From the NCBI RefSeq assembly GCF_029504575.1, contig NZ_JAQFII010000001.1, positions 5,525,001 to 5,589,000 of the forward strand: a stretch of DNA of 64,000 bases, given 5' to 3'. The position numbers were made by a program, and so were the translations under genes. Positions 1-64,000 of the stretch are shown in pieces. The notes below the pieces were generated by a model. That model was not told the DNA's origin, ran no database searches, and worked only from the letters and a program-made list of their open reading frames with translations. Origin of the DNA: Streptomyces sp. SPB162. GTDB taxonomy: Bacteria > Actinomycetota > Actinomycetes > Streptomycetales > Streptomycetaceae. Numbering within the stretch: position 1 is the stretch's first letter; each line of letters begins with the position of its first letter.

Positions 1-1037
1 GTGATGCCGACCTGGTGGAGCCGGTCCTCGGCCTGCTGCCCGTCGAGCTCGCTGCTGCGCAGGTCGACCAGGACCAGGTGCACGTCGGTGCCGCCGGACA
101 GCACGGAGACGCCGACCTCGGTCAGGTCCGGCCGGACCAGCCGCTCGGCGAGGATCTTGGCGCCTTCGAGGGTACGGACCTGGCGGTCCTTGAACTCGTC
201 GGTGGCCGCGGCCTTGAAGGCCACCGCCTTGGCCGCGATCACGTGCTCCAGCGGGCCGCCCTGCTGGCCGGGGAAGACCGCGGAGTTGATCTTCTTGGCG
301 TACTCGGCCTTGGAGAGGATCACGCCACCGCGCGGGCCGCCGAGGGTCTTGTGGGTCGTGGTGGTGACCACGTCCGCGTACGGCACGGGGGAGGGGTGCA
401 GCCCGGCCGCGACCAGGCCCGCGAAGTGGGCCATGTCGACCATCAGGAGGGCGCCGACCTCGTCCGCGATCCGGCGGAACTCGGCGAAGTCGAGCTGGCG
501 GGGGTAGGCCGACCAGCCCGCGATGATCAGCTGCGGACGGTGCTCCTTGGCGAGGCGCTCGACCTCCTCCATGTCGACGAGGCTGGTCTTCTCGTCGACG
601 TGGTAGGCCGCGACCTTGTAGAGCTTGCCGGAGAAGTTGATCTTCATGCCGTGGGTGAGGTGCCCACCGTGCGCCAGGTCCAGGCCGAGGATGGTGTCGC
701 CCGGCTTGATCAGGGCGAACATCGCGGCCGCGTTGGCCTGGGCGCCCGAGTGCGGCTGCACGTTCGCGGCCTCGGCGCCGAACAGCGCCTTGACCCGCTC
801 GATGGCGAGCGTCTCGATGACGTCGACGTGCTCGCAGCCGCCGTAGTAGCGGCGGCCGGGGTACCCCTCGGCGTACTTGTTGGTGAGGACCGAGCCCTGG
901 GCCTCCAGGACGGCGACCGGCGCGAAGTTCTCCGACGCGATCATCTCGAGGGTGGACTGCTGGCGGTGCAGCTCGGCGTCGACGGCGGCGGCGACGTCCG
1001 GGTCGAACTCATGAAGGGAGCTGTTCAGGAGCGACAT
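1..1037 (-). CDS. glyA: Serine hydroxymethyltransferase, C-terminus cut by window edge
   Basis: Converts serine and tetrahydrofolate to glycine and methylene-THF in the cytosol, using PLP. About 345 of the usual ~420 residues are present; the 3' end lies outside the window. Visible family features are the N-terminal IASENF motif, [13 protein letters not shown], the cofactor region VDMAHFAGL and the PLP lysine in [14 protein letters not shown] (about residue 230). The ATG at 1037 is preceded by AGGAAGA at good spacing. It is the last gene of the minus-strand run gcvT-gcvH-glyA, which fits a shared role in glycine/one-carbon balance. Identity is secure from the sequence; the operon is inferred from spacing (49 bp after gcvH). 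Confidence 0.97.
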
Positions 1038-1086
1038 GGGATCTTCCTGGTCGAGGTCGGGATCACGGAGCGGGGTCCGGGAGGGC

Positions 1087-1464
1087 TCAGCTGCCGGTGA
1101 AGGCGGAGTACTCCTCGGCGGAGAGCAGGTCCGAGGGCTCCTCCGCCGTCTTCACCTTGAACAGCCAGCCACCCTCGAAGGGGGCCGAATTGACGAGGGA
1201 GGGGTCGTCGACGACGTCCTGGTTGATCTCCGTGACCTCGCCCGTGACGGGGGAGTACAGGTCGCTGACCGACTTGGTCGACTCCAGCTCGCCGCAGGTC
1301 TCGCCGGCGGTGACGACGGCTCCGACCTCCGGGAGCTGGACGAAGACGACGTCGCCGAGCGCGTCGGCGGCGTGCGAGGTGATGCCCACGGCGGACACTC
1401 CGGCCTCAGAGGCGGAGAGCCACTCGTGCTCCTTGCTGTAGCGCAGCTGCTGGGGGTTGCTCAT
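1087..1464 (-). CDS. gcvH: Glycine cleavage system H protein
   Basis: Lipoyl carrier of the glycine cleavage complex, shuttling the aminomethyl group between P, T and L proteins. The 125 residues match the family length. The lipoylated lysine sits in [14 protein letters not shown] (Lys64), inside the usual biotinyl/lipoyl fold. The start [15 protein letters not shown] at 1464 is chosen because GGGAGAA precedes it and the conserved YSKEHEW begins right after; the frame is open further upstream but that extension is not family-like. It lies between gcvT (55 bp upstream) and glyA and is probably co-transcribed from the riboswitch-controlled promoter. gcvP is not in this window. Confidence 0.97.
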
Positions 1465-1519
1465 AACGGAATTCTCCCGGATGTGAAGGTGTGCTCGCGC
1501 AGGGGGTGGGCGGGGTCGG

Positions 1520-2650
1520 TCAGCGCTGACGCTTGTAGAAGGGCAGCGCAACCACCTTGTGCGGCTCTTGAGCGCCGCGGATGTCGACGGCCACGCCCTC
1601 CGTGCCGGGCGCGGCGTACTCCGCGTCGACGTAGGCGATGGCGATCGGCTGTCCGAGGGTCGGGGAGGGCGCGCCGGAGGTGACCTCGCCGATCACGGTG
1701 CCGTCTGCGGCGGTGACCGGGTACCCGGCGCGCGGTACCCGACGGCCCTCGGCGACCAGTCCGACCAGCTTGCGCGGCGGCTGCTCGGCCGCCCGCTCGG
1801 CGGCGGCGGTGAGCGCGGCGCGGCCGACGAAGTCGCCCGGCTTGTCGAACTTCACGACGCGGCCGAGGCCGGCGTCGAACGGCGTGGTGGCGGTGGTCAG
1901 CTCGTGCCCGTAGAGCGGCATGCCGGCCTCCAGGCGCAGCGTGTCGCGGCAGGACAGGCCGCACGGGATGAGGCCGACGCCGGCGCCCGCCGCGGTGATC
2001 GCCTTCCACAGCGACTCGGCGTGCTCGGGGGCCACGAAGAGCTCGAAGCCGTCCTCGCCGGTGTAGCCGGTACGGGCGATCAGCGCGGGGACGCCCGCGA
2101 CCGTACCGGGCAGCCCGGCGTAGTACTTGAGCCCGTCCAGGTCGGCGTCGGTGAGGCCCTTCATGATGCCGGGCGACGCGGGGCCCTGGACGGCGATCAG
2201 CGCGTACGCGTCGCGGTCGTCGCGGACCGTGGCGTCGAACGCCGCGGCGCGCTCGGTGACGGCGTCCAGCACGACCTGGGCGTTGCCCGCGTTGGCGACG
2301 ACCATGAACTCCTCGTCGCCCAGGCGGTAGACGATCAGGTCGTCGACGATCCCGCCGTCCGCGGCGCAGATCATCGTGTAGCGGGCCCGGCCGACGGCCA
2401 GTGCCGAGATGTGGCCGACGAGGGCGTGGTCCAGCGCCTCGCCCGCCTGCGGTCCTGTGACGGTGATCTCGCCCATGTGCGAGAGGTCGAACAGGCCGGC
2501 GCGGGTGCGGACGGCGGTGTGCTCGTCCCGCTCGCTGGCGTAGCGCAGCGGCATGTCCCAGCCGGCGAAGTCGGTCATCGTCGCGCCCAGCGCGCGATGC
2601 AGGGTGTCGAGCGCGGTACGGCGCGGGGCGTCGTGGGGCGGCTGGCTCAT
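1520..2650 (-). CDS. gcvT: Glycine cleavage system T protein (aminomethyltransferase)
   Basis: Transfers methylene from the H-protein-bound intermediate to THF and releases ammonia. The 376 residues show the family signatures [10 protein letters not shown] near the N-terminus, [14 protein letters not shown] in the middle and a C-terminal barrel with [20 protein letters not shown]. The start at 2650 ([15 protein letters not shown]) has GGGAG upstream; the longer open frame runs into the riboswitch and is not coding. It is first in the gcvT-gcvH-glyA run and directly follows the tandem glycine aptamer, so expression should rise with glycine, as shown for this riboswitch class in other bacteria. 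Confidence 0.97.
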
Positions 2651-2723
2651 CAGGCGGGCTCCCGGTGCAGACGTGGCGAGACTCTCATGGCAAGGACAAA
2701 GGATGACGAAACCCCGAAGGAAG

Positions 2724-2921
2724 GGGCCTCCCCATCTGTCATCGGAACCTGAGAGGTTCACCGCGGCCCTGGGGCCCCGGCTTGCACCTTGGGTGGGACG
2801 GGTCGTGAACGGACCCGTCCGCTTTTCAGATGTGCCTCGCCCGCGCGGTGACTGTGCCTGAGAGATTCAAGGGAGGACTTGCTCCTTCGGCGCCCTGCTC
2901 ATGATGGCAGGGACTCTCCCG
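2724..2921 (-). promoter_or_regulatory. Tandem glycine riboswitch controlling gcvT
   Basis: Read on the minus strand, two consecutive glycine-aptamer-like units carry the hallmark core CTCTCAGG, once as GAATCTCTCAGGCAC (near 2851-2868) and once as GAACCTCTCAGGTTCC (near 2744-2760), with a purine-rich CCGAAGGAGCAA 5' arm in the first unit. The span ends about 75 nt before the gcvT start, leaving room for an expression platform. Two-aptamer glycine riboswitches in front of gcvT are well established, and in Streptomyces they are reported to activate glycine cleavage genes. The pairing was judged by eye. Confidence 0.93.
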
Positions 2922-3085
2922 CGCGGCCTCGAACGGCCAGTATGCAAGTTGTGGCGCTCATCATTGCACGCGGCGGAAGCGACCGGACCTCTGGGGATTC
3001 CCTTTACTTGCCATTACCCTCTCTTTACTGCCACTGGCCGGATTCCATGAGGCCGGGCGGGGTGGGACGGGGGGAGGCGGGGGCC

Positions 3086-3748
3086 GTGCAGGGGGACGAG
3101 TGGGCGGCCGGGACGACGCTGCGCTACCCGGCGGGGGACGTGCTGGTCGTGTCGGGGCTGCCGGGCAGCGGCAAGAGCACGCTCATGCGGCGCGCGGTCG
3201 ACGAGCGGGACGGGTCCGGCCCCGCCCAGGACGGCGCGGTCCGCCGGATCGACTCGCAGGACGTACGGCTGCACTGGGAGGCACTGATGCCGGCCCTGCT
3301 CCCGTACGCGGCGTACCGCCCGCTGGTGCGGCTCGACCACTACGCGCGGTTGCGCCGGGCGCTGCGCACCGGCGCCAGCCTCGTCGTGCACGACTGCGGC
3401 TCGCTGGCCTGGGTGCGGCGCTGGCTGGCCCGCGACGCCCGACGCCGCGGGCGGGGGCTGCACCTGCTGGTGCTGGACGTCCCGGAGGACGCGGCCCGGG
3501 CCGGCCAGCTCGCGCGCGGCCGGATGGTGTCCGGGTACGCGATGGCCCGGCACCGCAGGGCCGCCCGGCGGCTGGTGGCGCTGGCCGGCCCCGGCGGACG
3601 GCCCGACGGCTGCGTCTCCGCGCTGCTCCTGGACCGGTCCGCGGCGGGCGCCGTGCGGCGGATAGTCTTCGGCGGCGTGGCGGTCCCCTGGGCCTCCCCG
3701 ACGGCCGTCACCGCGGATCAGGGCGGCCGCCGACCCGGCAACCGCTAG
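3086..3748 (+). CDS. AAA family P-loop ATPase / kinase-like protein
   Basis: A 220-residue soluble protein with a clear Walker A, GLPGSGKST, about 20 residues from the N-terminus, followed by IDSQDVRLHWE, where a nucleotide or small-molecule kinase often places a DxD/Q acceptor region. VVHDCGSLAWVRRWLARDARRRG resembles the Walker B and lid portion of the small AAA_33/zeta-like kinases. The substrate is unknown. The GTG at 3086 is preferred because GGAGG lies 8 nt upstream; an in-frame ATG at 3047 has no obvious ribosome site. It is transcribed away from the riboswitch-gcvT promoter region and followed by the SseB pair. No transmembrane segment is visible. Confidence 0.78.
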   Translation: MQGDEWAAGTTLRYPAGDVLVVSGLPGSGKSTLMRRAVDERDGSGPAQDGAVRRIDSQDVRLHWEALMPALLPYAAYRPLVRLDHYARLRRALRTGASLVVHDCGSLAWVRRWLARDARRRGRGLHLLVLDVPEDAARAGQLARGRMVSGYAMARHRRAARRLVALAGPGGRPDGCVSALLLDRSAAGAVRRIVFGGVAVPWASPTAVTADQGGRRPGNR

Positions 3749-3819
3749 GGTTCTGTCGTCGAAGTGGCGGCATCCGCACCGGCAGACCTTCCAGGCCCTA
3801 CCCCGCGAGGCACAGCGCA

Positions 3820-4572
3820 GTGAACACGCAGCTTCCCCCGCAGCACTCGACCGGCACCTGGCCCGCCAACGAACTCGAAACCGTGCTCGAGGCGAGCGTC
3901 GGCGTCCCGGGCGCGAGCGCCCGGCTCCTCGAGGTGCTCGGCCGCTCCCCGCTGTGGGTGCCGCTGCCCAACGGCGGCGGTCCCGACAGCCGGGACCTGG
4001 ACCTGCCGTCCTTCGAGATCGACGGCACCTTGTACATACCGGTCTTCAGTTCCGAGCAGCAGTTCCTGCGGGCCGCCCAAGGGATGGCCTGCACCGTCGC
4101 GCCGGCCCGGGAGTTCGCCCGGGGGCTGCCTCCGGAGGTCGGCATCGCCGTCAACCCCGGCGGGACGGCCGGGATCCCGCTGCCGCCGCCCGCCGTCCAG
4201 GACCTCTGCCGGTCCGACCGCGACCCGCGCATGCCGACCGGCGGCCGGGTCCGGCTGTGGGAGCCGGAGCCGGACGACGAGCCGGTGGACTTCCTCGCGG
4301 CGGCGGCGGGCGAGTTCGCGGTCACCCCGGTGGTGCTCTCCGCGCGGCGCGCCGTGGCCAGCGTGGAGGGCGCACCGCCGCAGCTTTTCATCGGCGTCGA
4401 ACTCGACCGCTGGCAGGACCAGGACCGGGCCGCCGCCATGGACGCTCTCGGCCGCGCTCTCGGCGCCGTACCACTGCGGCTGCCGGTACAGCTGATTCTG
4501 CTGGACATCGCGCAGGACCCCGTCGGTGACTGGATGCTGGAGCGGGTCAGGCCCTTCTTCGGGCGGGACTGA
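3820..4572 (+). CDS. sseB: SseB family protein (enhanced serine sensitivity)
   Basis: A 250-residue cytosolic protein matching the two-part SseB layout: an N-terminal domain (WVPLPNGG ... LYIPVFSSEQQF ... GIAVNPGGTAGIPLPP) and a C-terminal domain (QLFIGVELDRWQDQDRAAAMDALGRAL ... LLDIAQDPVGDWMLERVRPFF). The biochemical role is unsettled; E. coli SseB was named for a serine-sensitivity phenotype. The GTG at 3820 has GAGG 9 nt upstream; the frame is open further 5' but overlaps the previous gene in a different reading frame. A paralogue follows 107 bp downstream. Placement next to glyA/gcv genes of serine-glycine metabolism is suggestive only. Confidence 0.87.
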   Translation: MNTQLPPQHSTGTWPANELETVLEASVGVPGASARLLEVLGRSPLWVPLPNGGGPDSRDLDLPSFEIDGTLYIPVFSSEQQFLRAAQGMACTVAPAREFARGLPPEVGIAVNPGGTAGIPLPPPAVQDLCRSDRDPRMPTGGRVRLWEPEPDDEPVDFLAAAAGEFAVTPVVLSARRAVASVEGAPPQLFIGVELDRWQDQDRAAAMDALGRALGAVPLRLPVQLILLDIAQDPVGDWMLERVRPFFGRD

Positions 4573-4679
4573 GGACGTGCGCTGTCTGCGGGGGCGTACA
4601 ACCTGGTTTGATGGCGGGCGGTGCACAGGTGTGCGCCGCACCCGGTGACACCGGAGGCGGAGAGAAGGGGCGGACCCAC

Positions 4680-5492
4680 GTGATCGCGGGCGCGCAAGGC
4701 GGTGCGGCGGCAGCCGGCCACGTCGAGCAGATGCTTCGGCAGGTGGCGCCCGGACGATTCGACGCCTACGAGGACCTGCTGGTGTCGCTGGCCGGCGGCC
4801 AGGTCTGGATGCTGCTGTGGCACGGCTCACCCGGCTCGCCCGACGCCCAGTACGGGAACATGGAGATCGACGGCTACGGCTACGCGCCGGCCGTCACCTC
4901 CGCCCAGGAGCTCTCCGCCAGTGGCTGGAACCGGGCCCACGAGGTCGTGCAGGGCCGTGACATCGCCACCGCGCTCTTCCCCGAGCGCTGGGGACTGTGG
5001 CTGAATCCGCACGCCCCGGGCGGCGGCGTCGGCATCCCCTGGCTCGACCTGCGCCGGATCGCCACCGGCCTCGACCGGCTGCCCGCGGGGCCGCTGCAGA
5101 TCGGCGAGCCCGCCCTGCAGATCCCGCAGTTCTACGCCCTGCTCTCGCAGCACGCCCACCGGACGCCGGCCGTACGGTCGCTGCGCCGCGCCTGGGTGCA
5201 GCCCGCACTGGGCGAGCCGTACCTCGCCATCGGCCTGGACATGTACGACTCCTCGGCCCAGGCGGTGGAATCGGTACGGCTGATGATGCAGCAGTCAATC
5301 AGCGGAGTGCCGGAGGGGCTGGCGGTCTCCACGGTCGCCATGGCGGACGAGTACGACCCCGTCGCCATGTGGATGCGGACGAACGGCCAGCCCTTCTTCG
5401 ACCGCGAGGCGCACGGCGCCTCGGGCCCGGCCCCCGCGGCCGCCTGGGGCTGGCCGCAGCAGGGCTGGCCACAGGGCCAGGCGCCGCGCTGA
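4680..5492 (+). CDS. Second SseB-like protein
   Basis: 270 residues, a divergent neighbour-paralogue of the preceding SseB. The shared region is the C-terminal domain (GEPYLAIGLDMYDSSAQAVESVRLMM ... YDPVAMWMRTNGQPFF, compare WMLERVRPFF in its neighbour) and the central MNPHAPGGGVGIPWLDLRRIATG-type segment. The tail is rich in Ala, Pro, Gly, Trp and Gln and is probably disordered. The GTG at 4680 with AGAAGGGG upstream is chosen over an in-frame ATG at 4608, which would add 24 low-complexity residues. Likely co-transcribed with sseB. Function unknown beyond the family. Confidence 0.8.
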   Translation: MIAGAQGGAAAAGHVEQMLRQVAPGRFDAYEDLLVSLAGGQVWMLLWHGSPGSPDAQYGNMEIDGYGYAPAVTSAQELSASGWNRAHEVVQGRDIATALFPERWGLWLNPHAPGGGVGIPWLDLRRIATGLDRLPAGPLQIGEPALQIPQFYALLSQHAHRTPAVRSLRRAWVQPALGEPYLAIGLDMYDSSAQAVESVRLMMQQSISGVPEGLAVSTVAMADEYDPVAMWMRTNGQPFFDREAHGASGPAPAAAWGWPQQGWPQGQAPR

Positions 5493-5513
5493 CGCCTCCG
5501 GCACCGGGCGGCG

Positions 5514-7043
5514 TTACGCGCCGGTCAGCGCCGCGCCGATGAGGCCGAGCGGCGGGCTGCCGAGGTCCAGCAGCGCGCCGTGGAAGCGTTCCAGCGAGAA
5601 GCCGGAGCCCCAGTCGCGGCGGGCCTTCTCGCGCAGCCGCATGATCTCCAGCTTGCCCCAGGTGTAGCGACCGTAAGCGGCGTCGAAGGTGCCGCGGCGG
5701 GCTTCGGAGGCGGCGCCGGCGCGCGCCAGGTGGGCGTCGCGCACGAACAGTTCGGTCGCCTCGTCGACCGTCAGCGCGCCGGTGTGCAGACCGATGGCGC
5801 AGGAAAGCCGGGTGACGCGCACCAGCGCCTCCAGGGCCACCCCGATGGCGAACCGCGGGTCGCGGGCCCGGAAGCCCTCCTCGAGGCAGACCTCCTCGAC
5901 GTAGTGGGCCCAGCCCTCGCAGAAGGACAGCGAGTGCAGGACCCGCCGTACCGGCGTGGGCGCGCGGCGCAGCGAGCGGCCGTGCGCGAAGTGGCCGGGG
6001 GCGACCTCGTGCACGGTGATCGACGGAAGGCTGGTGCGGCTGAAGACGGTCAGCCACTCCTCGCGCTCGGTTTCCGGCCATTCGGGCTCCGGGGGAGTGA
6101 CGTGGTACCAGGAGGCGGCGTCGGGTTCCCCGGGCGCCGCCCAGGACATCATCGCCATCGCCCAGCGGCGGGAGGCCGGTGCGGGACCGACCTGGCAGTC
6201 GCCGTCCAGGTGCGGCGCCAGCCGCTTGGCCCGGGTGAACTCGATGACCTCCTCGGTCAGCCGGGCGGCCTCCGGGATGACGCCGTCGGCCGCGGGGTGG
6301 TCGGCGAGGAGCTCCGCGATCAGCTCGTCGATGTCGCGGCGCGGATCGAGCGCGCGGCAGGACTCGGTCAGCAGTTCCGTCAGCCGGTCCCGTTCGCGGG
6401 CCGCCTCGTCCGCCAGCGCCGTCAGGTCCACGGGCAGGCCCTCCTGACTGCCCATCAGGGCCGCCAGCGCTTCCCCGCCGAGCCGCGGGTCCGGGTCGCC
6501 GGTCCTGGCCGCGCGGTCCACGTGCGCCACCAGCCGCTCGTGCGCGGGGAGCGCCGCGGCGGCCTCGGGGCCCTGGTCCGGGTGGAGTCCCGCGGCCAGC
6601 CCGCGCACGGCGCCGAGGAGCGCGGTCGCGACCGGCGCGCTCACGCGGTCGAGGGAGGTGACGGCGGCGTCCACCGCCTCCGGCCACTGCGCCAGATGCT
6701 TGAGCCGGGCGGCGGCCCGCTCCTCGCGCGGGGCGTACTCCCGGTCGTAGCAGGCCAGTTCGAGGTTGGACAGATGGAGGTACGGGTCGCGGCGGTGCAG
6801 CTCCAGCTCGCCGTACTGGACCCGCAGCGACTCCTCGAAGACGGACAGGTGCGCGTCGTCATGGTGCTCGCGCGCGCCGTCCGGCGCCGTGCGCCCGCGC
6901 CGGGCGTGCGCGAGGGCGGACAGTCCGCGCCGGACACCGGCCGGCGACAGATCCTGCACCCGCCCGTCGTACTCGTGCAGACCGGCCATTTCACGGACGG
7001 TCGGGATCATCAGGTCGCACACCGCATGCAGCCGATCATTCAT
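5514..7043 (-). CDS. DUF885 family protein, putative metallopeptidase
   Basis: 509 residues, the usual size for bacterial DUF885 proteins. The diagnostic motif HEVAPGH (in VHEVAPGHFAHGRS), followed by SFCEGWAHYVEEVCLEEG, gives an HExxxGH...E arrangement like a zinc peptidase active site. No signal peptide, so probably cytosolic. The start at 7043 (MNDRLHAVCDLM) has GGGAGG upstream. Its 3' end faces the second SseB gene, 21 bp away. Peptidase activity is inferred from the motif; substrates are not known. It precedes, divergently, a peptide importer, so a role in peptide breakdown is plausible but unproven. Confidence 0.85.
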   Translation of the reverse strand: MNDRLHAVCDLMIPTVREMAGLHEYDGRVQDLSPAGVRRGLSALAHARRGRTAPDGAREHHDDAHLSVFEESLRVQYGELELHRRDPYLHLSNLELACYDREYAPREERAAARLKHLAQWPEAVDAAVTSLDRVSAPVATALLGAVRGLAAGLHPDQGPEAAAALPAHERLVAHVDRAARTGDPDPRLGGEALAALMGSQEGLPVDLTALADEAARERDRLTELLTESCRALDPRRDIDELIAELLADHPAADGVIPEAARLTEEVIEFTRAKRLAPHLDGDCQVGPAPASRRWAMAMMSWAAPGEPDAASWYHVTPPEPEWPETEREEWLTVFSRTSLPSITVHEVAPGHFAHGRSLRRAPTPVRRVLHSLSFCEGWAHYVEEVCLEEGFRARDPRFAIGVALEALVRVTRLSCAIGLHTGALTVDEATELFVRDAHLARAGAASEARRGTFDAAYGRYTWGKLEIMRLREKARRDWGSGFSLERFHGALLDLGSPPLGLIGAALTGA

Positions 7044-7348
7044 GAGCCGACGTTACCTCCCGGCCCGACGTCCCATAACGGACGGTGATTCACCAGATCA
7101 CAGTTGCGCATCCATTCGTTGTGAGGTCTGGCGGGTGATCGCGGACTGGATGAAGACTCTCGCCGCAAGGGCTCTCGGCCCCGGCGAAAGACCTGCTCCG
7201 CCTGCACCAACAGCACCGCCTGCACCGCCTGTTTTCCCTGCTCAAACGCAAGGCACAGCACAGCAGCACGACTGATGAGTGAAGAGCAAAGCCGCTACAG
7301 CGGCGGGCGCGCGCCGGTTATCCGCCGGCGAGAGGGGTCAGTTTCACC
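7044..7348. other. Intergenic region between divergent DUF885 gene and peptide ABC operon
   Basis: About 305 bp that must hold promoters for both directions. A 46-codon frame at 7135-7275 (GTG start, Pro/Ala-rich end) is open but has no ribosome site and no recognisable family, so it is not called. GAGAGGGG at 7331-7338 probably serves the ATG at 7349. No confident -35/-10 pair was picked out. Confidence 0.5.
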
Positions 7349-8341
7349 ATGACCGCACCGATTCACGACACCGCCGAGACGTCTATCGCCGACGTCACCG
7401 CCGATGTTCCCGTGACGGCCATCGAAGGCCGGTCCCCGGGTCGCATCGCCTGGATTCGCTTCAAGCGCGACAAGGTCGCGCTGGCCGGCGGAATGATCGT
7501 CGTATTCCTGGTCCTGGTCGCGGTTTTCGCCCCGCTGATCGTGAATGCGCTGGGCCATCCCCCGAACGACTTCCACGAGGACAGGATCGACCCGCTCTTC
7601 GGCACGCCGACGGGTAAATGGGGCGGTATGAGCTCGGACTTCCTCCTCGGGGTCGAACCGGTCAACGGCCGGGACGTCTTCAGCCGGATCGTCTTCGGGG
7701 CCCGGGTCTCCCTGCTCGTCGCCTTCCTGTCCGCCATGGTCGCCGTGTTGCTCGGCTCGGTCTTCGGCGTCATCGCCGGCTACTTCGGCGGGTGGATCGA
7801 CGCCTGCATCAGCCGGGTGATGGACCTCCTGCTGGCCTTTCCGCAGCTGCTCTTCATCATCGCGCTGACCCAGGTGGTGCCGAACGAGCTCTGGGGGTTC
7901 ACCGGCTCGGGTGTGCGGATGGCCGTGCTGGTGGCGGTGATCGGCTTCTTCGGCTGGCCGTACATCGGACGCATCGTCAGGGGCCAGACGCTGTCCCTGC
8001 GCGAGCGCGAGTACGTCGAGGCGGCGCGCAGTCTGGGCGCCGGCCGGACCTACATCCTCTTCAAGGAACTGCTGCCCAACCTGGTGGCCCCGATCACCGT
8101 CTACACGACGCTGATGATCCCCACCAACATCCTGACCGAGGCCGCGCTGAGCTATCTGGGCGCGGGTGTGAAGCCTCCCACGCCGTCCTGGGGAGCCATG
8201 CTCTCGAAAGCCGTGACCACCTACCAGGACGACCCGGTGTTCATGCTGGCCCCCGGCCTGGCGATCTTCATCACCGTGCTGGCCTTCAACCTCTTCGGGG
8301 ACGGCGTGCGTGACGCGCTGGACCCCAAGGGCAACCGCTAG
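7349..8341 (+). CDS. Oligopeptide/dipeptide ABC transporter permease (OppC/DppC type)
   Basis: 330-residue inner-membrane permease. After a ~35-residue cytosolic N-terminus come a first membrane span (GGMIVVFLVLVAVFAPLIV), a periplasmic-side loop, and five further spans ending in FITVLAFNLFGDGVRDALDPK, the classic OppC C-terminus. The coupling loop EYVEAARSLGAGRTYILFKELLPN (EAA motif) contacts the ATPases. It heads a five-gene operon: OppC, binding protein, OppB, OppD, OppF. This order, with the C-type permease first, is common in Streptomyces oligopeptide systems. Substrate (peptides) is inferred from family membership. Confidence 0.95.
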   Translation: MTAPIHDTAETSIADVTADVPVTAIEGRSPGRIAWIRFKRDKVALAGGMIVVFLVLVAVFAPLIVNALGHPPNDFHEDRIDPLFGTPTGKWGGMSSDFLLGVEPVNGRDVFSRIVFGARVSLLVAFLSAMVAVLLGSVFGVIAGYFGGWIDACISRVMDLLLAFPQLLFIIALTQVVPNELWGFTGSGVRMAVLVAVIGFFGWPYIGRIVRGQTLSLREREYVEAARSLGAGRTYILFKELLPNLVAPITVYTTLMIPTNILTEAALSYLGAGVKPPTPSWGAMLSKAVTTYQDDPVFMLAPGLAIFITVLAFNLFGDGVRDALDPKGNR

Positions 8342-8446
8342 CAGCCAACAGTCCCGAATCCGCCCCTGCCGTACGGGCGGAGCCACCTTTCCCCTGGCCC
8401 GTCGGCCGACATGGCGCGGACCGCGATTCACGGAGGTTGCAGAACA

Positions 8447-10222
8447 GTGACATCCCCACGTTCGTCGAGACGCAGGCTGGCCGCAGGAACGGTCCTCGTG
8501 GCCGCGACCCTGCTGGCCTCCGCGGCATGCAGCGGCAGCGACAAGAAGACCGACGGCGGTGACAACAAGGCCGCGGGCTTCAACGCCGCGACCACGGGGG
8601 TCGCCCACGCGTCGGACAAGGCCGGCGGCACGCTGAAGTTCATCGGAACGCAGGATGCCGACTCCTGGGACCCCCAGCGCGGTTACTACGGATTCATGTG
8701 GGACTTCGCCCGCTACTACACCCGCACGCTCGTGACGGCCGCGCCCAAGCAGGGCAGCGGCAGCACCGAGCTGGTGCCGGACCTGGCCACGGCCAAGGGC
8801 GAGGTCTCCGACGGCGGCAAGCAGTACAAGTACACGCTGAAGGACGGGATCACCTGGGAGGACGGGACCCCGATCACCTCCAAGGACATCAAGTACGGCA
8901 TCGAGCGGATCTGGGCGCAGGACGTCATCTCCGGCGGCCCGATCTACATCCAGCAGGTGCTCGACCCGAACAAGGAGTACAAGGGTCCGTACAAGGACAC
9001 CGACCCGGCGAAGCTCGGCCTGAAGGCCATCGAGACGCCGGACGACAAGACCATCGTCTTCAAACTGCCCAAACCGAACGGCGACTTCGAGCAGATGCTC
9101 GCCATTCCCTCGGGCGCGCCGGTGAAGGCGTCGCAGGACACGAAGGCCAAGTACGGCCTGAAGCCGTTCTCCTCGGGCCCGTACAAGTTCGAGTCGTACA
9201 CCCCGAACAAGTCCCTGAACCTGGTCCGCAACGACAAGTGGAAGAAGGACTCGGACACGGTCCGGAAGGCGCTTCCGGACCGTATCGAGGTCACCTTGAC
9301 CACGAACTCGGACGACATGGACAAGCGCCTGATCAAGGGCGACTACGACGTGGACATCAACGCGACCGGTGTCGGCCAGGCCTCGCTGAGCGACGCGCTG
9401 AAGAATCACAAGGACAATCTCGACAACGCCCAGACCGGCTTCATCCGGTACGCCGTGTTCCCGGAGAAGGTCGCCCCGGTGGACAACATCCACTGCCGCA
9501 AGGCGATCATCTACGCGGCGGACAAGAAGTCGCTGCAGACGGCGCGCGGCGGCCCGCAGGCCGGTGGCGACATCGCGCCGAACATGCTGCCGCTGGGCAT
9601 CAAGGGCTCGGACGCGAAGTACGACCCGTACGGCGCGCTCCAGAACAACGGCGCACCCGACCTGGCGAAGGCCAGGGAGGAACTGAAGGCCTGCGGAAAG
9701 CCGGACGGGTTCTCGACCACCATCGCGGTCCGCAACAACAAGCCCAAGGAGATCGCCACCGCGGAGGCGCTCCAGGAGGCGCTGTCCAAGGTCGGCATCA
9801 AGACCCAACTGGACCAGTTCGACGGAGCGCAGACCTCCGGCATCATCGGCGCCCCGAAGATCGTGAAGGCCAAGAACTACGGCATCATCATCATGGGCTG
9901 GGGTGCTGACTTCCCGACCGGTCAGGGCTTCTCGCAGCCGCTGGTCGACGGCCGGTTCATCCTGCAGAGCGGCAACAACAACTTCTCCGAGATCAACGAT
10001 CCGGCGATCAACACGCTGTTCGACAACGCCATCGCCGAGACGGACCCCGTCAAGGCCGGCGACATCTACAAGCAGATCAACGAGAAGGTCTCCGAGGCCG
10101 CCGTATACCTGCCCTTCGTGTACGACAAGACCGTCACCTGGCGCAGCACCCGGCTGACCAACGTCTACACGGCGGACGCCTACAACGGCCGCTACGACTA
10201 CGCCTCGCTGGGCGTCCAGTAA
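8447..10222 (+). CDS. ABC transporter substrate-binding lipoprotein (SBP family 5)
   Basis: 591-residue extracellular binding protein. The N-terminus has Arg-rich residues, a hydrophobic stretch and a lipobox-like LLASAAC, followed by an Asp/Lys/Gly linker, so it is probably lipid-anchored. Family-5 features include GGTLKFIGTQDADSWDPQ at the mature N-terminus and the internal YKYTLKDGITWEDGTPITSKDIKYGIERI. The GTG at 8447 is selected because GGAGG lies 11 nt upstream; the open frame extends 12 codons further. A short GC hairpin (8360-8380) precedes it. It should capture peptides for the flanking permeases. Confidence 0.95.
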   Translation: MTSPRSSRRRLAAGTVLVAATLLASAACSGSDKKTDGGDNKAAGFNAATTGVAHASDKAGGTLKFIGTQDADSWDPQRGYYGFMWDFARYYTRTLVTAAPKQGSGSTELVPDLATAKGEVSDGGKQYKYTLKDGITWEDGTPITSKDIKYGIERIWAQDVISGGPIYIQQVLDPNKEYKGPYKDTDPAKLGLKAIETPDDKTIVFKLPKPNGDFEQMLAIPSGAPVKASQDTKAKYGLKPFSSGPYKFESYTPNKSLNLVRNDKWKKDSDTVRKALPDRIEVTLTTNSDDMDKRLIKGDYDVDINATGVGQASLSDALKNHKDNLDNAQTGFIRYAVFPEKVAPVDNIHCRKAIIYAADKKSLQTARGGPQAGGDIAPNMLPLGIKGSDAKYDPYGALQNNGAPDLAKAREELKACGKPDGFSTTIAVRNNKPKEIATAEALQEALSKVGIKTQLDQFDGAQTSGIIGAPKIVKAKNYGIIIMGWGADFPTGQGFSQPLVDGRFILQSGNNNFSEINDPAINTLFDNAIAETDPVKAGDIYKQINEKVSEAAVYLPFVYDKTVTWRSTRLTNVYTADAYNGRYDYASLGVQ

Positions 10223-10282
10223 TCCCCGTCACGTACCGGTGCCACACCCGCTAGGCACGAAGGGCAGGTGATGGTCGCGTGT

Positions 10283-10313
10283 GGCGGCCCGGGGACGACC
10301 TCCCCGGGCCGCC
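10283..10313 (+). promoter_or_regulatory. Strong intercistronic hairpin before OppB gene
   Basis: A perfect 12-bp stem, GGCGGCCCGGGG at 10283-10294 pairing with 10302-10313, with a 7-nt loop and no T-run. It starts 60 nt after the binding-protein stop and ends 15 nt before the OppB start. Such hairpins commonly protect upstream mRNA or cause partial termination, raising the binding protein over the permeases. The function here is inferred. Confidence 0.7.
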
Positions 10314-10328
10314 GCCGGGCCGAGCGCA

Positions 10329-11327
10329 GTGCTTGCATATCTCATTCGGCGGCTGTTCGCCGTCATCCTCATGTTGCTGGTCATCGCCCTGGTGACCTTC
10401 GGGATCTTCTTCCTGATCCCCAAGCTGACCGGCAGCGACCCTGCCCTCTACTTCGTCGGCAAGCAGACGGACCCGGCCTCCATCGAGGGAATCCGCAAGA
10501 AGATGGGCCTGGACGACCCCGTCCTGGTGCAGTACGTCAAGTTCGTGTGGGGCCTGCTGGCGGGGCGTGACTACGCCAACGGCACCGACGTCACGCACTG
10601 CGCCGCGCCGTGCTTCGGCTACTCCTTCAAGACCGAGCAGGAGGTCTGGCCGCTGCTGATGGACTGGCTACCGGTCACCCTCTCCCTGGCGGCCGGCGCG
10701 GTGGTCCTCTGGGTCATCGGCGGCGTCGCCACCGGCGTGCTGTCCGCCCTCAAGCGCGGTTCCGTCTGGGACCGTTCGGCGATGAGTGTGGCGCTGGCCG
10801 GAGTCTCGCTGCCGGTCTACTTCACCGGCCTGCTCTCGCTCGCGATCTTCGTCTACGGACTGGACTGGCTCAACGGCGAGTACGTCGACTTCGGTACGGA
10901 CCCCAGCGCCTGGTTCGGCGGCATGATCCTGCCCTGGATCACCCTCGCCTTCCTCTTCGCCGCGATGTACGCGCGGCTGACGCGCGCCACGATGCTGGAG
11001 GTGCTGGGCGAGGACTACATCCGCACGGCCCGTGCCAAGGGCCTGCGCGAACCCGTGGTCATCGGCAAGCACGCCATGCGGTCGACGATGACGCCGATCC
11101 TGACCATCCTGGGCATGGACCTCGGCGCGCTGGTCGGCGGAGCGGTGCTCACCGAGTCCACGTTCAACCTGCACGGACTCGGCTACAACGCGGTGAAGGC
11201 CATCAGCGACCGCGACCTGCCGGTGATCCTCGGCGTCACGCTCCTGGCCGCCTTCTTCGTGGTCCTCGCCAACCTCATCGTGGATGTGCTCTACGCCGTG
11301 ATCGACCCCCGGGTGAGGCTCTCATGA
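10329..11327 (+). CDS. Oligopeptide/dipeptide ABC transporter permease (OppB/DppB type)
   Basis: 332-residue membrane protein starting [31 protein letters not shown], the standard OppB opening with one amphipathic turn and the first span. Further spans ([92 protein letters not shown]) and the EAA-type loop [22 protein letters not shown] complete the fold. The GTG at 10329 fits homologues; the longer frame would run through the hairpin. Its TGA overlaps the next ATG in ATGA, which implies translational coupling to the first ATPase. Confidence 0.95.
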
Positions 11328-12295
11328 CGGACATCCCCCTCCAGAAGGGCGACTCGACCGGGGAGGCCGGACCGCATGTGCCGGTCCTGTCCCGTCCGTC
11401 GACGGCGTTCCTGGACGTACGCGACCTGAAAGTGCACTTCCCGACCGACGACGGGCTGGTGAGGTCCGTCGACGGGCTCTCCTTCCAGTTGGAGAAGGGC
11501 AAGACCCTCGGCATCGTGGGCGAGTCCGGCTCCGGGAAGTCCGTCACCTCGTTGGCCGTTCTGGGCCTGCACCGCGTCGGCCAGTACGGTCGCAACAAGG
11601 CCCGGGTCTCGGGGGAGATCTGGCTGAACGGCAAGGAGCTGATCTCCGCGGCCCCGGACGAGGTGCGGCGGTTGCGCGGCCGCGACATGTCGATGATCTT
11701 CCAGGACCCGCTCTCCGCGCTGCACCCGTACTTCAGCATCGGGGCGCAGCTCTCCGAGGCGTACCGGATCCACCACGACGTGTCGAAGCAGGCCGCCAAG
11801 GCGCGGGCGGTGGAGATGCTGGACCGAGTGGGCATCCCGCAGCCGGACAAGCGGATCTCCGACCATCCGCACCAGTTCTCCGGTGGTATGCGGCAGCGCG
11901 TCATGATCGCGATGTCGCTGATCAACAACCCTGAACTGCTGATCGCGGACGAGCCGACCACCGCCCTGGACGTGACCGTGCAGGCGCAGATCCTCGACCT
12001 GATCCGCGACCTGCAGAAGGAGTTCGGCTCCGCGGTGGTCATCATCACGCACGACCTGGGCGTGGTCGCCGAACTGGCCGACGACATCCTGGTGATGTAC
12101 GGCGGCCGGTGCGTCGAGCGGGGCACGGCGGAGAAGATCTTCAGCGCGTCCCAGCACCCGTACACCTGGGGCCTGCTGGGTTCGATGCCGCGCATGGACC
12201 GGGAGCGCACCGAGCGGCTCAACCCGATCAAGGGCTCACCCCCCAGCCTGATCAACCTCCCCTCGGGCTGCGCCTTCCACCCGCGCTGCCCGTAG
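11324..12295 (+). CDS. Oligopeptide ABC transporter ATP-binding protein (OppD/DppD type), C-terminally truncated by frameshift
   Basis: 323 residues with a complete nucleotide-binding domain: Walker A GESGSGKS (66-73), signature FSGGMRQRV, Walker [13 protein letters not shown] and the H-loop ITHDLG. The family's cysteine-bearing tail begins (CAFHPRCP) but stops at TAG 12293-12295. Removing one G at about 12295 restores CCG TAC GCG GGG and lets the frame run to TGA 12432-12434, adding about 45 residues that look like the normal OppD end ([16 protein letters not shown] ... EEIAPKL). That stop would overlap the next GTG as GTGA. So this is a recent one-base insertion or a sequencing error. ATPase motifs are untouched, but tail cysteines and coupling to the next gene are lost. 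Confidence 0.92.
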
Positions 12296-12434
12296 CGCGG
12301 GGCTGACCGGCGGCTCCAGCGAAGCGCTCGTGCCTGAGCTGCGGGAGACGGTGCCCGGACACTTCGCCGCGTGCCATCTCGGCGGCCAGGAGCGCGACCG
12401 TATCTGGACCGAAGAGATTGCGCCGAAGCTGTGA
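12296..12434 (+). other. Out-of-frame C-terminal tail of the OppD-type ATPase
   Basis: In the +1 frame this stretch encodes a well-preserved OppD C-terminus, including the conserved PGHFAACHL and a final EEIAPKL before TGA at 12432-12434. No start codon or ribosome site makes it an independent gene. It is best read as the displaced end of the preceding ATPase. Confidence 0.85.
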
Positions 12435-13534
12435 AGGGCGAGGTTGTGCCGGACGACGACATGAGGATTCCGCGGCAGGCGAGCCCCGGCGCCGAGCCGC
12501 TGCTCAAAGTGACCGGTCTGGTGAAGCACTTCCCGATCACCCACGGCGTGCTGCGCCGGCAGGTCGGCGCGGTCCAGGCGGTGGACGGCATCGACTTCTC
12601 GGTGCTGCCCGGTGAGACGCTCGGCGTGGTCGGCGAGTCGGGCTGTGGCAAGTCCACCATGGGGCGGCTGGTCACGCGGCTGCTGGAGCCGACCGGCGGG
12701 AAGATCGAGTTCCAGGGCCGGGACATCACGCACCTCGGCACGTCGGGAATGCGGCCGATGCGCCGCGACATCCAGATGATCTTCCAGGATCCGTACTCCT
12801 CACTGAACCCCCGTCACACGGTCGGCACGATCGTCAGCGCTCCGTTCAAGCTGCAGGGGGTGAAGCCCGCGCAGGGTGTGAAGAAGGAGGTGCAGGGGCT
12901 CCTGGAGCTGGTCGGGCTCAACCCGGAGCACTACAACCGCTACCCGCACGAGTTCTCCGGCGGGCAGCGGCAGCGCATCGGGATCGCGCGGGCGCTCGCG
13001 CTCAAACCGAAGCTGGTCGTGGCGGACGAGCCGGTCTCGGCGCTGGACGTCTCCATCCAGGCGCAGGTGGTCAACCTGCTGGACGACCTGCAGAGCGAGC
13101 TCGGGCTGACGTACGTGATCATCGCGCACGACCTGTCCGTCATCCGGCACGTCTCGGACCGCATCGCGGTGATGTACCTCGGCAAGGTCGTCGAGGTCGC
13201 GGACCGCGAGGCGCTCTACGCGCGGCCGATGCACCCGTACACCACCGCGCTGCTGTCCGCGGTGCCGGTTCCGGACCCGAAGCGGCGTACCGCCCGGCAG
13301 CGGATCCTGCTCACCGGCGACGTGCCGTCGCCGATCAACCCGCCGTCCGGCTGCCGCTTCCACACCCGCTGCTGGAAGGCGACCGAGGTGTGCTCCGCGC
13401 AGGAGCCGCCGCTGATCGCGCTGGAGACGGGACACGAGGTGGCGTGCCACCACCCGGAGAACGCTCCGAAGGACGCACCGGGGGATGCTCCGAAGGACGC
13501 TCCGGACATCGGTAATCAGCCAACAGGCCTTTAG
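12431..13534 (+). CDS. Oligopeptide ABC transporter ATP-binding protein (OppF/DppF type)
   Basis: 367-residue ATPase that pairs with OppD to power import. It shows [14 protein letters not shown] near the start (typical OppF), Walker [11 protein letters not shown]-loop [12 protein letters not shown], signature [15 protein letters not shown], Walker [15 protein letters not shown] and the C-terminal oligopeptide extension with cysteines [17 protein letters not shown]. The GTG at 12431 overlaps the ancestral OppD stop as GTGA; in the frameshifted allele it lies 135 nt after the premature stop. The last ~25 residues ([16 protein letters not shown]) are low-complexity repeats of a PKDAP unit. It is the last gene of the importer. 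Confidence 0.95.
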
Positions 13535-13625
13535 TGCATGACGACTTAGCGAAAAGTCATGGTCATGGCGAGGGGGGAGGGTGCAGAGTCGGCGCGTCAC
13601 TGTTCGCGCTCGAAGGGCAGACCCC

Positions 13626-15044
13626 ATGGCACCCTCCCGCCCGGCCCGACTCCTCGGCTCCGCACTCGCTGTCATCAGCGTGTCGGCCTGTCTGATCTCC
13701 GGCGCCCCACCGTCGGCCGCCGCGTCCCACCACCCCGCGCCCGGCGCCCCGGGCATCGGGGACCCGTACTTCCCGCAGCTCGGCAACGGCGGCTACGACG
13801 TCCAGCACTACGGGCTCGACGTCTCCTACGACCCGACCAGTGACCGGCTCGACGGCCGGACGGCCGTCACCGCGCGCGCCACCCGGAACCTCTCCACCTT
13901 CGACCTCGACCTGCAGCAGCTCACCGTCACCTCGGTCAGCGTGGACGGTAAACCGGCGCGGTTCACCCGCAGCGGCGACGAGATCGTCATCACCCCGCGC
14001 CACGCACTGCGCAAGGGGCAGGAGTTCACCACCACCGTCGTCTACGGCGGAGTGCCGGAGCCGCTCAGCGGCCCCATCGTCTTCGGCTCCAACTACGGCT
14101 GGATGAAGACCACCGACGGCGTCTTCGTCGCCTGCGAGCCGAACGCCGCCTCCACGTGGTTCCCCGGCAGCGACCACCCGTCCGACAAGGCCACCTTCGA
14201 CATCCGGATCAGCGCCCCCAAGGGCCTCAAGGGCGTCTCCAACGGCGTGCTGACCTCCCAGTACGACAAGGGCTCGCGCACCATCTCCACCTGGCGCGAG
14301 TCCCGGCCGATGGCCACCTACCTCGCGACGGCCACCATTGGGAAGTTCGACGTCAAGACCGGGACCACGCCCGGCGGCATACCGATCTACGTCGCCACCG
14401 ACCCGGTCCTCGCCAACGGCCCGGTGGACGTCTACGCCGTCACCGCGGAGGCCACCGACTACTGGTCCCAGGTCTTCGGCCGCTACCCCTTCGAGGAGAC
14501 CGGCGCGATAGTCGACGACATGCCGGAGGCCGGCTTCTCACTGGAGGTGCAGTCCAAGCCCGCCTACTCCGCCGTCCGCAGCGAGGGCACGATCGTCCAC
14601 GAACTGGCCCACCAGTGGTTCGGCGACTCGGTCAGCGTCGACCAGTGGAAGGACATCTGGCTCAACGAGGGCTTCGCGACCTACGCCCAGTGGCTGTGGA
14701 CCGAGCACCGCGGGACCCGCTCCGCCCACGACGCGTTCCTCGCCGCGTACAACGCGCGCCCCGCCACCGCCGCCTTCTGGCAGATCGACGTCGCCGACCC
14801 ACAGCGCGACACGATGTTCGCCGACGCCGTCTACACCCGCGGTGCGATGACGCTCGAGATGCTGCGCGAGCGGATCGGTGACCCGGCCTTCTTCAAGCTG
14901 CTCAAGACCTGGACCTCGCAGCACCGCTACGGCAACGCGCACACGGCCGAGTTCACCGCGCTCGCCGAGAAGGTCTCGGGGCAGCAGCTGGACGACCTCT
15001 TCGGCACCTGGCTCTCCACGAAGGGCAAGCCGACCCTGCCGTAG
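13626..15044 (+). CDS. Secreted M1 family metallopeptidase
   Basis: 472-residue aminopeptidase-type zinc enzyme. The N-terminus MAPSRPARLLGSALAVISVSACLISGAPP reads as a secretion signal with a Cys that could serve as a lipobox (VSAC), so it is exported, possibly as a lipoprotein. The active site is HELAH (325-329) with the third zinc ligand Glu348 in NEGFA, exactly 18 residues on. At the usual GAMEN position it has EAGFSLEVQS, a common variant in shorter actinobacterial M1 proteins. The ATG at 13626 follows GAAGGG; a GTG at 13581 abuts its own purine tract. It sits after the peptide importer, so a peptide-scavenging link is plausible. Confidence 0.93.
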   Translation: MAPSRPARLLGSALAVISVSACLISGAPPSAAASHHPAPGAPGIGDPYFPQLGNGGYDVQHYGLDVSYDPTSDRLDGRTAVTARATRNLSTFDLDLQQLTVTSVSVDGKPARFTRSGDEIVITPRHALRKGQEFTTTVVYGGVPEPLSGPIVFGSNYGWMKTTDGVFVACEPNAASTWFPGSDHPSDKATFDIRISAPKGLKGVSNGVLTSQYDKGSRTISTWRESRPMATYLATATIGKFDVKTGTTPGGIPIYVATDPVLANGPVDVYAVTAEATDYWSQVFGRYPFEETGAIVDDMPEAGFSLEVQSKPAYSAVRSEGTIVHELAHQWFGDSVSVDQWKDIWLNEGFATYAQWLWTEHRGTRSAHDAFLAAYNARPATAAFWQIDVADPQRDTMFADAVYTRGAMTLEMLRERIGDPAFFKLLKTWTSQHRYGNAHTAEFTALAEKVSGQQLDDLFGTWLSTKGKPTLP

Positions 15045-15103
15045 GAGAACGCCTCCAACCCTGCCGTCGGAGGACCCGGTCCCGCCGTAGGAGAACATAT
15101 GGC

Positions 15104-15781
15104 GTGATCTCGGATCTCTTCTCCCCCTCCGTCCAGCACACGCTCGACATCGTCGGCATCTTCGTCTTCGCGATCTCGGGCGCGCTGGCCGCCGTCCGCA
15201 AGAACTACGACGTGTTCGGCATGGCCGTACTCGCCGAGGTGACCGCGCTGGGCGGAGGGATCCTCCGCGACCTGATGATCGGCGCGGTGCCGCCCGCCGC
15301 CTTCAGCGACCTCGGGTACTTCAGCACCCCGCTCTTCGCGACGGTGCTGGTGTTCTTCCTGCACCCCGAGGTCGAGCGGATCAACACCACCGTCAACGTC
15401 TTCGACGCCGCCGGGCTCGGCCTGTTCTGCGTCGCCGGCACCGTCAAGGCACACGACTACGGCCTCGGTCTGGTTCCGTCCGCCGCCCTGGGCCTCGCCA
15501 CGGCGGCGGGCGGGGGTGTGCTGCGCGACCTCCTCGCCAACGAGGTGCCGTCCCTGCTCCGCTGGGACCGCGACCTGTACGCGGTGCCCGCCATGGCCGG
15601 CGCGATCATGGCGGCGCTGCTGATCAGGTTTGACGCGCTCAACGGCGTCACCAGCGGCGCCGCCGTCGTCAGCGCCTTCGTGCTGCGGCTGTGCGCCATG
15701 TACTTCGGCTGGCGCGCGCCCCGGGCCTGGCACCGCAGGAGCAGGGCGACGAGCGAGGAGGAGGCGGGGGAGGCGGTGTAG
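15104..15781 (+). CDS. TRIC/UPF0126-type cation channel family membrane protein
   Basis: 225 residues, two tandem copies of a three-helix unit, each with the family's glycine-rich GGGxxRD signature: VTALGGGILRDLMIG (first) and ATAAGGGVLRDLLANEVPSLL (second). This is the layout of prokaryotic TRIC-type trimeric cation channels (UPF0126/YadS). Hydrophobic segments fill the length, leaving a charged tail (RATSEEEAGEA). The GTG at 15104 has AGGAG 10 nt upstream; the ATG at 15099 hits a stop after one codon. The leader contains two copies of CCGTAGGAGAAC (15038-15049 and 15084-15095), a small local duplication of the ribosome-site region. Confidence 0.9.
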   Translation: MISDLFSPSVQHTLDIVGIFVFAISGALAAVRKNYDVFGMAVLAEVTALGGGILRDLMIGAVPPAAFSDLGYFSTPLFATVLVFFLHPEVERINTTVNVFDAAGLGLFCVAGTVKAHDYGLGLVPSAALGLATAAGGGVLRDLLANEVPSLLRWDRDLYAVPAMAGAIMAALLIRFDALNGVTSGAAVVSAFVLRLCAMYFGWRAPRAWHRRSRATSEEEAGEAV

Positions 15782-15805
15782 CGGTGGGGGACGGCGTAGG
15801 GGCGC

Positions 15806-16564
15806 CTACCGGCCCAGCGCCGCGCCACCGTTGATGTGCAGGATCTGGCCGGTGACGTACGCCGCCTCGGGGGAGGCGAGGTACCGGATGGCCGCCGCGA
15901 TCTCGTTCGGGGTGCCGGGCTGCCCCGTCAGGGTCTGGGAGACCCGCGACGCGACGAAGTCGGGCGTCGCCCGGTCGCCGAAGAACTCGGTATCACCGAC
16001 GAAGCCGGGTGCCACGGCGTTGGCCGTCACCCCGTCGGTGCCCAGCCGCTGCGCCAGCTCGAAGGTGTAGGCGTGCAGGGCCGCCTTGGCGCCGCCGTAG
16101 GAGCCGGGGCCGCGCAGCGCGGCGATCGAGGACAGGTGCACGATGCGTCCGCCCGGCCGCCGGAGCTGCGGCAGCAGCGCCTCGGTCAGCAGCACCGCGG
16201 TGAGCACGTTGGCCTCGAAGTTCCTGCGGTAGCCGGCCGCGATGCCCTCCAGCGTTCCGTCCGTGGCCGAGGCGACGTTTCCGCCCGCGTTGGTGACGAT
16301 CACGTCGACCGGGCCGTCGCCCTCGATGAACCGCGCCGCCTCCCGGACCTGCTCCGGGTCGCCGAGGTCGGCGGCGGTCCAGCTGACCAGCCCCTCCCCG
16401 TGCGTGGCGTTGAGCTTGTCCGCCGTCTCCCGCAGCAGCTCGGCGCGCCGGCCGATGATGACGACCCGGTCGCCGTCGGCGGCGAACGCCTCCGCGGTCG
16501 CGAGCCCGATGCCTGTGCCGCCGCCGGACACCACTACACGTCGTCCCACTGTGCACTCCGTCAT
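15806..16564 (-). CDS. SDR family oxidoreductase
   Basis: 252-residue classical short-chain dehydrogenase. The Rossmann glycine motif SGGGTGIGLA lies near residue 14, NAGG is present, catalytic Ser is in HLSSIAALRG and the YxxxK is YGGAK. The C-terminus (YVTGQILHINGGAALGR) is typical of FabG-like members that act on carbonyl/hydroxyl groups with NAD(P)H; the substrate is unknown. The start at 16564 is the longest reasonable; a GTG at 16549 with GGAG 8 nt upstream is an alternative. A 23-bp imperfect palindrome abuts the start. It is divergent from the thioesterase gene. Confidence 0.9.
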   Translation of the reverse strand: MTECTVGRRVVVSGGGTGIGLATAEAFAADGDRVVIIGRRAELLRETADKLNATHGEGLVSWTAADLGDPEQVREAARFIEGDGPVDVIVTNAGGNVASATDGTLEGIAAGYRRNFEANVLTAVLLTEALLPQLRRPGGRIVHLSSIAALRGPGSYGGAKAALHAYTFELAQRLGTDGVTANAVAPGFVGDTEFFGDRATPDFVASRVSQTLTGQPGTPNEIAAAIRYLASPEAAYVTGQILHINGGAALGR

Positions 16565-16587
16565 GTATATGAACCCGAGTCATGTAC
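16565..16587. promoter_or_regulatory. Imperfect palindrome, candidate operator upstream of SDR gene
   Basis: The half-site GTAtATGA (16565-16572) mirrors TCATgTAC (16580-16587) around a 7-nt centre, with one mismatch pair. It is AT-richer than its surroundings and touches the SDR start codon. The size fits a TetR- or MerR-class dimer site. No matching regulator gene is adjacent. Confidence 0.45.
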
Positions 16588-16674
16588 TTGGTTGGAAACT
16601 AGGGAGCGGGCCCATCTGTGTCAAGGGCGTTGCAGACAGGGGCCAGTTCTGGACAAGGCGGGGCTACTCGTGGG

Positions 16675-16680
16675 TAACAT
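16675..16680 (+). promoter_or_regulatory. -10 box for leaderless thioesterase transcript
   Basis: TAACAT ends 6 nt before the ATG at 16687 and TGGACA at 16650-16655 could be the -35. There is no purine-rich ribosome site between. This TANNNT-to-start spacing is the usual mark of leaderless mRNAs in Streptomyces. Confidence 0.6.
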
Positions 16681-16686
16681 GCGGCC

Positions 16687-17550
16687 ATGGCACATGCGAC
16701 AGCTCAGGCGACCATCGGCGACAGCGAATTCGACCGGGACACGGCGGTCGTCCCGCGACCCGGCGAGCCGGGCGTCTACGACGCCGACCTCTCGGCGGGC
16801 TGGACCATCATCCAGGCCGTCAACGGCGGGTACCTGCTCGCCGTGATCGGCCGCGCCCTCCAGCAGGCGCTGCCGCACTCCGACCCCTTCACCGTCACCG
16901 CGCACTACCTCACCGCGTCCCAGCCGGGCCCCGCGACGGTCCGCACCGAGACCGTCCGCGCCGGGCGCACGCTCTCCACCGGCCAGGCGTCGCTCTTCCA
17001 GACCGACTCCGAGGGCCGCGAGGTCGAGCGGATGCGCGTCGTGGCGGCCTACGGCGACCTCGACGCGCTGCCGGACGATGTGCGCACGACCGCCGCCGTA
17101 CCGCCGATACCGCCCTACGGGGAGTGCTTCGGCGCCGACGCGGCGCCCGCGGGCAGCACCGCCATCGACGGCTCGACCGCCATCATCCAGCGCCTCGACC
17201 TGCGGCTCGACCCCGCTACCGCCGGCTGGGCGATCGGCGCCCCCTCCGGCAAGGGCGACATGCGCGGCTGGCTCGGACTGGCCGACGGCCGCGACCACGA
17301 CCCGCTCTCCCTGCTGCTCACGGTCGACGCCCTGCCGCCGACCGCCTTCGACCTCGGCATCAAGGGCTGGGTGCCGACCGTCGAGCTGACGGTGCACATC
17401 CGCTGCCGCCCCGCGCCGGGACCGCTGCGCGTCGCCATCACCACGCGCAACCTGGCCGGCGGCTTCCTGGAGGAGGACGCGCAGGTCTGGGACAGCGCGG
17501 ACCGCCTGGTCGCGCAGTCCCGTCAGCTCGCTCGTGCCCTTCTGGCCTGA
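16687..17550 (+). CDS. Thioesterase family protein (acyl-CoA thioesterase, double hotdog)
   Basis: 287 residues with the TesB-like double-hotdog layout. N-terminal hotdog: [25 protein letters not shown] and [32 protein letters not shown]-terminal hotdog: [55 protein letters not shown]. The ending with an Asp/Gln-Ser-Arg-Gln pattern is characteristic of acyl-CoA thioesterase II relatives. Likely hydrolyses acyl-CoA in the cytosol; chain length unknown. No ribosome site, and a -10-like TAACAT just upstream points to a leaderless transcript. It is divergent from the SDR gene, so the two may act in the same lipid or polyketide branch. Confidence 0.88.
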
Positions 17551-17568
17551 CGCGGGCCCGTACGACCG

Positions 17569-17574
17569 TAGAAT
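17569..17574 (+). promoter_or_regulatory. -10 box for cysteine desulfurase gene
   Basis: TAGAAT lies 10 nt before the ATG at 17585, and the interval CGGCGTCATC has no Shine-Dalgarno. A leaderless or near-leaderless start is likely. Confidence 0.55.
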
Positions 17575-17584
17575 CGGCGTCATC

Positions 17585-18751
17585 ATGGCCTACCTCGACC
17601 ACGCCGCCACCACGCCGATGCTTCCGGAGGCGGTGCGGACGATGACCGCGCACCTGACGGTCGCCGGCAACGCCTCCTCGCTGCACGCACCCGGGCGGCG
17701 AGCCCGGAGAACCGTCGAGGAGTCCCGGGAATCGCTCGCCGAGGCGCTCGGCGCCCGCCCCAGTGAGATCGTCTTCACCGCCGGTGGGACCGAGTCCGAC
17801 AACCTCGCCGTCAAGGGCCTGTACTGGGCGCGCCGGGCCGAGGACCCGCGTCGGGTCCGGGTGCTGGCCAGCCCCGTCGAACACCACGCGGTCCTGGACG
17901 CCGTCGACTGGCTCGTCGAGCACGAGGGCGCGCGCGTCGAGTGGCTGCCGGTCGACGCGAGCGGCCGGGTGCACGCGAACGCGCTGCGCGAGGCGATCGA
18001 ACGCGACCCCGGAACCGTCGCCCTGGCGACCGTGATGTGGGCCAACAACGAGGTCGGCACGATCATGCCGGTGCGCGAGCTGGCCGCCGTCGCCCGCGAG
18101 CACGGCGTCCCGCTGCACGCGGACGCGGTGCAGGCGTTCGGCCAGATCGAGGTCGACTTCGCGGCCTCCGGCCTCGACGCCATGACCGTGACCGGCCACA
18201 AGGTCGGCGGCCCCTACGGCATCGGCGCGCTCGTGCTGCGCCGCGAGCACACCCCTGTCCCGCTGCTGCACGGCGGCGGCCAGGAGCGCAGCCGCTCCGG
18301 CACGCTGGACGTCCCCGCCATCGCCGCCTTCGCGACGGCCGGAACGCTGGCCGCCGAGCGGCACGAGCGGTTCGCCCACGAGGTCGGCGCGCTCCGCGAC
18401 GATCTGGTGAGGAAGGTCATCGCGGCCGTCCCGGAGGCCGTGCTCAACGGCGACCCGGCGCCGGCCGGCCGGCTGCCCGCCAACGCGCACTTCTCGTTCC
18501 CCGGCTGCGAGGGCGACTCCCTACTCCTCCTCCTCGACGCCCAGGGCATCGCCTGTTCCACCGGCTCCGCCTGCACGGCGGGCGTCGCCCAGCCCAGCCA
18601 CGTCCTCATCGCGATGGGCCACCCCGCCGACCGCGCCCGCGGCTCACTGCGCTTCTCCCTGGGCCACACCACGACCCAGAACGAGATCGACGCCCTGGCA
18701 GCGGCGATCGGCCCAGTGGTGGACCGCGCCCGCAAAGCCGGCCTGAGCTAA
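17585..18751 (+). CDS. Cysteine desulfurase family protein
   Basis: 388-residue PLP enzyme that mobilises sulfur from cysteine as an enzyme persulfide. Visible: [14 protein letters not shown] at the N-terminus, [32 protein letters not shown], the PLP lysine in [15 protein letters not shown] and the catalytic cysteine loop [18 protein letters not shown] (IscS/NifS type). It is followed by mnmA, the tRNA 2-thiouridylase that uses persulfide sulfur, so this copy most likely feeds tRNA thiolation and possibly Fe-S assembly. The start at 17585 lacks a ribosome site but has a well-placed -10. The gene could be called iscS-like; no symbol is assigned. Confidence 0.94.
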
Positions 18752-18940
18752 GGGCTGTCCCGTGATCCCTGGTGGATCAGCGCGCTCACGGGCGAACGGC
18801 GCCCCTTTCGCAACCCGCCCCAGAGCACTAGCCGGATCACCTCGCCGCGGGCAGATCGGGAGCGGTGGAGGGCACGCTCACGTCCCGCGCGTGGAAACCC
18901 GTCGAACCTCGCCGGAGGCGCGTCGTACTCTGGAGGGGTT

Positions 18941-20081
18941 ATGACTGACTCTCCCCGCGACGCTCGTCGCCTGCGCGTTCTGGCCGCCATGAGCGGCGGC
19001 GTCGACTCCGCGGTCGCCGCGGCCCGCGCCGTCGAGGCCGGCCACGACGTCACCGGTGTCCATCTGGCCCTCTCGGCGAACCCGAAGTCCTTCCGGACGG
19101 GCGCCCGCGGCTGCTGCACGGTGGAGGACTCCCGTGACGCCCGGCGCGCGGCCGACGTCATCGGCATCCCGTTCTACGTGTGGGACCTGGCGGACCGCTT
19201 CCGTGAGGACGTCGTCGACGACTTCGTCGCGGAGTACGCGGCCGGCCGCACGCCCAACCCCTGCCTGCGCTGCAACGAGAAGATCAAGTTCGCGGCGCTG
19301 CTGGACAAGGCCATCGCGCTGGGCTTCGACGCCGTCTGCACCGGTCACTACGCGACCGTCGTGGTCAACGACGACGGCACCCGTGAGCTGCACCGCGCCT
19401 CGGACGCCGCGAAGGACCAGAGCTACGTGCTCGGCGTGCTCGACGAGCGCCAGCTCGCCCACGCGATGTTCCCGCTCGGCGACACCCTCACCACCAAGGA
19501 CGAGATCCGTGCCGAGGCCGAGCGCCGCGACCTCGCCGTCGCCAAGAAGCCGGACAGCCACGACATCTGCTTCATCGCCGACGGCGACACCCAGGGCTTC
19601 CTCGCCAAGCACCTCGGCAGCGCCGAGGGCGAGATCCTGGACGAGGACGGCGCCACCCTCGGCACCCACAGCGGAGCGTTCGGCTTCACCATCGGGCAGC
19701 GCAAGGGCCTGCGCATCGGCACCCCCGCCGACGACGGCAAGCCGCGCTACGTCCTGGACATCTCGCCGGTGAACAACACCGTCACCGTCGGCCCCAGTCG
19801 AGGCGCTCGACGTCACCGCGCTCACCGCCATCAGGCCCCGCTGGTGCGGCACCCCGCCCACCGGCCGCGCCACGTACACCGCGCAGCTGCGCGCCCACGG
19901 CGAGGACGTCCCCGTCACCGCCGAGCTGGTCGACGGTGAGCTGCTGGTCGACTTCGACGGCGAGCCGGTCCGGGGCATCGCACCGGGTCAGGCCGTGGTG
20001 CTCTACGACGGCACCCGCGTCGTCGGCTCCGCGACCATCGCCACCACACAGCGCGCCCGCGCGGACGCCGCCCGCGCCTGA
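18941..20081 (+). pseudogene. mnmA: tRNA-specific 2-thiouridylase MnmA, frameshifted in C-terminal domain
   Basis: MnmA adds sulfur at C2 of wobble uridine in tRNA. The N-terminal ATP pyrophosphatase domain is intact: PP-loop SGGVDS, catalytic cysteines in NPCLRCN and [12 protein letters not shown], and [12 protein letters not shown]. After VTVGP at about 19791-19796 the frame breaks. The run CCCC (19792-19795) appears to carry one extra C; with three, the protein continues through [16 protein letters not shown] to TGA at 20079-20081, giving about 379 residues, the family norm. As written it terminates at 19937-19939 after about 47 wrong residues, losing the C-terminal barrel. The start at 18941 has GGAGGGG. 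Homopolymer error and real mutation cannot be separated here. Confidence 0.9.
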
Positions 20082-20100
20082 ACCCGCGCGAGCCGCCTCG

Positions 20101-20106
20101 TAGGGT
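20101..20106 (+). promoter_or_regulatory. -10 box for leaderless LOG-family gene
   Basis: TAGGGT ends 8 nt before the ATG at 20114 and no ribosome site intervenes, matching the TANNNT leaderless pattern. Confidence 0.55.
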
Positions 20107-20113
20107 GGCGGCC

Positions 20114-20644
20114 ATGAACATCTGTGTTTTCATGTCCGCCGCCGACCTCGACGAGCGCTACACCGTACCGGCCCGCGAGTTCGCCGGGCTGATCGGCAGC
20201 GGTGGCCACACCCTGGTGTGGGGCGGGTCGGAGTCCGGCCTCATGAAGGTCGTCGCGGACGGCGTGCAGGAGGCGGGCGGCCGGCTGGTCGGCGTCTCCG
20301 TGGAGTTCCTGCACAAGCTGGCGCGCGAGAACGCCGACGAGATGGTGATCACCACGGACCTCGCGGAGCGCAAGGCGCAGCTGCTGCTGCGCTCGGACGC
20401 GATCGTCATCATGGTCGGCGGCACGGGCACCCTGGACGAGGCGACCGAGATCCTCGAGCTGAAGAAGCACGGCCTGCACGCCAAGCCGGTCGTGCTGCTG
20501 AACGCGGCCGGATTCTACGACGGCCTCAAACTGCAGTTGCAGCGAATGGACGCCGAAGGCTTCCTGCCGCTGCCCCTGAGCGACCTGGTCTTCTTCGCCG
20601 AGGACGGCGCCGAGGCCATGGCATACCTGGAGGAGAACGCGTGA
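20114..20644 (+). CDS. LOG family protein (lysine decarboxylase-like fold)
   Basis: 176 residues with the LOG/Rossmann-like layout: NICVFMSAADLDERY at the start, LVWGGSESGLMKVVADG (the GGxxxGLMG region) and the catalytic stretch MVGGTGTLDEATEILELKKHG, where typical LOG enzymes carry PGGxGTxxE. The conserved Arg-Lys before it appears as LAERKAQLLLRSDA. The leading Pro of PGG is replaced by Val here. LOG enzymes release free-base cytokinin-type adenines from ribotides; in Streptomyces the physiological role is unclear. The stop overlaps the next GTG (GTGA), so it is coupled to the SDR gene. Confidence 0.85.
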   Translation: MNICVFMSAADLDERYTVPAREFAGLIGSGGHTLVWGGSESGLMKVVADGVQEAGGRLVGVSVEFLHKLARENADEMVITTDLAERKAQLLLRSDAIVIMVGGTGTLDEATEILELKKHGLHAKPVVLLNAAGFYDGLKLQLQRMDAEGFLPLPLSDLVFFAEDGAEAMAYLEENA

Positions 20645-21330
20645 GCACGCATCTGATCACTGGCGCCGGTTCCGGCATCGGCGCCGCCGTCGCCCGGCGG
20701 CTGCTGGACCGCGGCGACGAGGTGCTGCTCCTGGCGCGGGACGCCGGACGGGCCAAGGAACTGGCGGCGCGCTTCGAAGGCGCCCGCACCCTGGTCGGCG
20801 ACCTGGCGGACCCGGCGCGTCTGTCGTGGGCCTTCGCCCACCAGCCGATGCCGGACCGGCTCGACTCGCTGCTGCACATCGCGGGCGTCGTCGAGCTCGG
20901 CGGGATCGGGGAGCTGACCGCGAAGGTCTGGCAGCAGACGCTCGCCGTCAACCTGATCGCACCGGCCGAGCTGACCCGGCTGGTCCTGCCCCAGCTGCGG
21001 ATGTCGCAGGGCCACGTGGTCTTCGTGAACTCCGGGGCCGGGCTCGCCGCGCACGCGAACTGGGGGGTGTACGCGGCGAGCAAGCACGGCCTGAAGGCGG
21101 TGGCGGACTCGCTGCGACAGGAGGAGCACGGGAACGGCGTACGGGTGACGAGCGTGTACCCGGGCCGCACCGCCACCCCGATGCAGGAGAAGGTGCACCA
21201 CCAGGAGGGCGCGGAGTACGACGCGTCGCGCTGGATCGACCCGGAGTCGGTGGCGACCGCGATCCTCACGGCGATCGACCTGCCGCGCGACGCGGAGATC
21301 AACGACCTGACGATCCGCCCGGGGCGCTGA
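20641..21330 (+). CDS. SDR family oxidoreductase
   Basis: 229-residue short-chain dehydrogenase translated from a GTG overlapping the LOG gene stop. The glycine motif TGAGSGIGAA is at the N-terminus, and HIAG replaces the usual NNAG. The catalytic Ser is in VFVNSGAGLAAHANWG and the YxxxK is YAASK. The segment SVYPGRTATPMQ is typical of YdfG/serine-dehydrogenase-like SDRs. Substrate unknown. The compact coupling with the LOG protein suggests shared expression, not proven shared pathway. Confidence 0.9.
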   Translation: MSTHLITGAGSGIGAAVARRLLDRGDEVLLLARDAGRAKELAARFEGARTLVGDLADPARLSWAFAHQPMPDRLDSLLHIAGVVELGGIGELTAKVWQQTLAVNLIAPAELTRLVLPQLRMSQGHVVFVNSGAGLAAHANWGVYAASKHGLKAVADSLRQEEHGNGVRVTSVYPGRTATPMQEKVHHQEGAEYDASRWIDPESVATAILTAIDLPRDAEINDLTIRPGR

Positions 21331-21370
21331 ACCCCGCTGTGGGGTGGGAATCCGCGGGCAGCGCGTCTCG

Positions 21371-21376
21371 TACGCT
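21371..21376 (+). promoter_or_regulatory. -10 box for leaderless MetE-like gene
   Basis: TACGCT ends 6 nt before the GTG at 21383, and there is no purine-rich site between. This is another leaderless-type promoter. Confidence 0.55.
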
Positions 21377-21382
21377 TCGCGT

Positions 21383-24573
<3,191 letters not shown>

Positions 24574-24793
24574 CCGGACGCCCATCACCCGTTCGGCCTA
24601 TATCCACACCTTCCGGGTGCACGGATCCCATTCGGGCAACCACCGTCGATCGGTGCCCGGCGCAGCCTTCTGCGGCCTACTGTTGAGAGGCGCGCTGGAA
24701 GGGCATGAACCTTCCAGCAACCTTTACGGGTTTCCGCCGTGGGCACGGTCGCGGTGGACCCAGGTGTCGCACCAGGTTGCGAGAGGGACGGGA

Positions 24794-26929
24794 ATGGAAC
24801 CGACGGAGGGCGCCGCACCGGCGCAGCGGCTGCGTTGGCCGGCCGCGCCGGTACTCCCCTCGGCGGTCTTACGCACCGCGGTGGTGACCGTCGCGGGACT
24901 CGCGCTGGCGGCCGGCGTGGTGGAGGCCGTCCATGAGGGCCGGGCACTCTTCCCCGGCGGCACGGTCGGCTGGGCGTTCGCCGTCCTCACCGGCATCATC
25001 GTCGGCCACCTCGTGGCGATGGGCCGCGACCGCTGGTGGGGCGGGACCGGCTCCGGCGCGGCGCTCACCCTGGCGATGCTGCTGCTCTACGGTTGGATGC
25101 CGTCGGTGCTGGTCAGCCTGGCCGTCGTGGTGCTGGTCGGTGCCGCGCGCCGGCACCGGTGGCGGCAGGCGCTGCTGCACGGCGCCGTGGACATACTGGG
25201 CGTCGGCACGGCCTCGCTGACCCTCGCCTGCTTCAGCGTGCACCCCTCCGTGGCCACCCCCTGGCACCCCGAGGACTGGGGTCTGGCGGCCGGTCCCGCG
25301 CTCGTCGTCACCGCTCTGGCCTATCTGACCGCCACGCGTGCGCTGCTCTGGTTCGCGGTCGCCCCGCGCGGCGGCGGTCTGCCGACGGTGGCCCGCACCG
25401 CGCTGATGCGCCAGGGCATGGTGGGCGTCGCCCTGCTGGGACTCTCCCCGCTGATCCTGGTCGTCGGCTGTGACATGCCGGTCCTGCTCCCGCTGTTCGC
25501 CGTCCCGCTCATCGCCCTGGACTCGACGCTGTGGATCGCGCACGCCCGCGCCGAGGAGCAGTTGCGCGACCCGCTGACCGGGCTGCCCAACCGCCAGTGG
25601 CTGCTGGAACGGGCGTGGATCGCGCTGGACGACGCGGAGCGCAAGGGCGAACGCACCGCGCTGATCCTCATCGACCTCGACAAGTTCCGGTCGGTCAACG
25701 ACACCCTCGGGCACCTGGCGGGCGACCGGCTGCTGCTCCAGGTCGCCGACCGGCTGCGGCTCGCGCTGCCGCGTGGCGCCGAGGCGGCCCGGCTGGGCGG
25801 CGACGAGTTCGCCGTCCTGCTGCCCTGCTGCGACTCCCCGACCCGCGCCCAGCGCATCGCCCGCGCCCTGGTGGCGGCCCTCGGCTCACCGCTGAGCCTG
25901 GACGGGCTGACCCTGGTGCTGGAGGCCAGCGCCGGCGTCGCCGTCTTCCCCGACCACGCGGTGGACGCCGAAGGACTGCTGCGCCGCGCCGACGTGGCGA
26001 TGTACCAGGCCAAGCGCGACCGCAGCGGCGTCGAGGTCTACGAGGCGACCCGCGACGGCAACACCCCGGACCGGCTCGGCCTGTTGGGCGACCTGCGCCG
26101 GGCGCTGGACACGGGCGACGTCGAGCTGCACTACCAGCCGAAGGTCTGCTTCGACGGGAAGATCGCCGGTCTGGAGGCGCTGGTGCGCTGGGAGCACCCG
26201 CAGCGCGGCCGGGTCAATCCCGAGGAGTTCATCGCCATGGCGGAGACCTCCGGGCTGATGCCCCAGCTGACGGAGTACGTGCTGGAGACGGCGCTGGGCC
26301 AGGTGGCCCGCTGGCGCAAGATGGGTCTGGACGTACCCGTCGCGGTGAATGTCTCGCCGCGCGATGTGCACAGCCCCGGCTTCGCGGGCGCGGTCGCCGC
26401 CCGGCTGGCCCGGCACGGCGTCCCGCCCGGCTCGCTGCAACTGGAGATAACCGAGCACGTCCTGCTGGAGGACCCGCAGCGGGCCGCCGACACCATGGCC
26501 GGGCTCACCATGCACGGGGTGAAGATGTCGCTCGACGACTTCGGCACCGGCTACTCCTCCCTGGTCCACCTGCGCAAACTGCCGGTCAGCGAGTTGAAGA
26601 TCGACCGCTCGTTCGTGGCCCGGCTGGTCCTCGACAACGAGGACGCCGAAATCGTCCGCTGCACCGTCGACCTCGCACATTCCCTCGGGCTGCTCGTCGT
26701 CGCCGAGGGCGTGGAGGACGACGAGACCTGGGAGCGGCTGCGGGACCTGGGCTGCGACGCCGTCCAGGGCTGGCTGGTCGCCGCCGCGATGCCGCCCGAC
26801 GAGGCCACCGCCTGGCTGCGCGCCCGCGAGCACGGCTGGCGGCGCCCCAACGCGCTGGAGCGCGAGCCGGAACCGGAGCACGCACCGGTGGCGGACGCGG
26901 ACCAGCCCTCCGGGCAGGCCGTGACGTAG
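24794..26929 (+). CDS. rmdB: Membrane-bound GGDEF-EAL protein, c-di-GMP turnover (RmdB-like)
   Basis: 711 residues: seven or eight membrane spans (about residues 25-250), then GGDEF ([11 protein letters not shown], with DPLTGLPNR at its start) and EAL. All key EAL residues look intact: [59 protein letters not shown] and AVQGW. It could therefore both make and degrade c-di-GMP. Codon 26 is TTA (24869-24871), so translation should need the bldA tRNA. The start at 24794 follows GAGAGGGACGGGA. S. coelicolor RmdB is, as I recall, encoded next to ligA; orthology is inferred from that synteny. It is the active counterpart to the degenerate protein at 41460. Confidence 0.9.
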
Positions 26930-27021
26930 TACGGGCCCGTCAGAGCCCGCCCACCGCCGCCGCCGCGCCGCGTCGGCCGCCCCCGGTGGTAACCGTTTCG
27001 TCGCCAGGGGGTCCGCCCCCA

Positions 27022-27027
27022 TAGGAT
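27022..27027 (+). promoter_or_regulatory. Possible -10 box for gatCAB operon
   Basis: TAGGAT lies 41 nt before the gatC ATG, in a region with a good ribosome site (AGAGGA) further down. No convincing -35 is seen. Confidence 0.4.
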
Positions 27028-27068
27028 TGGCCGCGAAACCATCGAACTCACCCCCAGAGGATCGCTGC

Positions 27069-27365
27069 ATGCCTGGCATCACACGCGAGGAGGTCGCCCA
27101 CCTCGGCCGGCTGTCGCGTCTTGAGCTGAAGGACGAAGAGCTCGACCACTTCGCCGAGCAGCTCGACGTGATCATCGGCGCGGTCGCCCGCGTATCCGAG
27201 GTGGCCGGCGAGGACGTCCCCCCGACCTCCCACGCGCTGCCGCTGACCAATGTCATGCGCCCGGACGAGGTCCGGCCGTCGCTGACCGCGGCCGAGGCGC
27301 TCTCCGGCGCCCCGGCGCAGGAGCAGCAGCGCTTCAAGGTGCCGCAGATCCTGGGGGAGGACTAA
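27069..27365 (+). CDS. gatC: Glu-tRNA(Gln)/Asp-tRNA(Asn) amidotransferase subunit C
   Basis: 98 residues, the usual length. GatC stabilises GatA and wraps the GatAB interface in the transamidosome that makes Gln-tRNA(Gln) and/or Asn-tRNA(Asn). Typical sequence: [22 protein letters not shown] at the N-terminus and the Pro-rich link [26 protein letters not shown] at 27069 with AGAGGA upstream. It is the first gene of gatC-gatA-orf-gatB and ends 5 nt before the gatA start. Confidence 0.96.
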
Positions 27366-27370
27366 TCACC

Positions 27371-28864
27371 ATGACCGACCTGACCCGGCTCACCGCGGCC
27401 GAGACCGCGGCCGCCATCGCCACCGGCGAGGCTTCCGCCGTCGACGTCGCCCAGGCCCACCTGGACCGCATCGGCGCCGTCGACGAGAAGGTGCACGCCT
27501 TCCTGCACGTCGACACCGAGGGCGCGCTCGACGCCGCCCGCGCGGTCGACGAGCGGCGCGCCAAGGGCGAGAAGCTCGGCCCGCTGGCCGGCGTCCCGCT
27601 CGCGCTGAAGGACATCTTCACCACGAAGGGGATCCCGACCACCGTCGGCTCCAAGATCCTCGAAGGCTGGATCCCCCCGTACGACGCGACGGTGACCAAG
27701 CGCCTCAAGGACGCCGGCATCGTCATCCTCGGCAAGACCAACATGGACGAGTTCGCCATGGGGTCCTCGACCGAGAACAGCGCCTACGGGCCGACCGGCA
27801 ACCCGTGGGACCTCACCCGGATCCCCGGCGGCTCCGGCGGCGGCTCGTCCGCGGCGCTCGCCAGCTACCAGGCGCCGCTCGCGATCGGCACCGACACCGG
27901 TGGCTCGATCCGCCAGCCCGCGGCCGTCACCGGCACGGTCGGCGTCAAGCCGACCTACGGCGGCGTCTCCCGCTACGGCATGGTCGCGTTCTCGTCCTCC
28001 CTCGACCAGGGCGGGCCCTGCGCCCGTACGGTCCTGGACGCGGCGCTGCTGCACGAGGCGATCGCCGGCTACGACCCGCTGGACTCGACGTCCATCGACG
28101 CACCGGTCCCGTCCGTCGTCGAGGCGGCCCGCAACGGCAACGTGCAGGGCATGCGGATCGGCGTCGTCAAGGAGTTCGGCGGCGAGGGCTACCAGGCCGG
28201 CGTCATGCAGCGCTTCAACGAGTCCGTGGAGCTGCTGCGCGAGCTGGGCGCCGAGATCGTGGAGATCTCCTGCCCGTCGTTCAAGCTGGCGCTGCCCGCG
28301 TACTACCTGATCGCGCCCTCCGAGGCCTCGTCCAACCTGGCCCGCTTCGACGCCATGCGTTACGGCCTGCGGGTCGGCGACGACGGCACGAAGTCCGCCG
28401 AGGAGGTCACCGCGCTCACCCGCGAGGCCGGCTTCGGCGACGAGGTCAAGCGCCGCATCATCCTCGGCACGTACGCGCTCAGCTCCGGCTACTACGACGC
28501 GTACTACGGCTCGGCGCAGAAGGTCCGCACGCTGATCTCGCGCGACTTCGAGGCCGCCTTCGGCACGGTCGACGTGCTGGTCTCGCCGACCACCCCGACC
28601 ACCGCGTTCCCCATCGGTGAGCGCGCGGACGACCCCATGGCGATGTACCTCGCCGACCTGTGCACCATCCCGTCCAACCTGGCGGGCAACGCGGCGATGT
28701 CGATCCCGTGCGGCCTGGCCCCCGAGGACGGACTTCCGGTCGGGCTGCAGATCATCGCCCCGGCCATGGCCGACGACCGGCTCTACCGGGTCGGTGCCGC
28801 GGTCGAGGCCGCGCTCACCGGACGATGGGGCCACCCGCTGCTTGAGGAGGCACCCGCGCTGTGA
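27371..28864 (+). CDS. gatA: Glu-tRNA(Gln)/Asp-tRNA(Asn) amidotransferase subunit A
   Basis: 497-residue amidase-signature enzyme that liberates ammonia from glutamine. The Ser-cisSer-Lys triad is visible: Lys80 in PLALKDIF, cis-Ser155 in [10 protein letters not shown] and nucleophile Ser179 in [11 protein letters not shown]. The C-terminal region [15 protein letters not shown] is typical. The stop overlaps the next GTG as GTGA (28861-28864), coupling it to the small gene that separates it from gatB. Confidence 0.97.
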
Positions 28865-29100
28865 GCACGTTGAAGAAGGCCAAGGGCTTCAAGAAGAGCA
28901 AGCTCGGCTTGTACGTCTCGATCGGCACCACGATCTTCGGCGCCGTGAGCACCATGAAGCAGGCGCGCAACGCCAGGGGCGACAACGACCGGCTGATGCT
29001 GGCCGACGCCGTGATCAGCGCCGCCGCTATCGCCACCGGCCTGGCGCTGCTCGTCCGCGAGCTGCGCAGCCTCGCCGACGACGACGTCCTGGCGGACTGA
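28861..29100 (+). CDS. Small conserved-looking protein between gatA and gatB
   Basis: 79 residues, [27 protein letters not shown]..., with a Lys-rich N-terminus, a weakly hydrophobic segment ([17 protein letters not shown]), a charged middle and a second hydrophobic stretch ([22 protein letters not shown]). It could be a small membrane-associated protein with two helices. GTG start overlapping the gatA stop implies tight co-translation, and gatB follows 11 nt later. I recognise no domain. A similar small ORF occurs at this place in other Streptomyces as far as I remember. Confidence 0.8.
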
Positions 29101-29111
29101 GAGGTATAGGA

Positions 29112-30620
29112 ATGACCGTCACGGACCTGGAGTCCTACGAGGACGCCCTGTCGGTGTACGACCCGGTGATGGGCCTTGAGGTCCACGTCGAGCTCGGCAC
29201 CAAGACCAAGATGTTCTGCGGCTGCTCGACCACCCTCGGTGCCGAGCCCAACTCCCAGACGTGCCCGACCTGTCTGGGCCTGCCCGGCTCGCTCCCGGTC
29301 GTGAACGCGATCGGCATCGAGTCGGCCATCAAGATCGGTCTCGCGCTGAACTGCGAGATCGCGACCTGGTGCCGCTTCGCGCGGAAGAACTACTTTTACC
29401 CGGACATGCCGAAGAACTTCCAGACCTCGCAGTACGACGAGCCGATCGCCTTCAACGGCTATCTGGACGTCGCGCTGGAGGACGGCGAGACCTTCCGCGT
29501 CGAGATCGAGCGCGCCCACATGGAGGAGGACACCGGCAAGTCCCTCCACGTCGGTGGCGCGACGGGCCGTATCCACGGCGCCTCGCACTCGCTGCTCGAC
29601 TACAACCGGGCCGGTATCCCGCTCATCGAGATCGTCACCAAGCCGATCGAGGGCGCGGGGTCGCGCGCTCCCGAGGTCGCCAAGGCGTACGTCGCCGAGC
29701 TGCGCGAGCTCATCAAGGCGCTGGACGTGTCCGAGGCGCGCATGGAGCAGGGCCAGATGCGCTGCGACGTGAACCTGTCGCTGCGCCCGCACGGCCGTGA
29801 GGCGTTCGGCACCCGCTCGGAGACGAAGAACGTCAACTCGCTCCGTTCGGTCGAGCGCGCCGCGCGCTACGAGATCATGCGGCACGCGGCGGTGCTCAAC
29901 TCCGGCGGCACGATCGTGCAGGAGACCCGGCACTTCCACGAGGAGGACGGCTCCACGACGGCCGGCCGCATCAAGGACAACGCCGAGGACTACCGGTACT
30001 TCCCGGAGCCCGACCTCGTCCCGATCGCCCCGGCCCGCGAGTGGGTCGAGGAGCTGCGGGCCGGTCTTCCCGAGCTGCCCCGGGTCCGCCGGGACCGGCT
30101 CAAGACCGAGTGGGGCATCTCCGACCACGAGATGCAGTCGGTCCTCAACGCGGGCGCGATCGACCTGATCACCGCGACGATCGACGAGGGCGCACCGGCC
30201 GACCAGGCCCGCAAGTGGTGGATGGGCGAGCTGGCCCGTGCCTCGAACGAGACGGGCAAGGAGCTGGCCGACCTCGGTGTCTCGCCGGCGCAGGTCGCCC
30301 GGGTGACGGCATTGGTCGCCGAGGGCTCGCTCAACGACAAGCTGGCCCGCCAGGTCCTCGAAGGCGTCCTCGCGGGTGAGGGCGGTCCCGACGAGGTCGT
30401 GGAGAAGCGCGGTCTGAAGGTCGTCTCCGACGAGGGCGCGCTGGGCGCGGCCGTGGACGAGGCGATCGCGGCCAACGCGGCCGTCGCCGACAAGATCCGC
30501 GGCGGCAACCTCGCGGCGGCCGGCGCCCTGATCGGCGCGGTCATGAAGCTGACCCGCGGCCAGGCGGACGCCAAGCGCGTCCGGGAGCTGGTGCTGGAGA
30601 AGCTCGGCGTGCAGGGCTGA
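29112..30620 (+). CDS. gatB: Glu-tRNA(Gln)/Asp-tRNA(Asn) amidotransferase subunit B
   Basis: 502-residue kinase/tRNA-binding subunit that activates the misacylated tRNA and receives ammonia from GatA. Signatures: [36 protein letters not shown], the [18 protein letters not shown] stretch and the YqeY-like C-terminal domain ([28 protein letters not shown]). The cysteine pair CGC/CPTC forms the structural zinc site seen in family members. ATG at 29112 after AGGTATAGG. The operon ends at a strong hairpin 33 nt downstream. Confidence 0.97.
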
Positions 30621-30652
30621 CCGCACGGTCGACGTTCTGCGCACGCGGTGGA

Positions 30653-30681
30653 AGGGCGGTCCCGGAAGGGGCCGCCCTTTC
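30653..30681 (+). terminator. Rho-independent-like terminator after gatB
   Basis: AAGGGCGG (30653-30660) pairs with CCGCCCTT (30673-30680), with an inner CCC/GGG pairing closing a GGAA tetraloop, followed by a short T-containing tract. Confidence 0.85.
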
Positions 30682-30806
30682 GTTGTGAGTAAGCGCACGA
30701 AACACCCAAAGGATCATTTGTCGCTGTAAGAGTGGACGGCTGTACCTGAAGTGTTCTTTGAGGGCCATTCCCTGAAAGATCCACCCAAGATCCCAGGGAA
30801 GCAGGC

Positions 30807-33035
30807 ATGGCCGCACTCGCCCGGTGGTGTCTCCGCCGTCGTCTCACCGTCGTTCTGCTGTGGATCGCCGCTCTCGCCGGCCTCACCGCCGGCGCCGCCC
30901 TCGCCGGCTCCGCCTACTCGAACGACTACGAGATACCGGGCACCGAGTCCGGCCGCGCGGTCACCCTGCTGGAGCAGGCGTTCCCGCACCAGGCGGGCGA
31001 CTCGGACACGATCGTCTGGCACACCGAGGGGAACGCCGCCGGCGGCGTCCGTGCCGACGGCGTCGAGCAGCGGATGACCAGGACCCTGGACACGATCGCG
31101 AAGCTGCCGGGCGTCGCTTCCGTGACCAACCCCTACGGCGCCGAGAGCGCCGGCCGCATCAGCCATGACGGCCGGACCGCCTACGCCGACATCACCTTCG
31201 ACCGTGCGGCCGACGACATCGCCGCCGGGCAGGCCGAGGCCGTCGTGGACACCGCGAAGGCAGCCGGGGGCGACGGGCTACGGGTCGAGCTCGGCGGCAT
31301 CGCCGTCGCGGCCACCGAGGGCGACAACTCCCACCTCAGCGAATTGATCGGGATCGGCGTCGCCGCCGTGGTGCTGCTGCTGGCCTTCGGGTCCTTCGCC
31401 GCCATGTGCCTGCCGATCGCCACCGCGCTGATGGGCGTCGGCACCGCGTACCTGGGGATCGAGCTGCTCGGCCACGTGATGACCGTGGCCGACTTCGCAC
31501 CGATGCTCGGCCTGCTCATCGGCCTCGGCGTGGGCATCGACTACGCGCTGTTCATCGTCACCCGGCACCGCAGAGGCCTCAGACGCGGCCTGCCGGTGCG
31601 CGAAGCGGCCCAGCAGGCCGTCACCACGACCGGCCGCGCGGTGGTCTTCGCGGGCGGCACGGTCTGTGTGGCGCTGCTCGGCATGCTCATCCTGCGGCTC
31701 AGCTTCCTCAACGGGGTCGCCGTCGCGGCGGCGCTCACCGTCGTGCTGACGGTGGCCGCCTCGGTCACCCTGCTGCCCGCCCTGCTGTCGATGATCGGCA
31801 TGAGGGCGCTCAGCCGCCGGGAGCGGCGGCAGCTGACCGAGCACGGCCCGCAGCCCGAGCTGCCCACCGGGCTCGCCGCCCGCTGGTCCGCCTTCGTGGA
31901 ACGGCACCCCAAGGTGCTCGGCGCGCTGGCCGCGGCTGTGATGCTCGTCCTGGCGCTGCCCACGTTCTCCCTGCACCTCGGCACCTCCGACCAGGGCAAC
32001 AACCCGGTCAGCAGCACCACCCGGCAGGCCTACGACCTGCTCGCGGACGGCTTCGGCCCCGGCACCAACGGGCCCCTGACCCTCGTCGCCGACGTCCAGG
32101 GCGCGGACGCCCGGTTCGCCCTCGACGAGCTGCCGCGGACCCTGCGTGACACCCCGGGCGTCGCCTCCGTGACCGCGACGACCGTCAGCGGCGACACCGG
32201 CGTGATCACCGTCGTGCCGGACACGGCGCCGCAGTCCCGGGACACCTCGGAGCTGGTGAACCGGCTGCGTGACGACGTGCTGCCGCGGGCCGAGGACGGC
32301 ACCTCGCTCCAGGTGTACGTGGGCGGCCCCACCGCGAGCTACGACGACTTCGCCTCCGTCATCGTCGGCAAGCTGCCGCTGTTCGTCGGCGCGGTCGTCG
32401 GCCTCGGCTGCCTGCTGCTGCTCCTGGCGTTCCGGTCGATCGGCATCCCGCTGAAGGCGGCGGCGATGAACGTGGCCGCGGTCGCGTCGTCCTTCGGGAT
32501 CGTCGTCGCGATCTTCCAGTGGGGCTGGGGGAGCGAGTTCCTGGGCCTGGGAGCGGCCGGGCCGATTGAGCCGTTCCTGCCGGTGATCATGGTCTCGGTG
32601 CTCTTCGGACTGTCGATGGACTACCAGGTCTTCCTGGTGAGCCGGATGTACGAGGAGTGGCTGGAGACCCGGGACAACCGGCGTGCGGTACGGGTCGGGC
32701 TCGCGGAGACCAGCCGGGTGATCAACTCGGCCGCGATCATCATGATCGCGGTCTTCCTGGCCTTCGTGCTCAGCGGTGACCGTGTCATCGCCATGTTCGG
32801 CATCGGCCTCGCGGCGGCCGTCGCGCTGGACGCGTTCATCCTGCGCACCCTGCTGGTGCCGGCGCTCATGCACCTGCTCGGCGGCGCCAACTGGTGGCTC
32901 CCGGCGTGGTTGGACCGCCGGCTGCCCAGGATCAGCATCGAACCACCGGCCGGCCCGGCTCCGGCCCCCGTCCAGCCGTCCGTCCGGCTGCCCGGACCCC
33001 GGGCGGCCGAACGGGAGCGCACGCCTACTTCCTGA
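30807..33035 (+). CDS. MMPL family RND-type transporter
   Basis: 742-residue polytopic membrane protein in the MMPL layout: first span WCLRRRLTVVLLWIAALAGLTAGAALAG, an extracytoplasmic domain, a five-span bundle with the GxxxDYALF-type motif (LIGLGVGIDYALFIVTRHRRG), then a second copy of span, loop and bundle with LFGLSMDYQVFLVSRMYE. The conserved Asp-Tyr pairs in spans 4 and 10 are the proton-relay residues of this family. Exports hydrophobic molecules or lipids; substrate unknown. ATG at 30807 after AGGGAAG. Its stop overlaps the end of a decayed phosphotransferase on the other strand by 11 bp. Confidence 0.93.
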   Translation: MAALARWCLRRRLTVVLLWIAALAGLTAGAALAGSAYSNDYEIPGTESGRAVTLLEQAFPHQAGDSDTIVWHTEGNAAGGVRADGVEQRMTRTLDTIAKLPGVASVTNPYGAESAGRISHDGRTAYADITFDRAADDIAAGQAEAVVDTAKAAGGDGLRVELGGIAVAATEGDNSHLSELIGIGVAAVVLLLAFGSFAAMCLPIATALMGVGTAYLGIELLGHVMTVADFAPMLGLLIGLGVGIDYALFIVTRHRRGLRRGLPVREAAQQAVTTTGRAVVFAGGTVCVALLGMLILRLSFLNGVAVAAALTVVLTVAASVTLLPALLSMIGMRALSRRERRQLTEHGPQPELPTGLAARWSAFVERHPKVLGALAAAVMLVLALPTFSLHLGTSDQGNNPVSSTTRQAYDLLADGFGPGTNGPLTLVADVQGADARFALDELPRTLRDTPGVASVTATTVSGDTGVITVVPDTAPQSRDTSELVNRLRDDVLPRAEDGTSLQVYVGGPTASYDDFASVIVGKLPLFVGAVVGLGCLLLLLAFRSIGIPLKAAAMNVAAVASSFGIVVAIFQWGWGSEFLGLGAAGPIEPFLPVIMVSVLFGLSMDYQVFLVSRMYEEWLETRDNRRAVRVGLAETSRVINSAAIIMIAVFLAFVLSGDRVIAMFGIGLAAAVALDAFILRTLLVPALMHLLGGANWWLPAWLDRRLPRISIEPPAGPAPAPVQPSVRLPGPRAAERERTPTS

Positions 33036-33175
33036 GCATCGGGTTGCCGAGCGCGGCCGTGCCCTTGGCGTCGATCATGACATGGCCGGGAGAGAGGTCG
33101 CCGTGCACGACCGAGCGGCCGGAGGGAGTGGCGGAGCCCGACGTCGGCGAGTTGCTCCGCGACGCCTGGCACGCA
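33025..33175 (-). pseudogene. Remnant of an aminoglycoside-phosphotransferase-like gene
   Basis: On the minus strand two frames together read GVAEQLADVGLRHSLRPLG and then RSVVHGDLSPGHVMIDAKG..., ending at TAG 33025-33027. HGDLSPGHV matches the catalytic-loop HGD motif of the APH/choline-kinase-like fold. The two halves are offset by a frameshift near 33110, and everything 5' of about 33175 is gone where the dispersed repeat begins. So only roughly 50 codons of a ~300-residue protein survive. The reading is by eye and moderately confident. Confidence 0.6.
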
Positions 33176-33324
33176 GGTTCTCCCCCAGCTACCGCTGGGG
33201 GTGCCCCCAGTTGTCGGGCTCACCCCAGTGCGTCCAGTACAGGGGTGACCCTCCGCCGTGCGATCGCACGCCCCAGACGCCGCCGGGCCCGCCCTCCGGG
33301 CGGACACCGCCAGTTTGACGACAC
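33166..33324. repeat. Dispersed repeat element, copy 1
   Basis: Starts with CTGGCACGCAGGTTCTCCCC and contains the triple-arm motif CCCCCAGC-tacc-GCTGGGGG-tg-CCCCCAG (33183-33210), then GCGTCCAGTACAGGGG, CCGTGCGATCGCACG (an internal palindrome) and GCCCTCCGGGCGGAC. Nearly the same order and sequence recurs at 62659-62861, and the right half recurs at 53467-53535. The right end, TTTGACGACAC, is a degraded form of the GTGTCAGACAC seen in the other copies. No coding capacity. Confidence 0.85.
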
Positions 33325-33474
33325 GACCCAGACCCCTGGAGTCCCGCGAAGAGCAGTGCGGCCAGGGGGAGTTCAGGTTGCCGCCGCCGGCTCGGGCGGG
33401 CCAAGCGCAGGTGCCAGGCCGTAACAGAGGGATCGCACTCAGCGAGCTCTCAGGTTCCTCTCAGAAACGGAACC

Positions 33475-33480
33475 TACGGT
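33475..33480 (+). promoter_or_regulatory. Possible -10 box for membrane protein gene
   Basis: TACGGT ends 8 nt before the ATG at 33489 with no ribosome site between, a leaderless-type arrangement. Confidence 0.45.
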
Positions 33481-33488
33481 TTCGTCCC

Positions 33489-34076
33489 ATGGACACCACG
33501 AAGACCGACGCACTGGACAAGGCCCCCACCGTTCCGGAGACGGAGACCCCGGACGTACCCGCGCAGGTCGTCGTCGACCCGGAGACCCGTGACGAGGACG
33601 GTCTCGAGGACGACCTCGAAGAAGACAACCGCGACAAGGACGGCGCTGACGGCGAACCGGCCGGGACGCCGTCCGCGCCCGGTCTGGCGGCCGCCGCCGG
33701 ATCGGTCGTCGCGGTCGGGCTCGGCCTGTCGTCGCTCACCGGTACCTGGATCGGCGACCTCATGCAGGACCGTCAGCAGCTGATCGGCAACATCAAGTCC
33801 TCCGGCGGCACCCCGCACGCCCAGCTCGCCGCCGCGTACGGCACTCCCTGGCACACCGTGGCCCTCTTCAACGGCATCTTCGCCGTGGTCGCCATCCTGG
33901 TCGCGGCCGTCGTCCTGTTCCGTCCCGGCCGGCCCGCGACGGCGGGGAACCACTGGAGCCAGGCGCTCGCGTGGGGCGGACTCATCCTCGGCGCGCTCGG
34001 CCTGCTGATCGCCGGTGTCATGTGGTTCGACGTCTTCACGGACCTGCCGCTGCTCCCGGCGTCGTCCGCGTCGTGA
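33489..34076 (+). CDS. Putative membrane protein with acidic N-terminus
   Basis: 195 residues. The first ~65 are very acidic and Pro/Thr-rich (DEDGLEDDLEEDNRDKDGADGEP) and probably disordered. Hydrophobic segments follow: LAAAAGSVVAVGLGLSSLTG, TVALFNGIFAVVAILVAAVVLF and ALAWGGLILGALGLLIAGVMWFDVF, i.e. three or four spans. I recognise no domain. The start at 33489 is set by the conserved-looking acidic tail and the adjacent TACGGT. It stands alone between the repeat-bearing gap and the small basic protein. Confidence 0.75.
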   Translation: MDTTKTDALDKAPTVPETETPDVPAQVVVDPETRDEDGLEDDLEEDNRDKDGADGEPAGTPSAPGLAAAAGSVVAVGLGLSSLTGTWIGDLMQDRQQLIGNIKSSGGTPHAQLAAAYGTPWHTVALFNGIFAVVAILVAAVVLFRPGRPATAGNHWSQALAWGGLILGALGLLIAGVMWFDVFTDLPLLPASSAS

Positions 34077-34261
34077 TCCGGAGCCTCCTTACGTCCTGCG
34101 GACCGTCTTCGCGGGCGGACTAAGGCCCCCCGCACCCGCGCGGCACCCGGCCTAAGGACCCCCGGCGGCCGGAGTTCGGGCAGCTGCCCGATGTGGCGCA
34201 CCCCCCTCGGAGACGAAGCTTGGCGCAGCGGAACAAGCCGCTGAGCCAAGGGGAACACACC

Positions 34262-34486
34262 ATGTACGAGCTCGAACTCCACCGGGTCCGCGCCACCGAA
34301 CTCCAGCGTCGGGCACGGAACGAGAACCAGGCCCGCGCGGTCGTCGCCGTCCGCCGCGGCGAGCGTCAGGCCCAGCGCCGGGCGCAGCGCGCGGCACGCC
34401 GTGAGGGGCGGGTGATCGCGGACACCGGCCGGGTGGGTCGCGTACTGCGCGGCGTTCGCGGCGTACGGCACCACGCGGCGTCTTAA
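34262..34486 (+). CDS. Small Arg-rich protein of unknown function
   Basis: 74 residues, MYELELHRVRATELQRRA..., with about a quarter arginine (RNENQARAVVAVRRGERQAQRRAQRAARREGR) and no hydrophobic core, so probably helical and nucleic-acid- or membrane-binding. AAGGGGA 9 nt upstream gives a strong ribosome site at 34262; an upstream in-frame codon would add 23 residues but lacks one. It abuts the LuxR-LAL gene, with TAA at 34484-34486. Function not known. Confidence 0.75.
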   Translation: MYELELHRVRATELQRRARNENQARAVVAVRRGERQAQRRAQRAARREGRVIADTGRVGRVLRGVRGVRHHAAS

Positions 34487-34522
34487 GTGATAACCGGTAC
34501 TGCGCTGTCGGACCGCCATGGG

Positions 34523-37500
34523 ATGCTCAGCACCGTGCAGACCCAGTCCGTCAGTCCCGTCTTCGTCGGCCGCGACCGCGAGCTGACCCGCCTCGCCGAC
34601 GCGCTCGCCCGCGCCCATGCGGGCGAGCCGCAGGGCCTGGTCGTCAGCGGTGAGGCCGGCGTCGGCAAGACCCGCCTCGGCGAGGAGTTCCTCGCGGCCG
34701 CCACCGCGGCGGGCGCGGTGGCGGCCGTCGGCGGCTGTGTGGAGATCGGCGCGGACGGTCTGCCCTTCGCGCCGGTGTCCACGGCGCTGCGCTCGCTGTA
34801 CCGGCAGCTCGGGGACGAGCTGACGGCCGCGGCCGGCAACCAGGCGGGCGAACTGTCGCGGCTGCTGCCGGAGCTGGGCGAGCACCACACGGTGCCGCGC
34901 GACGGGCGCGACTCGCAGGACGACGACGGCCGGGTGCGGCTCTTCGAGCTCACCGCCCGGCTGCTGGAGCGGGTGGCGGCGGACCGCACGGTCGTCCTCG
35001 TCCTGGAGGACCTGCACTGGGGGGACCGCTCCACCCGCGAGCTGCTCGCCTACCTCTTCCGGTCGCTGCACCGCGGCCGGCTGCTGATCGTGGCCACCTA
35101 CCGGTCCGACGACATTCACCGCAGGCACCCGCTGCGCCCCTTCCTCGCCGAACTGGACCGGCTGCGCACGGTCGGCCGGATCGAGCTGTCCCGGTTCAGC
35201 CGTGCGGAGGTCTGCAGCCAGATCACCGGCATCCTGGCCGCCGAGCCCGACGGCGACCTGGTGGACAAGGTCTTCGACCGCTCCGACGGCAACCCGTTCT
35301 TCGTCGAGGAACTCGCCGTCAGCATCCAGCAGGGCTGCAGCCACGGCCTGAGCGACTCGCTGCGCGACCTGCTGCTCGTGCGCCTCGAAACGCTCTCCGA
35401 GGACGCCCAGCGCGCCGCGCGGATCGTCGCCGAAGGGGGCACCACCGTCGAGTACCCGCTGCTGGCGGCCGTCGCGGGGCTCGGCGAGGACGAGCTCATC
35501 GAGGCGCTGCGCGCCTGCGTCGGCGTCAACATCCTGCTGCCCTCCGAGGACGGCGACGGCTACCGCTTCCGGCACTCCCTGGTCCGCGAGGCGGTCAGTG
35601 ACGATCTGCTGCCGGGTGAGCGCAGCCGGATCAACCGCCGGTACGCCGAGGCACTGGAGGCCGGCCCCGGTCTGGTCCGCAACGACGAGCGGGCCGCCAG
35701 GCTGGCCAGCTACTGGTACTACGCGCACGACCCGGCGAAGGCGCTGCCCGCTGTGCTGCGCGCCTCCGTCGAGGCCCGCCACCGCCATGCCTACGCCGAG
35801 CAGCACCGGCTGCTGGAGCGGGCGCTGGAGCTGTGGGAGGACACCCCCGAGGAGATCCGCGCCGAGCTGCGTCCCGCGGACTACGCCGAGGTCTACCCGC
35901 CGTGCGGCTGCCACCCCGACGCCCCGCTGCGCTTCCTGGACCTGCTCGCCGAGATCACGGTCGCCGCCCGGCTGAGCGGTGAGCCCGAACGGGCCTTCGC
36001 CGTGGCCAAACGCGCGCTGCGGCTGGTCGACGAGGCGGAGGACGCGCTGCGCGCCGCCTGGTTCCGCGCCCAGCGCTCCCGGCTGGTCCAGGACCTGGGC
36101 CGCGGTGACGGCTGGGAGGACGTGTCCCGCGCCCAGGAGCTCCTGCGCGGCATGCCGCCGTCGGCCGTCCACGCCGACGTCCTCGCCTTCGCCGCCGCCT
36201 GGATGATGATCCACAAATCCGGCGAGGAGGCCATCGCCACGGCGGAGCGGGCCGTGGACCTGGCCCGCCTGGTGGACGCCCGCGAGACGGAACTGCACGC
36301 CCGGCTGACCCTCGGACTGCTCCTCGCCGACTCCGGGGACGTGGAGGGCGGCCTGGCGCTGGCCGAGGACGTCTGCCGCGAGGCGCGCGAGCTCGGGCTG
36401 CCCGGACTCACCGGCCGCGCCCACGGCAACCTCGCCTCGGTCCTGGAGGGCGCGGGCCGGTCCCGGGACGCCCTCGCCGTCGCGTCCGAGGGCATCGAGC
36501 GCGTCCGCGAGATCGCCACCCGCAACGTGCGGGCCTACCTGCGCGGCAACGAGGGGGAGTCGCTGTTCTCCCTCGGGCTGTGGGAACGCTGCGAGGCGGC
36601 CGTCCAGTGGTCCCGCCGCAACGTGTCGGGGCGGATGGCGGCCGGCGGCCAGGCGATATACCTGGGCTTCCTCGCGCTGCGCCGCGGACAGGACGCGGCG
36701 GCCGACGAGCACGCGCAGGACGCGCGGGACAGTTTCGTGCACGACACGCAGCCGCAGCACCTGGTCCCCATCCGGACGCTGACGCTGGAGATCGCCGTCC
36801 GGCGCGGCCGATTCGACGAGGCGCGCGCGGTCCTGGCCGACGCGCTCGACGCGGGCTTCGTGCCCGGCACCTCGCGCTACTGGTGGCCGCTGTTGGCCGC
36901 CGGAGCCGCCGCCGAGGCGGACGGCCCCTGGATGACGGTCGACGACCGGGACCGCGCCGCGCACCTGCGGCGCATCCGCGAGAGCGCGTCCGCGCTGCCC
37001 CGGCTCGCGCCGGTCTGGGAGGCGTACGCCCTGCTCGTCGAGGCGGAGCTCGCCCGCGCCGAGGGCCGGGCCGCGCCCGAGCTGTGGGCGGCGGTGGTCC
37101 GCGCCTTCGAACCGGTGGAGCGCCCGTACGAACTGGCCCAGAGCCGCTACCGGTGGGCGGAGGCGCTGCTGGCCACCGGGCACGAGACCGGGGAGGCACG
37201 GGAGGCCAGGGCGAGCCGGGAGGAAGCCGGCGCGCTCCTCATGCTCGCCCACACGGCCGCCGCCGCGCTCGGCGCGCGCCCGCTCTCCGACGAGGTCGCG
37301 CTGCTCGCCCAGCGCGCCCGGCTCTCGCTGCACGAGCCGGACGGCCGGGAGGGCGCGCGGGCGCACCCCGTCGCGGAGGAGCCCGCCGACCCGGCCGAGG
37401 CGCTGGGGCTGACCTCGCGGGAGCGCGACGTGCTGCGGCTGGTCAGCGACGGGCGGACGAACCGTCAGATAGCCGAGGAGCTCTTCATCTCGCCGAAGAC

Positions 37501-37609
37501 GGCGAGCGTGCACGTCTCCAACATCCTGGCCAAGCTCAACGTCTCGGGGCGCGGCGAGGCGGCGGCGCTGGCGCACCGACTGCGGCTGTTCACCGTTCCG
37601 TCCGTATGA
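34523..37609 (+). CDS. LuxR family regulator with N-terminal AAA ATPase (LAL type)
   Basis: 1028-residue large ATP-binding LuxR regulator. FVGRDRELTRLADAL then Walker A SGEAGVGKTRL (near residue 45), Walker B VVLVLEDLHWGD and the sensor region RLLIVATYRSDD define a STAND/AAA-like module. The middle ~600 residues are TPR-like helical repeats. The C-terminus is a LuxR helix-turn-helix, LTSRERDVLRLVSDGRTNRQIAEELFISPKTASVHVSNILAKL. LAL proteins typically activate catabolic or secondary-metabolite genes in response to a ligand and ATP. ATG at 34523 is chosen (MLSTVQTQS); a GTG at 34487 directly after the previous stop is possible. Its 3' end overlaps the convergent DUF6191 gene by 20 bp. Confidence 0.93.
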   Translation: MLSTVQTQSVSPVFVGRDRELTRLADALARAHAGEPQGLVVSGEAGVGKTRLGEEFLAAATAAGAVAAVGGCVEIGADGLPFAPVSTALRSLYRQLGDELTAAAGNQAGELSRLLPELGEHHTVPRDGRDSQDDDGRVRLFELTARLLERVAADRTVVLVLEDLHWGDRSTRELLAYLFRSLHRGRLLIVATYRSDDIHRRHPLRPFLAELDRLRTVGRIELSRFSRAEVCSQITGILAAEPDGDLVDKVFDRSDGNPFFVEELAVSIQQGCSHGLSDSLRDLLLVRLETLSEDAQRAARIVAEGGTTVEYPLLAAVAGLGEDELIEALRACVGVNILLPSEDGDGYRFRHSLVREAVSDDLLPGERSRINRRYAEALEAGPGLVRNDERAARLASYWYYAHDPAKALPAVLRASVEARHRHAYAEQHRLLERALELWEDTPEEIRAELRPADYAEVYPPCGCHPDAPLRFLDLLAEITVAARLSGEPERAFAVAKRALRLVDEAEDALRAAWFRAQRSRLVQDLGRGDGWEDVSRAQELLRGMPPSAVHADVLAFAAAWMMIHKSGEEAIATAERAVDLARLVDARETELHARLTLGLLLADSGDVEGGLALAEDVCREARELGLPGLTGRAHGNLASVLEGAGRSRDALAVASEGIERVREIATRNVRAYLRGNEGESLFSLGLWERCEAAVQWSRRNVSGRMAAGGQAIYLGFLALRRGQDAAADEHAQDARDSFVHDTQPQHLVPIRTLTLEIAVRRGRFDEARAVLADALDAGFVPGTSRYWWPLLAAGAAAEADGPWMTVDDRDRAAHLRRIRESASALPRLAPVWEAYALLVEAELARAEGRAAPELWAAVVRAFEPVERPYELAQSRYRWAEALLATGHETGEAREARASREEAGALLMLAHTAAAALGARPLSDEVALLAQRARLSLHEPDGREGARAHPVAEEPADPAEALGLTSRERDVLRLVSDGRTNRQIAEELFISPKTASVHVSNILAKLNVSGRGEAAALAHRLRLFTVPSV

Positions 37610-37751
37610 CGACCGTCCCGGAGTCGAGGTCTATCGACCCGCGTCCGGGATCGTTGTCGCCGGTGTCCTCGCGGGACAGCGCCAACCGGTTCCGCTCGTC
37701 GTCGGTGTGCTTGCGCCCCGGCGCGAACAGCTCCTCGACAGGGTTGAACAT
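37590..37751 (-). CDS. DUF6191-like small protein
   Basis: 53 residues, MFNPVEELFAPGRKHTDDERNRLALSREDTGD..., matching from memory the short actinobacterial family DUF6191 (pattern FAPGRKHxxxERxRLxLxREDxGDxDPGRGPIDLxSG). Highly charged, no membrane segment, function unknown. Start at 37751 follows GGGGAGG on the minus strand (GGTGCTCGATG context). It lies between the convergent LuxR-LAL gene, overlapping by 20 bp, and the sugar-dehydrogenase lipoprotein gene 18 bp upstream, so it is probably co-transcribed with the latter. Confidence 0.75.
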   Translation of the reverse strand: MFNPVEELFAPGRKHTDDERNRLALSREDTGDNDPGRGSIDLDSGTVVIRTER

Positions 37752-37768
37752 CGAGCACCTCCCCGGTG

Positions 37769-38962
37769 TCAGCCGACCTTCAGCCGCAGGATGCGGTCGT
37801 CGCCGGGCTTGGCAACGCCCCGCCCGTCGGTGTTGCTGGTGGTCAGCAGCAGGCTGCCGTCCTCCACCGCCACCACGGTACGCAGCCGCCCGTAGGTTTT
37901 CGTGAAGAACGCCTGCGGGGCCGCGGCGGCCTTCGTGCCGTCCAGCGGGACGCGCCACAGCCGCTCGCCCTTCAGCGACGCCATCCAGATGCCCCCGGCG
38001 GCGTAGGCGATGCCGCTGGGGGAAGCCTCGTCGGTGTGCCACTGCACGACCGGGTCGACGTATCCGGCCCGGTGCGCCTGGCCCTCGACGACCGGCCAGC
38101 CGTAGTTCCTGCCCGGCTCGATGAGGTTCAGCTCGTCCCAGGTGTTCTGCCCGAACTCCGCCGCCCACAGCCGGCCCTGCGCATCCCACGCCAGGCCCTG
38201 CACGTTGCGGTGGCCGTACGAGTAGATGACGGAGTCGGCCTCGGGGTTGCCGTGCGCGGGCTGCCCGTCCGGGGTCATCCGCAGGATCTTCCCGCCCAGC
38301 GACGTCTTGTCCTGGGCCAGCGGCCGGTTCCCACTCTCACCGGTCCCGGCGTAGAGCATCTTGTCGGGGCCGAAGGCGATCCGGCCGCCGTTGTGGTTGG
38401 TGCCGCTGGGGATGCCGCGCAGGATCGTGTCGGGCGCCCCCAGCTGCTGGCCCACCGGCCGGGAGGGGTCGTAGAGCATGCGCGCGATGCGGTTGTCGTC
38501 GGCGGTGGTGAAGTACGCGTACACCAGGCGGTCCGAGCCGAACGACGGGGAGATCGCGAGCCCGAGCAGGCCGCCCTCGCCGCCCGGCGTGCCGCCGGCC
38601 ACCCCCGGCACCGAGCCGACCTCGGCGGTCTTGCCGGTCACCGGATCGGTCCTGAGGATCTTCCCGGTGTCCCGGGAGGCCACCAGCAGCGCCCCGTCCG
38701 GGAGTTCGGCCACCCCCCACGGCGTGGTGAGGCCGGTGGCGACGGTTCCGGTCACCGTCGCCGTCCCGGTCGCGGGCGCGGCGGACTCGGAGGCCGGGGA
38801 GCCGGTGGTCGCCGTGGGGCCGGCGGCCGGGGTGGTGGTGGCCGGCGGCTTGGTGGTCGGTGGGTCCGGGACCCCGCCGTCGGGGGACGAGCAGCCCGCG
38901 AGCAGCGCGGCGGCGGCAAGCACGGAGGTCACGGCGGTCGCGGTGGTGGTACGGCGGTGCAC
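37769..38962 (-). CDS. PQQ-dependent sugar dehydrogenase family lipoprotein
   Basis: 397 residues. The N-terminus VHRRTTTATAVTSVLAAAALLAGC ends in a lipobox (LAGC), so it is a secreted lipoprotein, followed by a Pro/Thr/Ala-rich linker. The rest is the soluble glucose/sorbosone dehydrogenase beta-propeller: LTTPWGVAELPDGALLVASRDTG, GEGGLLGLAISPSF, GTNHNGGRIAFGPDKMLYAGTGE, YSYGHRNVQGLAWD, ELNLIEPGRNYGWP. The histidine and arginine loops expected near PQQ and calcium are present. Oxidises sugars or aldoses outside the cell; substrate unknown. GTG at 38962 with GGAGG upstream. Confidence 0.92.
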   Translation of the reverse strand: MHRRTTTATAVTSVLAAAALLAGCSSPDGGVPDPPTTKPPATTTPAAGPTATTGSPASESAAPATGTATVTGTVATGLTTPWGVAELPDGALLVASRDTGKILRTDPVTGKTAEVGSVPGVAGGTPGGEGGLLGLAISPSFGSDRLVYAYFTTADDNRIARMLYDPSRPVGQQLGAPDTILRGIPSGTNHNGGRIAFGPDKMLYAGTGESGNRPLAQDKTSLGGKILRMTPDGQPAHGNPEADSVIYSYGHRNVQGLAWDAQGRLWAAEFGQNTWDELNLIEPGRNYGWPVVEGQAHRAGYVDPVVQWHTDEASPSGIAYAAGGIWMASLKGERLWRVPLDGTKAAAAPQAFFTKTYGRLRTVVAVEDGSLLLTTSNTDGRGVAKPGDDRILRLKVG

Positions 38963-39157
38963 GGCGGGTCCTCCCTCGTGGTGTCCCGCGTCGGCATCAC
39001 CGGGCTGCGCCCCGTGGTGCCGACGCCGATTGGGACGGCGGGGACGACCCCCGGGGAATTGCAGCACACAAGGGGTCCGCGCCGCGCGAATCTTCCGGGT
39101 TCTTCCGCGCGCCTCCGGCTGCCGGCGACCCCTCGGGTCGGGGCCCGGCCCGCGCGG

Positions 39158-40201
39158 TCAGTCCCAGGAGCCCCGTACGGCGGGCAGCCCGGCGATCTCC
39201 GCGAAGTCCGCCGGCTCCAGCCGCAGCGCGGCCGCCCCCGCGTTCTCCGCCGCCCAGCGCTCCCTCTTCGTACCCGGTATCGGGACCACCGAGGGCCCCT
39301 GGCCGAGTATCCACGCCAGCGCCACCTGGGCCGGGGTCGCGCCGAGCCGCTCCGCGATCCGCCGAAGGCCCGCCACGATCGGCTGGTTGGCGGCCATCAT
39401 CTCGGCCGTGAAACGCGGATGACGGGCCCGCAGGTCGTCCGGTTCGAAACCCTGCCCCGGGGTGAGGGTGCCGGTGAGGAAGCCGTTGCCGAGCGGCATC
39501 GCCGCCATGAACCCGACACCGCGCGCGGCACACCACGGAAGCAGCGTCTCCAGCGCCTCGGTGGACCACACCGAGAGCTCCGCCTGCACACAGCTCACCG
39601 GGAACACCTGCTGCGCGCGCACCAGTTGCCGGATCGTCTCCTCGTGCATGCGCCCGCCCGTCTCCCGCCGCCACCCCTCCACGGACGCGCCGCGCGAGCC
39701 CCCCTTGTTCGTCCGCCGGTTCCCGCGCGCTCCGACCGCGCAGAACCCGAGCGAACGCACCTTGCCCGCCGCCACCAACTCCGCCATCGCGCCCCAGGTC
39801 TCCTCGACCGGGACCTCGGCGTCGATCCGGTGCAGCTGGTACAGGTCGATGACATCGGTCTGCAGCCGCCGCAGCGACGCGTCGCAGGCCCGCTTGACGT
39901 AGCCGGGGCGCCCGTTGGCCACGATGTGCTGCTCGCCCACCAGCAGACCGCACTTGGTGGAGACGAACGCGTCCTGCCGCCGCTCCCGCAGCACCCGCCC
40001 GATCAGCAGCTCGTTGGTGAACGGGCCGTACATGTCGGCCGTGTCGAGCAGGGACGACCCATGGTCCAGTGCCGTGTGCACCGCCCGGAGGGACTCCTCA
40101 CCGTCCTGCCGCGAAGCGCTGTACGCCCAGCTCATGGGCATGCATCCCAGGCCCACGGCGCCCACTTCGAGAGCTGCTGCACCGATTGTCCTGCGCTCCA
40201 C
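39158..40201 (-). CDS. Aldo/keto reductase
   Basis: 347-residue NADPH-dependent oxidoreductase of the TIM-barrel AKR family. Motifs: VGLGCMPMSWAYS, LDTADMYGPFTNELLIGR (catalytic Asp and Tyr), VSTKCGLL (catalytic Lys) and LYQLHRIDAEVPVEETW (catalytic His); cofactor-binding SVVPIPGTKR near the C-terminus. Between LGFCAVG and EETIRQLVRAQQVFPVS there is an extra Gly/Arg-rich loop of roughly 30 residues (ARGNRRTNKGGSRGAS...), probably surface. GTG at 40201 with AGGAGGG upstream. Divergent from the 2-hydroxyacid dehydrogenase gene, 87 bp apart. Confidence 0.92.
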   Translation of the reverse strand: MERRTIGAAALEVGAVGLGCMPMSWAYSASRQDGEESLRAVHTALDHGSSLLDTADMYGPFTNELLIGRVLRERRQDAFVSTKCGLLVGEQHIVANGRPGYVKRACDASLRRLQTDVIDLYQLHRIDAEVPVEETWGAMAELVAAGKVRSLGFCAVGARGNRRTNKGGSRGASVEGWRRETGGRMHEETIRQLVRAQQVFPVSCVQAELSVWSTEALETLLPWCAARGVGFMAAMPLGNGFLTGTLTPGQGFEPDDLRARHPRFTAEMMAANQPIVAGLRRIAERLGATPAQVALAWILGQGPSVVPIPGTKRERWAAENAGAAALRLEPADFAEIAGLPAVRGSWD

Positions 40202-40275
40202 CTGGCCTGCCCTCCTCACGACGCCCCGACAGGGGCGTGGACCAAGGTAACGTCCCCCTCGGACAGTGCGTCGCA

Positions 40276-40281
40276 TAGCCT
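40276..40281 (+). promoter_or_regulatory. -10 box for 2-hydroxyacid dehydrogenase gene
   Basis: TAGCCT ends 7 nt before the ATG at 40289, with no ribosome site between (leaderless pattern). Confidence 0.5.
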
Positions 40282-40288
40282 CCTGACC

Positions 40289-41242
40289 ATGGCTGACACG
40301 TTGCAGAACCACCGGCCCCAGGTCTGGTTGCCCATTCCGCCCGCGGAGCTCGGCCCGCTGCCCGCGGACCTGGACTACGTCTTCTGGGACGGCGCCGACG
40401 CATACCCGGCGGATCCGTCGACCGCCGCGTTCTACGTCGTCCCGTACATGAAGGGGGCGGAGGTCGCCGGACGGCCGCTGCCGCGGATGTCGGGCCTCCG
40501 CGTCGTACAGACCCTGAGCGCGGGCACCGACCACGTCGCCGGACACCTCGGGCAGCTGCCGCCTGGCGTGCGCCTGTGCAACGCGCGGGGCGTGCACGAG
40601 GCGAGCACCGCGGAACTCACCCTCACGCTCATCCTCGCCTCGCTGCGCGGTATCCCGCGCTTCGTGCGCGGCCAGGACGCGGAGGAGTGGCACGACGGCT
40701 TCTACCCCGCGCTCGCCGACAGGAGCGTGCTGATCATCGGCTACGGCTCGATCGGCAGCGCCATCGAGGACCGGCTCACGCCGTTCGAGTGCGACGTCGT
40801 CCGCGTCGCCCGCAGCGCGCGGCCCTCCCCGCGCGGCCCGGTGCACTCCCTCGCCGAACTGCCGGAACTGCTGCCGCAGGCCGATGTGGTGGTGCTCTCC
40901 ACCCCGCTCACCGAGGCGACCAGGGGACTGGCCGGAGCGGAGTTCCTGTCCGGGATGAAGGACGGCGCGCTGCTGGTGAACGTCGCGCGCGGGCCCGTGG
41001 TTGACACCAAGGCGCTGCTGGCCGAACTGGAGTCCGGACGACTGCGGGCGGCACTCGATGTCACGGACCCGGAACCGCTGCCCGCCGGACACCCGCTCTG
41101 GCACGCGCCGGGCCTGCTCATCAGCCCGCACGTCGGCGGCAGCACCTCCGCCTTTCTCCCCAGGGCCAAGCGGCTGCTGCGCGCTCAGTTGTTCCGCTTC
41201 GCCACAGGGGAGCCGCTGCACAACGTGGTCACCACCACCTGA
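40289..41242 (+). CDS. 2-hydroxyacid dehydrogenase (D-isomer specific)
   Basis: 317 residues. NAD-binding GYGSIGSAIEDRL (GxGxxG) around residue 150, catalytic Arg in VLSTPLT...LVNVARGPVVDTKAL, Glu in DVTDPEPLPAGHPLW and His in LLISPHVGGSTSAF, the canonical Arg-Glu-His order of the D-2-hydroxyacid dehydrogenase family. Physiological substrate unknown; relatives include glyoxylate and phosphoglycerate dehydrogenases (serA, further on, is a longer paralogue with an ACT domain). Leaderless-type start. Confidence 0.92.
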   Translation: MADTLQNHRPQVWLPIPPAELGPLPADLDYVFWDGADAYPADPSTAAFYVVPYMKGAEVAGRPLPRMSGLRVVQTLSAGTDHVAGHLGQLPPGVRLCNARGVHEASTAELTLTLILASLRGIPRFVRGQDAEEWHDGFYPALADRSVLIIGYGSIGSAIEDRLTPFECDVVRVARSARPSPRGPVHSLAELPELLPQADVVVLSTPLTEATRGLAGAEFLSGMKDGALLVNVARGPVVDTKALLAELESGRLRAALDVTDPEPLPAGHPLWHAPGLLISPHVGGSTSAFLPRAKRLLRAQLFRFATGEPLHNVVTTT

Positions 41243-41305
41243 CGCCGCAGGCGGAGGGCGGGTGGCACCCCGTGACTGCGCTGCGTACTGGTGATCTTCC
41301 CTGCG

Positions 41306-41320
41306 GTTACGCTGTGTAGA
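41306..41320. promoter_or_regulatory. BldD-box-like site 1 upstream of GGDEF-EAL gene
   Basis: GTTACGCTGTGTAGA fits the remembered BldD consensus nTnACnCwGnGTnAn at every fixed position except the last A, which is G. It lies about 140 bp before the ATG at 41460. BldD is the c-di-GMP-responsive developmental repressor and controls several c-di-GMP genes. Confidence 0.6.
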
Positions 41321-41326
41321 GGAACT

Positions 41327-41341
41327 ATGTCCCTGAGTGAC
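41327..41341. promoter_or_regulatory. BldD-box-like site 2 upstream of GGDEF-EAL gene
   Basis: ATGTCCCTGAGTGAC fits the BldD consensus with one mismatch (T for the first fixed A). Its centre is 21 bp from that of the first site, two helical turns, as expected for co-operating sites on one face of DNA. Confidence 0.6.
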
Positions 41342-41459
41342 GGGTCTGGTGTATCGTCCCGACCGGGGGACGCGTCACGGACGCCCGGGGGTTGCACGCG
41401 GGTGACGGCGGCGCGCGAAAGGTCAGCAAGCAAGGGGGGCGACGGGTGATGCACTGCCA

Positions 41460-44360
41460 ATGGGGAGACGACCTGACGCGGTACCGCGGCGTACCGCGAC
41501 AGTTGTCCGGGGCCACGCGGTGAGCTCCACCGGGGCGGTGATCGCTCAGCCGCCCGCCCATGCCGGCCGGGCCGGGCTCGTGCCCCAACTCCTGGTCGCC
41601 GCCCTCTGCGGGGGTTACGCGACCGGCGCGGCGGTGGGGTGGGGATCGACCTGGCTCGCGGACATCATGGGCGACTTCGGGCTCGCCGCCGCCGCGGCCG
41701 CGGCCGGTGTCTCCTCGTTCGTCTACGCGCGGACCCTCAGGGGCCGCCAGCGGCCCACCTGGTTCCTGTTCGCCGGCTCATCCGCCATGGTGGCGCTCGG
41801 CAACGGAACCTGGGGATGGTACGAGGTGGTGCTGGACGGCACACTGCCGCAGACGTCGATCGCCGACTTCTTCTTCCTGCTCTTCGCCCCACCGGCGATC
41901 ATCGGCCTGCTGATGCTCGCCAAGCGCCCGGTGACCCGGGCCGGCTGGGTCTGCCTGGGCCTCGACGCGTGGCTCGTCGGCGGCTCGCTGCTCACCCTGG
42001 CCTGGAGCCTCGCCCTGGCGAACGACGCGAGCCTGGAGGGGCTCAGCGCCGCCCAGGCCGCGCTCCGGCTCGCCTATCCGCTGCTTGACATCGCGCTCGC
42101 CAGCATGGTGCTGGCGCTGCACTTCCGGCGCTCCCCGGCGAACCGGGTCGCGGTCAACACCGCCATCGCCGCCCTGGCGCTGACCGTGCTGTGCGACGCG
42201 CTCTTCCGCTCCCCGCTCTGGCGCGAGCACTACCAGTCCGGCCACATCCTGGACGCCGGGTGGTTCGCCGGCTCCATGCTCCTCGCGTACGCCCCCTGGG
42301 CGGGCCGGCGGAACGCCGCGCGGCAGGACCCGCGCTCCCTCGCACACTCCAGCCGCAAGGTAGCGGGCTCGCTGGCCGCGCTCGTCCCGTACCTGGCGGC
42401 GGCCGTCTGCACCCTGGGCATCCTGTACAACGTGATCGACGGCCGGAAGACCGACCACGTGGTGCTCTTCACCGGCTGCACCGTCGTCCTCGCCCTCGTC
42501 GTGCGCCAGGGCATCATGCTGCTCGACAACATCGCCCTCACCCAGGAACTGGCCCAGAAGGAGAACCACTTCCGGTCCCTGGTGCAGGGCTCCAGCGACG
42601 TCATCATGATCGCCGCGCCCACCGGGGTGCTGCGCTACGTGAGCCCCGCCGCCCGGGGCGTGTACGGGCGGGACGCCGGGGAGATGGTGGGCACCGAGCT
42701 CGCCTCGCACATCCACCCCGAGGACCTGGGGCGGGTGGTGCACGAGGTCCGCAGGTTTCTCGCCGCCTCGCCCGCCGCGGAGCCCGCTACGCGCATCGAG
42801 TGCCGCATCCGCGCCGGACGCGGCCGGGACGGCGGCGGCTGGCTCAATGTGGAGTCCAGCGTCAACCGCTACCAGGGCGGGCTGATCTTCAACAGTCGCG
42901 ACGTGACCGAACGGGTGCGCCTGCAGGCCCAGCTCCAGCACAACGCGTCGCACGACCCGCTCACCGACCTGCCGAACCGGGCGCTGTTCACCGAGCGGGT
43001 GAGCCGGGCACTCGGCGGCCGCCGCAGCGGCGACGGCGAGGCGGCGGTGCTCTTCGTCGACCTCGACGGTTTCAAGGCGGTCAACGATACGGTCGGCCAC
43101 CAGGCCGGCGACGAGCTGCTCGTCCAGGCGGCCAGGCGGCTCCAGGAGTCGGTCCGCTCGGGGGACACGGCGGCACGTCTGGGCGGCGATGAATTCGCCG
43201 CCCTCATCTGTGGCGGGAGTGCCGACCGGCGGCTGCGGGAGTACCAGATCCACGAGATCGCCGACCGGCTGCGGTCCGCGCTCTCCCAGCCGTACCGCGT
43301 GGAGTCCGGCGAGGTCCGGGTCGCGGCCAGCATCGGCGTCGCGTTCGCCGAGCCGGGGATCACCCCCAGCGAGCTCATGCGCAACGCGGACCTGGCGATG
43401 TACCGCGCGAAACAGGCGGGCAAGGGCCGGGTCGAGATGTACGCGCCCCAGATGCAGGCCGACGTGGTGCGCAGGGCCGAACTGGCCACCCGGCTGCGCA
43501 ACGCCCTGCACGACGGGGAGTTCACCCTCCTGCACCAACCCGTGGTCGAGCTGCGGACCGGCCGGGTCGCGGCCGTCGAGGCGCAAGCCCGCTGGCGCTC
43601 CGCCCAGGGCATCCTCTTCACCCCCGCCGAGTTCCTGCGGGTGGCGGAGGACACCGACCGCACCGCGGAGCTGAGCCGCTGGCTGCTGCAGGAGGCGGTC
43701 GAGCAGGCCGCGCTGCGGCACGGATCCGGCCACGCCGTGCCGGTGGCCGTCCGGATGTCCGTCCGTCGGCTGATGCACCGGGACCTGCCGCCCGGCAGCA
43801 TCGAGACGCTGCTGAGCCGCCATGAGCTGCCGACGGGCGGCCTGGTGCTGGAGCTGACCGACAACGACCCGCGGATCTCCCTGGAGGAGCTGGAGCGCAG
43901 GCTGTCGGCGCTGCGCCGCCTCGGTGTCCAGATCGCACTGGACGGCTTCGGCACCGGCTACGCCGCGATGACCGCGCTGCGCCGCCTCCCGGTGGATCTG
44001 CTCAAGATCGACCGCAGCTTCGTCGAGGGGATCGTCGAGTCCGCGCGGCTGCACAAGATCACCGCGGGCATGCTGCGGATCGCCGAGGACCTGGGCATCC
44101 GCACCGTCGCGGACGGGGTGGACCGGCCCGAGCAGGTCGTCGCGCTGCGCGCCATGGGCTGTACGCACGGCCAGGGCCTGGCGTTCTCCGGCCCGCTCGA
44201 CGAGCACCGGCTGCGGGGCTCGCTGACCCGCGGCGGCTACCCCGTACCGCATGGCTCGGTGGCCCTGACCGGCGGCCCGCTGCCCGTGCGCCACAACGGC
44301 ACCACCGGTTCGGGTGACGCCCTCTGCTCAAATGCTGAGACGCCCGTCCCACCCGCTTGA
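41460..44360 (+). CDS. Membrane PAS-GGDEF-EAL protein with degenerate EAL domain
   Basis: 966 residues: about eight to ten membrane spans (roughly 35-345), a PAS domain (ENHFRSLVQGSSDVIMIAAPTG...), an intact GGDEF ([11 protein letters not shown], preceded by DPLTDLPNR) and a C-terminal EAL. The EAL is damaged at catalytic sites: VEAQARW, AVRMSVRRL (Asn to Arg), LELTDND (lacks ExTE Glu), LDGFGTGY (second Asp to Gly) and ADGVDRP (Glu to Asp). It is thus likely a diguanylate cyclase with a regulatory pseudo-EAL. Start uncertain: ATG 41460 is listed, GTG 41520 is possible; neither has a good ribosome site. I recall S. coelicolor SCO5511 as the equivalent. Confidence 0.9.
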   Translation: MGRRPDAVPRRTATVVRGHAVSSTGAVIAQPPAHAGRAGLVPQLLVAALCGGYATGAAVGWGSTWLADIMGDFGLAAAAAAAGVSSFVYARTLRGRQRPTWFLFAGSSAMVALGNGTWGWYEVVLDGTLPQTSIADFFFLLFAPPAIIGLLMLAKRPVTRAGWVCLGLDAWLVGGSLLTLAWSLALANDASLEGLSAAQAALRLAYPLLDIALASMVLALHFRRSPANRVAVNTAIAALALTVLCDALFRSPLWREHYQSGHILDAGWFAGSMLLAYAPWAGRRNAARQDPRSLAHSSRKVAGSLAALVPYLAAAVCTLGILYNVIDGRKTDHVVLFTGCTVVLALVVRQGIMLLDNIALTQELAQKENHFRSLVQGSSDVIMIAAPTGVLRYVSPAARGVYGRDAGEMVGTELASHIHPEDLGRVVHEVRRFLAASPAAEPATRIECRIRAGRGRDGGGWLNVESSVNRYQGGLIFNSRDVTERVRLQAQLQHNASHDPLTDLPNRALFTERVSRALGGRRSGDGEAAVLFVDLDGFKAVNDTVGHQAGDELLVQAARRLQESVRSGDTAARLGGDEFAALICGGSADRRLREYQIHEIADRLRSALSQPYRVESGEVRVAASIGVAFAEPGITPSELMRNADLAMYRAKQAGKGRVEMYAPQMQADVVRRAELATRLRNALHDGEFTLLHQPVVELRTGRVAAVEAQARWRSAQGILFTPAEFLRVAEDTDRTAELSRWLLQEAVEQAALRHGSGHAVPVAVRMSVRRLMHRDLPPGSIETLLSRHELPTGGLVLELTDNDPRISLEELERRLSALRRLGVQIALDGFGTGYAAMTALRRLPVDLLKIDRSFVEGIVESARLHKITAGMLRIAEDLGIRTVADGVDRPEQVVALRAMGCTHGQGLAFSGPLDEHRLRGSLTRGGYPVPHGSVALTGGPLPVRHNGTTGSGDALCSNAETPVPPA

Positions 44361-44393
44361 CACTCCGAGGGGTCCAGGGAGAGGGTCGTGTCC

Positions 44394-44435
44394 ATGCGCA
44401 CCCGAATTCTCGTACTTGGAAAGCGCGTCGGCTGA
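44394..44435 (+). CDS. ilv leader peptide (branched-chain amino-acid rich)
   Basis: A 13-codon ORF, MRTRILVLGKRVG, with four consecutive regulatory codons Ile-Leu-Val-Leu. GGGAGAGGG 9 nt upstream of the ATG gives a good ribosome site; an in-frame GTG at 44388 is also possible. It is followed by a terminator at 44476-44509 and then ilvB. Ribosome stalling at the ILVL codons when charged tRNAs are low should prevent terminator formation. Attenuation of ilvB has been predicted by comparative genomics in actinobacteria. Confidence 0.85.
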   Translation: MRTRILVLGKRVG

Positions 44436-44475
44436 CCGGGGCCCACCACCGCCTTGGAAAACGCACCGACGCGCT

Positions 44476-44509
44476 CCCCTCGCTTGCCTGACGGCACGAG
44501 GGGTTTTTT
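44476..44509 (+). terminator. Attenuator terminator upstream of ilvB
   Basis: CCCCTCG (44476-44482) pairs with CGAGGGG (44497-44503), followed by TTTTTT, 50 nt before the ilvB ATG. This is a rare canonical T-run terminator for this GC-rich genome and completes the leader-peptide attenuation unit. Confidence 0.88.
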
Positions 44510-44558
44510 GTTGCCTGGCACCCAGAAGAAAACTCATCTTCGAGAGAAGAGAACGCAG

Positions 44559-46436
44559 ATGACCGAGCAGGCCACCGGGGCCCCCCATCCGCAAGCGCGG
44601 GCCCGCAGCGGGGGACAGCAGCCCACCACCCCAGAGCGCATGACGGGCGCGCAGTCCCTCATCCGCTCGCTCGAGGCGGTCGGCGCCGACACCGTATTCG
44701 GTATCCCTGGCGGTGCGATCCTGCCGGCCTACGACCCGCTGATGGACTCCGTCAAGGTCCGCCACATCCTGGTCCGCCACGAGCAGGGGGCCGGCCACGC
44801 CGCCACCGGCTACGCGCAGGCCACCGGCCGGGTCGGCGTCTGCATGGCCACCTCCGGGCCGGGCGCCACCAACCTCGTGACCCCGATCGCCGACGCCCAC
44901 ATGGACTCCGTCCCACTGGTCGCGATCACCGGCCAGGTCGCCTCCAAGGCGATCGGCACCGACGCCTTCCAGGAGGCGGACATCTGCGGCATCACGATGC
45001 CGATCACCAAGCACAACTTCCTGGTGACCAGGGCCGAGGACATCCCCCGGACCATCGCCGAGGCGTTCCACATCGCCGCCACCGGCCGTCCGGGCCCGGT
45101 CCTCGTCGACATCGCCAAGGACGCGCTGCAGAACCAGACGACCTTCTCCTGGCCGCCGCAGACGGACCTGCCCGGCTACCGCCCGGTGACCAAGCCGCAC
45201 GCCAAGCAGATCCGTGAGGCCGCCCGGCTGATCAACGAGGCCAAGCGCCCGGTGCTGTACGTCGGCGGCGGCGTCATGAAGGCCCGCGCCACCGCCGAGC
45301 TGCGGATCCTGGCCGAGCTGACCGGCGCCCCGGTCGTCACCACGCTGATGGCGCTCGGCTCGTTCCCCGACAGCCACCCCCAGCACGTCGGCATGCCCGG
45401 TATGCACGGTGACGTCACCGCGGTCACCGCCCTGCAGAAGTCCGACCTGCTGATCGCGCTCGGCGCCCGCTTCGACGACCGGGTGACCGGCCGGCTCGAC
45501 ACCTTCGCGCCGGGCGCGAAGATCGTGCACGCCGACATCGACCCCGCCGAGATCGGCAAGAACCGCGCCGCGGACGTGCCGATCGTCGGTGACGCCCGCG
45601 AGGTCCTCGCCGACCTGATCGTCGCGGTCCAGGCGGACCACGAGGCCGGCCACAAGGGCGACTACGCCGACTGGTGGAAGGACCTCAACCGCTGGCGCGA
45701 GACCTACCCGCTGGGCTACGACACCCCGGACGACGGCAGCCTCTCCCCGCAGCAGGTCATCGAGCGGATCGGCCAGCTGGCCCCCGAGGGCACGCTGTTC
45801 GCGGCCGGCGTCGGCCAGCACCAGATGTGGGCCGCGCAGTTCATCAAGTACGAGAAGCCCAACACGTGGTTCAACTCCGGCGGCGCCGGGACCATGGGGT
45901 ACGCGGTGCCCGCCGCGATGGGCGCCAAGGCCGGTGTCCCCGGCGCGACCGTCTGGGCGGTCGACGGTGACGGCTGCTTCCAGATGACCAACCAGGAACT
46001 GGTCACCTGCGCGCTCAACAACATCCCGATCAAGGTCGCCATCATCAACAACGGCGCCCTGGGCATGGTCCGCCAGTGGCAGAACCTCTTCTACGGGGAG
46101 CGGTTCTCCAACACCGTGCTGCACGCCGGTGAGACCAACTCGAACAGCGGCTCGACGGTCGGCGTCGGCTCGACGGTGAACCGCGGCACCCGCGTCCCGG
46201 ACTTCGTCAAGCTCTCCGAGGCGATGGGCTGCGTGGGTCTGCGCTGCGAGAGCCCGGACGAGCTGGACGCGGTCATCGCCAAGGCCAACTCGATCAACGA
46301 CCGCCCGGTGGTCGTGGACTTCATCGTCCACGAGGACGCCATGGTGTGGCCGATGGTCGCCGCCGGCACCTCCAACGACGAGATCCTGGCCGCCCGCGAT
46401 GTCCGCCCGGACTTCAGCGACGGCCAGGAAGACTGA
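44559..46436 (+). CDS. ilvB: Acetolactate synthase large subunit
   Basis: 625 residues; TPP-, FAD- and Mg-dependent enzyme making acetolactate or acetohydroxybutyrate, first step of Ile/Val/Leu synthesis. Visible: [31 protein letters not shown] with the catalytic Glu, [11 protein letters not shown], central FAD domain ([31 protein letters not shown]) and TPP motif GDGCFQMT...[11 protein letters not shown]. The first ~35 residues ([14 protein letters not shown]) are a variable extension. ATG 44559 after AGAGAAGAGA. First gene of ilvBNC, under attenuator control. Confidence 0.97.
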
Positions 46437-46467
46437 GGCGCAGGACCGAGAGAAGGAACGAAGCGAC

Positions 46468-48113
<1,646 letters not shown>

Positions 48114-48122
48114 GCCCCGTCG

Positions 48123-48155
48123 GGTGCGGGGCGGTCGCAGTGGCCGCCCCGCACC
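48123..48155 (+). terminator. Terminator hairpin after ilvC
   Basis: GGTGCGGGGCGG at 48123-48134 pairs perfectly with 48144-48155 around a 9-nt loop. No T-run follows, as is usual in Streptomyces. Confidence 0.85.
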
Positions 48156-48226
48156 GTTGTCCACGGCGTACAGCCACGTGCGGGTGATCCTTCCACCAAG
48201 GCACAAGTCGTACTCGGCGGCGCCGA

Positions 48227-48232
48227 TACACT
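48227..48232 (+). promoter_or_regulatory. Possible -10 box for serA
   Basis: TACACT in the context GATACACT, about 118 nt before the serA GTG, implying a leader of roughly 110 nt. No known riboswitch motif was recognised in that leader. Confidence 0.45.
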
Positions 48233-48349
48233 GCAACTACAAAGCGCGTCAGGCTCACAGCGTCGTGCGTCTTCCACGCGGCATGCCATCCCCTCCCTCC
48301 CTGGAGCGTCCGCGGGACCGGCCGCCCACGAAGGACAAGTGAGGACCAC

Positions 48350-49942
48350 GTGAGCCAGAAGCCTGTCGTACTCATCGCCGAAGAGCTGTCGCCCGCCACC
48401 GTCGACGCGCTGGGGCCGGATTTCGACATCCGGCACTGCAACGGCGCCGACCGGGGTGAGTTGCTCTCCGCGATCAAGGATGCCGACGCCATCCTGGTCC
48501 GAAGCGCCACCAAGGTCGACGCGGAGGCCATCGCCGCCGCGCCCAAGCTGCGGGTCGTCGCCCGTGCGGGCGTTGGTCTCGACAACGTCGACGTGGCCGC
48601 CGCCACCAAGGCCGGCGTCATGGTCGTCAACGCGCCGACCTCGAACATCGTCACCGCCGCCGAGCTGGCCTGCGGCCTGCTCATCGCCACCGCCCGCAAC
48701 ATCGCGCCGGCCAACTCGGCGCTGAAGAACGGCGAGTGGAAGCGGAACAAGTACACCGGCGTGGAGCTGGCCGAGAAGACCCTCGGCGTCGTCGGCCTCG
48801 GCCGCATCGGCGCGCTGGTCGCCCAGCGCATGTCCGCGTTCGGCATGAAGATCGTCGCGTACGACCCCTACATCCAGCCCGCTCGCGCGGCCCAGATGGG
48901 TGTCAAGATCCTCAGCCTGGACGAGCTGCTGGAGGTCTCCGACTTCATCACCGTCCACCTGCCGAAGACCCCCGAGACCCTCGGCCTGATCGGTGACGAG
49001 GCCCTGCACAAGGTCAAGCCCTCGGTCCGGATCGTGAACGCCGCACGCGGCGGGATCGTGGACGAGGAGGCGCTCGCCTCGGCCCTGAAGGAGGGCCGCG
49101 TCGCGGGTGCGGGCCTGGACGTGTACGCGAAGGAGCCGTGCACCGACTCCCCGCTCTTCCAGTTCGACAACGTGGTGGCCACCCCGCACCTGGGCGCCTC
49201 CACCGACGAGGCGCAGGAGAAGGCCGGCATCGCCGTCGCCAAGTCCGTCCGCCTCGCGCTCGCCGGTGAGCTGGTCCCGGACGCGGTCAACGTCCAGGGC
49301 GGCGTCATCGCCGAGGACGTGCGCCCCGGTCTGCCGCTCGCCGAGAAGCTCGGCCGGATCTTCACCGCGCTGGCCGGCGAGGTCGCCGCCCGGCTCGATG
49401 TCGAGGTCCGCGGCGAGATCACCCAGCACGACGTGAAGGTGCTCGAACTCTCCGCGCTCAAGGGTGTCTTCGAGGACGTCGTCGCCGAGACGGTCTCCTA
49501 TGTCAACGCCCCGCTGTTCGCGCAGGAGCGCGGCGTCGAGGTCCGGCTGACCACGTCGAGCGAGTCGCCCGACCACCGCAACATGGTCACGGTGCGCGGC
49601 ACCCTGACGGACGGCACGGAGGTGTCGGTCTCCGGCACGCTGGCCGGCCCGAAGAACATCCAGAAGGTCGTCGCCGTCGGTGACGAGGACGTGGACCTGG
49701 TCCTCGCCGACCACATGGCCTTCCTCCGCTACACCGACCGCCCCGGCGTCGTCGGCACGATCGGCCGCATCCTTGGTGAGGCCGGCGTCAACATCGCCGG
49801 CATGCAGGTCGCCCGCGCGGCGGCCGGCGGCGAGGCCCTCGTGGCCCTGACCGTCGACTCCTGCATCCCGCCGGCCGCCCTGGCCGAGATCGCCACGGAG
49901 ATCGGCGCGACGTCGTCCCGCGCGGTGGACCTCACGGACTGA
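48350..49942 (+). CDS. serA: D-3-phosphoglycerate dehydrogenase
   Basis: 530 residues, long (type 1) form, as in mycobacteria. First step of serine synthesis. Substrate and NAD domains: VVARAGVGLDNVDVAAATKAG, NAD loop GLGRIGALVAQRM, catalytic Arg in RIVNAARGGIVDEEAL, Glu in DVYAKEPCTDSPLF, His in TPHLGASTDEA. Then an allosteric substrate-binding (ASB) domain (about 320-450) and a C-terminal ACT domain (MAFLRYTDRPGVVGTIGRILGEAGVNIAGMQVARAA) for serine inhibition. GTG at 48350 preceded by GAGGACC. Monocistronic, between two hairpins. Confidence 0.97.
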   Translation: MSQKPVVLIAEELSPATVDALGPDFDIRHCNGADRGELLSAIKDADAILVRSATKVDAEAIAAAPKLRVVARAGVGLDNVDVAAATKAGVMVVNAPTSNIVTAAELACGLLIATARNIAPANSALKNGEWKRNKYTGVELAEKTLGVVGLGRIGALVAQRMSAFGMKIVAYDPYIQPARAAQMGVKILSLDELLEVSDFITVHLPKTPETLGLIGDEALHKVKPSVRIVNAARGGIVDEEALASALKEGRVAGAGLDVYAKEPCTDSPLFQFDNVVATPHLGASTDEAQEKAGIAVAKSVRLALAGELVPDAVNVQGGVIAEDVRPGLPLAEKLGRIFTALAGEVAARLDVEVRGEITQHDVKVLELSALKGVFEDVVAETVSYVNAPLFAQERGVEVRLTTSSESPDHRNMVTVRGTLTDGTEVSVSGTLAGPKNIQKVVAVGDEDVDLVLADHMAFLRYTDRPGVVGTIGRILGEAGVNIAGMQVARAAAGGEALVALTVDSCIPPAALAEIATEIGATSSRAVDLTD

Positions 49943-49985
49943 CCGCGGGTCACCGGCCTTCCGAGGTCGCATCGTCAGTGACGAG

Positions 49986-50013
49986 GCCGCCCTTCGCTCG
50001 TAGGAAGGGCGGC
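49986..50013. terminator. Terminator hairpin after serA
   Basis: GCCGCCCTTC (49986-49995) pairs with GAAGGGCGGC (50004-50013), 10 bp with an 8-nt loop, 44 bp after the serA stop, followed by TTCGTCATT. Confidence 0.85.
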
Positions 50014-50074
50014 TTCGTCATTCCCTCCCGCTACGTTGAACGCTGGGGGCGGAATCCCGTCCATGGGAGGAATC

Positions 50075-50493
50075 GTGACCGCCGAACCGCTGCCGGCCTG
50101 GCTTTCCCGCCTCCGGGCGGATGCACCGCGGACGACCTCGACCGCATTCCCGATCTCCCGCCGCACACAGAGCTGATCGGCGGGAGCCTTGTCTTCGTGA
50201 GTCCGCGGAAGAGTTTCCAGACTCTGGTCATGGATGTCCTGGTGAATGGGCTGCGACGATCCGTGCCCGTGAGCCTGCGGGTGCGTCGGGAAATGACGAT
50301 TGCCGTGGACCGACACGACCGTCCTGAGCCGGACGTCTCCGTCGTCCGCGCGGAAGCGGTGCCCGGCGAGGGGCTCAACGAGACCCGCTATCTCGTCGAG
50401 GACATCGTTCTCGCGGTGGAAGTGGTCTCCCCGGAGTCGGTGGCGCGTGATCGCAAGCGCAGGTCCCAGCTCTACGCGGAAGCCGGGTGGTGA
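50075..50493 (+). pseudogene. Uma2 family endonuclease gene, frameshifted and truncated
   Basis: The GTG at 50075 has GGAGG 5 nt upstream and encodes MTAEPLPAWL, then the family sequence continues one frame back as FPPPGGCTADDLDRIPDLPPHTELIGGSLVFVSP, so one base (probably a T in CTTTC, 50101-50106) is missing. The Uma2 core survives: EPDVSVVRAE and LAVEVVSPES, the acidic residues of this PD-(D/E)XK-like family. The protein ends after QLYAEAGW, where homologues continue with ~45 more residues (GIPHFWRVE-type), so the 3' end is deleted. It marks the left edge of an accessory region. Confidence 0.8.
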
Positions 50494-50518
50494 TCCGGCC
50501 GCCGCCGGCGTGCCCGCC

Positions 50519-51523
50519 CTACGTCATGGAGACGACGACCTTGCCGGCCTTCGCCCGGCCCTTTTCGACGTACTCCATGGCCTGGAGGGTTTCGTCGAAC
50601 GGGAAGACGCGGTCGACGAGGGGGCGGATCCTCCCGGAGTCGATGAGGGGGGTGAGTTCGCGCAGTTGGTCACCGCTGGCCTTCATGAACAGGAACGAGT
50701 ACGTCACGCCGAGGCGCTTCGCCTGGTAGCGGGTCTTCGCGCTGAGCGCGGTCATGGCCAGGCGGAGGATGGGGTTCGCGCCGAGTTCGCGGGCGAAGGC
50801 CGGGTCGGGCGGGCCCGCGACGCTGATGGCCGTGCCGCCGGGCTTGAGTACACGCAAGGACCTGGCCAGGTTGTCGCCGCCGAGGGAGTCCAGGACGATG
50901 TCGTAGCCGTCGAGGAGTTTGGTGAAGTCCTGGGTGCGGTAGTCGATGGCGACGTCCGCGCCGAGTTCCCTGACCAGGTCGATGGTGGCGGTGCTCGCGG
51001 TGGTGGCCACGTGCGCGCCGAGGGCCTTGGCCAGCTGGACGGCGATGGAGCCGAGGCCGCCGGCGCCCGCGTGGATGAGGACTTTCTGACCCGGCTGCAC
51101 ATGGGTGCGTTCGACCAGTGCCTGCCATGCGGTCAGGGCGACCAGGGGCAGGGAGGCGGCCTCGGCCATGGTGAGGGTGGCGGGTTTGGGGGCCAGGTCG
51201 TCCTGGTGGACTGCGAGGAGTTCGGCGAAGGTGCCGATGCGGTCCTTGTCGGGCCGGGCGTAGACCGCGTCCCCCACCGCGAAGCGGGTGACGGCGGACC
51301 CGACCTGGAGGACCTCTCCGGCGAGGTCGTTGCCCAGGACAAGCGGCAGACGATAGGGCATGAACGCCTTGAAGTCCCCGTTGCGGATCCTGAGGTCCAG
51401 CGGGTTGATTCCCGCCGCGTGGATTTTGACCAGGACGTCGTCCGCACCCACCCGGGGGTCGGGCACCTCGGCGGCGCGCATCCCGGCTTGGTCGCCGTAC
51501 TTCTCGACCAGGAAAGCCTTCAT
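50519..51523 (-). CDS. NADP-dependent oxidoreductase (zinc-free MDR / quinone oxidoreductase type)
   Basis: 334 residues, medium-chain dehydrogenase superfamily without zinc-ligand cysteines. GroES-like domain (VLVKIHAAGINPLDLRIRNGDF, LPLVLGNDLAGEV) and Rossmann domain with the quinone-reductase type loop IHAGAGGLGSIAVQLAKALGAHV. YSFLFMKASGDQLRELTPLIDSGRIRPLVDRVFPFDETLQAMEYVEKG is typical of the family. ATG at 51523 with GGAGACG upstream. Probably detoxifies quinones or enones; substrate unknown. Adjacent to the SDR/TetR pair, which could be co-regulated. Confidence 0.9.
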   Translation of the reverse strand: MKAFLVEKYGDQAGMRAAEVPDPRVGADDVLVKIHAAGINPLDLRIRNGDFKAFMPYRLPLVLGNDLAGEVLQVGSAVTRFAVGDAVYARPDKDRIGTFAELLAVHQDDLAPKPATLTMAEAASLPLVALTAWQALVERTHVQPGQKVLIHAGAGGLGSIAVQLAKALGAHVATTASTATIDLVRELGADVAIDYRTQDFTKLLDGYDIVLDSLGGDNLARSLRVLKPGGTAISVAGPPDPAFARELGANPILRLAMTALSAKTRYQAKRLGVTYSFLFMKASGDQLRELTPLIDSGRIRPLVDRVFPFDETLQAMEYVEKGRAKAGKVVVSMT

Positions 51524-51981
51524 CGTCGTCTCCGTTCCGTTTCCCGTCCGTGAGAGGGCGGGGTCTGCGTTCGTCCCGGGCGTATCCCAGTACGAGATAG
51601 TTTGTGACGTTTCTCTGGCTGAGGCGTGGGCGCATTGTGTCCTCAGCCGCGTTCGCCCGTCGGGCCATCGGCGCGACCGGGGCGATGACGCGGTCGGCGG
51701 CGCTTCCCTGGAGGCGGTCCAGGGAAGCGGAGATTCCCCTCGGGGGGACGCCGGACGGCACCGCGCTGAGTCTCGGTCAGGCGGGTGTGCTGCACGTCGG
51801 TCAGCTGGACGTCCAGGGCGCCGAGGTAACCGTCGAGCCGGCGGTGCCGAAGTTCGCGGTGCCGAGCGCCTACTCGGACCCGCGCAGTCCGGTCCGGCGC
51901 CCGCAAGCCGTGTAACGCATCAGGTGTCCTGACGTAAGGGGATCAAGAAGGGGGGTGCGCTGCGGCGGAGGCGGGCGAGCC
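51524..51981. other. Intergenic region with no convincing gene
   Basis: About 458 bp. Frames are open on both strands (for example 51604-51915 plus and 51643-51906 minus), but none has a ribosome site with recognisable protein. The plus frame ends in QGAEVTVEPAVPKFAVPSAY, which I could not place in any family. It may be the scar of a lost gene. Confidence 0.45.
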
Positions 51982-52674
51982 TTATGCCGTGTTCGTCTGC
52001 GCCGCGTCGGCCAGGCTCTGCTTGACCTGCCGGGTGAACTCGTCGGCGACGATCTCGGGCCGGCCCGTCTCGATGCCGAACAGGGCCTGGGCCGCGACGT
52101 CGGCGGCGGCGGTCTTCTGGTCGGCGGGGACGCCGGCGGCCATGTCGGTGTCCATGTAGCCAACGTGCAGCGCCGAGACGGCGATGCCGCGAGGCGCCAG
52201 CTCCTCGCGGGTCGCATTGGTCAGCGCCCACGCGGCGGCCTTGGACGCGGCGTAGGAGCCGAGAGCGGCCGGGTGCACCCAGGACAGGACAGACAACACG
52301 TTGAGCACGGCGCCGCCGCCGTTCGCCTCGATGACGGGGGCGAAGGCCCGGGTCGCGGCGAGCGGGCCGAAGAAGTTGGTCTCCATCTCCCGGCGCACCT
52401 CGTCCAGGTCGCCTCCGATCAGCGGCGCACCGGTGGAGATGCCCGCGTTGTTGATGAGCAGCGTCGCGTCCGACGCGATGCGGGCGGCCTCGCGTATCGA
52501 CTCCTGGTCCGTGACGTCCAGACGCAGTGGGGTGACACCCGGCAGGTCGACTGTCTCGGGGCGGCGGGCCGCCGCATACACCTTGGCGCCGCGCTCGACG
52601 AGCTGGGCGGCCAGGTGCCGCCCGAGGCCCCGGTTGGCGCCGGTGACCACTGCGACCGCGTCTTTGAGTTCCAT
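51982..52674 (-). CDS. SDR family oxidoreductase
   Basis: 230 residues, classical SDR. TGANRGLGRHLAAQL (glycine motif), NNAGIS, catalytic Ser in NVLSVLSWVHPAALGSYAASKAAAW and YxxxK as YAASK. The tail (VADEFTRQVKQSLADAAQ) is charged. ATG at 52674 after AGGAG. Divergent from the TetR gene across a 115-bp region with an AT-rich palindrome, so it is the most likely target of that repressor. Substrate unknown. Confidence 0.92.
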   Translation of the reverse strand: MELKDAVAVVTGANRGLGRHLAAQLVERGAKVYAAARRPETVDLPGVTPLRLDVTDQESIREAARIASDATLLINNAGISTGAPLIGGDLDEVRREMETNFFGPLAATRAFAPVIEANGGGAVLNVLSVLSWVHPAALGSYAASKAAAWALTNATREELAPRGIAVSALHVGYMDTDMAAGVPADQKTAAADVAAQALFGIETGRPEIVADEFTRQVKQSLADAAQTNTA

Positions 52675-52717
52675 GCCTGCTCCTGAGCCTGGCGAGGGCC
52701 GTCGGGCCACCCGCATG

Positions 52718-52741
52718 ATTTAGATTACGTAATCAATCTAA
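52718..52741. promoter_or_regulatory. AT-rich palindromic operator between SDR and TetR genes
   Basis: TTAGATT (52720-52726) and AATCTAA (52735-52741) are inverted around ACGTAATC, and the inner ATTACGTAAT is itself a perfect 10-bp palindrome. It is markedly AT-rich for this genome. The position between divergent genes, one of them TetR, makes it the probable autoregulatory operator. Confidence 0.75.
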
Positions 52742-52789
52742 ACACCGCGGTACGATAGATGCCAGTCGACATCCAAACGGGAGGTGGTC

Positions 52790-53359
52790 ATGGGCCGCGT
52801 ATCGCAGGCACAGGCGGAGGAAAATCGCAGGCGGGTGGTGGACACCGCCTCCCGGCTGTTCCGGGAACAGGGCACCCACATCAGCGTCGCCGATCTGATG
52901 AAGGCGGCCGGTCTCACGCACGGCGCCTTCTACAAGCAGTTCGCCTCCAAGGGGGCGCTCGTCGATGAGGCCACCGCCCACGCCTTCGCCGAGCTCACCC
53001 GGCACCATGCGGCCGGACTCGAGCGGTACGACGGGCAGCGCGCCGCCGCCCAGCGGGCCCTGATCGACACCTACCTCTCCGTCGAACACCGCGACGACCC
53101 GGCGGACGGCTGCCCGGTCGCGGCCCTCGCCACCGACATCGCGCGCGAGGGCGGGGGGCGAGAGGCCCGTCGCGTCTACACCGAGGGGGTGGCCGACTTC
53201 ACCGACTTCCTCGCCGATGGCGAGCAGGACGGCATCGCCCGACTCTGCACCCTGTTCGGTGCGCTGGTTCTGTCCCGCGCCACCCAGGGCTCCCCGCTCT
53301 CCGAGGAGATCCTCGCCGCCGCGCACGCAGCCTTGATCAGGGGCGCGGCGGGCGAGTAG
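52790..53359 (+). CDS. TetR family transcriptional regulator
   Basis: 189 residues. N-terminal HTH: RVVDTASRLFREQGTHISVADLMKAAGLTHGAFYKQFASKGALVDEA. The C-terminal ligand domain (DDPADGCPVAALATDIAREGG...) is that of the TetR_C group whose members often control a neighbouring oxidoreductase. ATG at 52790 with GGAGG 5 nt upstream. Divergent from the SDR gene around the palindrome at 52718-52741. Most likely a repressor of both, released by a small lipophilic ligand; the ligand is not predictable. Confidence 0.93.
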   Translation: MGRVSQAQAEENRRRVVDTASRLFREQGTHISVADLMKAAGLTHGAFYKQFASKGALVDEATAHAFAELTRHHAAGLERYDGQRAAAQRALIDTYLSVEHRDDPADGCPVAALATDIAREGGGREARRVYTEGVADFTDFLADGEQDGIARLCTLFGALVLSRATQGSPLSEEILAAAHAALIRGAAGE

Positions 53360-53466
53360 GCGATTCGGGTGATCAGGCGAACGCGGGGCCGGGCCGCCAC
53401 TGTCTGCGGCACCTGGCCTTGTGCTCACTGTGGATCGCGCCGAGCTGCGGACGTACGGACCGGTGG
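53360..53466. other. Spacer after TetR gene, possible diverged left half of repeat copy 2
   Basis: About 107 bp with no gene. GCGGCACCTGGCC and CGGACGTACGG resemble the left part of the repeat loosely, but the match is too weak to call. Confidence 0.4.
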
Positions 53467-53535
53467 GATCGCACGCACCAGACGCCCCGGGCCCCACCCT
53501 CCGGGCGGACGCCGGTATGTGTCAGACACGGCTGT
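53467..53535. repeat. Dispersed repeat element, copy 2 (right half)
   Basis: GATCGCACGCACCAGACGCC, then CGGGC, CCCTCCGGGCGGACGCC and the terminal GGTATGTGTCAGACAC match the right half of the copy at 62659-62861 almost base for base. The left half is absent or too diverged. It has no coding capacity. Confidence 0.82.
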
Positions 53536-53537
53536 AG

Positions 53538-53999
53538 GGAGCGCGGCTTCATGAGCACTGGTTCCTGCGAGAACACGAGAATCCGGCTGGTGAGCAGTGC
53601 GCGTGTTGGGTGATCATGAGCAAAAGTGCCCACCTGGCCTTGAGCTGTAGCCACTATCGGTAGTGGCCTCTGGGAGAGATCGCCGAGCTGGGGAAGTTTC
53701 ATTAGCGGGCCCTGTCACAGACCACTGCCCAAAGCGGCGGCATCTCGAAGGCGGCACTGTGCGGCGACTACACCCGGGCGAGGCACGTTCAGGTCGTACA
53801 GCTGACCGGCCCCGCCTCGAGGCAAGCATGCCGAATGATCGAGGGAGGCAGGGACGGCACGGGAGGCCGCAAAGACTCACTCGCGCTCTGCTCGCGGGTC
53901 GCGCCGGGACGGTCTGACTCAGCCACGCCCACCAGCAGAAACGCCGGGCCGCCGTGTCGGGCTGCGCGGGCAGGTCCCGTGCCGTTGCCCGGACCGTCC
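53538..53999. other. Non-coding stretch with a perfect hairpin
   Basis: About 460 bp without a credible gene. It contains the palindrome GCCACTA-TCGG-TAGTGGC (53650-53667). Short frames exist on both strands but none resembles a known protein. The region ends at the 3' end of the WD40 gene. Confidence 0.5.
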
Positions 54000-56897
54000 T
54001 CAGGGTCGGGGTGGGGCCAGGACCGCGACTTCCCAGCCGAAGCCCACCACCAGTCGGCCGTCCGGGGAGACTTCCACCGCATGGACCGGCCCGGGGAAGA
54101 CCAGCTGCCGTCCGGCGGGCCGGGCGGTGGCCAGGTCCCACACCTGCACTGTCCTGTCCTGGCTGCCGCTGACGGCGACGGGACGGCCGTCCAGCACTCC
54201 GGTGGCCACCGCCAGCACCCGGTCGGTGTGGCGGATGAGGGGTTCGCAGACCGGGCGGCCTGTGGTCAGGTCCCAGATCCGCACGGTGGTGTCCCAACTG
54301 CCGCCGACTGCGACGGGGCGGTCGTCCACTGTCGCGGTCGCTACCATCATGGCCGTTACTCTCGCCATGCCGATGATTTCGGTGAGGGGTTCACCGACGG
54401 GGCGGCCTGTGGTCAGGTCCCAAATCCGCACCGAGGTGTCCCAACTTCCGGACACCGCGACCGGGCGGCCGTCCACGTCCGCGATCGCCACCGAACTCAC
54501 CAGGCTCTGATGGCCGACAAGTATGCAGACCAGGTGGCCGGTTGTCAGATCCCACACCCACACCCTTCCGTTATAGTCGCCGGCGACGACCACCGGGGAT
54601 CCCTCGACCGACCCCGTCGTCAACGTCAGGATCGGACTGGGGTGGCCGACGAGGGGCTCCCCGACCGGTCGGCCCGTGGACAGGTCCCACACCCGCACCA
54701 ACCCCTCCCAGCTGCTGGTGAGGACGACCGGACGGCCGTTCAGCACGGCTGTGGCCACCGACTCCGCTGGTCGTGAGGGAATGATGACGGGTGCGGCGGT
54801 GGGTCGGCCGGTGTCCATGTCCCACGTCCGTACCGTCCCGTCCCGGCTGCTACTGATCGCGACCGGGCGGCCGTCCACCACTGCGGTCGCCACCGCTCGC
54901 ACCCCACTGGTGTGTCCGGTGCGAGGTTCACCGACCGGGCGGCCGGGGGACAGCTCCCACACCCGTACTTCTCCGTCCTCGTTGCCGCCGGTGACGGCGA
55001 CGGGGCGGCCGTCCACCACTGCGGTCGCTACCGCCCACACCCCTTCGGTGTGGCCGGCGAGGGGTTCGCCGATTGGACGGCCGGTGGCCAGATCCCACAC
55101 CCGTACCATCCCGTCACGGCTGCCACTGAGCACGACCGGGCGGTCCTGCACCGACCCCGTCGCCAACGCGTACACGCCTTCGGCGCCGTCGGTGAGGGGT
55201 TCGCCGACCGGCCGGCCGGTCATCAGGTCCCATCTGCGCACCGGCTCGTCCCGGCTGCCCGTGACGGCGACGGGGCGGCCGTCCACCTCTGCGGTTGCCA
55301 CCGCCCAGACCCCTTCGGTGTGGCCGGTGATCGGTTCGCCGACCGGGCGGCCGGTGGCCAGATCCCACACCCGCACCGTCCCGTCCTTGTTGCCGGCGAC
55401 GGCGACCGGGCGCCTGTCCATGACCTCCGTGGCCAGCGCCTCCACCGGGCCGTTATGGCCGGTGGAGGCGCTGGCGACGGACTGACCGGTAGTCAGGTCC
55501 CACACCCGCACCGTCCCGTCGCGGCTGCTGCTCACGCCGAGAGCGCGGCCGTCCAGCACCGCCGTCGCCACCCCTGTGATGCCTTCGGTGTGGCCGATGA
55601 GGTGGTGGCCGACGGGTCGGCCGGTGGGCAGGTCCCACACGCGCACCGTCCCGTCCCGGCCACCGCTGACGACAACCGGGCGACCCCGTACCATTCCGGT
55701 CGCCACCGCCCGGACGCCTTCGGTGTGGCCGGTGATCGGTTCGCCGACCGGGCGCCCGGTGATCAGGTCCCACACCCGTATCGTGCCGTCGTCGCTGCTG
55801 GAGGTGACGGCGACCGGGCGGCCGTCCACCACTGCCGTCGCCACCGCGCCCGCCCGATCGGTATGGCCGATCACTGCCTGCCGGAACCGGTGGTCGACCG
55901 TGCTGCCGGTGGCCCAGTCCACCCCCCATCGCCGGTCGGCGCCGTCGTCGTCGAGGGGTACAGCGGTGATCCGCGCCGACAGGTTCCGGTCTCCGAAGCG
56001 GGCGGCGTCCAGCGCCAGCATCTGCCGACGCACCGCCACACTCGCATGCCGGTGCATATGAGCCGATGCCCGGTACACCGCCCCCGCCAACCGCCCTGCG
56101 GGCCAAAGGGCCGTCGTCTCCGCTTCCAGCACCTCCTCCGGGTCGGCTTCCACCAGGAACACCGGGCCCGGCAACTCCTCCTCCACACCAACAGATCCAG
56201 CGCCGAAACCGTCGACGCCGGGTTCATCGGCCACGCCGGGCCCGGCCACGCGCCTGCGGCGCAGAAGGAGTTGCGAGGGTCGCCACAGGGCGCAGACCAG
56301 GCCGAGTCCGAGCGGGATCTGCAGGAGCGGTTGGACCACCGGAGGGCCGGGAACGCCCCCCGGCTCGACCGGGGCCAGCCCCTGCGGGTCGACGGTCACT
56401 GTGTAGGTGCCGCCGACCGCCCAGTGCCAGTCGGTGAAGGCACCGCCCGGTATCGGGGCCAGCGGTGGACCGTCGAGGACGGAGACGGTGTAGACGTAGG
56501 TGCTCCCACTACTCATGCCGTCCGTGATCTCCCGGATGTGCAGGACCCTGACATGTTCGGTGCGCCCGTGCTGGTGCAGCTCCAGCTGGCCCAGCTCGGA
56601 GTGCCGCAGGAACAGGATGCCCAGGAAGCACAGCACACCCAGGGCCCACCGGAAGCCCAGGAAACGGGAGTCCCACGGTAAGAAGCAGGAGATCAGGAGC
56701 ACCACCATGATCAGGGGGTCCACCCAGTCGGCGCTCCCGAAGAAGGTGGCGCGCTCGATCAGGCGCGCGACCGCCCACAGCCCGAACGCTCCCCCGGCGC
56801 CCGCCACAGCCGGAACCAGTCGCACAACCAAAGCCCGTGCAGTGGAGGGCTCTTGACCCGAGCCGCGCCGTGCACCGCTCTCTTCGTCCATACCCAT
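54000..56897 (-). CDS. Membrane-anchored WD40-repeat protein (about 14 repeats)
   Basis: 965 residues. After a Gly/Arg-rich start come hydrophobic spans at about 22-47, 57-75 and 81-98, an intervening domain reminiscent of DUF3592 (GTYTVTVDPQG), and a fourth span at about 190-206. A charged linker leads to ~14 WD40 repeats (343 to the end), each ~44 residues with DGRPVAV...SRDGTVRVWDL.TGRPVGEP, enough for two seven-bladed propellers. DNA repeats are similarly regular, suggesting recent expansion. Codon 73 is TTA (56679-56681), so bldA-dependent. ATG at 56897 with GGAGG. No kinase, caspase or NTPase domain is fused. Likely a scaffold; partners unknown. Confidence 0.9.
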   Translation of the reverse strand: MGMDEESGARRGSGQEPSTARALVVRLVPAVAGAGGAFGLWAVARLIERATFFGSADWVDPLIMVVLLISCFLPWDSRFLGFRWALGVLCFLGILFLRHSELGQLELHQHGRTEHVRVLHIREITDGMSSGSTYVYTVSVLDGPPLAPIPGGAFTDWHWAVGGTYTVTVDPQGLAPVEPGGVPGPPVVQPLLQIPLGLGLVCALWRPSQLLLRRRRVAGPGVADEPGVDGFGAGSVGVEEELPGPVFLVEADPEEVLEAETTALWPAGRLAGAVYRASAHMHRHASVAVRRQMLALDAARFGDRNLSARITAVPLDDDGADRRWGVDWATGSTVDHRFRQAVIGHTDRAGAVATAVVDGRPVAVTSSSDDGTIRVWDLITGRPVGEPITGHTEGVRAVATGMVRGRPVVVSGGRDGTVRVWDLPTGRPVGHHLIGHTEGITGVATAVLDGRALGVSSSRDGTVRVWDLTTGQSVASASTGHNGPVEALATEVMDRRPVAVAGNKDGTVRVWDLATGRPVGEPITGHTEGVWAVATAEVDGRPVAVTGSRDEPVRRWDLMTGRPVGEPLTDGAEGVYALATGSVQDRPVVLSGSRDGMVRVWDLATGRPIGEPLAGHTEGVWAVATAVVDGRPVAVTGGNEDGEVRVWELSPGRPVGEPRTGHTSGVRAVATAVVDGRPVAISSSRDGTVRTWDMDTGRPTAAPVIIPSRPAESVATAVLNGRPVVLTSSWEGLVRVWDLSTGRPVGEPLVGHPSPILTLTTGSVEGSPVVVAGDYNGRVWVWDLTTGHLVCILVGHQSLVSSVAIADVDGRPVAVSGSWDTSVRIWDLTTGRPVGEPLTEIIGMARVTAMMVATATVDDRPVAVGGSWDTTVRIWDLTTGRPVCEPLIRHTDRVLAVATGVLDGRPVAVSGSQDRTVQVWDLATARPAGRQLVFPGPVHAVEVSPDGRLVVGFGWEVAVLAPPRP

Positions 56898-57120
56898 GCC
56901 GGCCTCCGTCCTTGCCGTGCCCCTCCGTGGTCCGCGGCGGTCACCGCACGAGGCCCCTTCTTCACACGGTATGGATCGTTCAACAATCTCGCAAGGGGTC
57001 ACTGCAAGCTGTTGCGGCAGTGCCTGCCATCGGTAGTCTCTTCAGCCTGGATGGGATAGATTTTGTTCAACGAAGTATCGAAACAGCCGACAGATCCGTG
57101 GGCAGCTGAGGAACACACAG

Positions 57121-57834
57121 ATGAGCACAAGCGCTCCCAGGTCGTGGATCGCGGAGTTGGAGCAGGACAAGGATCTGCTCGGTCGCGGCAGCACCGCCGA
57201 GCGGGTGGCCGGCGTGCTGCGCGAACGCGTGACGCAAGGTCATATCCCGCCAGGGACGCAACTGTCCGAGGAGGTCGTGGGAGCAGCCCTGGGCGTGTCC
57301 CGCAACACCTTGCGTGAGGCATTCCGGCTGTTGACCCACGAGCGGCTGCTGGTGCACGCGTTGAACCGCGGCGTGTTCGTACGCACCCTGGACGCCGACG
57401 ACGTCGTGGAGCTGTACCGCCTGCGCCGACTCGTGGAGGGCGCGGCCGTAAGGGAGTTGGCCGGCGCACCGACCCGGGTGATCGAGGCGATCCGTACCTC
57501 CGTGGAGGAGGGTGAACGTGCGGCAGCCGACCAGCGCTGGCCCGACGTCGCCACCGCAGACCTGCACTTCCACCGCGGGATCATACGGCTGGCCGGATCA
57601 CCGCGACTGGAGGAGCTCATGCTCCGCGTCCACGCCGAACTACGCCTGGCCTTCCATGTCATGGACGATCCGCGACGCTTTCACGCGCCCTACCTCACCC
57701 GCAACCGCGAACTCCTGGCAGCCCTGGAGTCCAGGGACACCCAGCAGGCCGAACTCCTGCTGTCGGTCTATCTCGCCGACGCCGAACGGCAACTGCTCCG
57801 CACCTTCGACGACGCCCGACCCCTCGCGCCCTGA
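57121..57834 (+). CDS. GntR family transcriptional regulator (FadR/FCD type)
   Basis: 237 residues. Winged helix: AERVAGVLRERVTQGHIPPGTQLSEEVVGAALGVSRNTLREAFRLLTHERLLVHALNRGVFVRTL. C-terminal FCD domain with metal-binding-type DLHFHRGIIRLAGSPRLEELM and YLTRNRELLAALESRD. ATG at 57121 with GAGGA upstream. Divergent from the WD40 gene, so it might regulate it. Two GTTCAAC heptamers (56978-56984, 57065-57071) lie between them and are weak operator candidates. The effector is unknown. Confidence 0.92.
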   Translation: MSTSAPRSWIAELEQDKDLLGRGSTAERVAGVLRERVTQGHIPPGTQLSEEVVGAALGVSRNTLREAFRLLTHERLLVHALNRGVFVRTLDADDVVELYRLRRLVEGAAVRELAGAPTRVIEAIRTSVEEGERAAADQRWPDVATADLHFHRGIIRLAGSPRLEELMLRVHAELRLAFHVMDDPRRFHAPYLTRNRELLAALESRDTQQAELLLSVYLADAERQLLRTFDDARPLAP

Positions 57835-57835
57835 A

Positions 57836-58125
57836 CTACGGCTGGAGCACCACCAGCAGGAAGTCCGGCACATGCCGACGCACGCTGGTCGACGCGGGCA
57901 GTCAGATGGCACGGCTGCATAAATTCCGCGTACTGCGGGATCCATATTGACCAAGAGCAATCGGGCCAGCTCCAGTCGACTCTCGTGCACAACGGGCCCG
58001 GTCTCGTCGCTGATGCGTAACGTCCCGAGCGGTGCGTCTGGCCGTGGCGGAGCGGAAGCTCCGCCACGGCACCGACCAAGTAAAGTCCGCTAACCGCAGG
58101 TCTCTGAAAGGGATCTTCCACACCG
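57836..58125 (-). pseudogene. Remnant of a TnsA-like transposase endonuclease gene
   Basis: Pieces of a TnsA N-terminal domain are recoverable on the minus strand in different frames: VPWRSFR, then HGQTHRSGRYASAT, then VVHESRLELARLLLVNMDPAV and finally RRHVPDFLLVVLQP with TAG at 57836-57838. HESRLELARLLL and RHVPDFLL correspond to the catalytic Glu and Asp neighbourhoods of TnsA. At least two frameshifts separate the blocks, and the C-terminal half is missing. No TnsB or TnsC genes or attachment-site motifs are nearby. The reading is by eye. Confidence 0.6.
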
Positions 58126-58313
58126 AAGCGTCGTCGTACCGGATCGACGACATGGCCGGCGCATTCTTCATGCTGGATGCCACTGGAGTCTTAACGACCG
58201 TACAGAAGCCGGTAGTTAATAATCGCAGTCAGTGTCCACGGAACCGTGAAATTGCCCATCGGTTGTCCATTCTGTGGAGGCATTGTCCATCAAAACGCGG
58301 AACCTACAACGGC
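58126..58313. other. Spacer between TnsA remnant and PucR gene
   Basis: AT-richer stretch (TTAATAATCG near 58216) with no gene recognised. The PucR gene ends here on the minus strand. Confidence 0.5.
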
Positions 58314-59507
58314 CTAGAGCCGCGCCGCCTTCAACCCCATGTGCAGCAGCAGCCGGTCCTCGCCCTCCGCGAGGTCGAGGCCGGTGAGCTGTTCGATGCG
58401 GGAGAGGCGGTAGTAGAGGGTCTGGCGGTGGATGGCGAGGGCGGCGGCCGTGCGGCCCGCCTGGCCCGCGCAGTCGAGGTAGACCTCCGCGGTGCGGGCG
58501 AGTTCGCGGTGGGACGGCTCCAGCAGCGGGAGCACGGCAGGGTCGGCGCCGGCTCCACCGGGGAGCGCCGAGAGCATGCGGTACGGGCCGAGGCCCGCCC
58601 AGTCGGCGACCGGCGCGAGCCGGGGCTGGACCCGCGCCGCACGGGCGGCCGCGGCCGCCTGCCGCCAGGCCTCGGGCAGCCCGTCCAGATCACGGGCGGG
58701 CTCGCCGACACCGGCCACCGCGCCGGGTGCGGCCGACGTCTCCAGCAGTCGGGCGGCGGCGGTGCGGGCGGGGGCGAGGTGCTGCGCGGAGCGGAGCCGG
58801 ACCAGTACGGCCAGTGGGTCGGCGCCTCCCGGACCCGGGGCCGGGATCCAGCAGAGCGCGGCCGCGCCCGGGATCGTGCGGATCCCCGGCAGCTCCCGCG
58901 AGCCGTCGGCGGGGAGTGTGGCGCCGTCCAGCGCCGGGGGAGCCGTCCAGCCCAGCACGCACACGAGCGCGTGCACCTCGTCCGCGTCCGGGCCCAGCGC
59001 CTTGCCCAGCGCGGCCCGCGCGGCGTCGCGCCGCTCGCCGGGGCCCGCCGTCAGCGCCGCGCGCAGCTCGCGGCCGACGTCGGCGCCTGCCCGGGACTCG
59101 GCGGCCAGCCGGTCGCCGATCCGGTCGCAGACCTCCATCGCGGCGACGAGCCGCGGGTCCGGGTCGGGCCCGGCGTCCGAATCGTCGAGCAGCCACACAT
59201 AGCCGTGCACGATGCCGCGGTGCCGCACCGGCAGGCAGATCCGGCCCCGGACGACCCCCGCGGCAGGGGCGGCGGGGATGCGCACCGGGCCGGTGGCGCG
59301 GGCGATGCCGAAGCGTTCGAACCAGGAGCGGACCTCGGCTGTCGAGCGCCGGGTCAGGATCGAGCGGGTGCGGACGGGGTCCATCACGCCGTCGTCGCTG
59401 TCGTGCGCGCCGAAGGCGATCAGCCGGAAATCGCGGTCCTCCAGGGTCGCGGGCGCGCCGACGAGAGCGGACACCTCGTCGACCAGTTCCTCGTAGTCCT
59501 CGCGCAC
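58314..59507 (-). CDS. PucR family transcriptional regulator of proline catabolism genes
   Basis: 397 residues. N-terminal GAF-like/PucR region ([25 protein letters not shown]), middle domain, and the C-terminal PucR helix-turn-helix ([50 protein letters not shown]). GTG start at 59507. It is divergent from the proline dehydrogenase gene, 136 bp apart. PucR-type activators of proline use are known in actinobacteria, so it is the likely regulator of the two genes downstream; that is inference from position. Confidence 0.9.
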
Positions 59508-59643
59508 CCCTCCATTCTCTCTTACATCTGTATGAGGGACGCCGCACGGATGCGTGACAGGTGTCGATGGTTCACGGGGTAGGCGAACCCTAGATTTCGC
59601 GGTGTCGCTGCCTGTTCATGCTCTGATCCTGAAGGAGCCCCCC

Positions 59644-60573
59644 GTGCTCGGTCCCGTGTTGCTCGCCGCCTCGCGCAGCGACCGCATGCGTCGCATCGTC
59701 GCCGCGGCGCCGGTCACCCGCCCCGTGGTGAACCGTTTCGTCGCCGGAGACGAACTGCATCCGGCCATGGACAGCGTCCGTGAGCTCACCGCGTCCGGTC
59801 TGGAGGTCACCCTCGACCACCTGGGCGAGGACGTCACCGACGCGGCCACCGCGAGCGCCACCCGCGATGCGTACCTGGCGCTGCTGCGGGCGCTGGAGAC
59901 CGAGGGCCTGGGCACCCGCGCCGAGGTCTCCGTGAAGCTCTCCGCGTTCGGGCAGGCGCTGCCCGACGGTGGTCACGACATCGCGCTGGAGAACGTCCGC
60001 GAGGTCGCGGAACTGGCCACCGCGATCGGCACCACGGTCACCCTCGACATGGAGGACCACACCACCGTCGACTCGACCCTGGGCATCCTCGCCGAGCTGC
60101 GCAAGGAGCACCCGGACACCGGCGCCGTCATCCAGTCGTACCTGTTCCGCACGGAGGACGACGCCAGGAGCTTGGCCGTCGCCGGGTCGCGCGTCCGACT
60201 GGTGAAGGGCGCGTACAAGGAGCCCGCGAGCGTCGCGTTCCAGTCCAAGGCCGAGGTCGACACGGCGTACGTGCGCGTCCTGAAGATCCTCATGGCCGGT
60301 GACGGCTACCCGATGATCGGCTCGCACGACCCGCGCATGATCGCCATCGCCCAGGAGCTGGCCGCGCGCTACGGCCGCAAGCCCGGCAGCTACGAGTTCC
60401 AGATGCTCTACGGCATCCGCACCGCCGAGCAGCGCCGCCTCGCGCAGGACGGCGAGCGCATGCGCATCTACGTGCCGTACGGAGCAGACTGGTACGGATA
60501 CTTCATGCGCCGTCTCGCGGAGCGTCCGGCCAACCTCGCCTTCTTCCTCCGTTCCTTCCTCCCCAGCCGCTGA
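59644..60573 (+). CDS. Proline dehydrogenase
   Basis: 309 residues, monofunctional FAD-dependent enzyme oxidising L-proline to pyrroline-5-carboxylate. Signatures: LDHLGEDV, the FAD/substrate residues in EVSVKLSAFG, LDMEDHTTVDSTL, VIQSYLFRTEDDA, RLVKGAYKEP and YEFQMLYGIRTAEQ. The C-terminal R-x-Y-VPYGADWYGYFMRRLAERP is typical. GTG at 59644 with GAAGGAG 6 nt upstream; the frame is open further 5' but overlaps the divergent promoter region. Followed 44 nt later by the P5C dehydrogenase gene. Confidence 0.95.
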   Translation: MLGPVLLAASRSDRMRRIVAAAPVTRPVVNRFVAGDELHPAMDSVRELTASGLEVTLDHLGEDVTDAATASATRDAYLALLRALETEGLGTRAEVSVKLSAFGQALPDGGHDIALENVREVAELATAIGTTVTLDMEDHTTVDSTLGILAELRKEHPDTGAVIQSYLFRTEDDARSLAVAGSRVRLVKGAYKEPASVAFQSKAEVDTAYVRVLKILMAGDGYPMIGSHDPRMIAIAQELAARYGRKPGSYEFQMLYGIRTAEQRRLAQDGERMRIYVPYGADWYGYFMRRLAERPANLAFFLRSFLPSR

Positions 60574-60617
60574 GCGACCCTCCACCCGCTGACCCGCACC
60601 CCTAGGAGCGCATTTTC

Positions 60618-62246
60618 ATGGACGCTGTGACCCAGGTCCCCACGCCGGTGAACGAGCCGATCCACTCCTACGCGCCGGGAACCCCGGAGCGCGCCCGGCT
60701 CGAGGTGAAGCTGAAGGAGCTGGCCGGCAATCCGATCGACCTGCCGATGACCATCGGCGGCGAGAAGCGGATGGGCGGCGGCGAGCGTTTCGACGTCGTG
60801 CAGCCGCACAACCACAGCGCCCGCATCGGCACCTACGCCAACGCCACCGCCAAGGACGCGCAGGACGCCGTCGACGCCGCCCTCGCCGCGGCCCCCGCCT
60901 GGCGCGCGCTGTCCTTCGACGACCGCGCCGCGATCATCCTGCGCGCCGCCGACCTGCTGTCGGGCCCGTGGCGCGAGACGCTCGCCGCCTCGACCATGCT
61001 CGGCCAGTCGAAGACCGCCCAGCAGGCCGAGATCGACTGCCCGTGCGAGCTCGTCGACTTCTGGCGCTTCAACGTCTCCTTCGCCCGGCAGATCCTCGCC
61101 GAGCAGCCGATCAGCAGCGCCGGCGTGTGGAACCGCAGCGACCACCGGCCGCTGGAGGGCTTCGTCTACGCGATCACGCCGTTCAACTTCACGGCCATCG
61201 CGGGCAACCTCCCCACCGCCCCCGCCCTGATGGGCAACACCGTCGTGTGGAAGCCGTCCCCCACGCAGACCCACTCCGCCGTGCTGCTCATGCGCGTCCT
61301 GGAGGCCGCCGGCCTCCCCAAGGGCGTCATCAACCTGGTGACCGGTGACGGCATCGCCGTCTCCGAGGTGGCGCTCACCCACCCCGATCTGGCCGGTATC
61401 CACTTCACCGGTTCGACCAAGACCTTCCAGCACCTGTGGAAGACGGTCGGCAACAACATCGAGTCGTACAAGACGTATCCGCGCCTGGTCGGCGAGACCG
61501 GCGGCAAGGACTTCGTCGTCGCCCACCCCTCCGCCGACCCGGCGATCCTGAAGACCGCGCTCACCCGCGGCTCCTTCGAGTACCAGGGTCAGAAGTGCTC
61601 GGCCTCCTCCCGCGCCTACATCCCGCGTTCCATCTGGGAGAACGGCTTCAAGGAGGAGTTCGCGGCCGAGGTCGACGGCATCACCATGGGTGACGTCACC
61701 GACCTGTCGAACTTCATCGGCGCCGTCATCGACGAGCGTGCCTTCGCCAAGAACAAGGCGGCCATCGACCGCGCCAAGTCCGACCCGACGGTCGAGGTCG
61801 TCGCCGGCGGCACGTACGACGACTCGGTCGGCTACTTCGTCCGCCCGACGGTCCTGGTCTCGACCGACCCGGCGAACGAGATCTTCCGCGACGAGTACTT
61901 CGGCCCGATCCTCGGCGTCTACGTCTACGACGACGCCGACTTCGACACCATGCTCTCGCAGATGGAGGCGTTCTCGCCGTACGCCCTGACCGGCTCGATC
62001 ATCGCCCAGGACCGCGCCGCGGCCGTGGACGCGATGGAGAAGCTGCGCTTCGCCGCCGGCAACTTCTACATCAACGACAAGTCGACGGGTGCCGTCGTCG
62101 GCCAGCAGCCGTTCGGCGGTGGCCGCGCCTCCGGTACGAACGACAAGGCGGGCTCCGCGTCCAACCTGATGCGCTGGACGTCCACCCGCTCCATCAAGGA
62201 GACGCTCGTCCCGCCGACCGACTACCGGTACCCGCACCAGGGCTGA
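60618..62246 (+). CDS. pruA: L-glutamate gamma-semialdehyde (P5C) dehydrogenase
   Basis: 542 residues, ALDH superfamily. Completes proline to glutamate with NAD. Catalytic Glu in LVGETGGKDF, catalytic Cys in EYQGQKCSASSRAY, cofactor motif FTGSTKTFQHLW and YGFN-type TPFNFTAIAGN. The ending (GGGRASGTNDKAGSASNLMRWTSTRSIKETLVPPTDYRYP) is the standard P5CDH C-terminus. ATG at 60618 with AGGAG. Operon with proline dehydrogenase, probably PucR-activated. Ends at a strong hairpin (62276-62317). Confidence 0.96.
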   Translation: MDAVTQVPTPVNEPIHSYAPGTPERARLEVKLKELAGNPIDLPMTIGGEKRMGGGERFDVVQPHNHSARIGTYANATAKDAQDAVDAALAAAPAWRALSFDDRAAIILRAADLLSGPWRETLAASTMLGQSKTAQQAEIDCPCELVDFWRFNVSFARQILAEQPISSAGVWNRSDHRPLEGFVYAITPFNFTAIAGNLPTAPALMGNTVVWKPSPTQTHSAVLLMRVLEAAGLPKGVINLVTGDGIAVSEVALTHPDLAGIHFTGSTKTFQHLWKTVGNNIESYKTYPRLVGETGGKDFVVAHPSADPAILKTALTRGSFEYQGQKCSASSRAYIPRSIWENGFKEEFAAEVDGITMGDVTDLSNFIGAVIDERAFAKNKAAIDRAKSDPTVEVVAGGTYDDSVGYFVRPTVLVSTDPANEIFRDEYFGPILGVYVYDDADFDTMLSQMEAFSPYALTGSIIAQDRAAAVDAMEKLRFAAGNFYINDKSTGAVVGQQPFGGGRASGTNDKAGSASNLMRWTSTRSIKETLVPPTDYRYPHQG

Positions 62247-62275
62247 CCTGCCCCGTTGCGGCCCGGCCGCACACC

Positions 62276-62317
62276 GCCGCCCCCGTACTCCGGTCCCCGT
62301 CCGGATGCGGGGGCGGC
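62276..62317 (+). terminator. Terminator hairpin after P5C dehydrogenase gene
   Basis: GCCGCCCCCG (62276-62285) pairs perfectly with CGGGGGCGGC (62308-62317), 10 bp, loop 22 nt. No T-run. Confidence 0.75.
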
Positions 62318-62540
62318 CTGCGTCCGGGTGGTCTCCGTCTCAGATAGTAGGAAGTCCGAGTAACTGTGGAGACATAACCGCGGCGCTGGCCTAGCTTTGT
62401 AGGAGCCGAACGAATCGCTCCACCAGCGATCGGCGGATGTGAACCGCGCCCTTCACGCAGGTAACCCCCTGCCGCGCATGTTCCCCGCCCCGTTCTGTGG
62501 CGACCACCATCTCCTTGATCTTCCTTTGGAGCTGATCACC
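62318..62540. other. Non-coding leader upstream of small ORF
   Basis: About 220 bp, AT-richer than its neighbours near 62340-62400 (GATAGTAGGAAGTCC, GTAACTGTGGAGACATAAC). No known RNA motif recognised. It may carry the promoter of the small ORF at 62541. Confidence 0.4.
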
Positions 62541-62636
62541 ATGGACGAGACCGCACGCGAGAACGCGATGAAGGCACTGCAGCGCTCGCTCGACCGCCGG
62601 GACAACGGCGGCAGCACCGGCCACGAGGCCCGCTAG
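62541..62636 (+). CDS. Small hypothetical protein, 31 residues
   Basis: MDETARENAMKALQRSLDRRDNGGSTGHEAR, soluble, amphipathic in the first half and polar in the second. GGAG lies 9 nt upstream of the ATG, and the codon bias looks Streptomyces-like, but the length is short and no family is known to me. Located between the proline-catabolism terminator and the repeat at 62659, whose inverted-repeat-like GGCCGTGTCTGACACAT begins inside its stop codon region. Confidence 0.45.
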   Translation: MDETARENAMKALQRSLDRRDNGGSTGHEAR

Positions 62637-62658
62637 GCCGTGTCTGACACATCCCGCC
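62635..62658. repeat. Extra copy of the element's terminal sequence
   Basis: TAGGCCGTGTCTGACACATC (62635-62654) repeats directly as GGCCGTGTCTGACACATC at 62661-62678, a ~26-bp direct duplication of the left end of the neighbouring repeat element. Confidence 0.75.
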
Positions 62659-62861
62659 CAGGCCGTGTCTGACACATCCCGCTTGGCCCGGGACGTCTGG
62701 CACGCGCGCTCTCCCCCAGCTACCGCTGGGAGGGGCCCCCAGTTGTCGGGCCCGCCCCGGTACGTCCAGTACAGGGGCGACCCTCCGCCGTGCGATCGCA
62801 CGCACCAGACGCCCCGGGCCCGCCCTCCGGGCGGACGCCGGTATGTGTCAGACACGGCCTG
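62659..62861. repeat. Dispersed repeat element, copy 3, with terminal inverted repeats
   Basis: Left end GGCCGTGTCTGACACAT (62661-62677) is inverted to ATGTGTCAGACACGGCC at 62843-62859, 17 bp. Between them are CTCCCCCAGCTACCGCTGGG and a further CCCCCAG arm, then GTCCAGTACAGGGG, GTGCGATCGCAC and CCCTCCGGGCGGACGCC, the same order as copy 1 at 33166. About 200 bp, no coding capacity, MITE-like in form. No target-site duplication was established. Confidence 0.85.
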
Positions 62862-62887
62862 GCGCGGCGCAGCAGGCAGCTGAACGA

Positions 62888-62919
62888 AGCGCCGGACGGG
62901 GCGGGGCCCGTCCGGCGCT
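62888..62919. terminator. Strong hairpin between repeat and tandem array
   Basis: AGCGCCGGACGGG (62888-62900) pairs perfectly with CCCGTCCGGCGCT (62907-62919), 13 bp with a 6-nt loop. Probably the original terminator of the minus-strand metallophosphoesterase gene, now displaced about 280 bp from its stop by the tandem array. Confidence 0.75.
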
Positions 62920-62939
62920 CATCAGCCGTGGTTCAGCGC

Positions 62940-63230
62940 GCGCGCCGCGCCACCGTGCTGTGCCGGTTCTTCACTTCGCGCACCGCGCCACCGTGCTGTG
63001 TCGGTTCTTCACTTCGCGCACCGCGCCACCGTGCTGTGTCGGTTCTTCACTTCGCGCGCCGCGCCACCGTGCTGTGTCGGTTCTTCACTTCGCGCGCCGC
63101 GCCACCGTGCTGTGCCGGTTCTTCACTTCGCCCTTCGGGCTACCGTGCTGTGCCGGTTCTTCACTTCGCCCTTCGGGCTACCGTGCTGTGCCGGTTCTTC
63201 ACTTCGCCCTTCGGGCTACCGTGAAGTGAT
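62940..63230. repeat. 38-bp tandem repeat array (about 7.5 units)
   Basis: Seven full 38-bp units (62940-63205) and a partial eighth overlapping the metallophosphoesterase 3' end. Each unit is a short hairpin plus ACCGTGCTGTG-CGGTTCTTCACTTC. Units 6-8 carry GCCC-TTC-GGGC; units 1-5 carry GCGC-ACC/GCC-GCGC, which keeps a 4-bp stem by paired changes. Contiguous with no spacers, so not CRISPR. The unit matches the last codons of the adjacent gene, showing where the array arose. Confidence 0.92.
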
Positions 63231-64000
63231 CCACGCGCTCGCCCGTCTCCGCCAGCGCGGAGACCGTCAGCGTCGCCGTCCGTCCGGAGGACGCCGGCTC
63301 GACCTCGACCGCGATGAACGAGTAGCCCGTGTAGCGGACCCGCGACCAGGTGACGTTCTCGGTGACCTTGCCGCCGCCCTTGGCCGAGTGCCAGGTGGCG
63401 ACCGAGTCGACGTGGTGCTCGTGGCCCTCGTACGAGTCGGGCGCCGGGAAGTCGTAGAGGCTGCGGCCCGCGCCGCCGGCCGTCACGTAGACGACGCCGT
63501 CCCGCTCGGGGTGCACCGTGTCGCCGATGGCGACCGGCTTCGAGACCTTGCCGCCGCGGATCGCGTCGGTGCGCTCGTAGACGTGGTTGTGGCCGTTGAC
63601 GACCAGGTCGACCTGGTGCTTCTCGAAGAGCGGCACCCACTTCTCCTGCACACCGCCGTCGGAGGCGTGCGAGTTGGTGGTCGAGAAGGCGCAGTGGTGG
63701 AAGAAGACCACGATGAAGTCGATGCCGCGCTGCTTGCGCAGCTCGCCCAGGCGCTTGTCCAGCCACGCGGTCTGCTTGCCGCCGCTGATGTCGTAGTTGG
63801 CCGGGATCTCGTACGAGACGTCGTTCGCGTCGAGGGCCACGACGGCGGTGTTGCCGTAGACGAAGGAGTACGCCCCCGGCTGGTTCTTCGGGTCCGGGCC
63901 GTTGCCCGGCAGGCTCCAGCGGGCGTCCTGGCCGCCGTAGCCGTTGGGGGAGTACCAGGCCTCCATGTCGTGGTTGCCGGTCGTCACCATCCACGGGACG
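63199..64000 (-). CDS. Metallophosphoesterase, purple acid phosphatase-like, 5' end outside window
   Basis: About 267 residues of the C-terminal part. GNHDMEAW (metal-binding GNHD), FFHHCAFSTTNSHASDGG (His motif) and VNGHNHVYER (GHxH) are three of the five metal-site motifs; the first two (GDxH, GDxxD) would lie beyond 64000. The family is secreted phosphatases and the missing N-terminus probably carries the signal. Ends ...VDHFTVARRAK at TGA 63199-63201. Its last seven codons are the source of the 38-bp array downstream. Substrate unknown, probably phosphate esters outside the cell. Confidence 0.93.
   Translation of the reverse strand, partial: VPWMVTTGNHDMEAWYSPNGYGGQDARWSLPGNGPDPKNQPGAYSFVYGNTAVVALDANDVSYEIPANYDISGGKQTAWLDKRLGELRKQRGIDFIVVFFHHCAFSTTNSHASDGGVQEKWVPLFEKHQVDLVVNGHNHVYERTDAIRGGKVSKPVAIGDTVHPERDGVVYVTAGGAGRSLYDFPAPDSYEGHEHHVDSVATWHSAKGGGKVTENVTWSRVRYTGYSFIAVEVEPASSGRTATLTVSALAETGERVDHFTVARRAK

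Follow-up and report, generated by a model that had tools for sequence, protein, structure and literature searches.

BldD boxes upstream of a c-di-GMP gene in Streptomyces sp. SPB162

We wanted to know whether two BldD-like boxes lying side by side in a 64,000-nucleotide stretch of Streptomyces sp. SPB162 DNA (the window; contig NZ_JAQFII010000001.1, positions 5,525,001 to 5,589,000) form an operator of the gene that follows them, and whether this gene would then belong to a c-di-GMP feedback loop. The boxes, box I and box II (Table 1), were scored against the BldD consensus nTnACnC(A/T)GnGTnAn, as quoted in PMC7374567. Each deviates once, and in one half-site, from this pseudo-palindrome (TNAC(N)5GTNA), and the strict 13-bp BldD form is matched exactly by neither. 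As read directly from the sequence, the sole mismatch of box I is a G for A at 41319, its last informative base, and that of box II is a T for A at 41330. In both boxes, the outer half matches the consensus (TTAC in box I, GTGA in box II) whereas the inner half deviates from it (GTAG and TGTC, respectively). Boxes of an orthologous promoter that were proven by EMSA depart from the consensus as much or more (PMC7374567). The box centres are located at 41313 and 41334. An earlier note had described one mismatch in each box at 41306-41341, and centres 21 bp apart on the same face of the helix. The sequence and the published consensus bear out the mismatches, the spacing is indeed 21 bp, and a common helical face would be consistent with the invariance of this spacing across orthologs.

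Table 1. Features of the cdgC upstream region and gene (window coordinates)
Feature	Sequence	Position	Strand	Remark
Box I	GTTACGCTGTGTAGA	41306..41320	+	One mismatch to BldD consensus; predicted site
Box II	ATGTCCCTGAGTGAC	41327..41341	+	One mismatch to BldD consensus; predicted site
Promoter-like element	CTGGTGTATCGTCC	41346..41359	+	Near-invariant in orthologs
Shine-Dalgarno-like run ahead of leader ORF	GGGGGG	41434..41439	+	AGGGGG then ATG/GTG kept in relatives
Possible leader ORF, 24 codons	MHCQWGDDLTRYRGVPRQLSGATR	41449..41523	+	TGA overlaps GTG 41520 by 4 nt (GTGA)
cdgC, membrane-PAS-GGDEF-degenerate EAL diguanylate cyclase		41520..44360	+	Pfam domains, motif reading

The gene downstream of the boxes is predicted to be cdgC

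The same note had placed a c-di-GMP gene downstream of the boxes, and the diguanylate cyclase domains detected with Pfam agree with this. The longest ORF runs from ATG 41460 to 44360, and its product matches PAS_4, GGDEF and EAL. Both the GGDEF motif and the RSGD I-site are preserved, the EAL motif reads EAQ and is degenerate, and the N-terminal part is hydrophobic as judged by eye. An ilvB-like gene for an acetolactate-synthase-type TPP enzyme is found directly downstream. From the gene order of S. coelicolor, we take ilvB and rmdB to be the neighbours of cdgC. The domain architecture is that of CdgC, and ilvB-like and rmdB-like genes are both nearby. Judged by architecture, neighbourhood and promoter, the gene is taken to be the ortholog of cdgC (SCO5511 / SVEN_5187 / SSFG_02181), the names ssfg_02181, sco5511 and sven5187 all referring to cdgC (PMC7911125). 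An identity as cdgE was rejected, since the papers give SCO5511 as cdgC and sco4931 as cdgE (PMC7911125). Control by BldC was considered and set aside, the BldC paper dealing with cdgE and not with cdgC, and the effects of RNase III/J on the cdgC transcript level (PMC12096830) have no bearing on the boxes. The window also contains a GGDEF-EAL gene at 24617-26929, between ligA and gatA, which is probably the rmdB ortholog.

BldD binds and represses the orthologous promoter of S. ghanaensis

The promoter of S. ghanaensis ssfg_02181 carries two BldD boxes, TCTACGCTCCGTAAC and ATGTCCCTGAGTGAC (PMC7374567), of which box II is letter-identical to box II of the window. Box I of S. ghanaensis was printed on the strand opposite to that of box II, and this hides its identity with box I of the window. 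Its reverse complement, GTTACGGAGCGTAGA, shares 12 of 15 positions with the window box and likewise ends in GTAGA; the window box is the closer of the two to the BldD consensus. Purified BldD binds the S. ghanaensis promoter in EMSA only with c-di-GMP. When box I, the primary site, was replaced, binding was abolished, and when box II was replaced, binding was weaker and the BldD needed rose from 0.05 to 0.15 uM (PMC7374567). In a reporter assay, mutation of bldD raised promoter activity 1.7-fold, and deletion of ssfg_02181 itself increased it as well (PMC7374567). As this derepression is modest, it points to tuning and not to shut-off. The S. ghanaensis authors proposed a negative feedback and described both boxes as common to orthologs (PMC7374567). 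In S. coelicolor, sco5511 is directly regulated by BldD according to PMC3781837, and both PMC3781837 and PMC7374567 cite den Hengst et al. 2010 for this ortholog, which has BldD boxes in its promoter, as here. Likewise, PMC7911125 cites S. venezuelae cdgC as being under BldD control.

Repression of a c-di-GMP gene by c-di-GMP-activated BldD, which the earlier note had supposed, has therefore been shown at the orthologous S. ghanaensis promoter, and the feedback loop it expected is supported and was already proposed for that species (PMC7374567). The S. ghanaensis system has the same gene, the same two boxes and the same proposed feedback in a different species. Taken with our own analysis, this makes it very probable that the two boxes together form the operator through which BldD represses cdgC, as part of a c-di-GMP negative feedback.

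The box pair and its asymmetry are conserved

Ortholog upstream regions came from relatives of the window's genome and from named genomes in GTDB. In a first set, 59 of 70 upstream regions contained a 21-bp pair with at most three mismatches in total, and other spacings from 13 to 45 bp gave none, save for a single locus at 15 bp and another at 44 bp. No 21-bp pair at this threshold (three mismatches or fewer) was detected in 20 shuffles. With at most four mismatches in total, the 21-bp pair was present at 141 of the 142 distinct loci of a larger set, the window's own included; as the loci are related by descent, these counts are not independent events. The lone exception belongs to another family of the order and contains neither the pair nor the TGGTGTA motif considered below, and both were also absent upstream of seven homologs from other families.

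Column by column, the DNA flanking the boxes is strongly diverged among orthologs while the boxes are not, and the invariant positions coincide with the BldD half-sites TnAC and GTnA. The 13-bp core of box II is the commonest form (77/141 loci). At the final position of the box I core, 119 loci have G, 15 have T and 7 have C, and the equivalent position in the 5' half of box II is T at 130, G at 7 and C at 4; at neither position is A found in any of the 141 loci. The outer half-site positions that were tested are fixed or almost so in the same loci. The one-base 'defects' are conserved, every box pairing a good outer half-site with a poor inner one. The box pair and the feedback loop are essentially known biology, already demonstrated in orthologs, and only the depth of the conservation and the conserved asymmetry are new here.

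A promoter-like element adjoins box II

Of 141 loci, 140 carry TGGTGTA just 3' of box II, 138 of these with an identical distance between the two, and a pattern search returned a single exact copy of CTGGTGTATCGTCC in the whole genome. From this conservation, TATCGT (41352-41357) is likely the -10 hexamer, so that box II would cover the -35 region, with box I immediately 5' of it. Scanning 41220-41560 for generic sigma-70 promoters and terminators gave nothing, with no good -35 hexamer, and an Rfam scan of 41000-47500 gave two matches, both far under the gathering scores and not credible.

Since box II sits where a -35 region is expected, it could be held constant for this role and not as an operator, box I alone being the BldD site. 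Its almost fixed non-consensus T (130/141) would fit with this, as would the finding that box II mutation merely weakens BldD binding (PMC7374567). However, both halves of box II keep the BldD spacing with the outer GT-A invariant, a TTGACA-like hexamer is not recognisable there, and loss of the box raised the BldD requirement from 0.05 to 0.15 uM (PMC7374567). Moreover, the two roles are not mutually exclusive. We consider it unlikely that box II is only a -35 region.

It is much less probable that the conserved block serves mostly as a promoter and as the site of another regulator, for instance the response regulator MtrA, the likeness to BldD boxes being secondary. The block does reach into the -10-like element, MtrA and BldD share bldD as a target (PMC5650626), and chance alone often yields a lone BldD box with one mismatch. 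Yet the orthologous promoter binds BldD only with c-di-GMP and no longer binds it once box I is replaced (PMC7374567), the invariant positions are those of the half-sites TnAC and GTnA, and the motif of MtrA consists of an 18-nt direct repeat, not a pseudo-palindrome (PMC5650626).

Lone one-mismatch boxes are near background and carry little weight alone. The window contains 7 one-mismatch boxes versus 5.4 +/- 2.1 in simulated sequence, and a pattern search of the 7.2-Mb genome gave 394 one-mismatch boxes versus 241 for the reversed control pattern. Boxes I and II are the only pair of boxes with one mismatch or fewer within 40 bp in the window, where 0.03 were expected. Genome-wide, about one close pair is expected, by a rough estimate from the density of one-mismatch sites, so that the case for an operator rests on conservation and on the published experiments. 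Although this density allows for a chance resemblance of boxes without function, conservation of the pair already refutes it (same spacing at 141 of 142 orthologous loci, none in shuffles), and we give it practically no credence.

The same genome encodes BldD and contains other BldD boxes

A BldD operator would require its repressor. The BldD-like C-terminal domain has one match in the genome, and the bldD gene encodes an intact c-di-GMP motif, RGD-X8-RQDD, in the reading frame; by this motif, the genome that carries cdgC also encodes an intact BldD. The bldD promoter (C1:1423708; L031 1200-1227) contains a perfect box, TTACGCTGCGTAA, and, 15 bp beyond it, a box with one mismatch. This autoregulatory box is identical to box I of the window at 11 of 13 positions; it differs in being perfectly palindromic and in the distance to its neighbour (15 bp versus 21 bp for the cdgC pair). 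Separately, two boxes lie in the 5' region of another GGDEF gene (L155 850-1085), one of them perfect, TCACGCAGAGTAA, and the other with a single mismatch.

A possible leader ORF and the probable start of cdgC

Between the promoter-like element and cdgC, a short leader ORF is possible. A leader ORF with a terminal NTGA overlap was found at 121 of 141 loci, with lengths of 20-92 codons; the overlap is partly automatic, because any in-frame TGA after A, G or T creates one. The leader peptide is poorly conserved past its first residues. GC contents at the three codon positions are 0.73/0.74/0.79 in the leader ORF versus 0.73/0.62/0.91 in cdgC, a weak signal, so the encoded peptide may be of no importance. 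Coupling of cdgC translation to that of the leader ORF is possible and is the simplest reading. The overlap suggests that cdgC starts at GTG 41520 rather than at ATG 41460, and annotated cdgC starts may be off.

Model for cdgC control by BldD

In the BldD operator model, BldD dimerised by tetrameric c-di-GMP would bind box I as its main site and repress cdgC, and box II would strengthen this binding, both as established in orthologs. Two BldD dimers would sit two helical turns apart on one face of the DNA, and BldD on box II/-35 and on box I may block RNA polymerase by promoter occlusion. As CdgC makes c-di-GMP, which would activate BldD and in turn repress cdgC, the circuit would be a negative feedback loop. 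Such a feedback would cap c-di-GMP in vegetative growth, and cdgC would be released once c-di-GMP or BldD falls. The imperfect inner half-sites may keep the boxes below maximal affinity, in which case occupancy would track the level of BldD-(c-di-GMP).

More tentatively, the cdgC operator of the Streptomycetaceae could be a fixed two-dimer module, with a 21-bp lock and good outer and imperfect inner half-sites, that works as a weak, cooperative BldD-(c-di-GMP) sensor, the amount of CdgC being set in addition at translation via the conserved leader ORF; we see this as a possibility that is rather less likely than otherwise. The family-wide constraint (21 bp, and never the consensus A at the inner positions) makes it possible to test directly what box II does in vivo, and this is what the present analysis adds. 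CdgC was reported to be a major determinant of developmental c-di-GMP levels in S. venezuelae (PMC6205966). Given this weight of CdgC in c-di-GMP levels, the BldD feedback would bear on the timing of sporulation and antibiotic production in Streptomyces.
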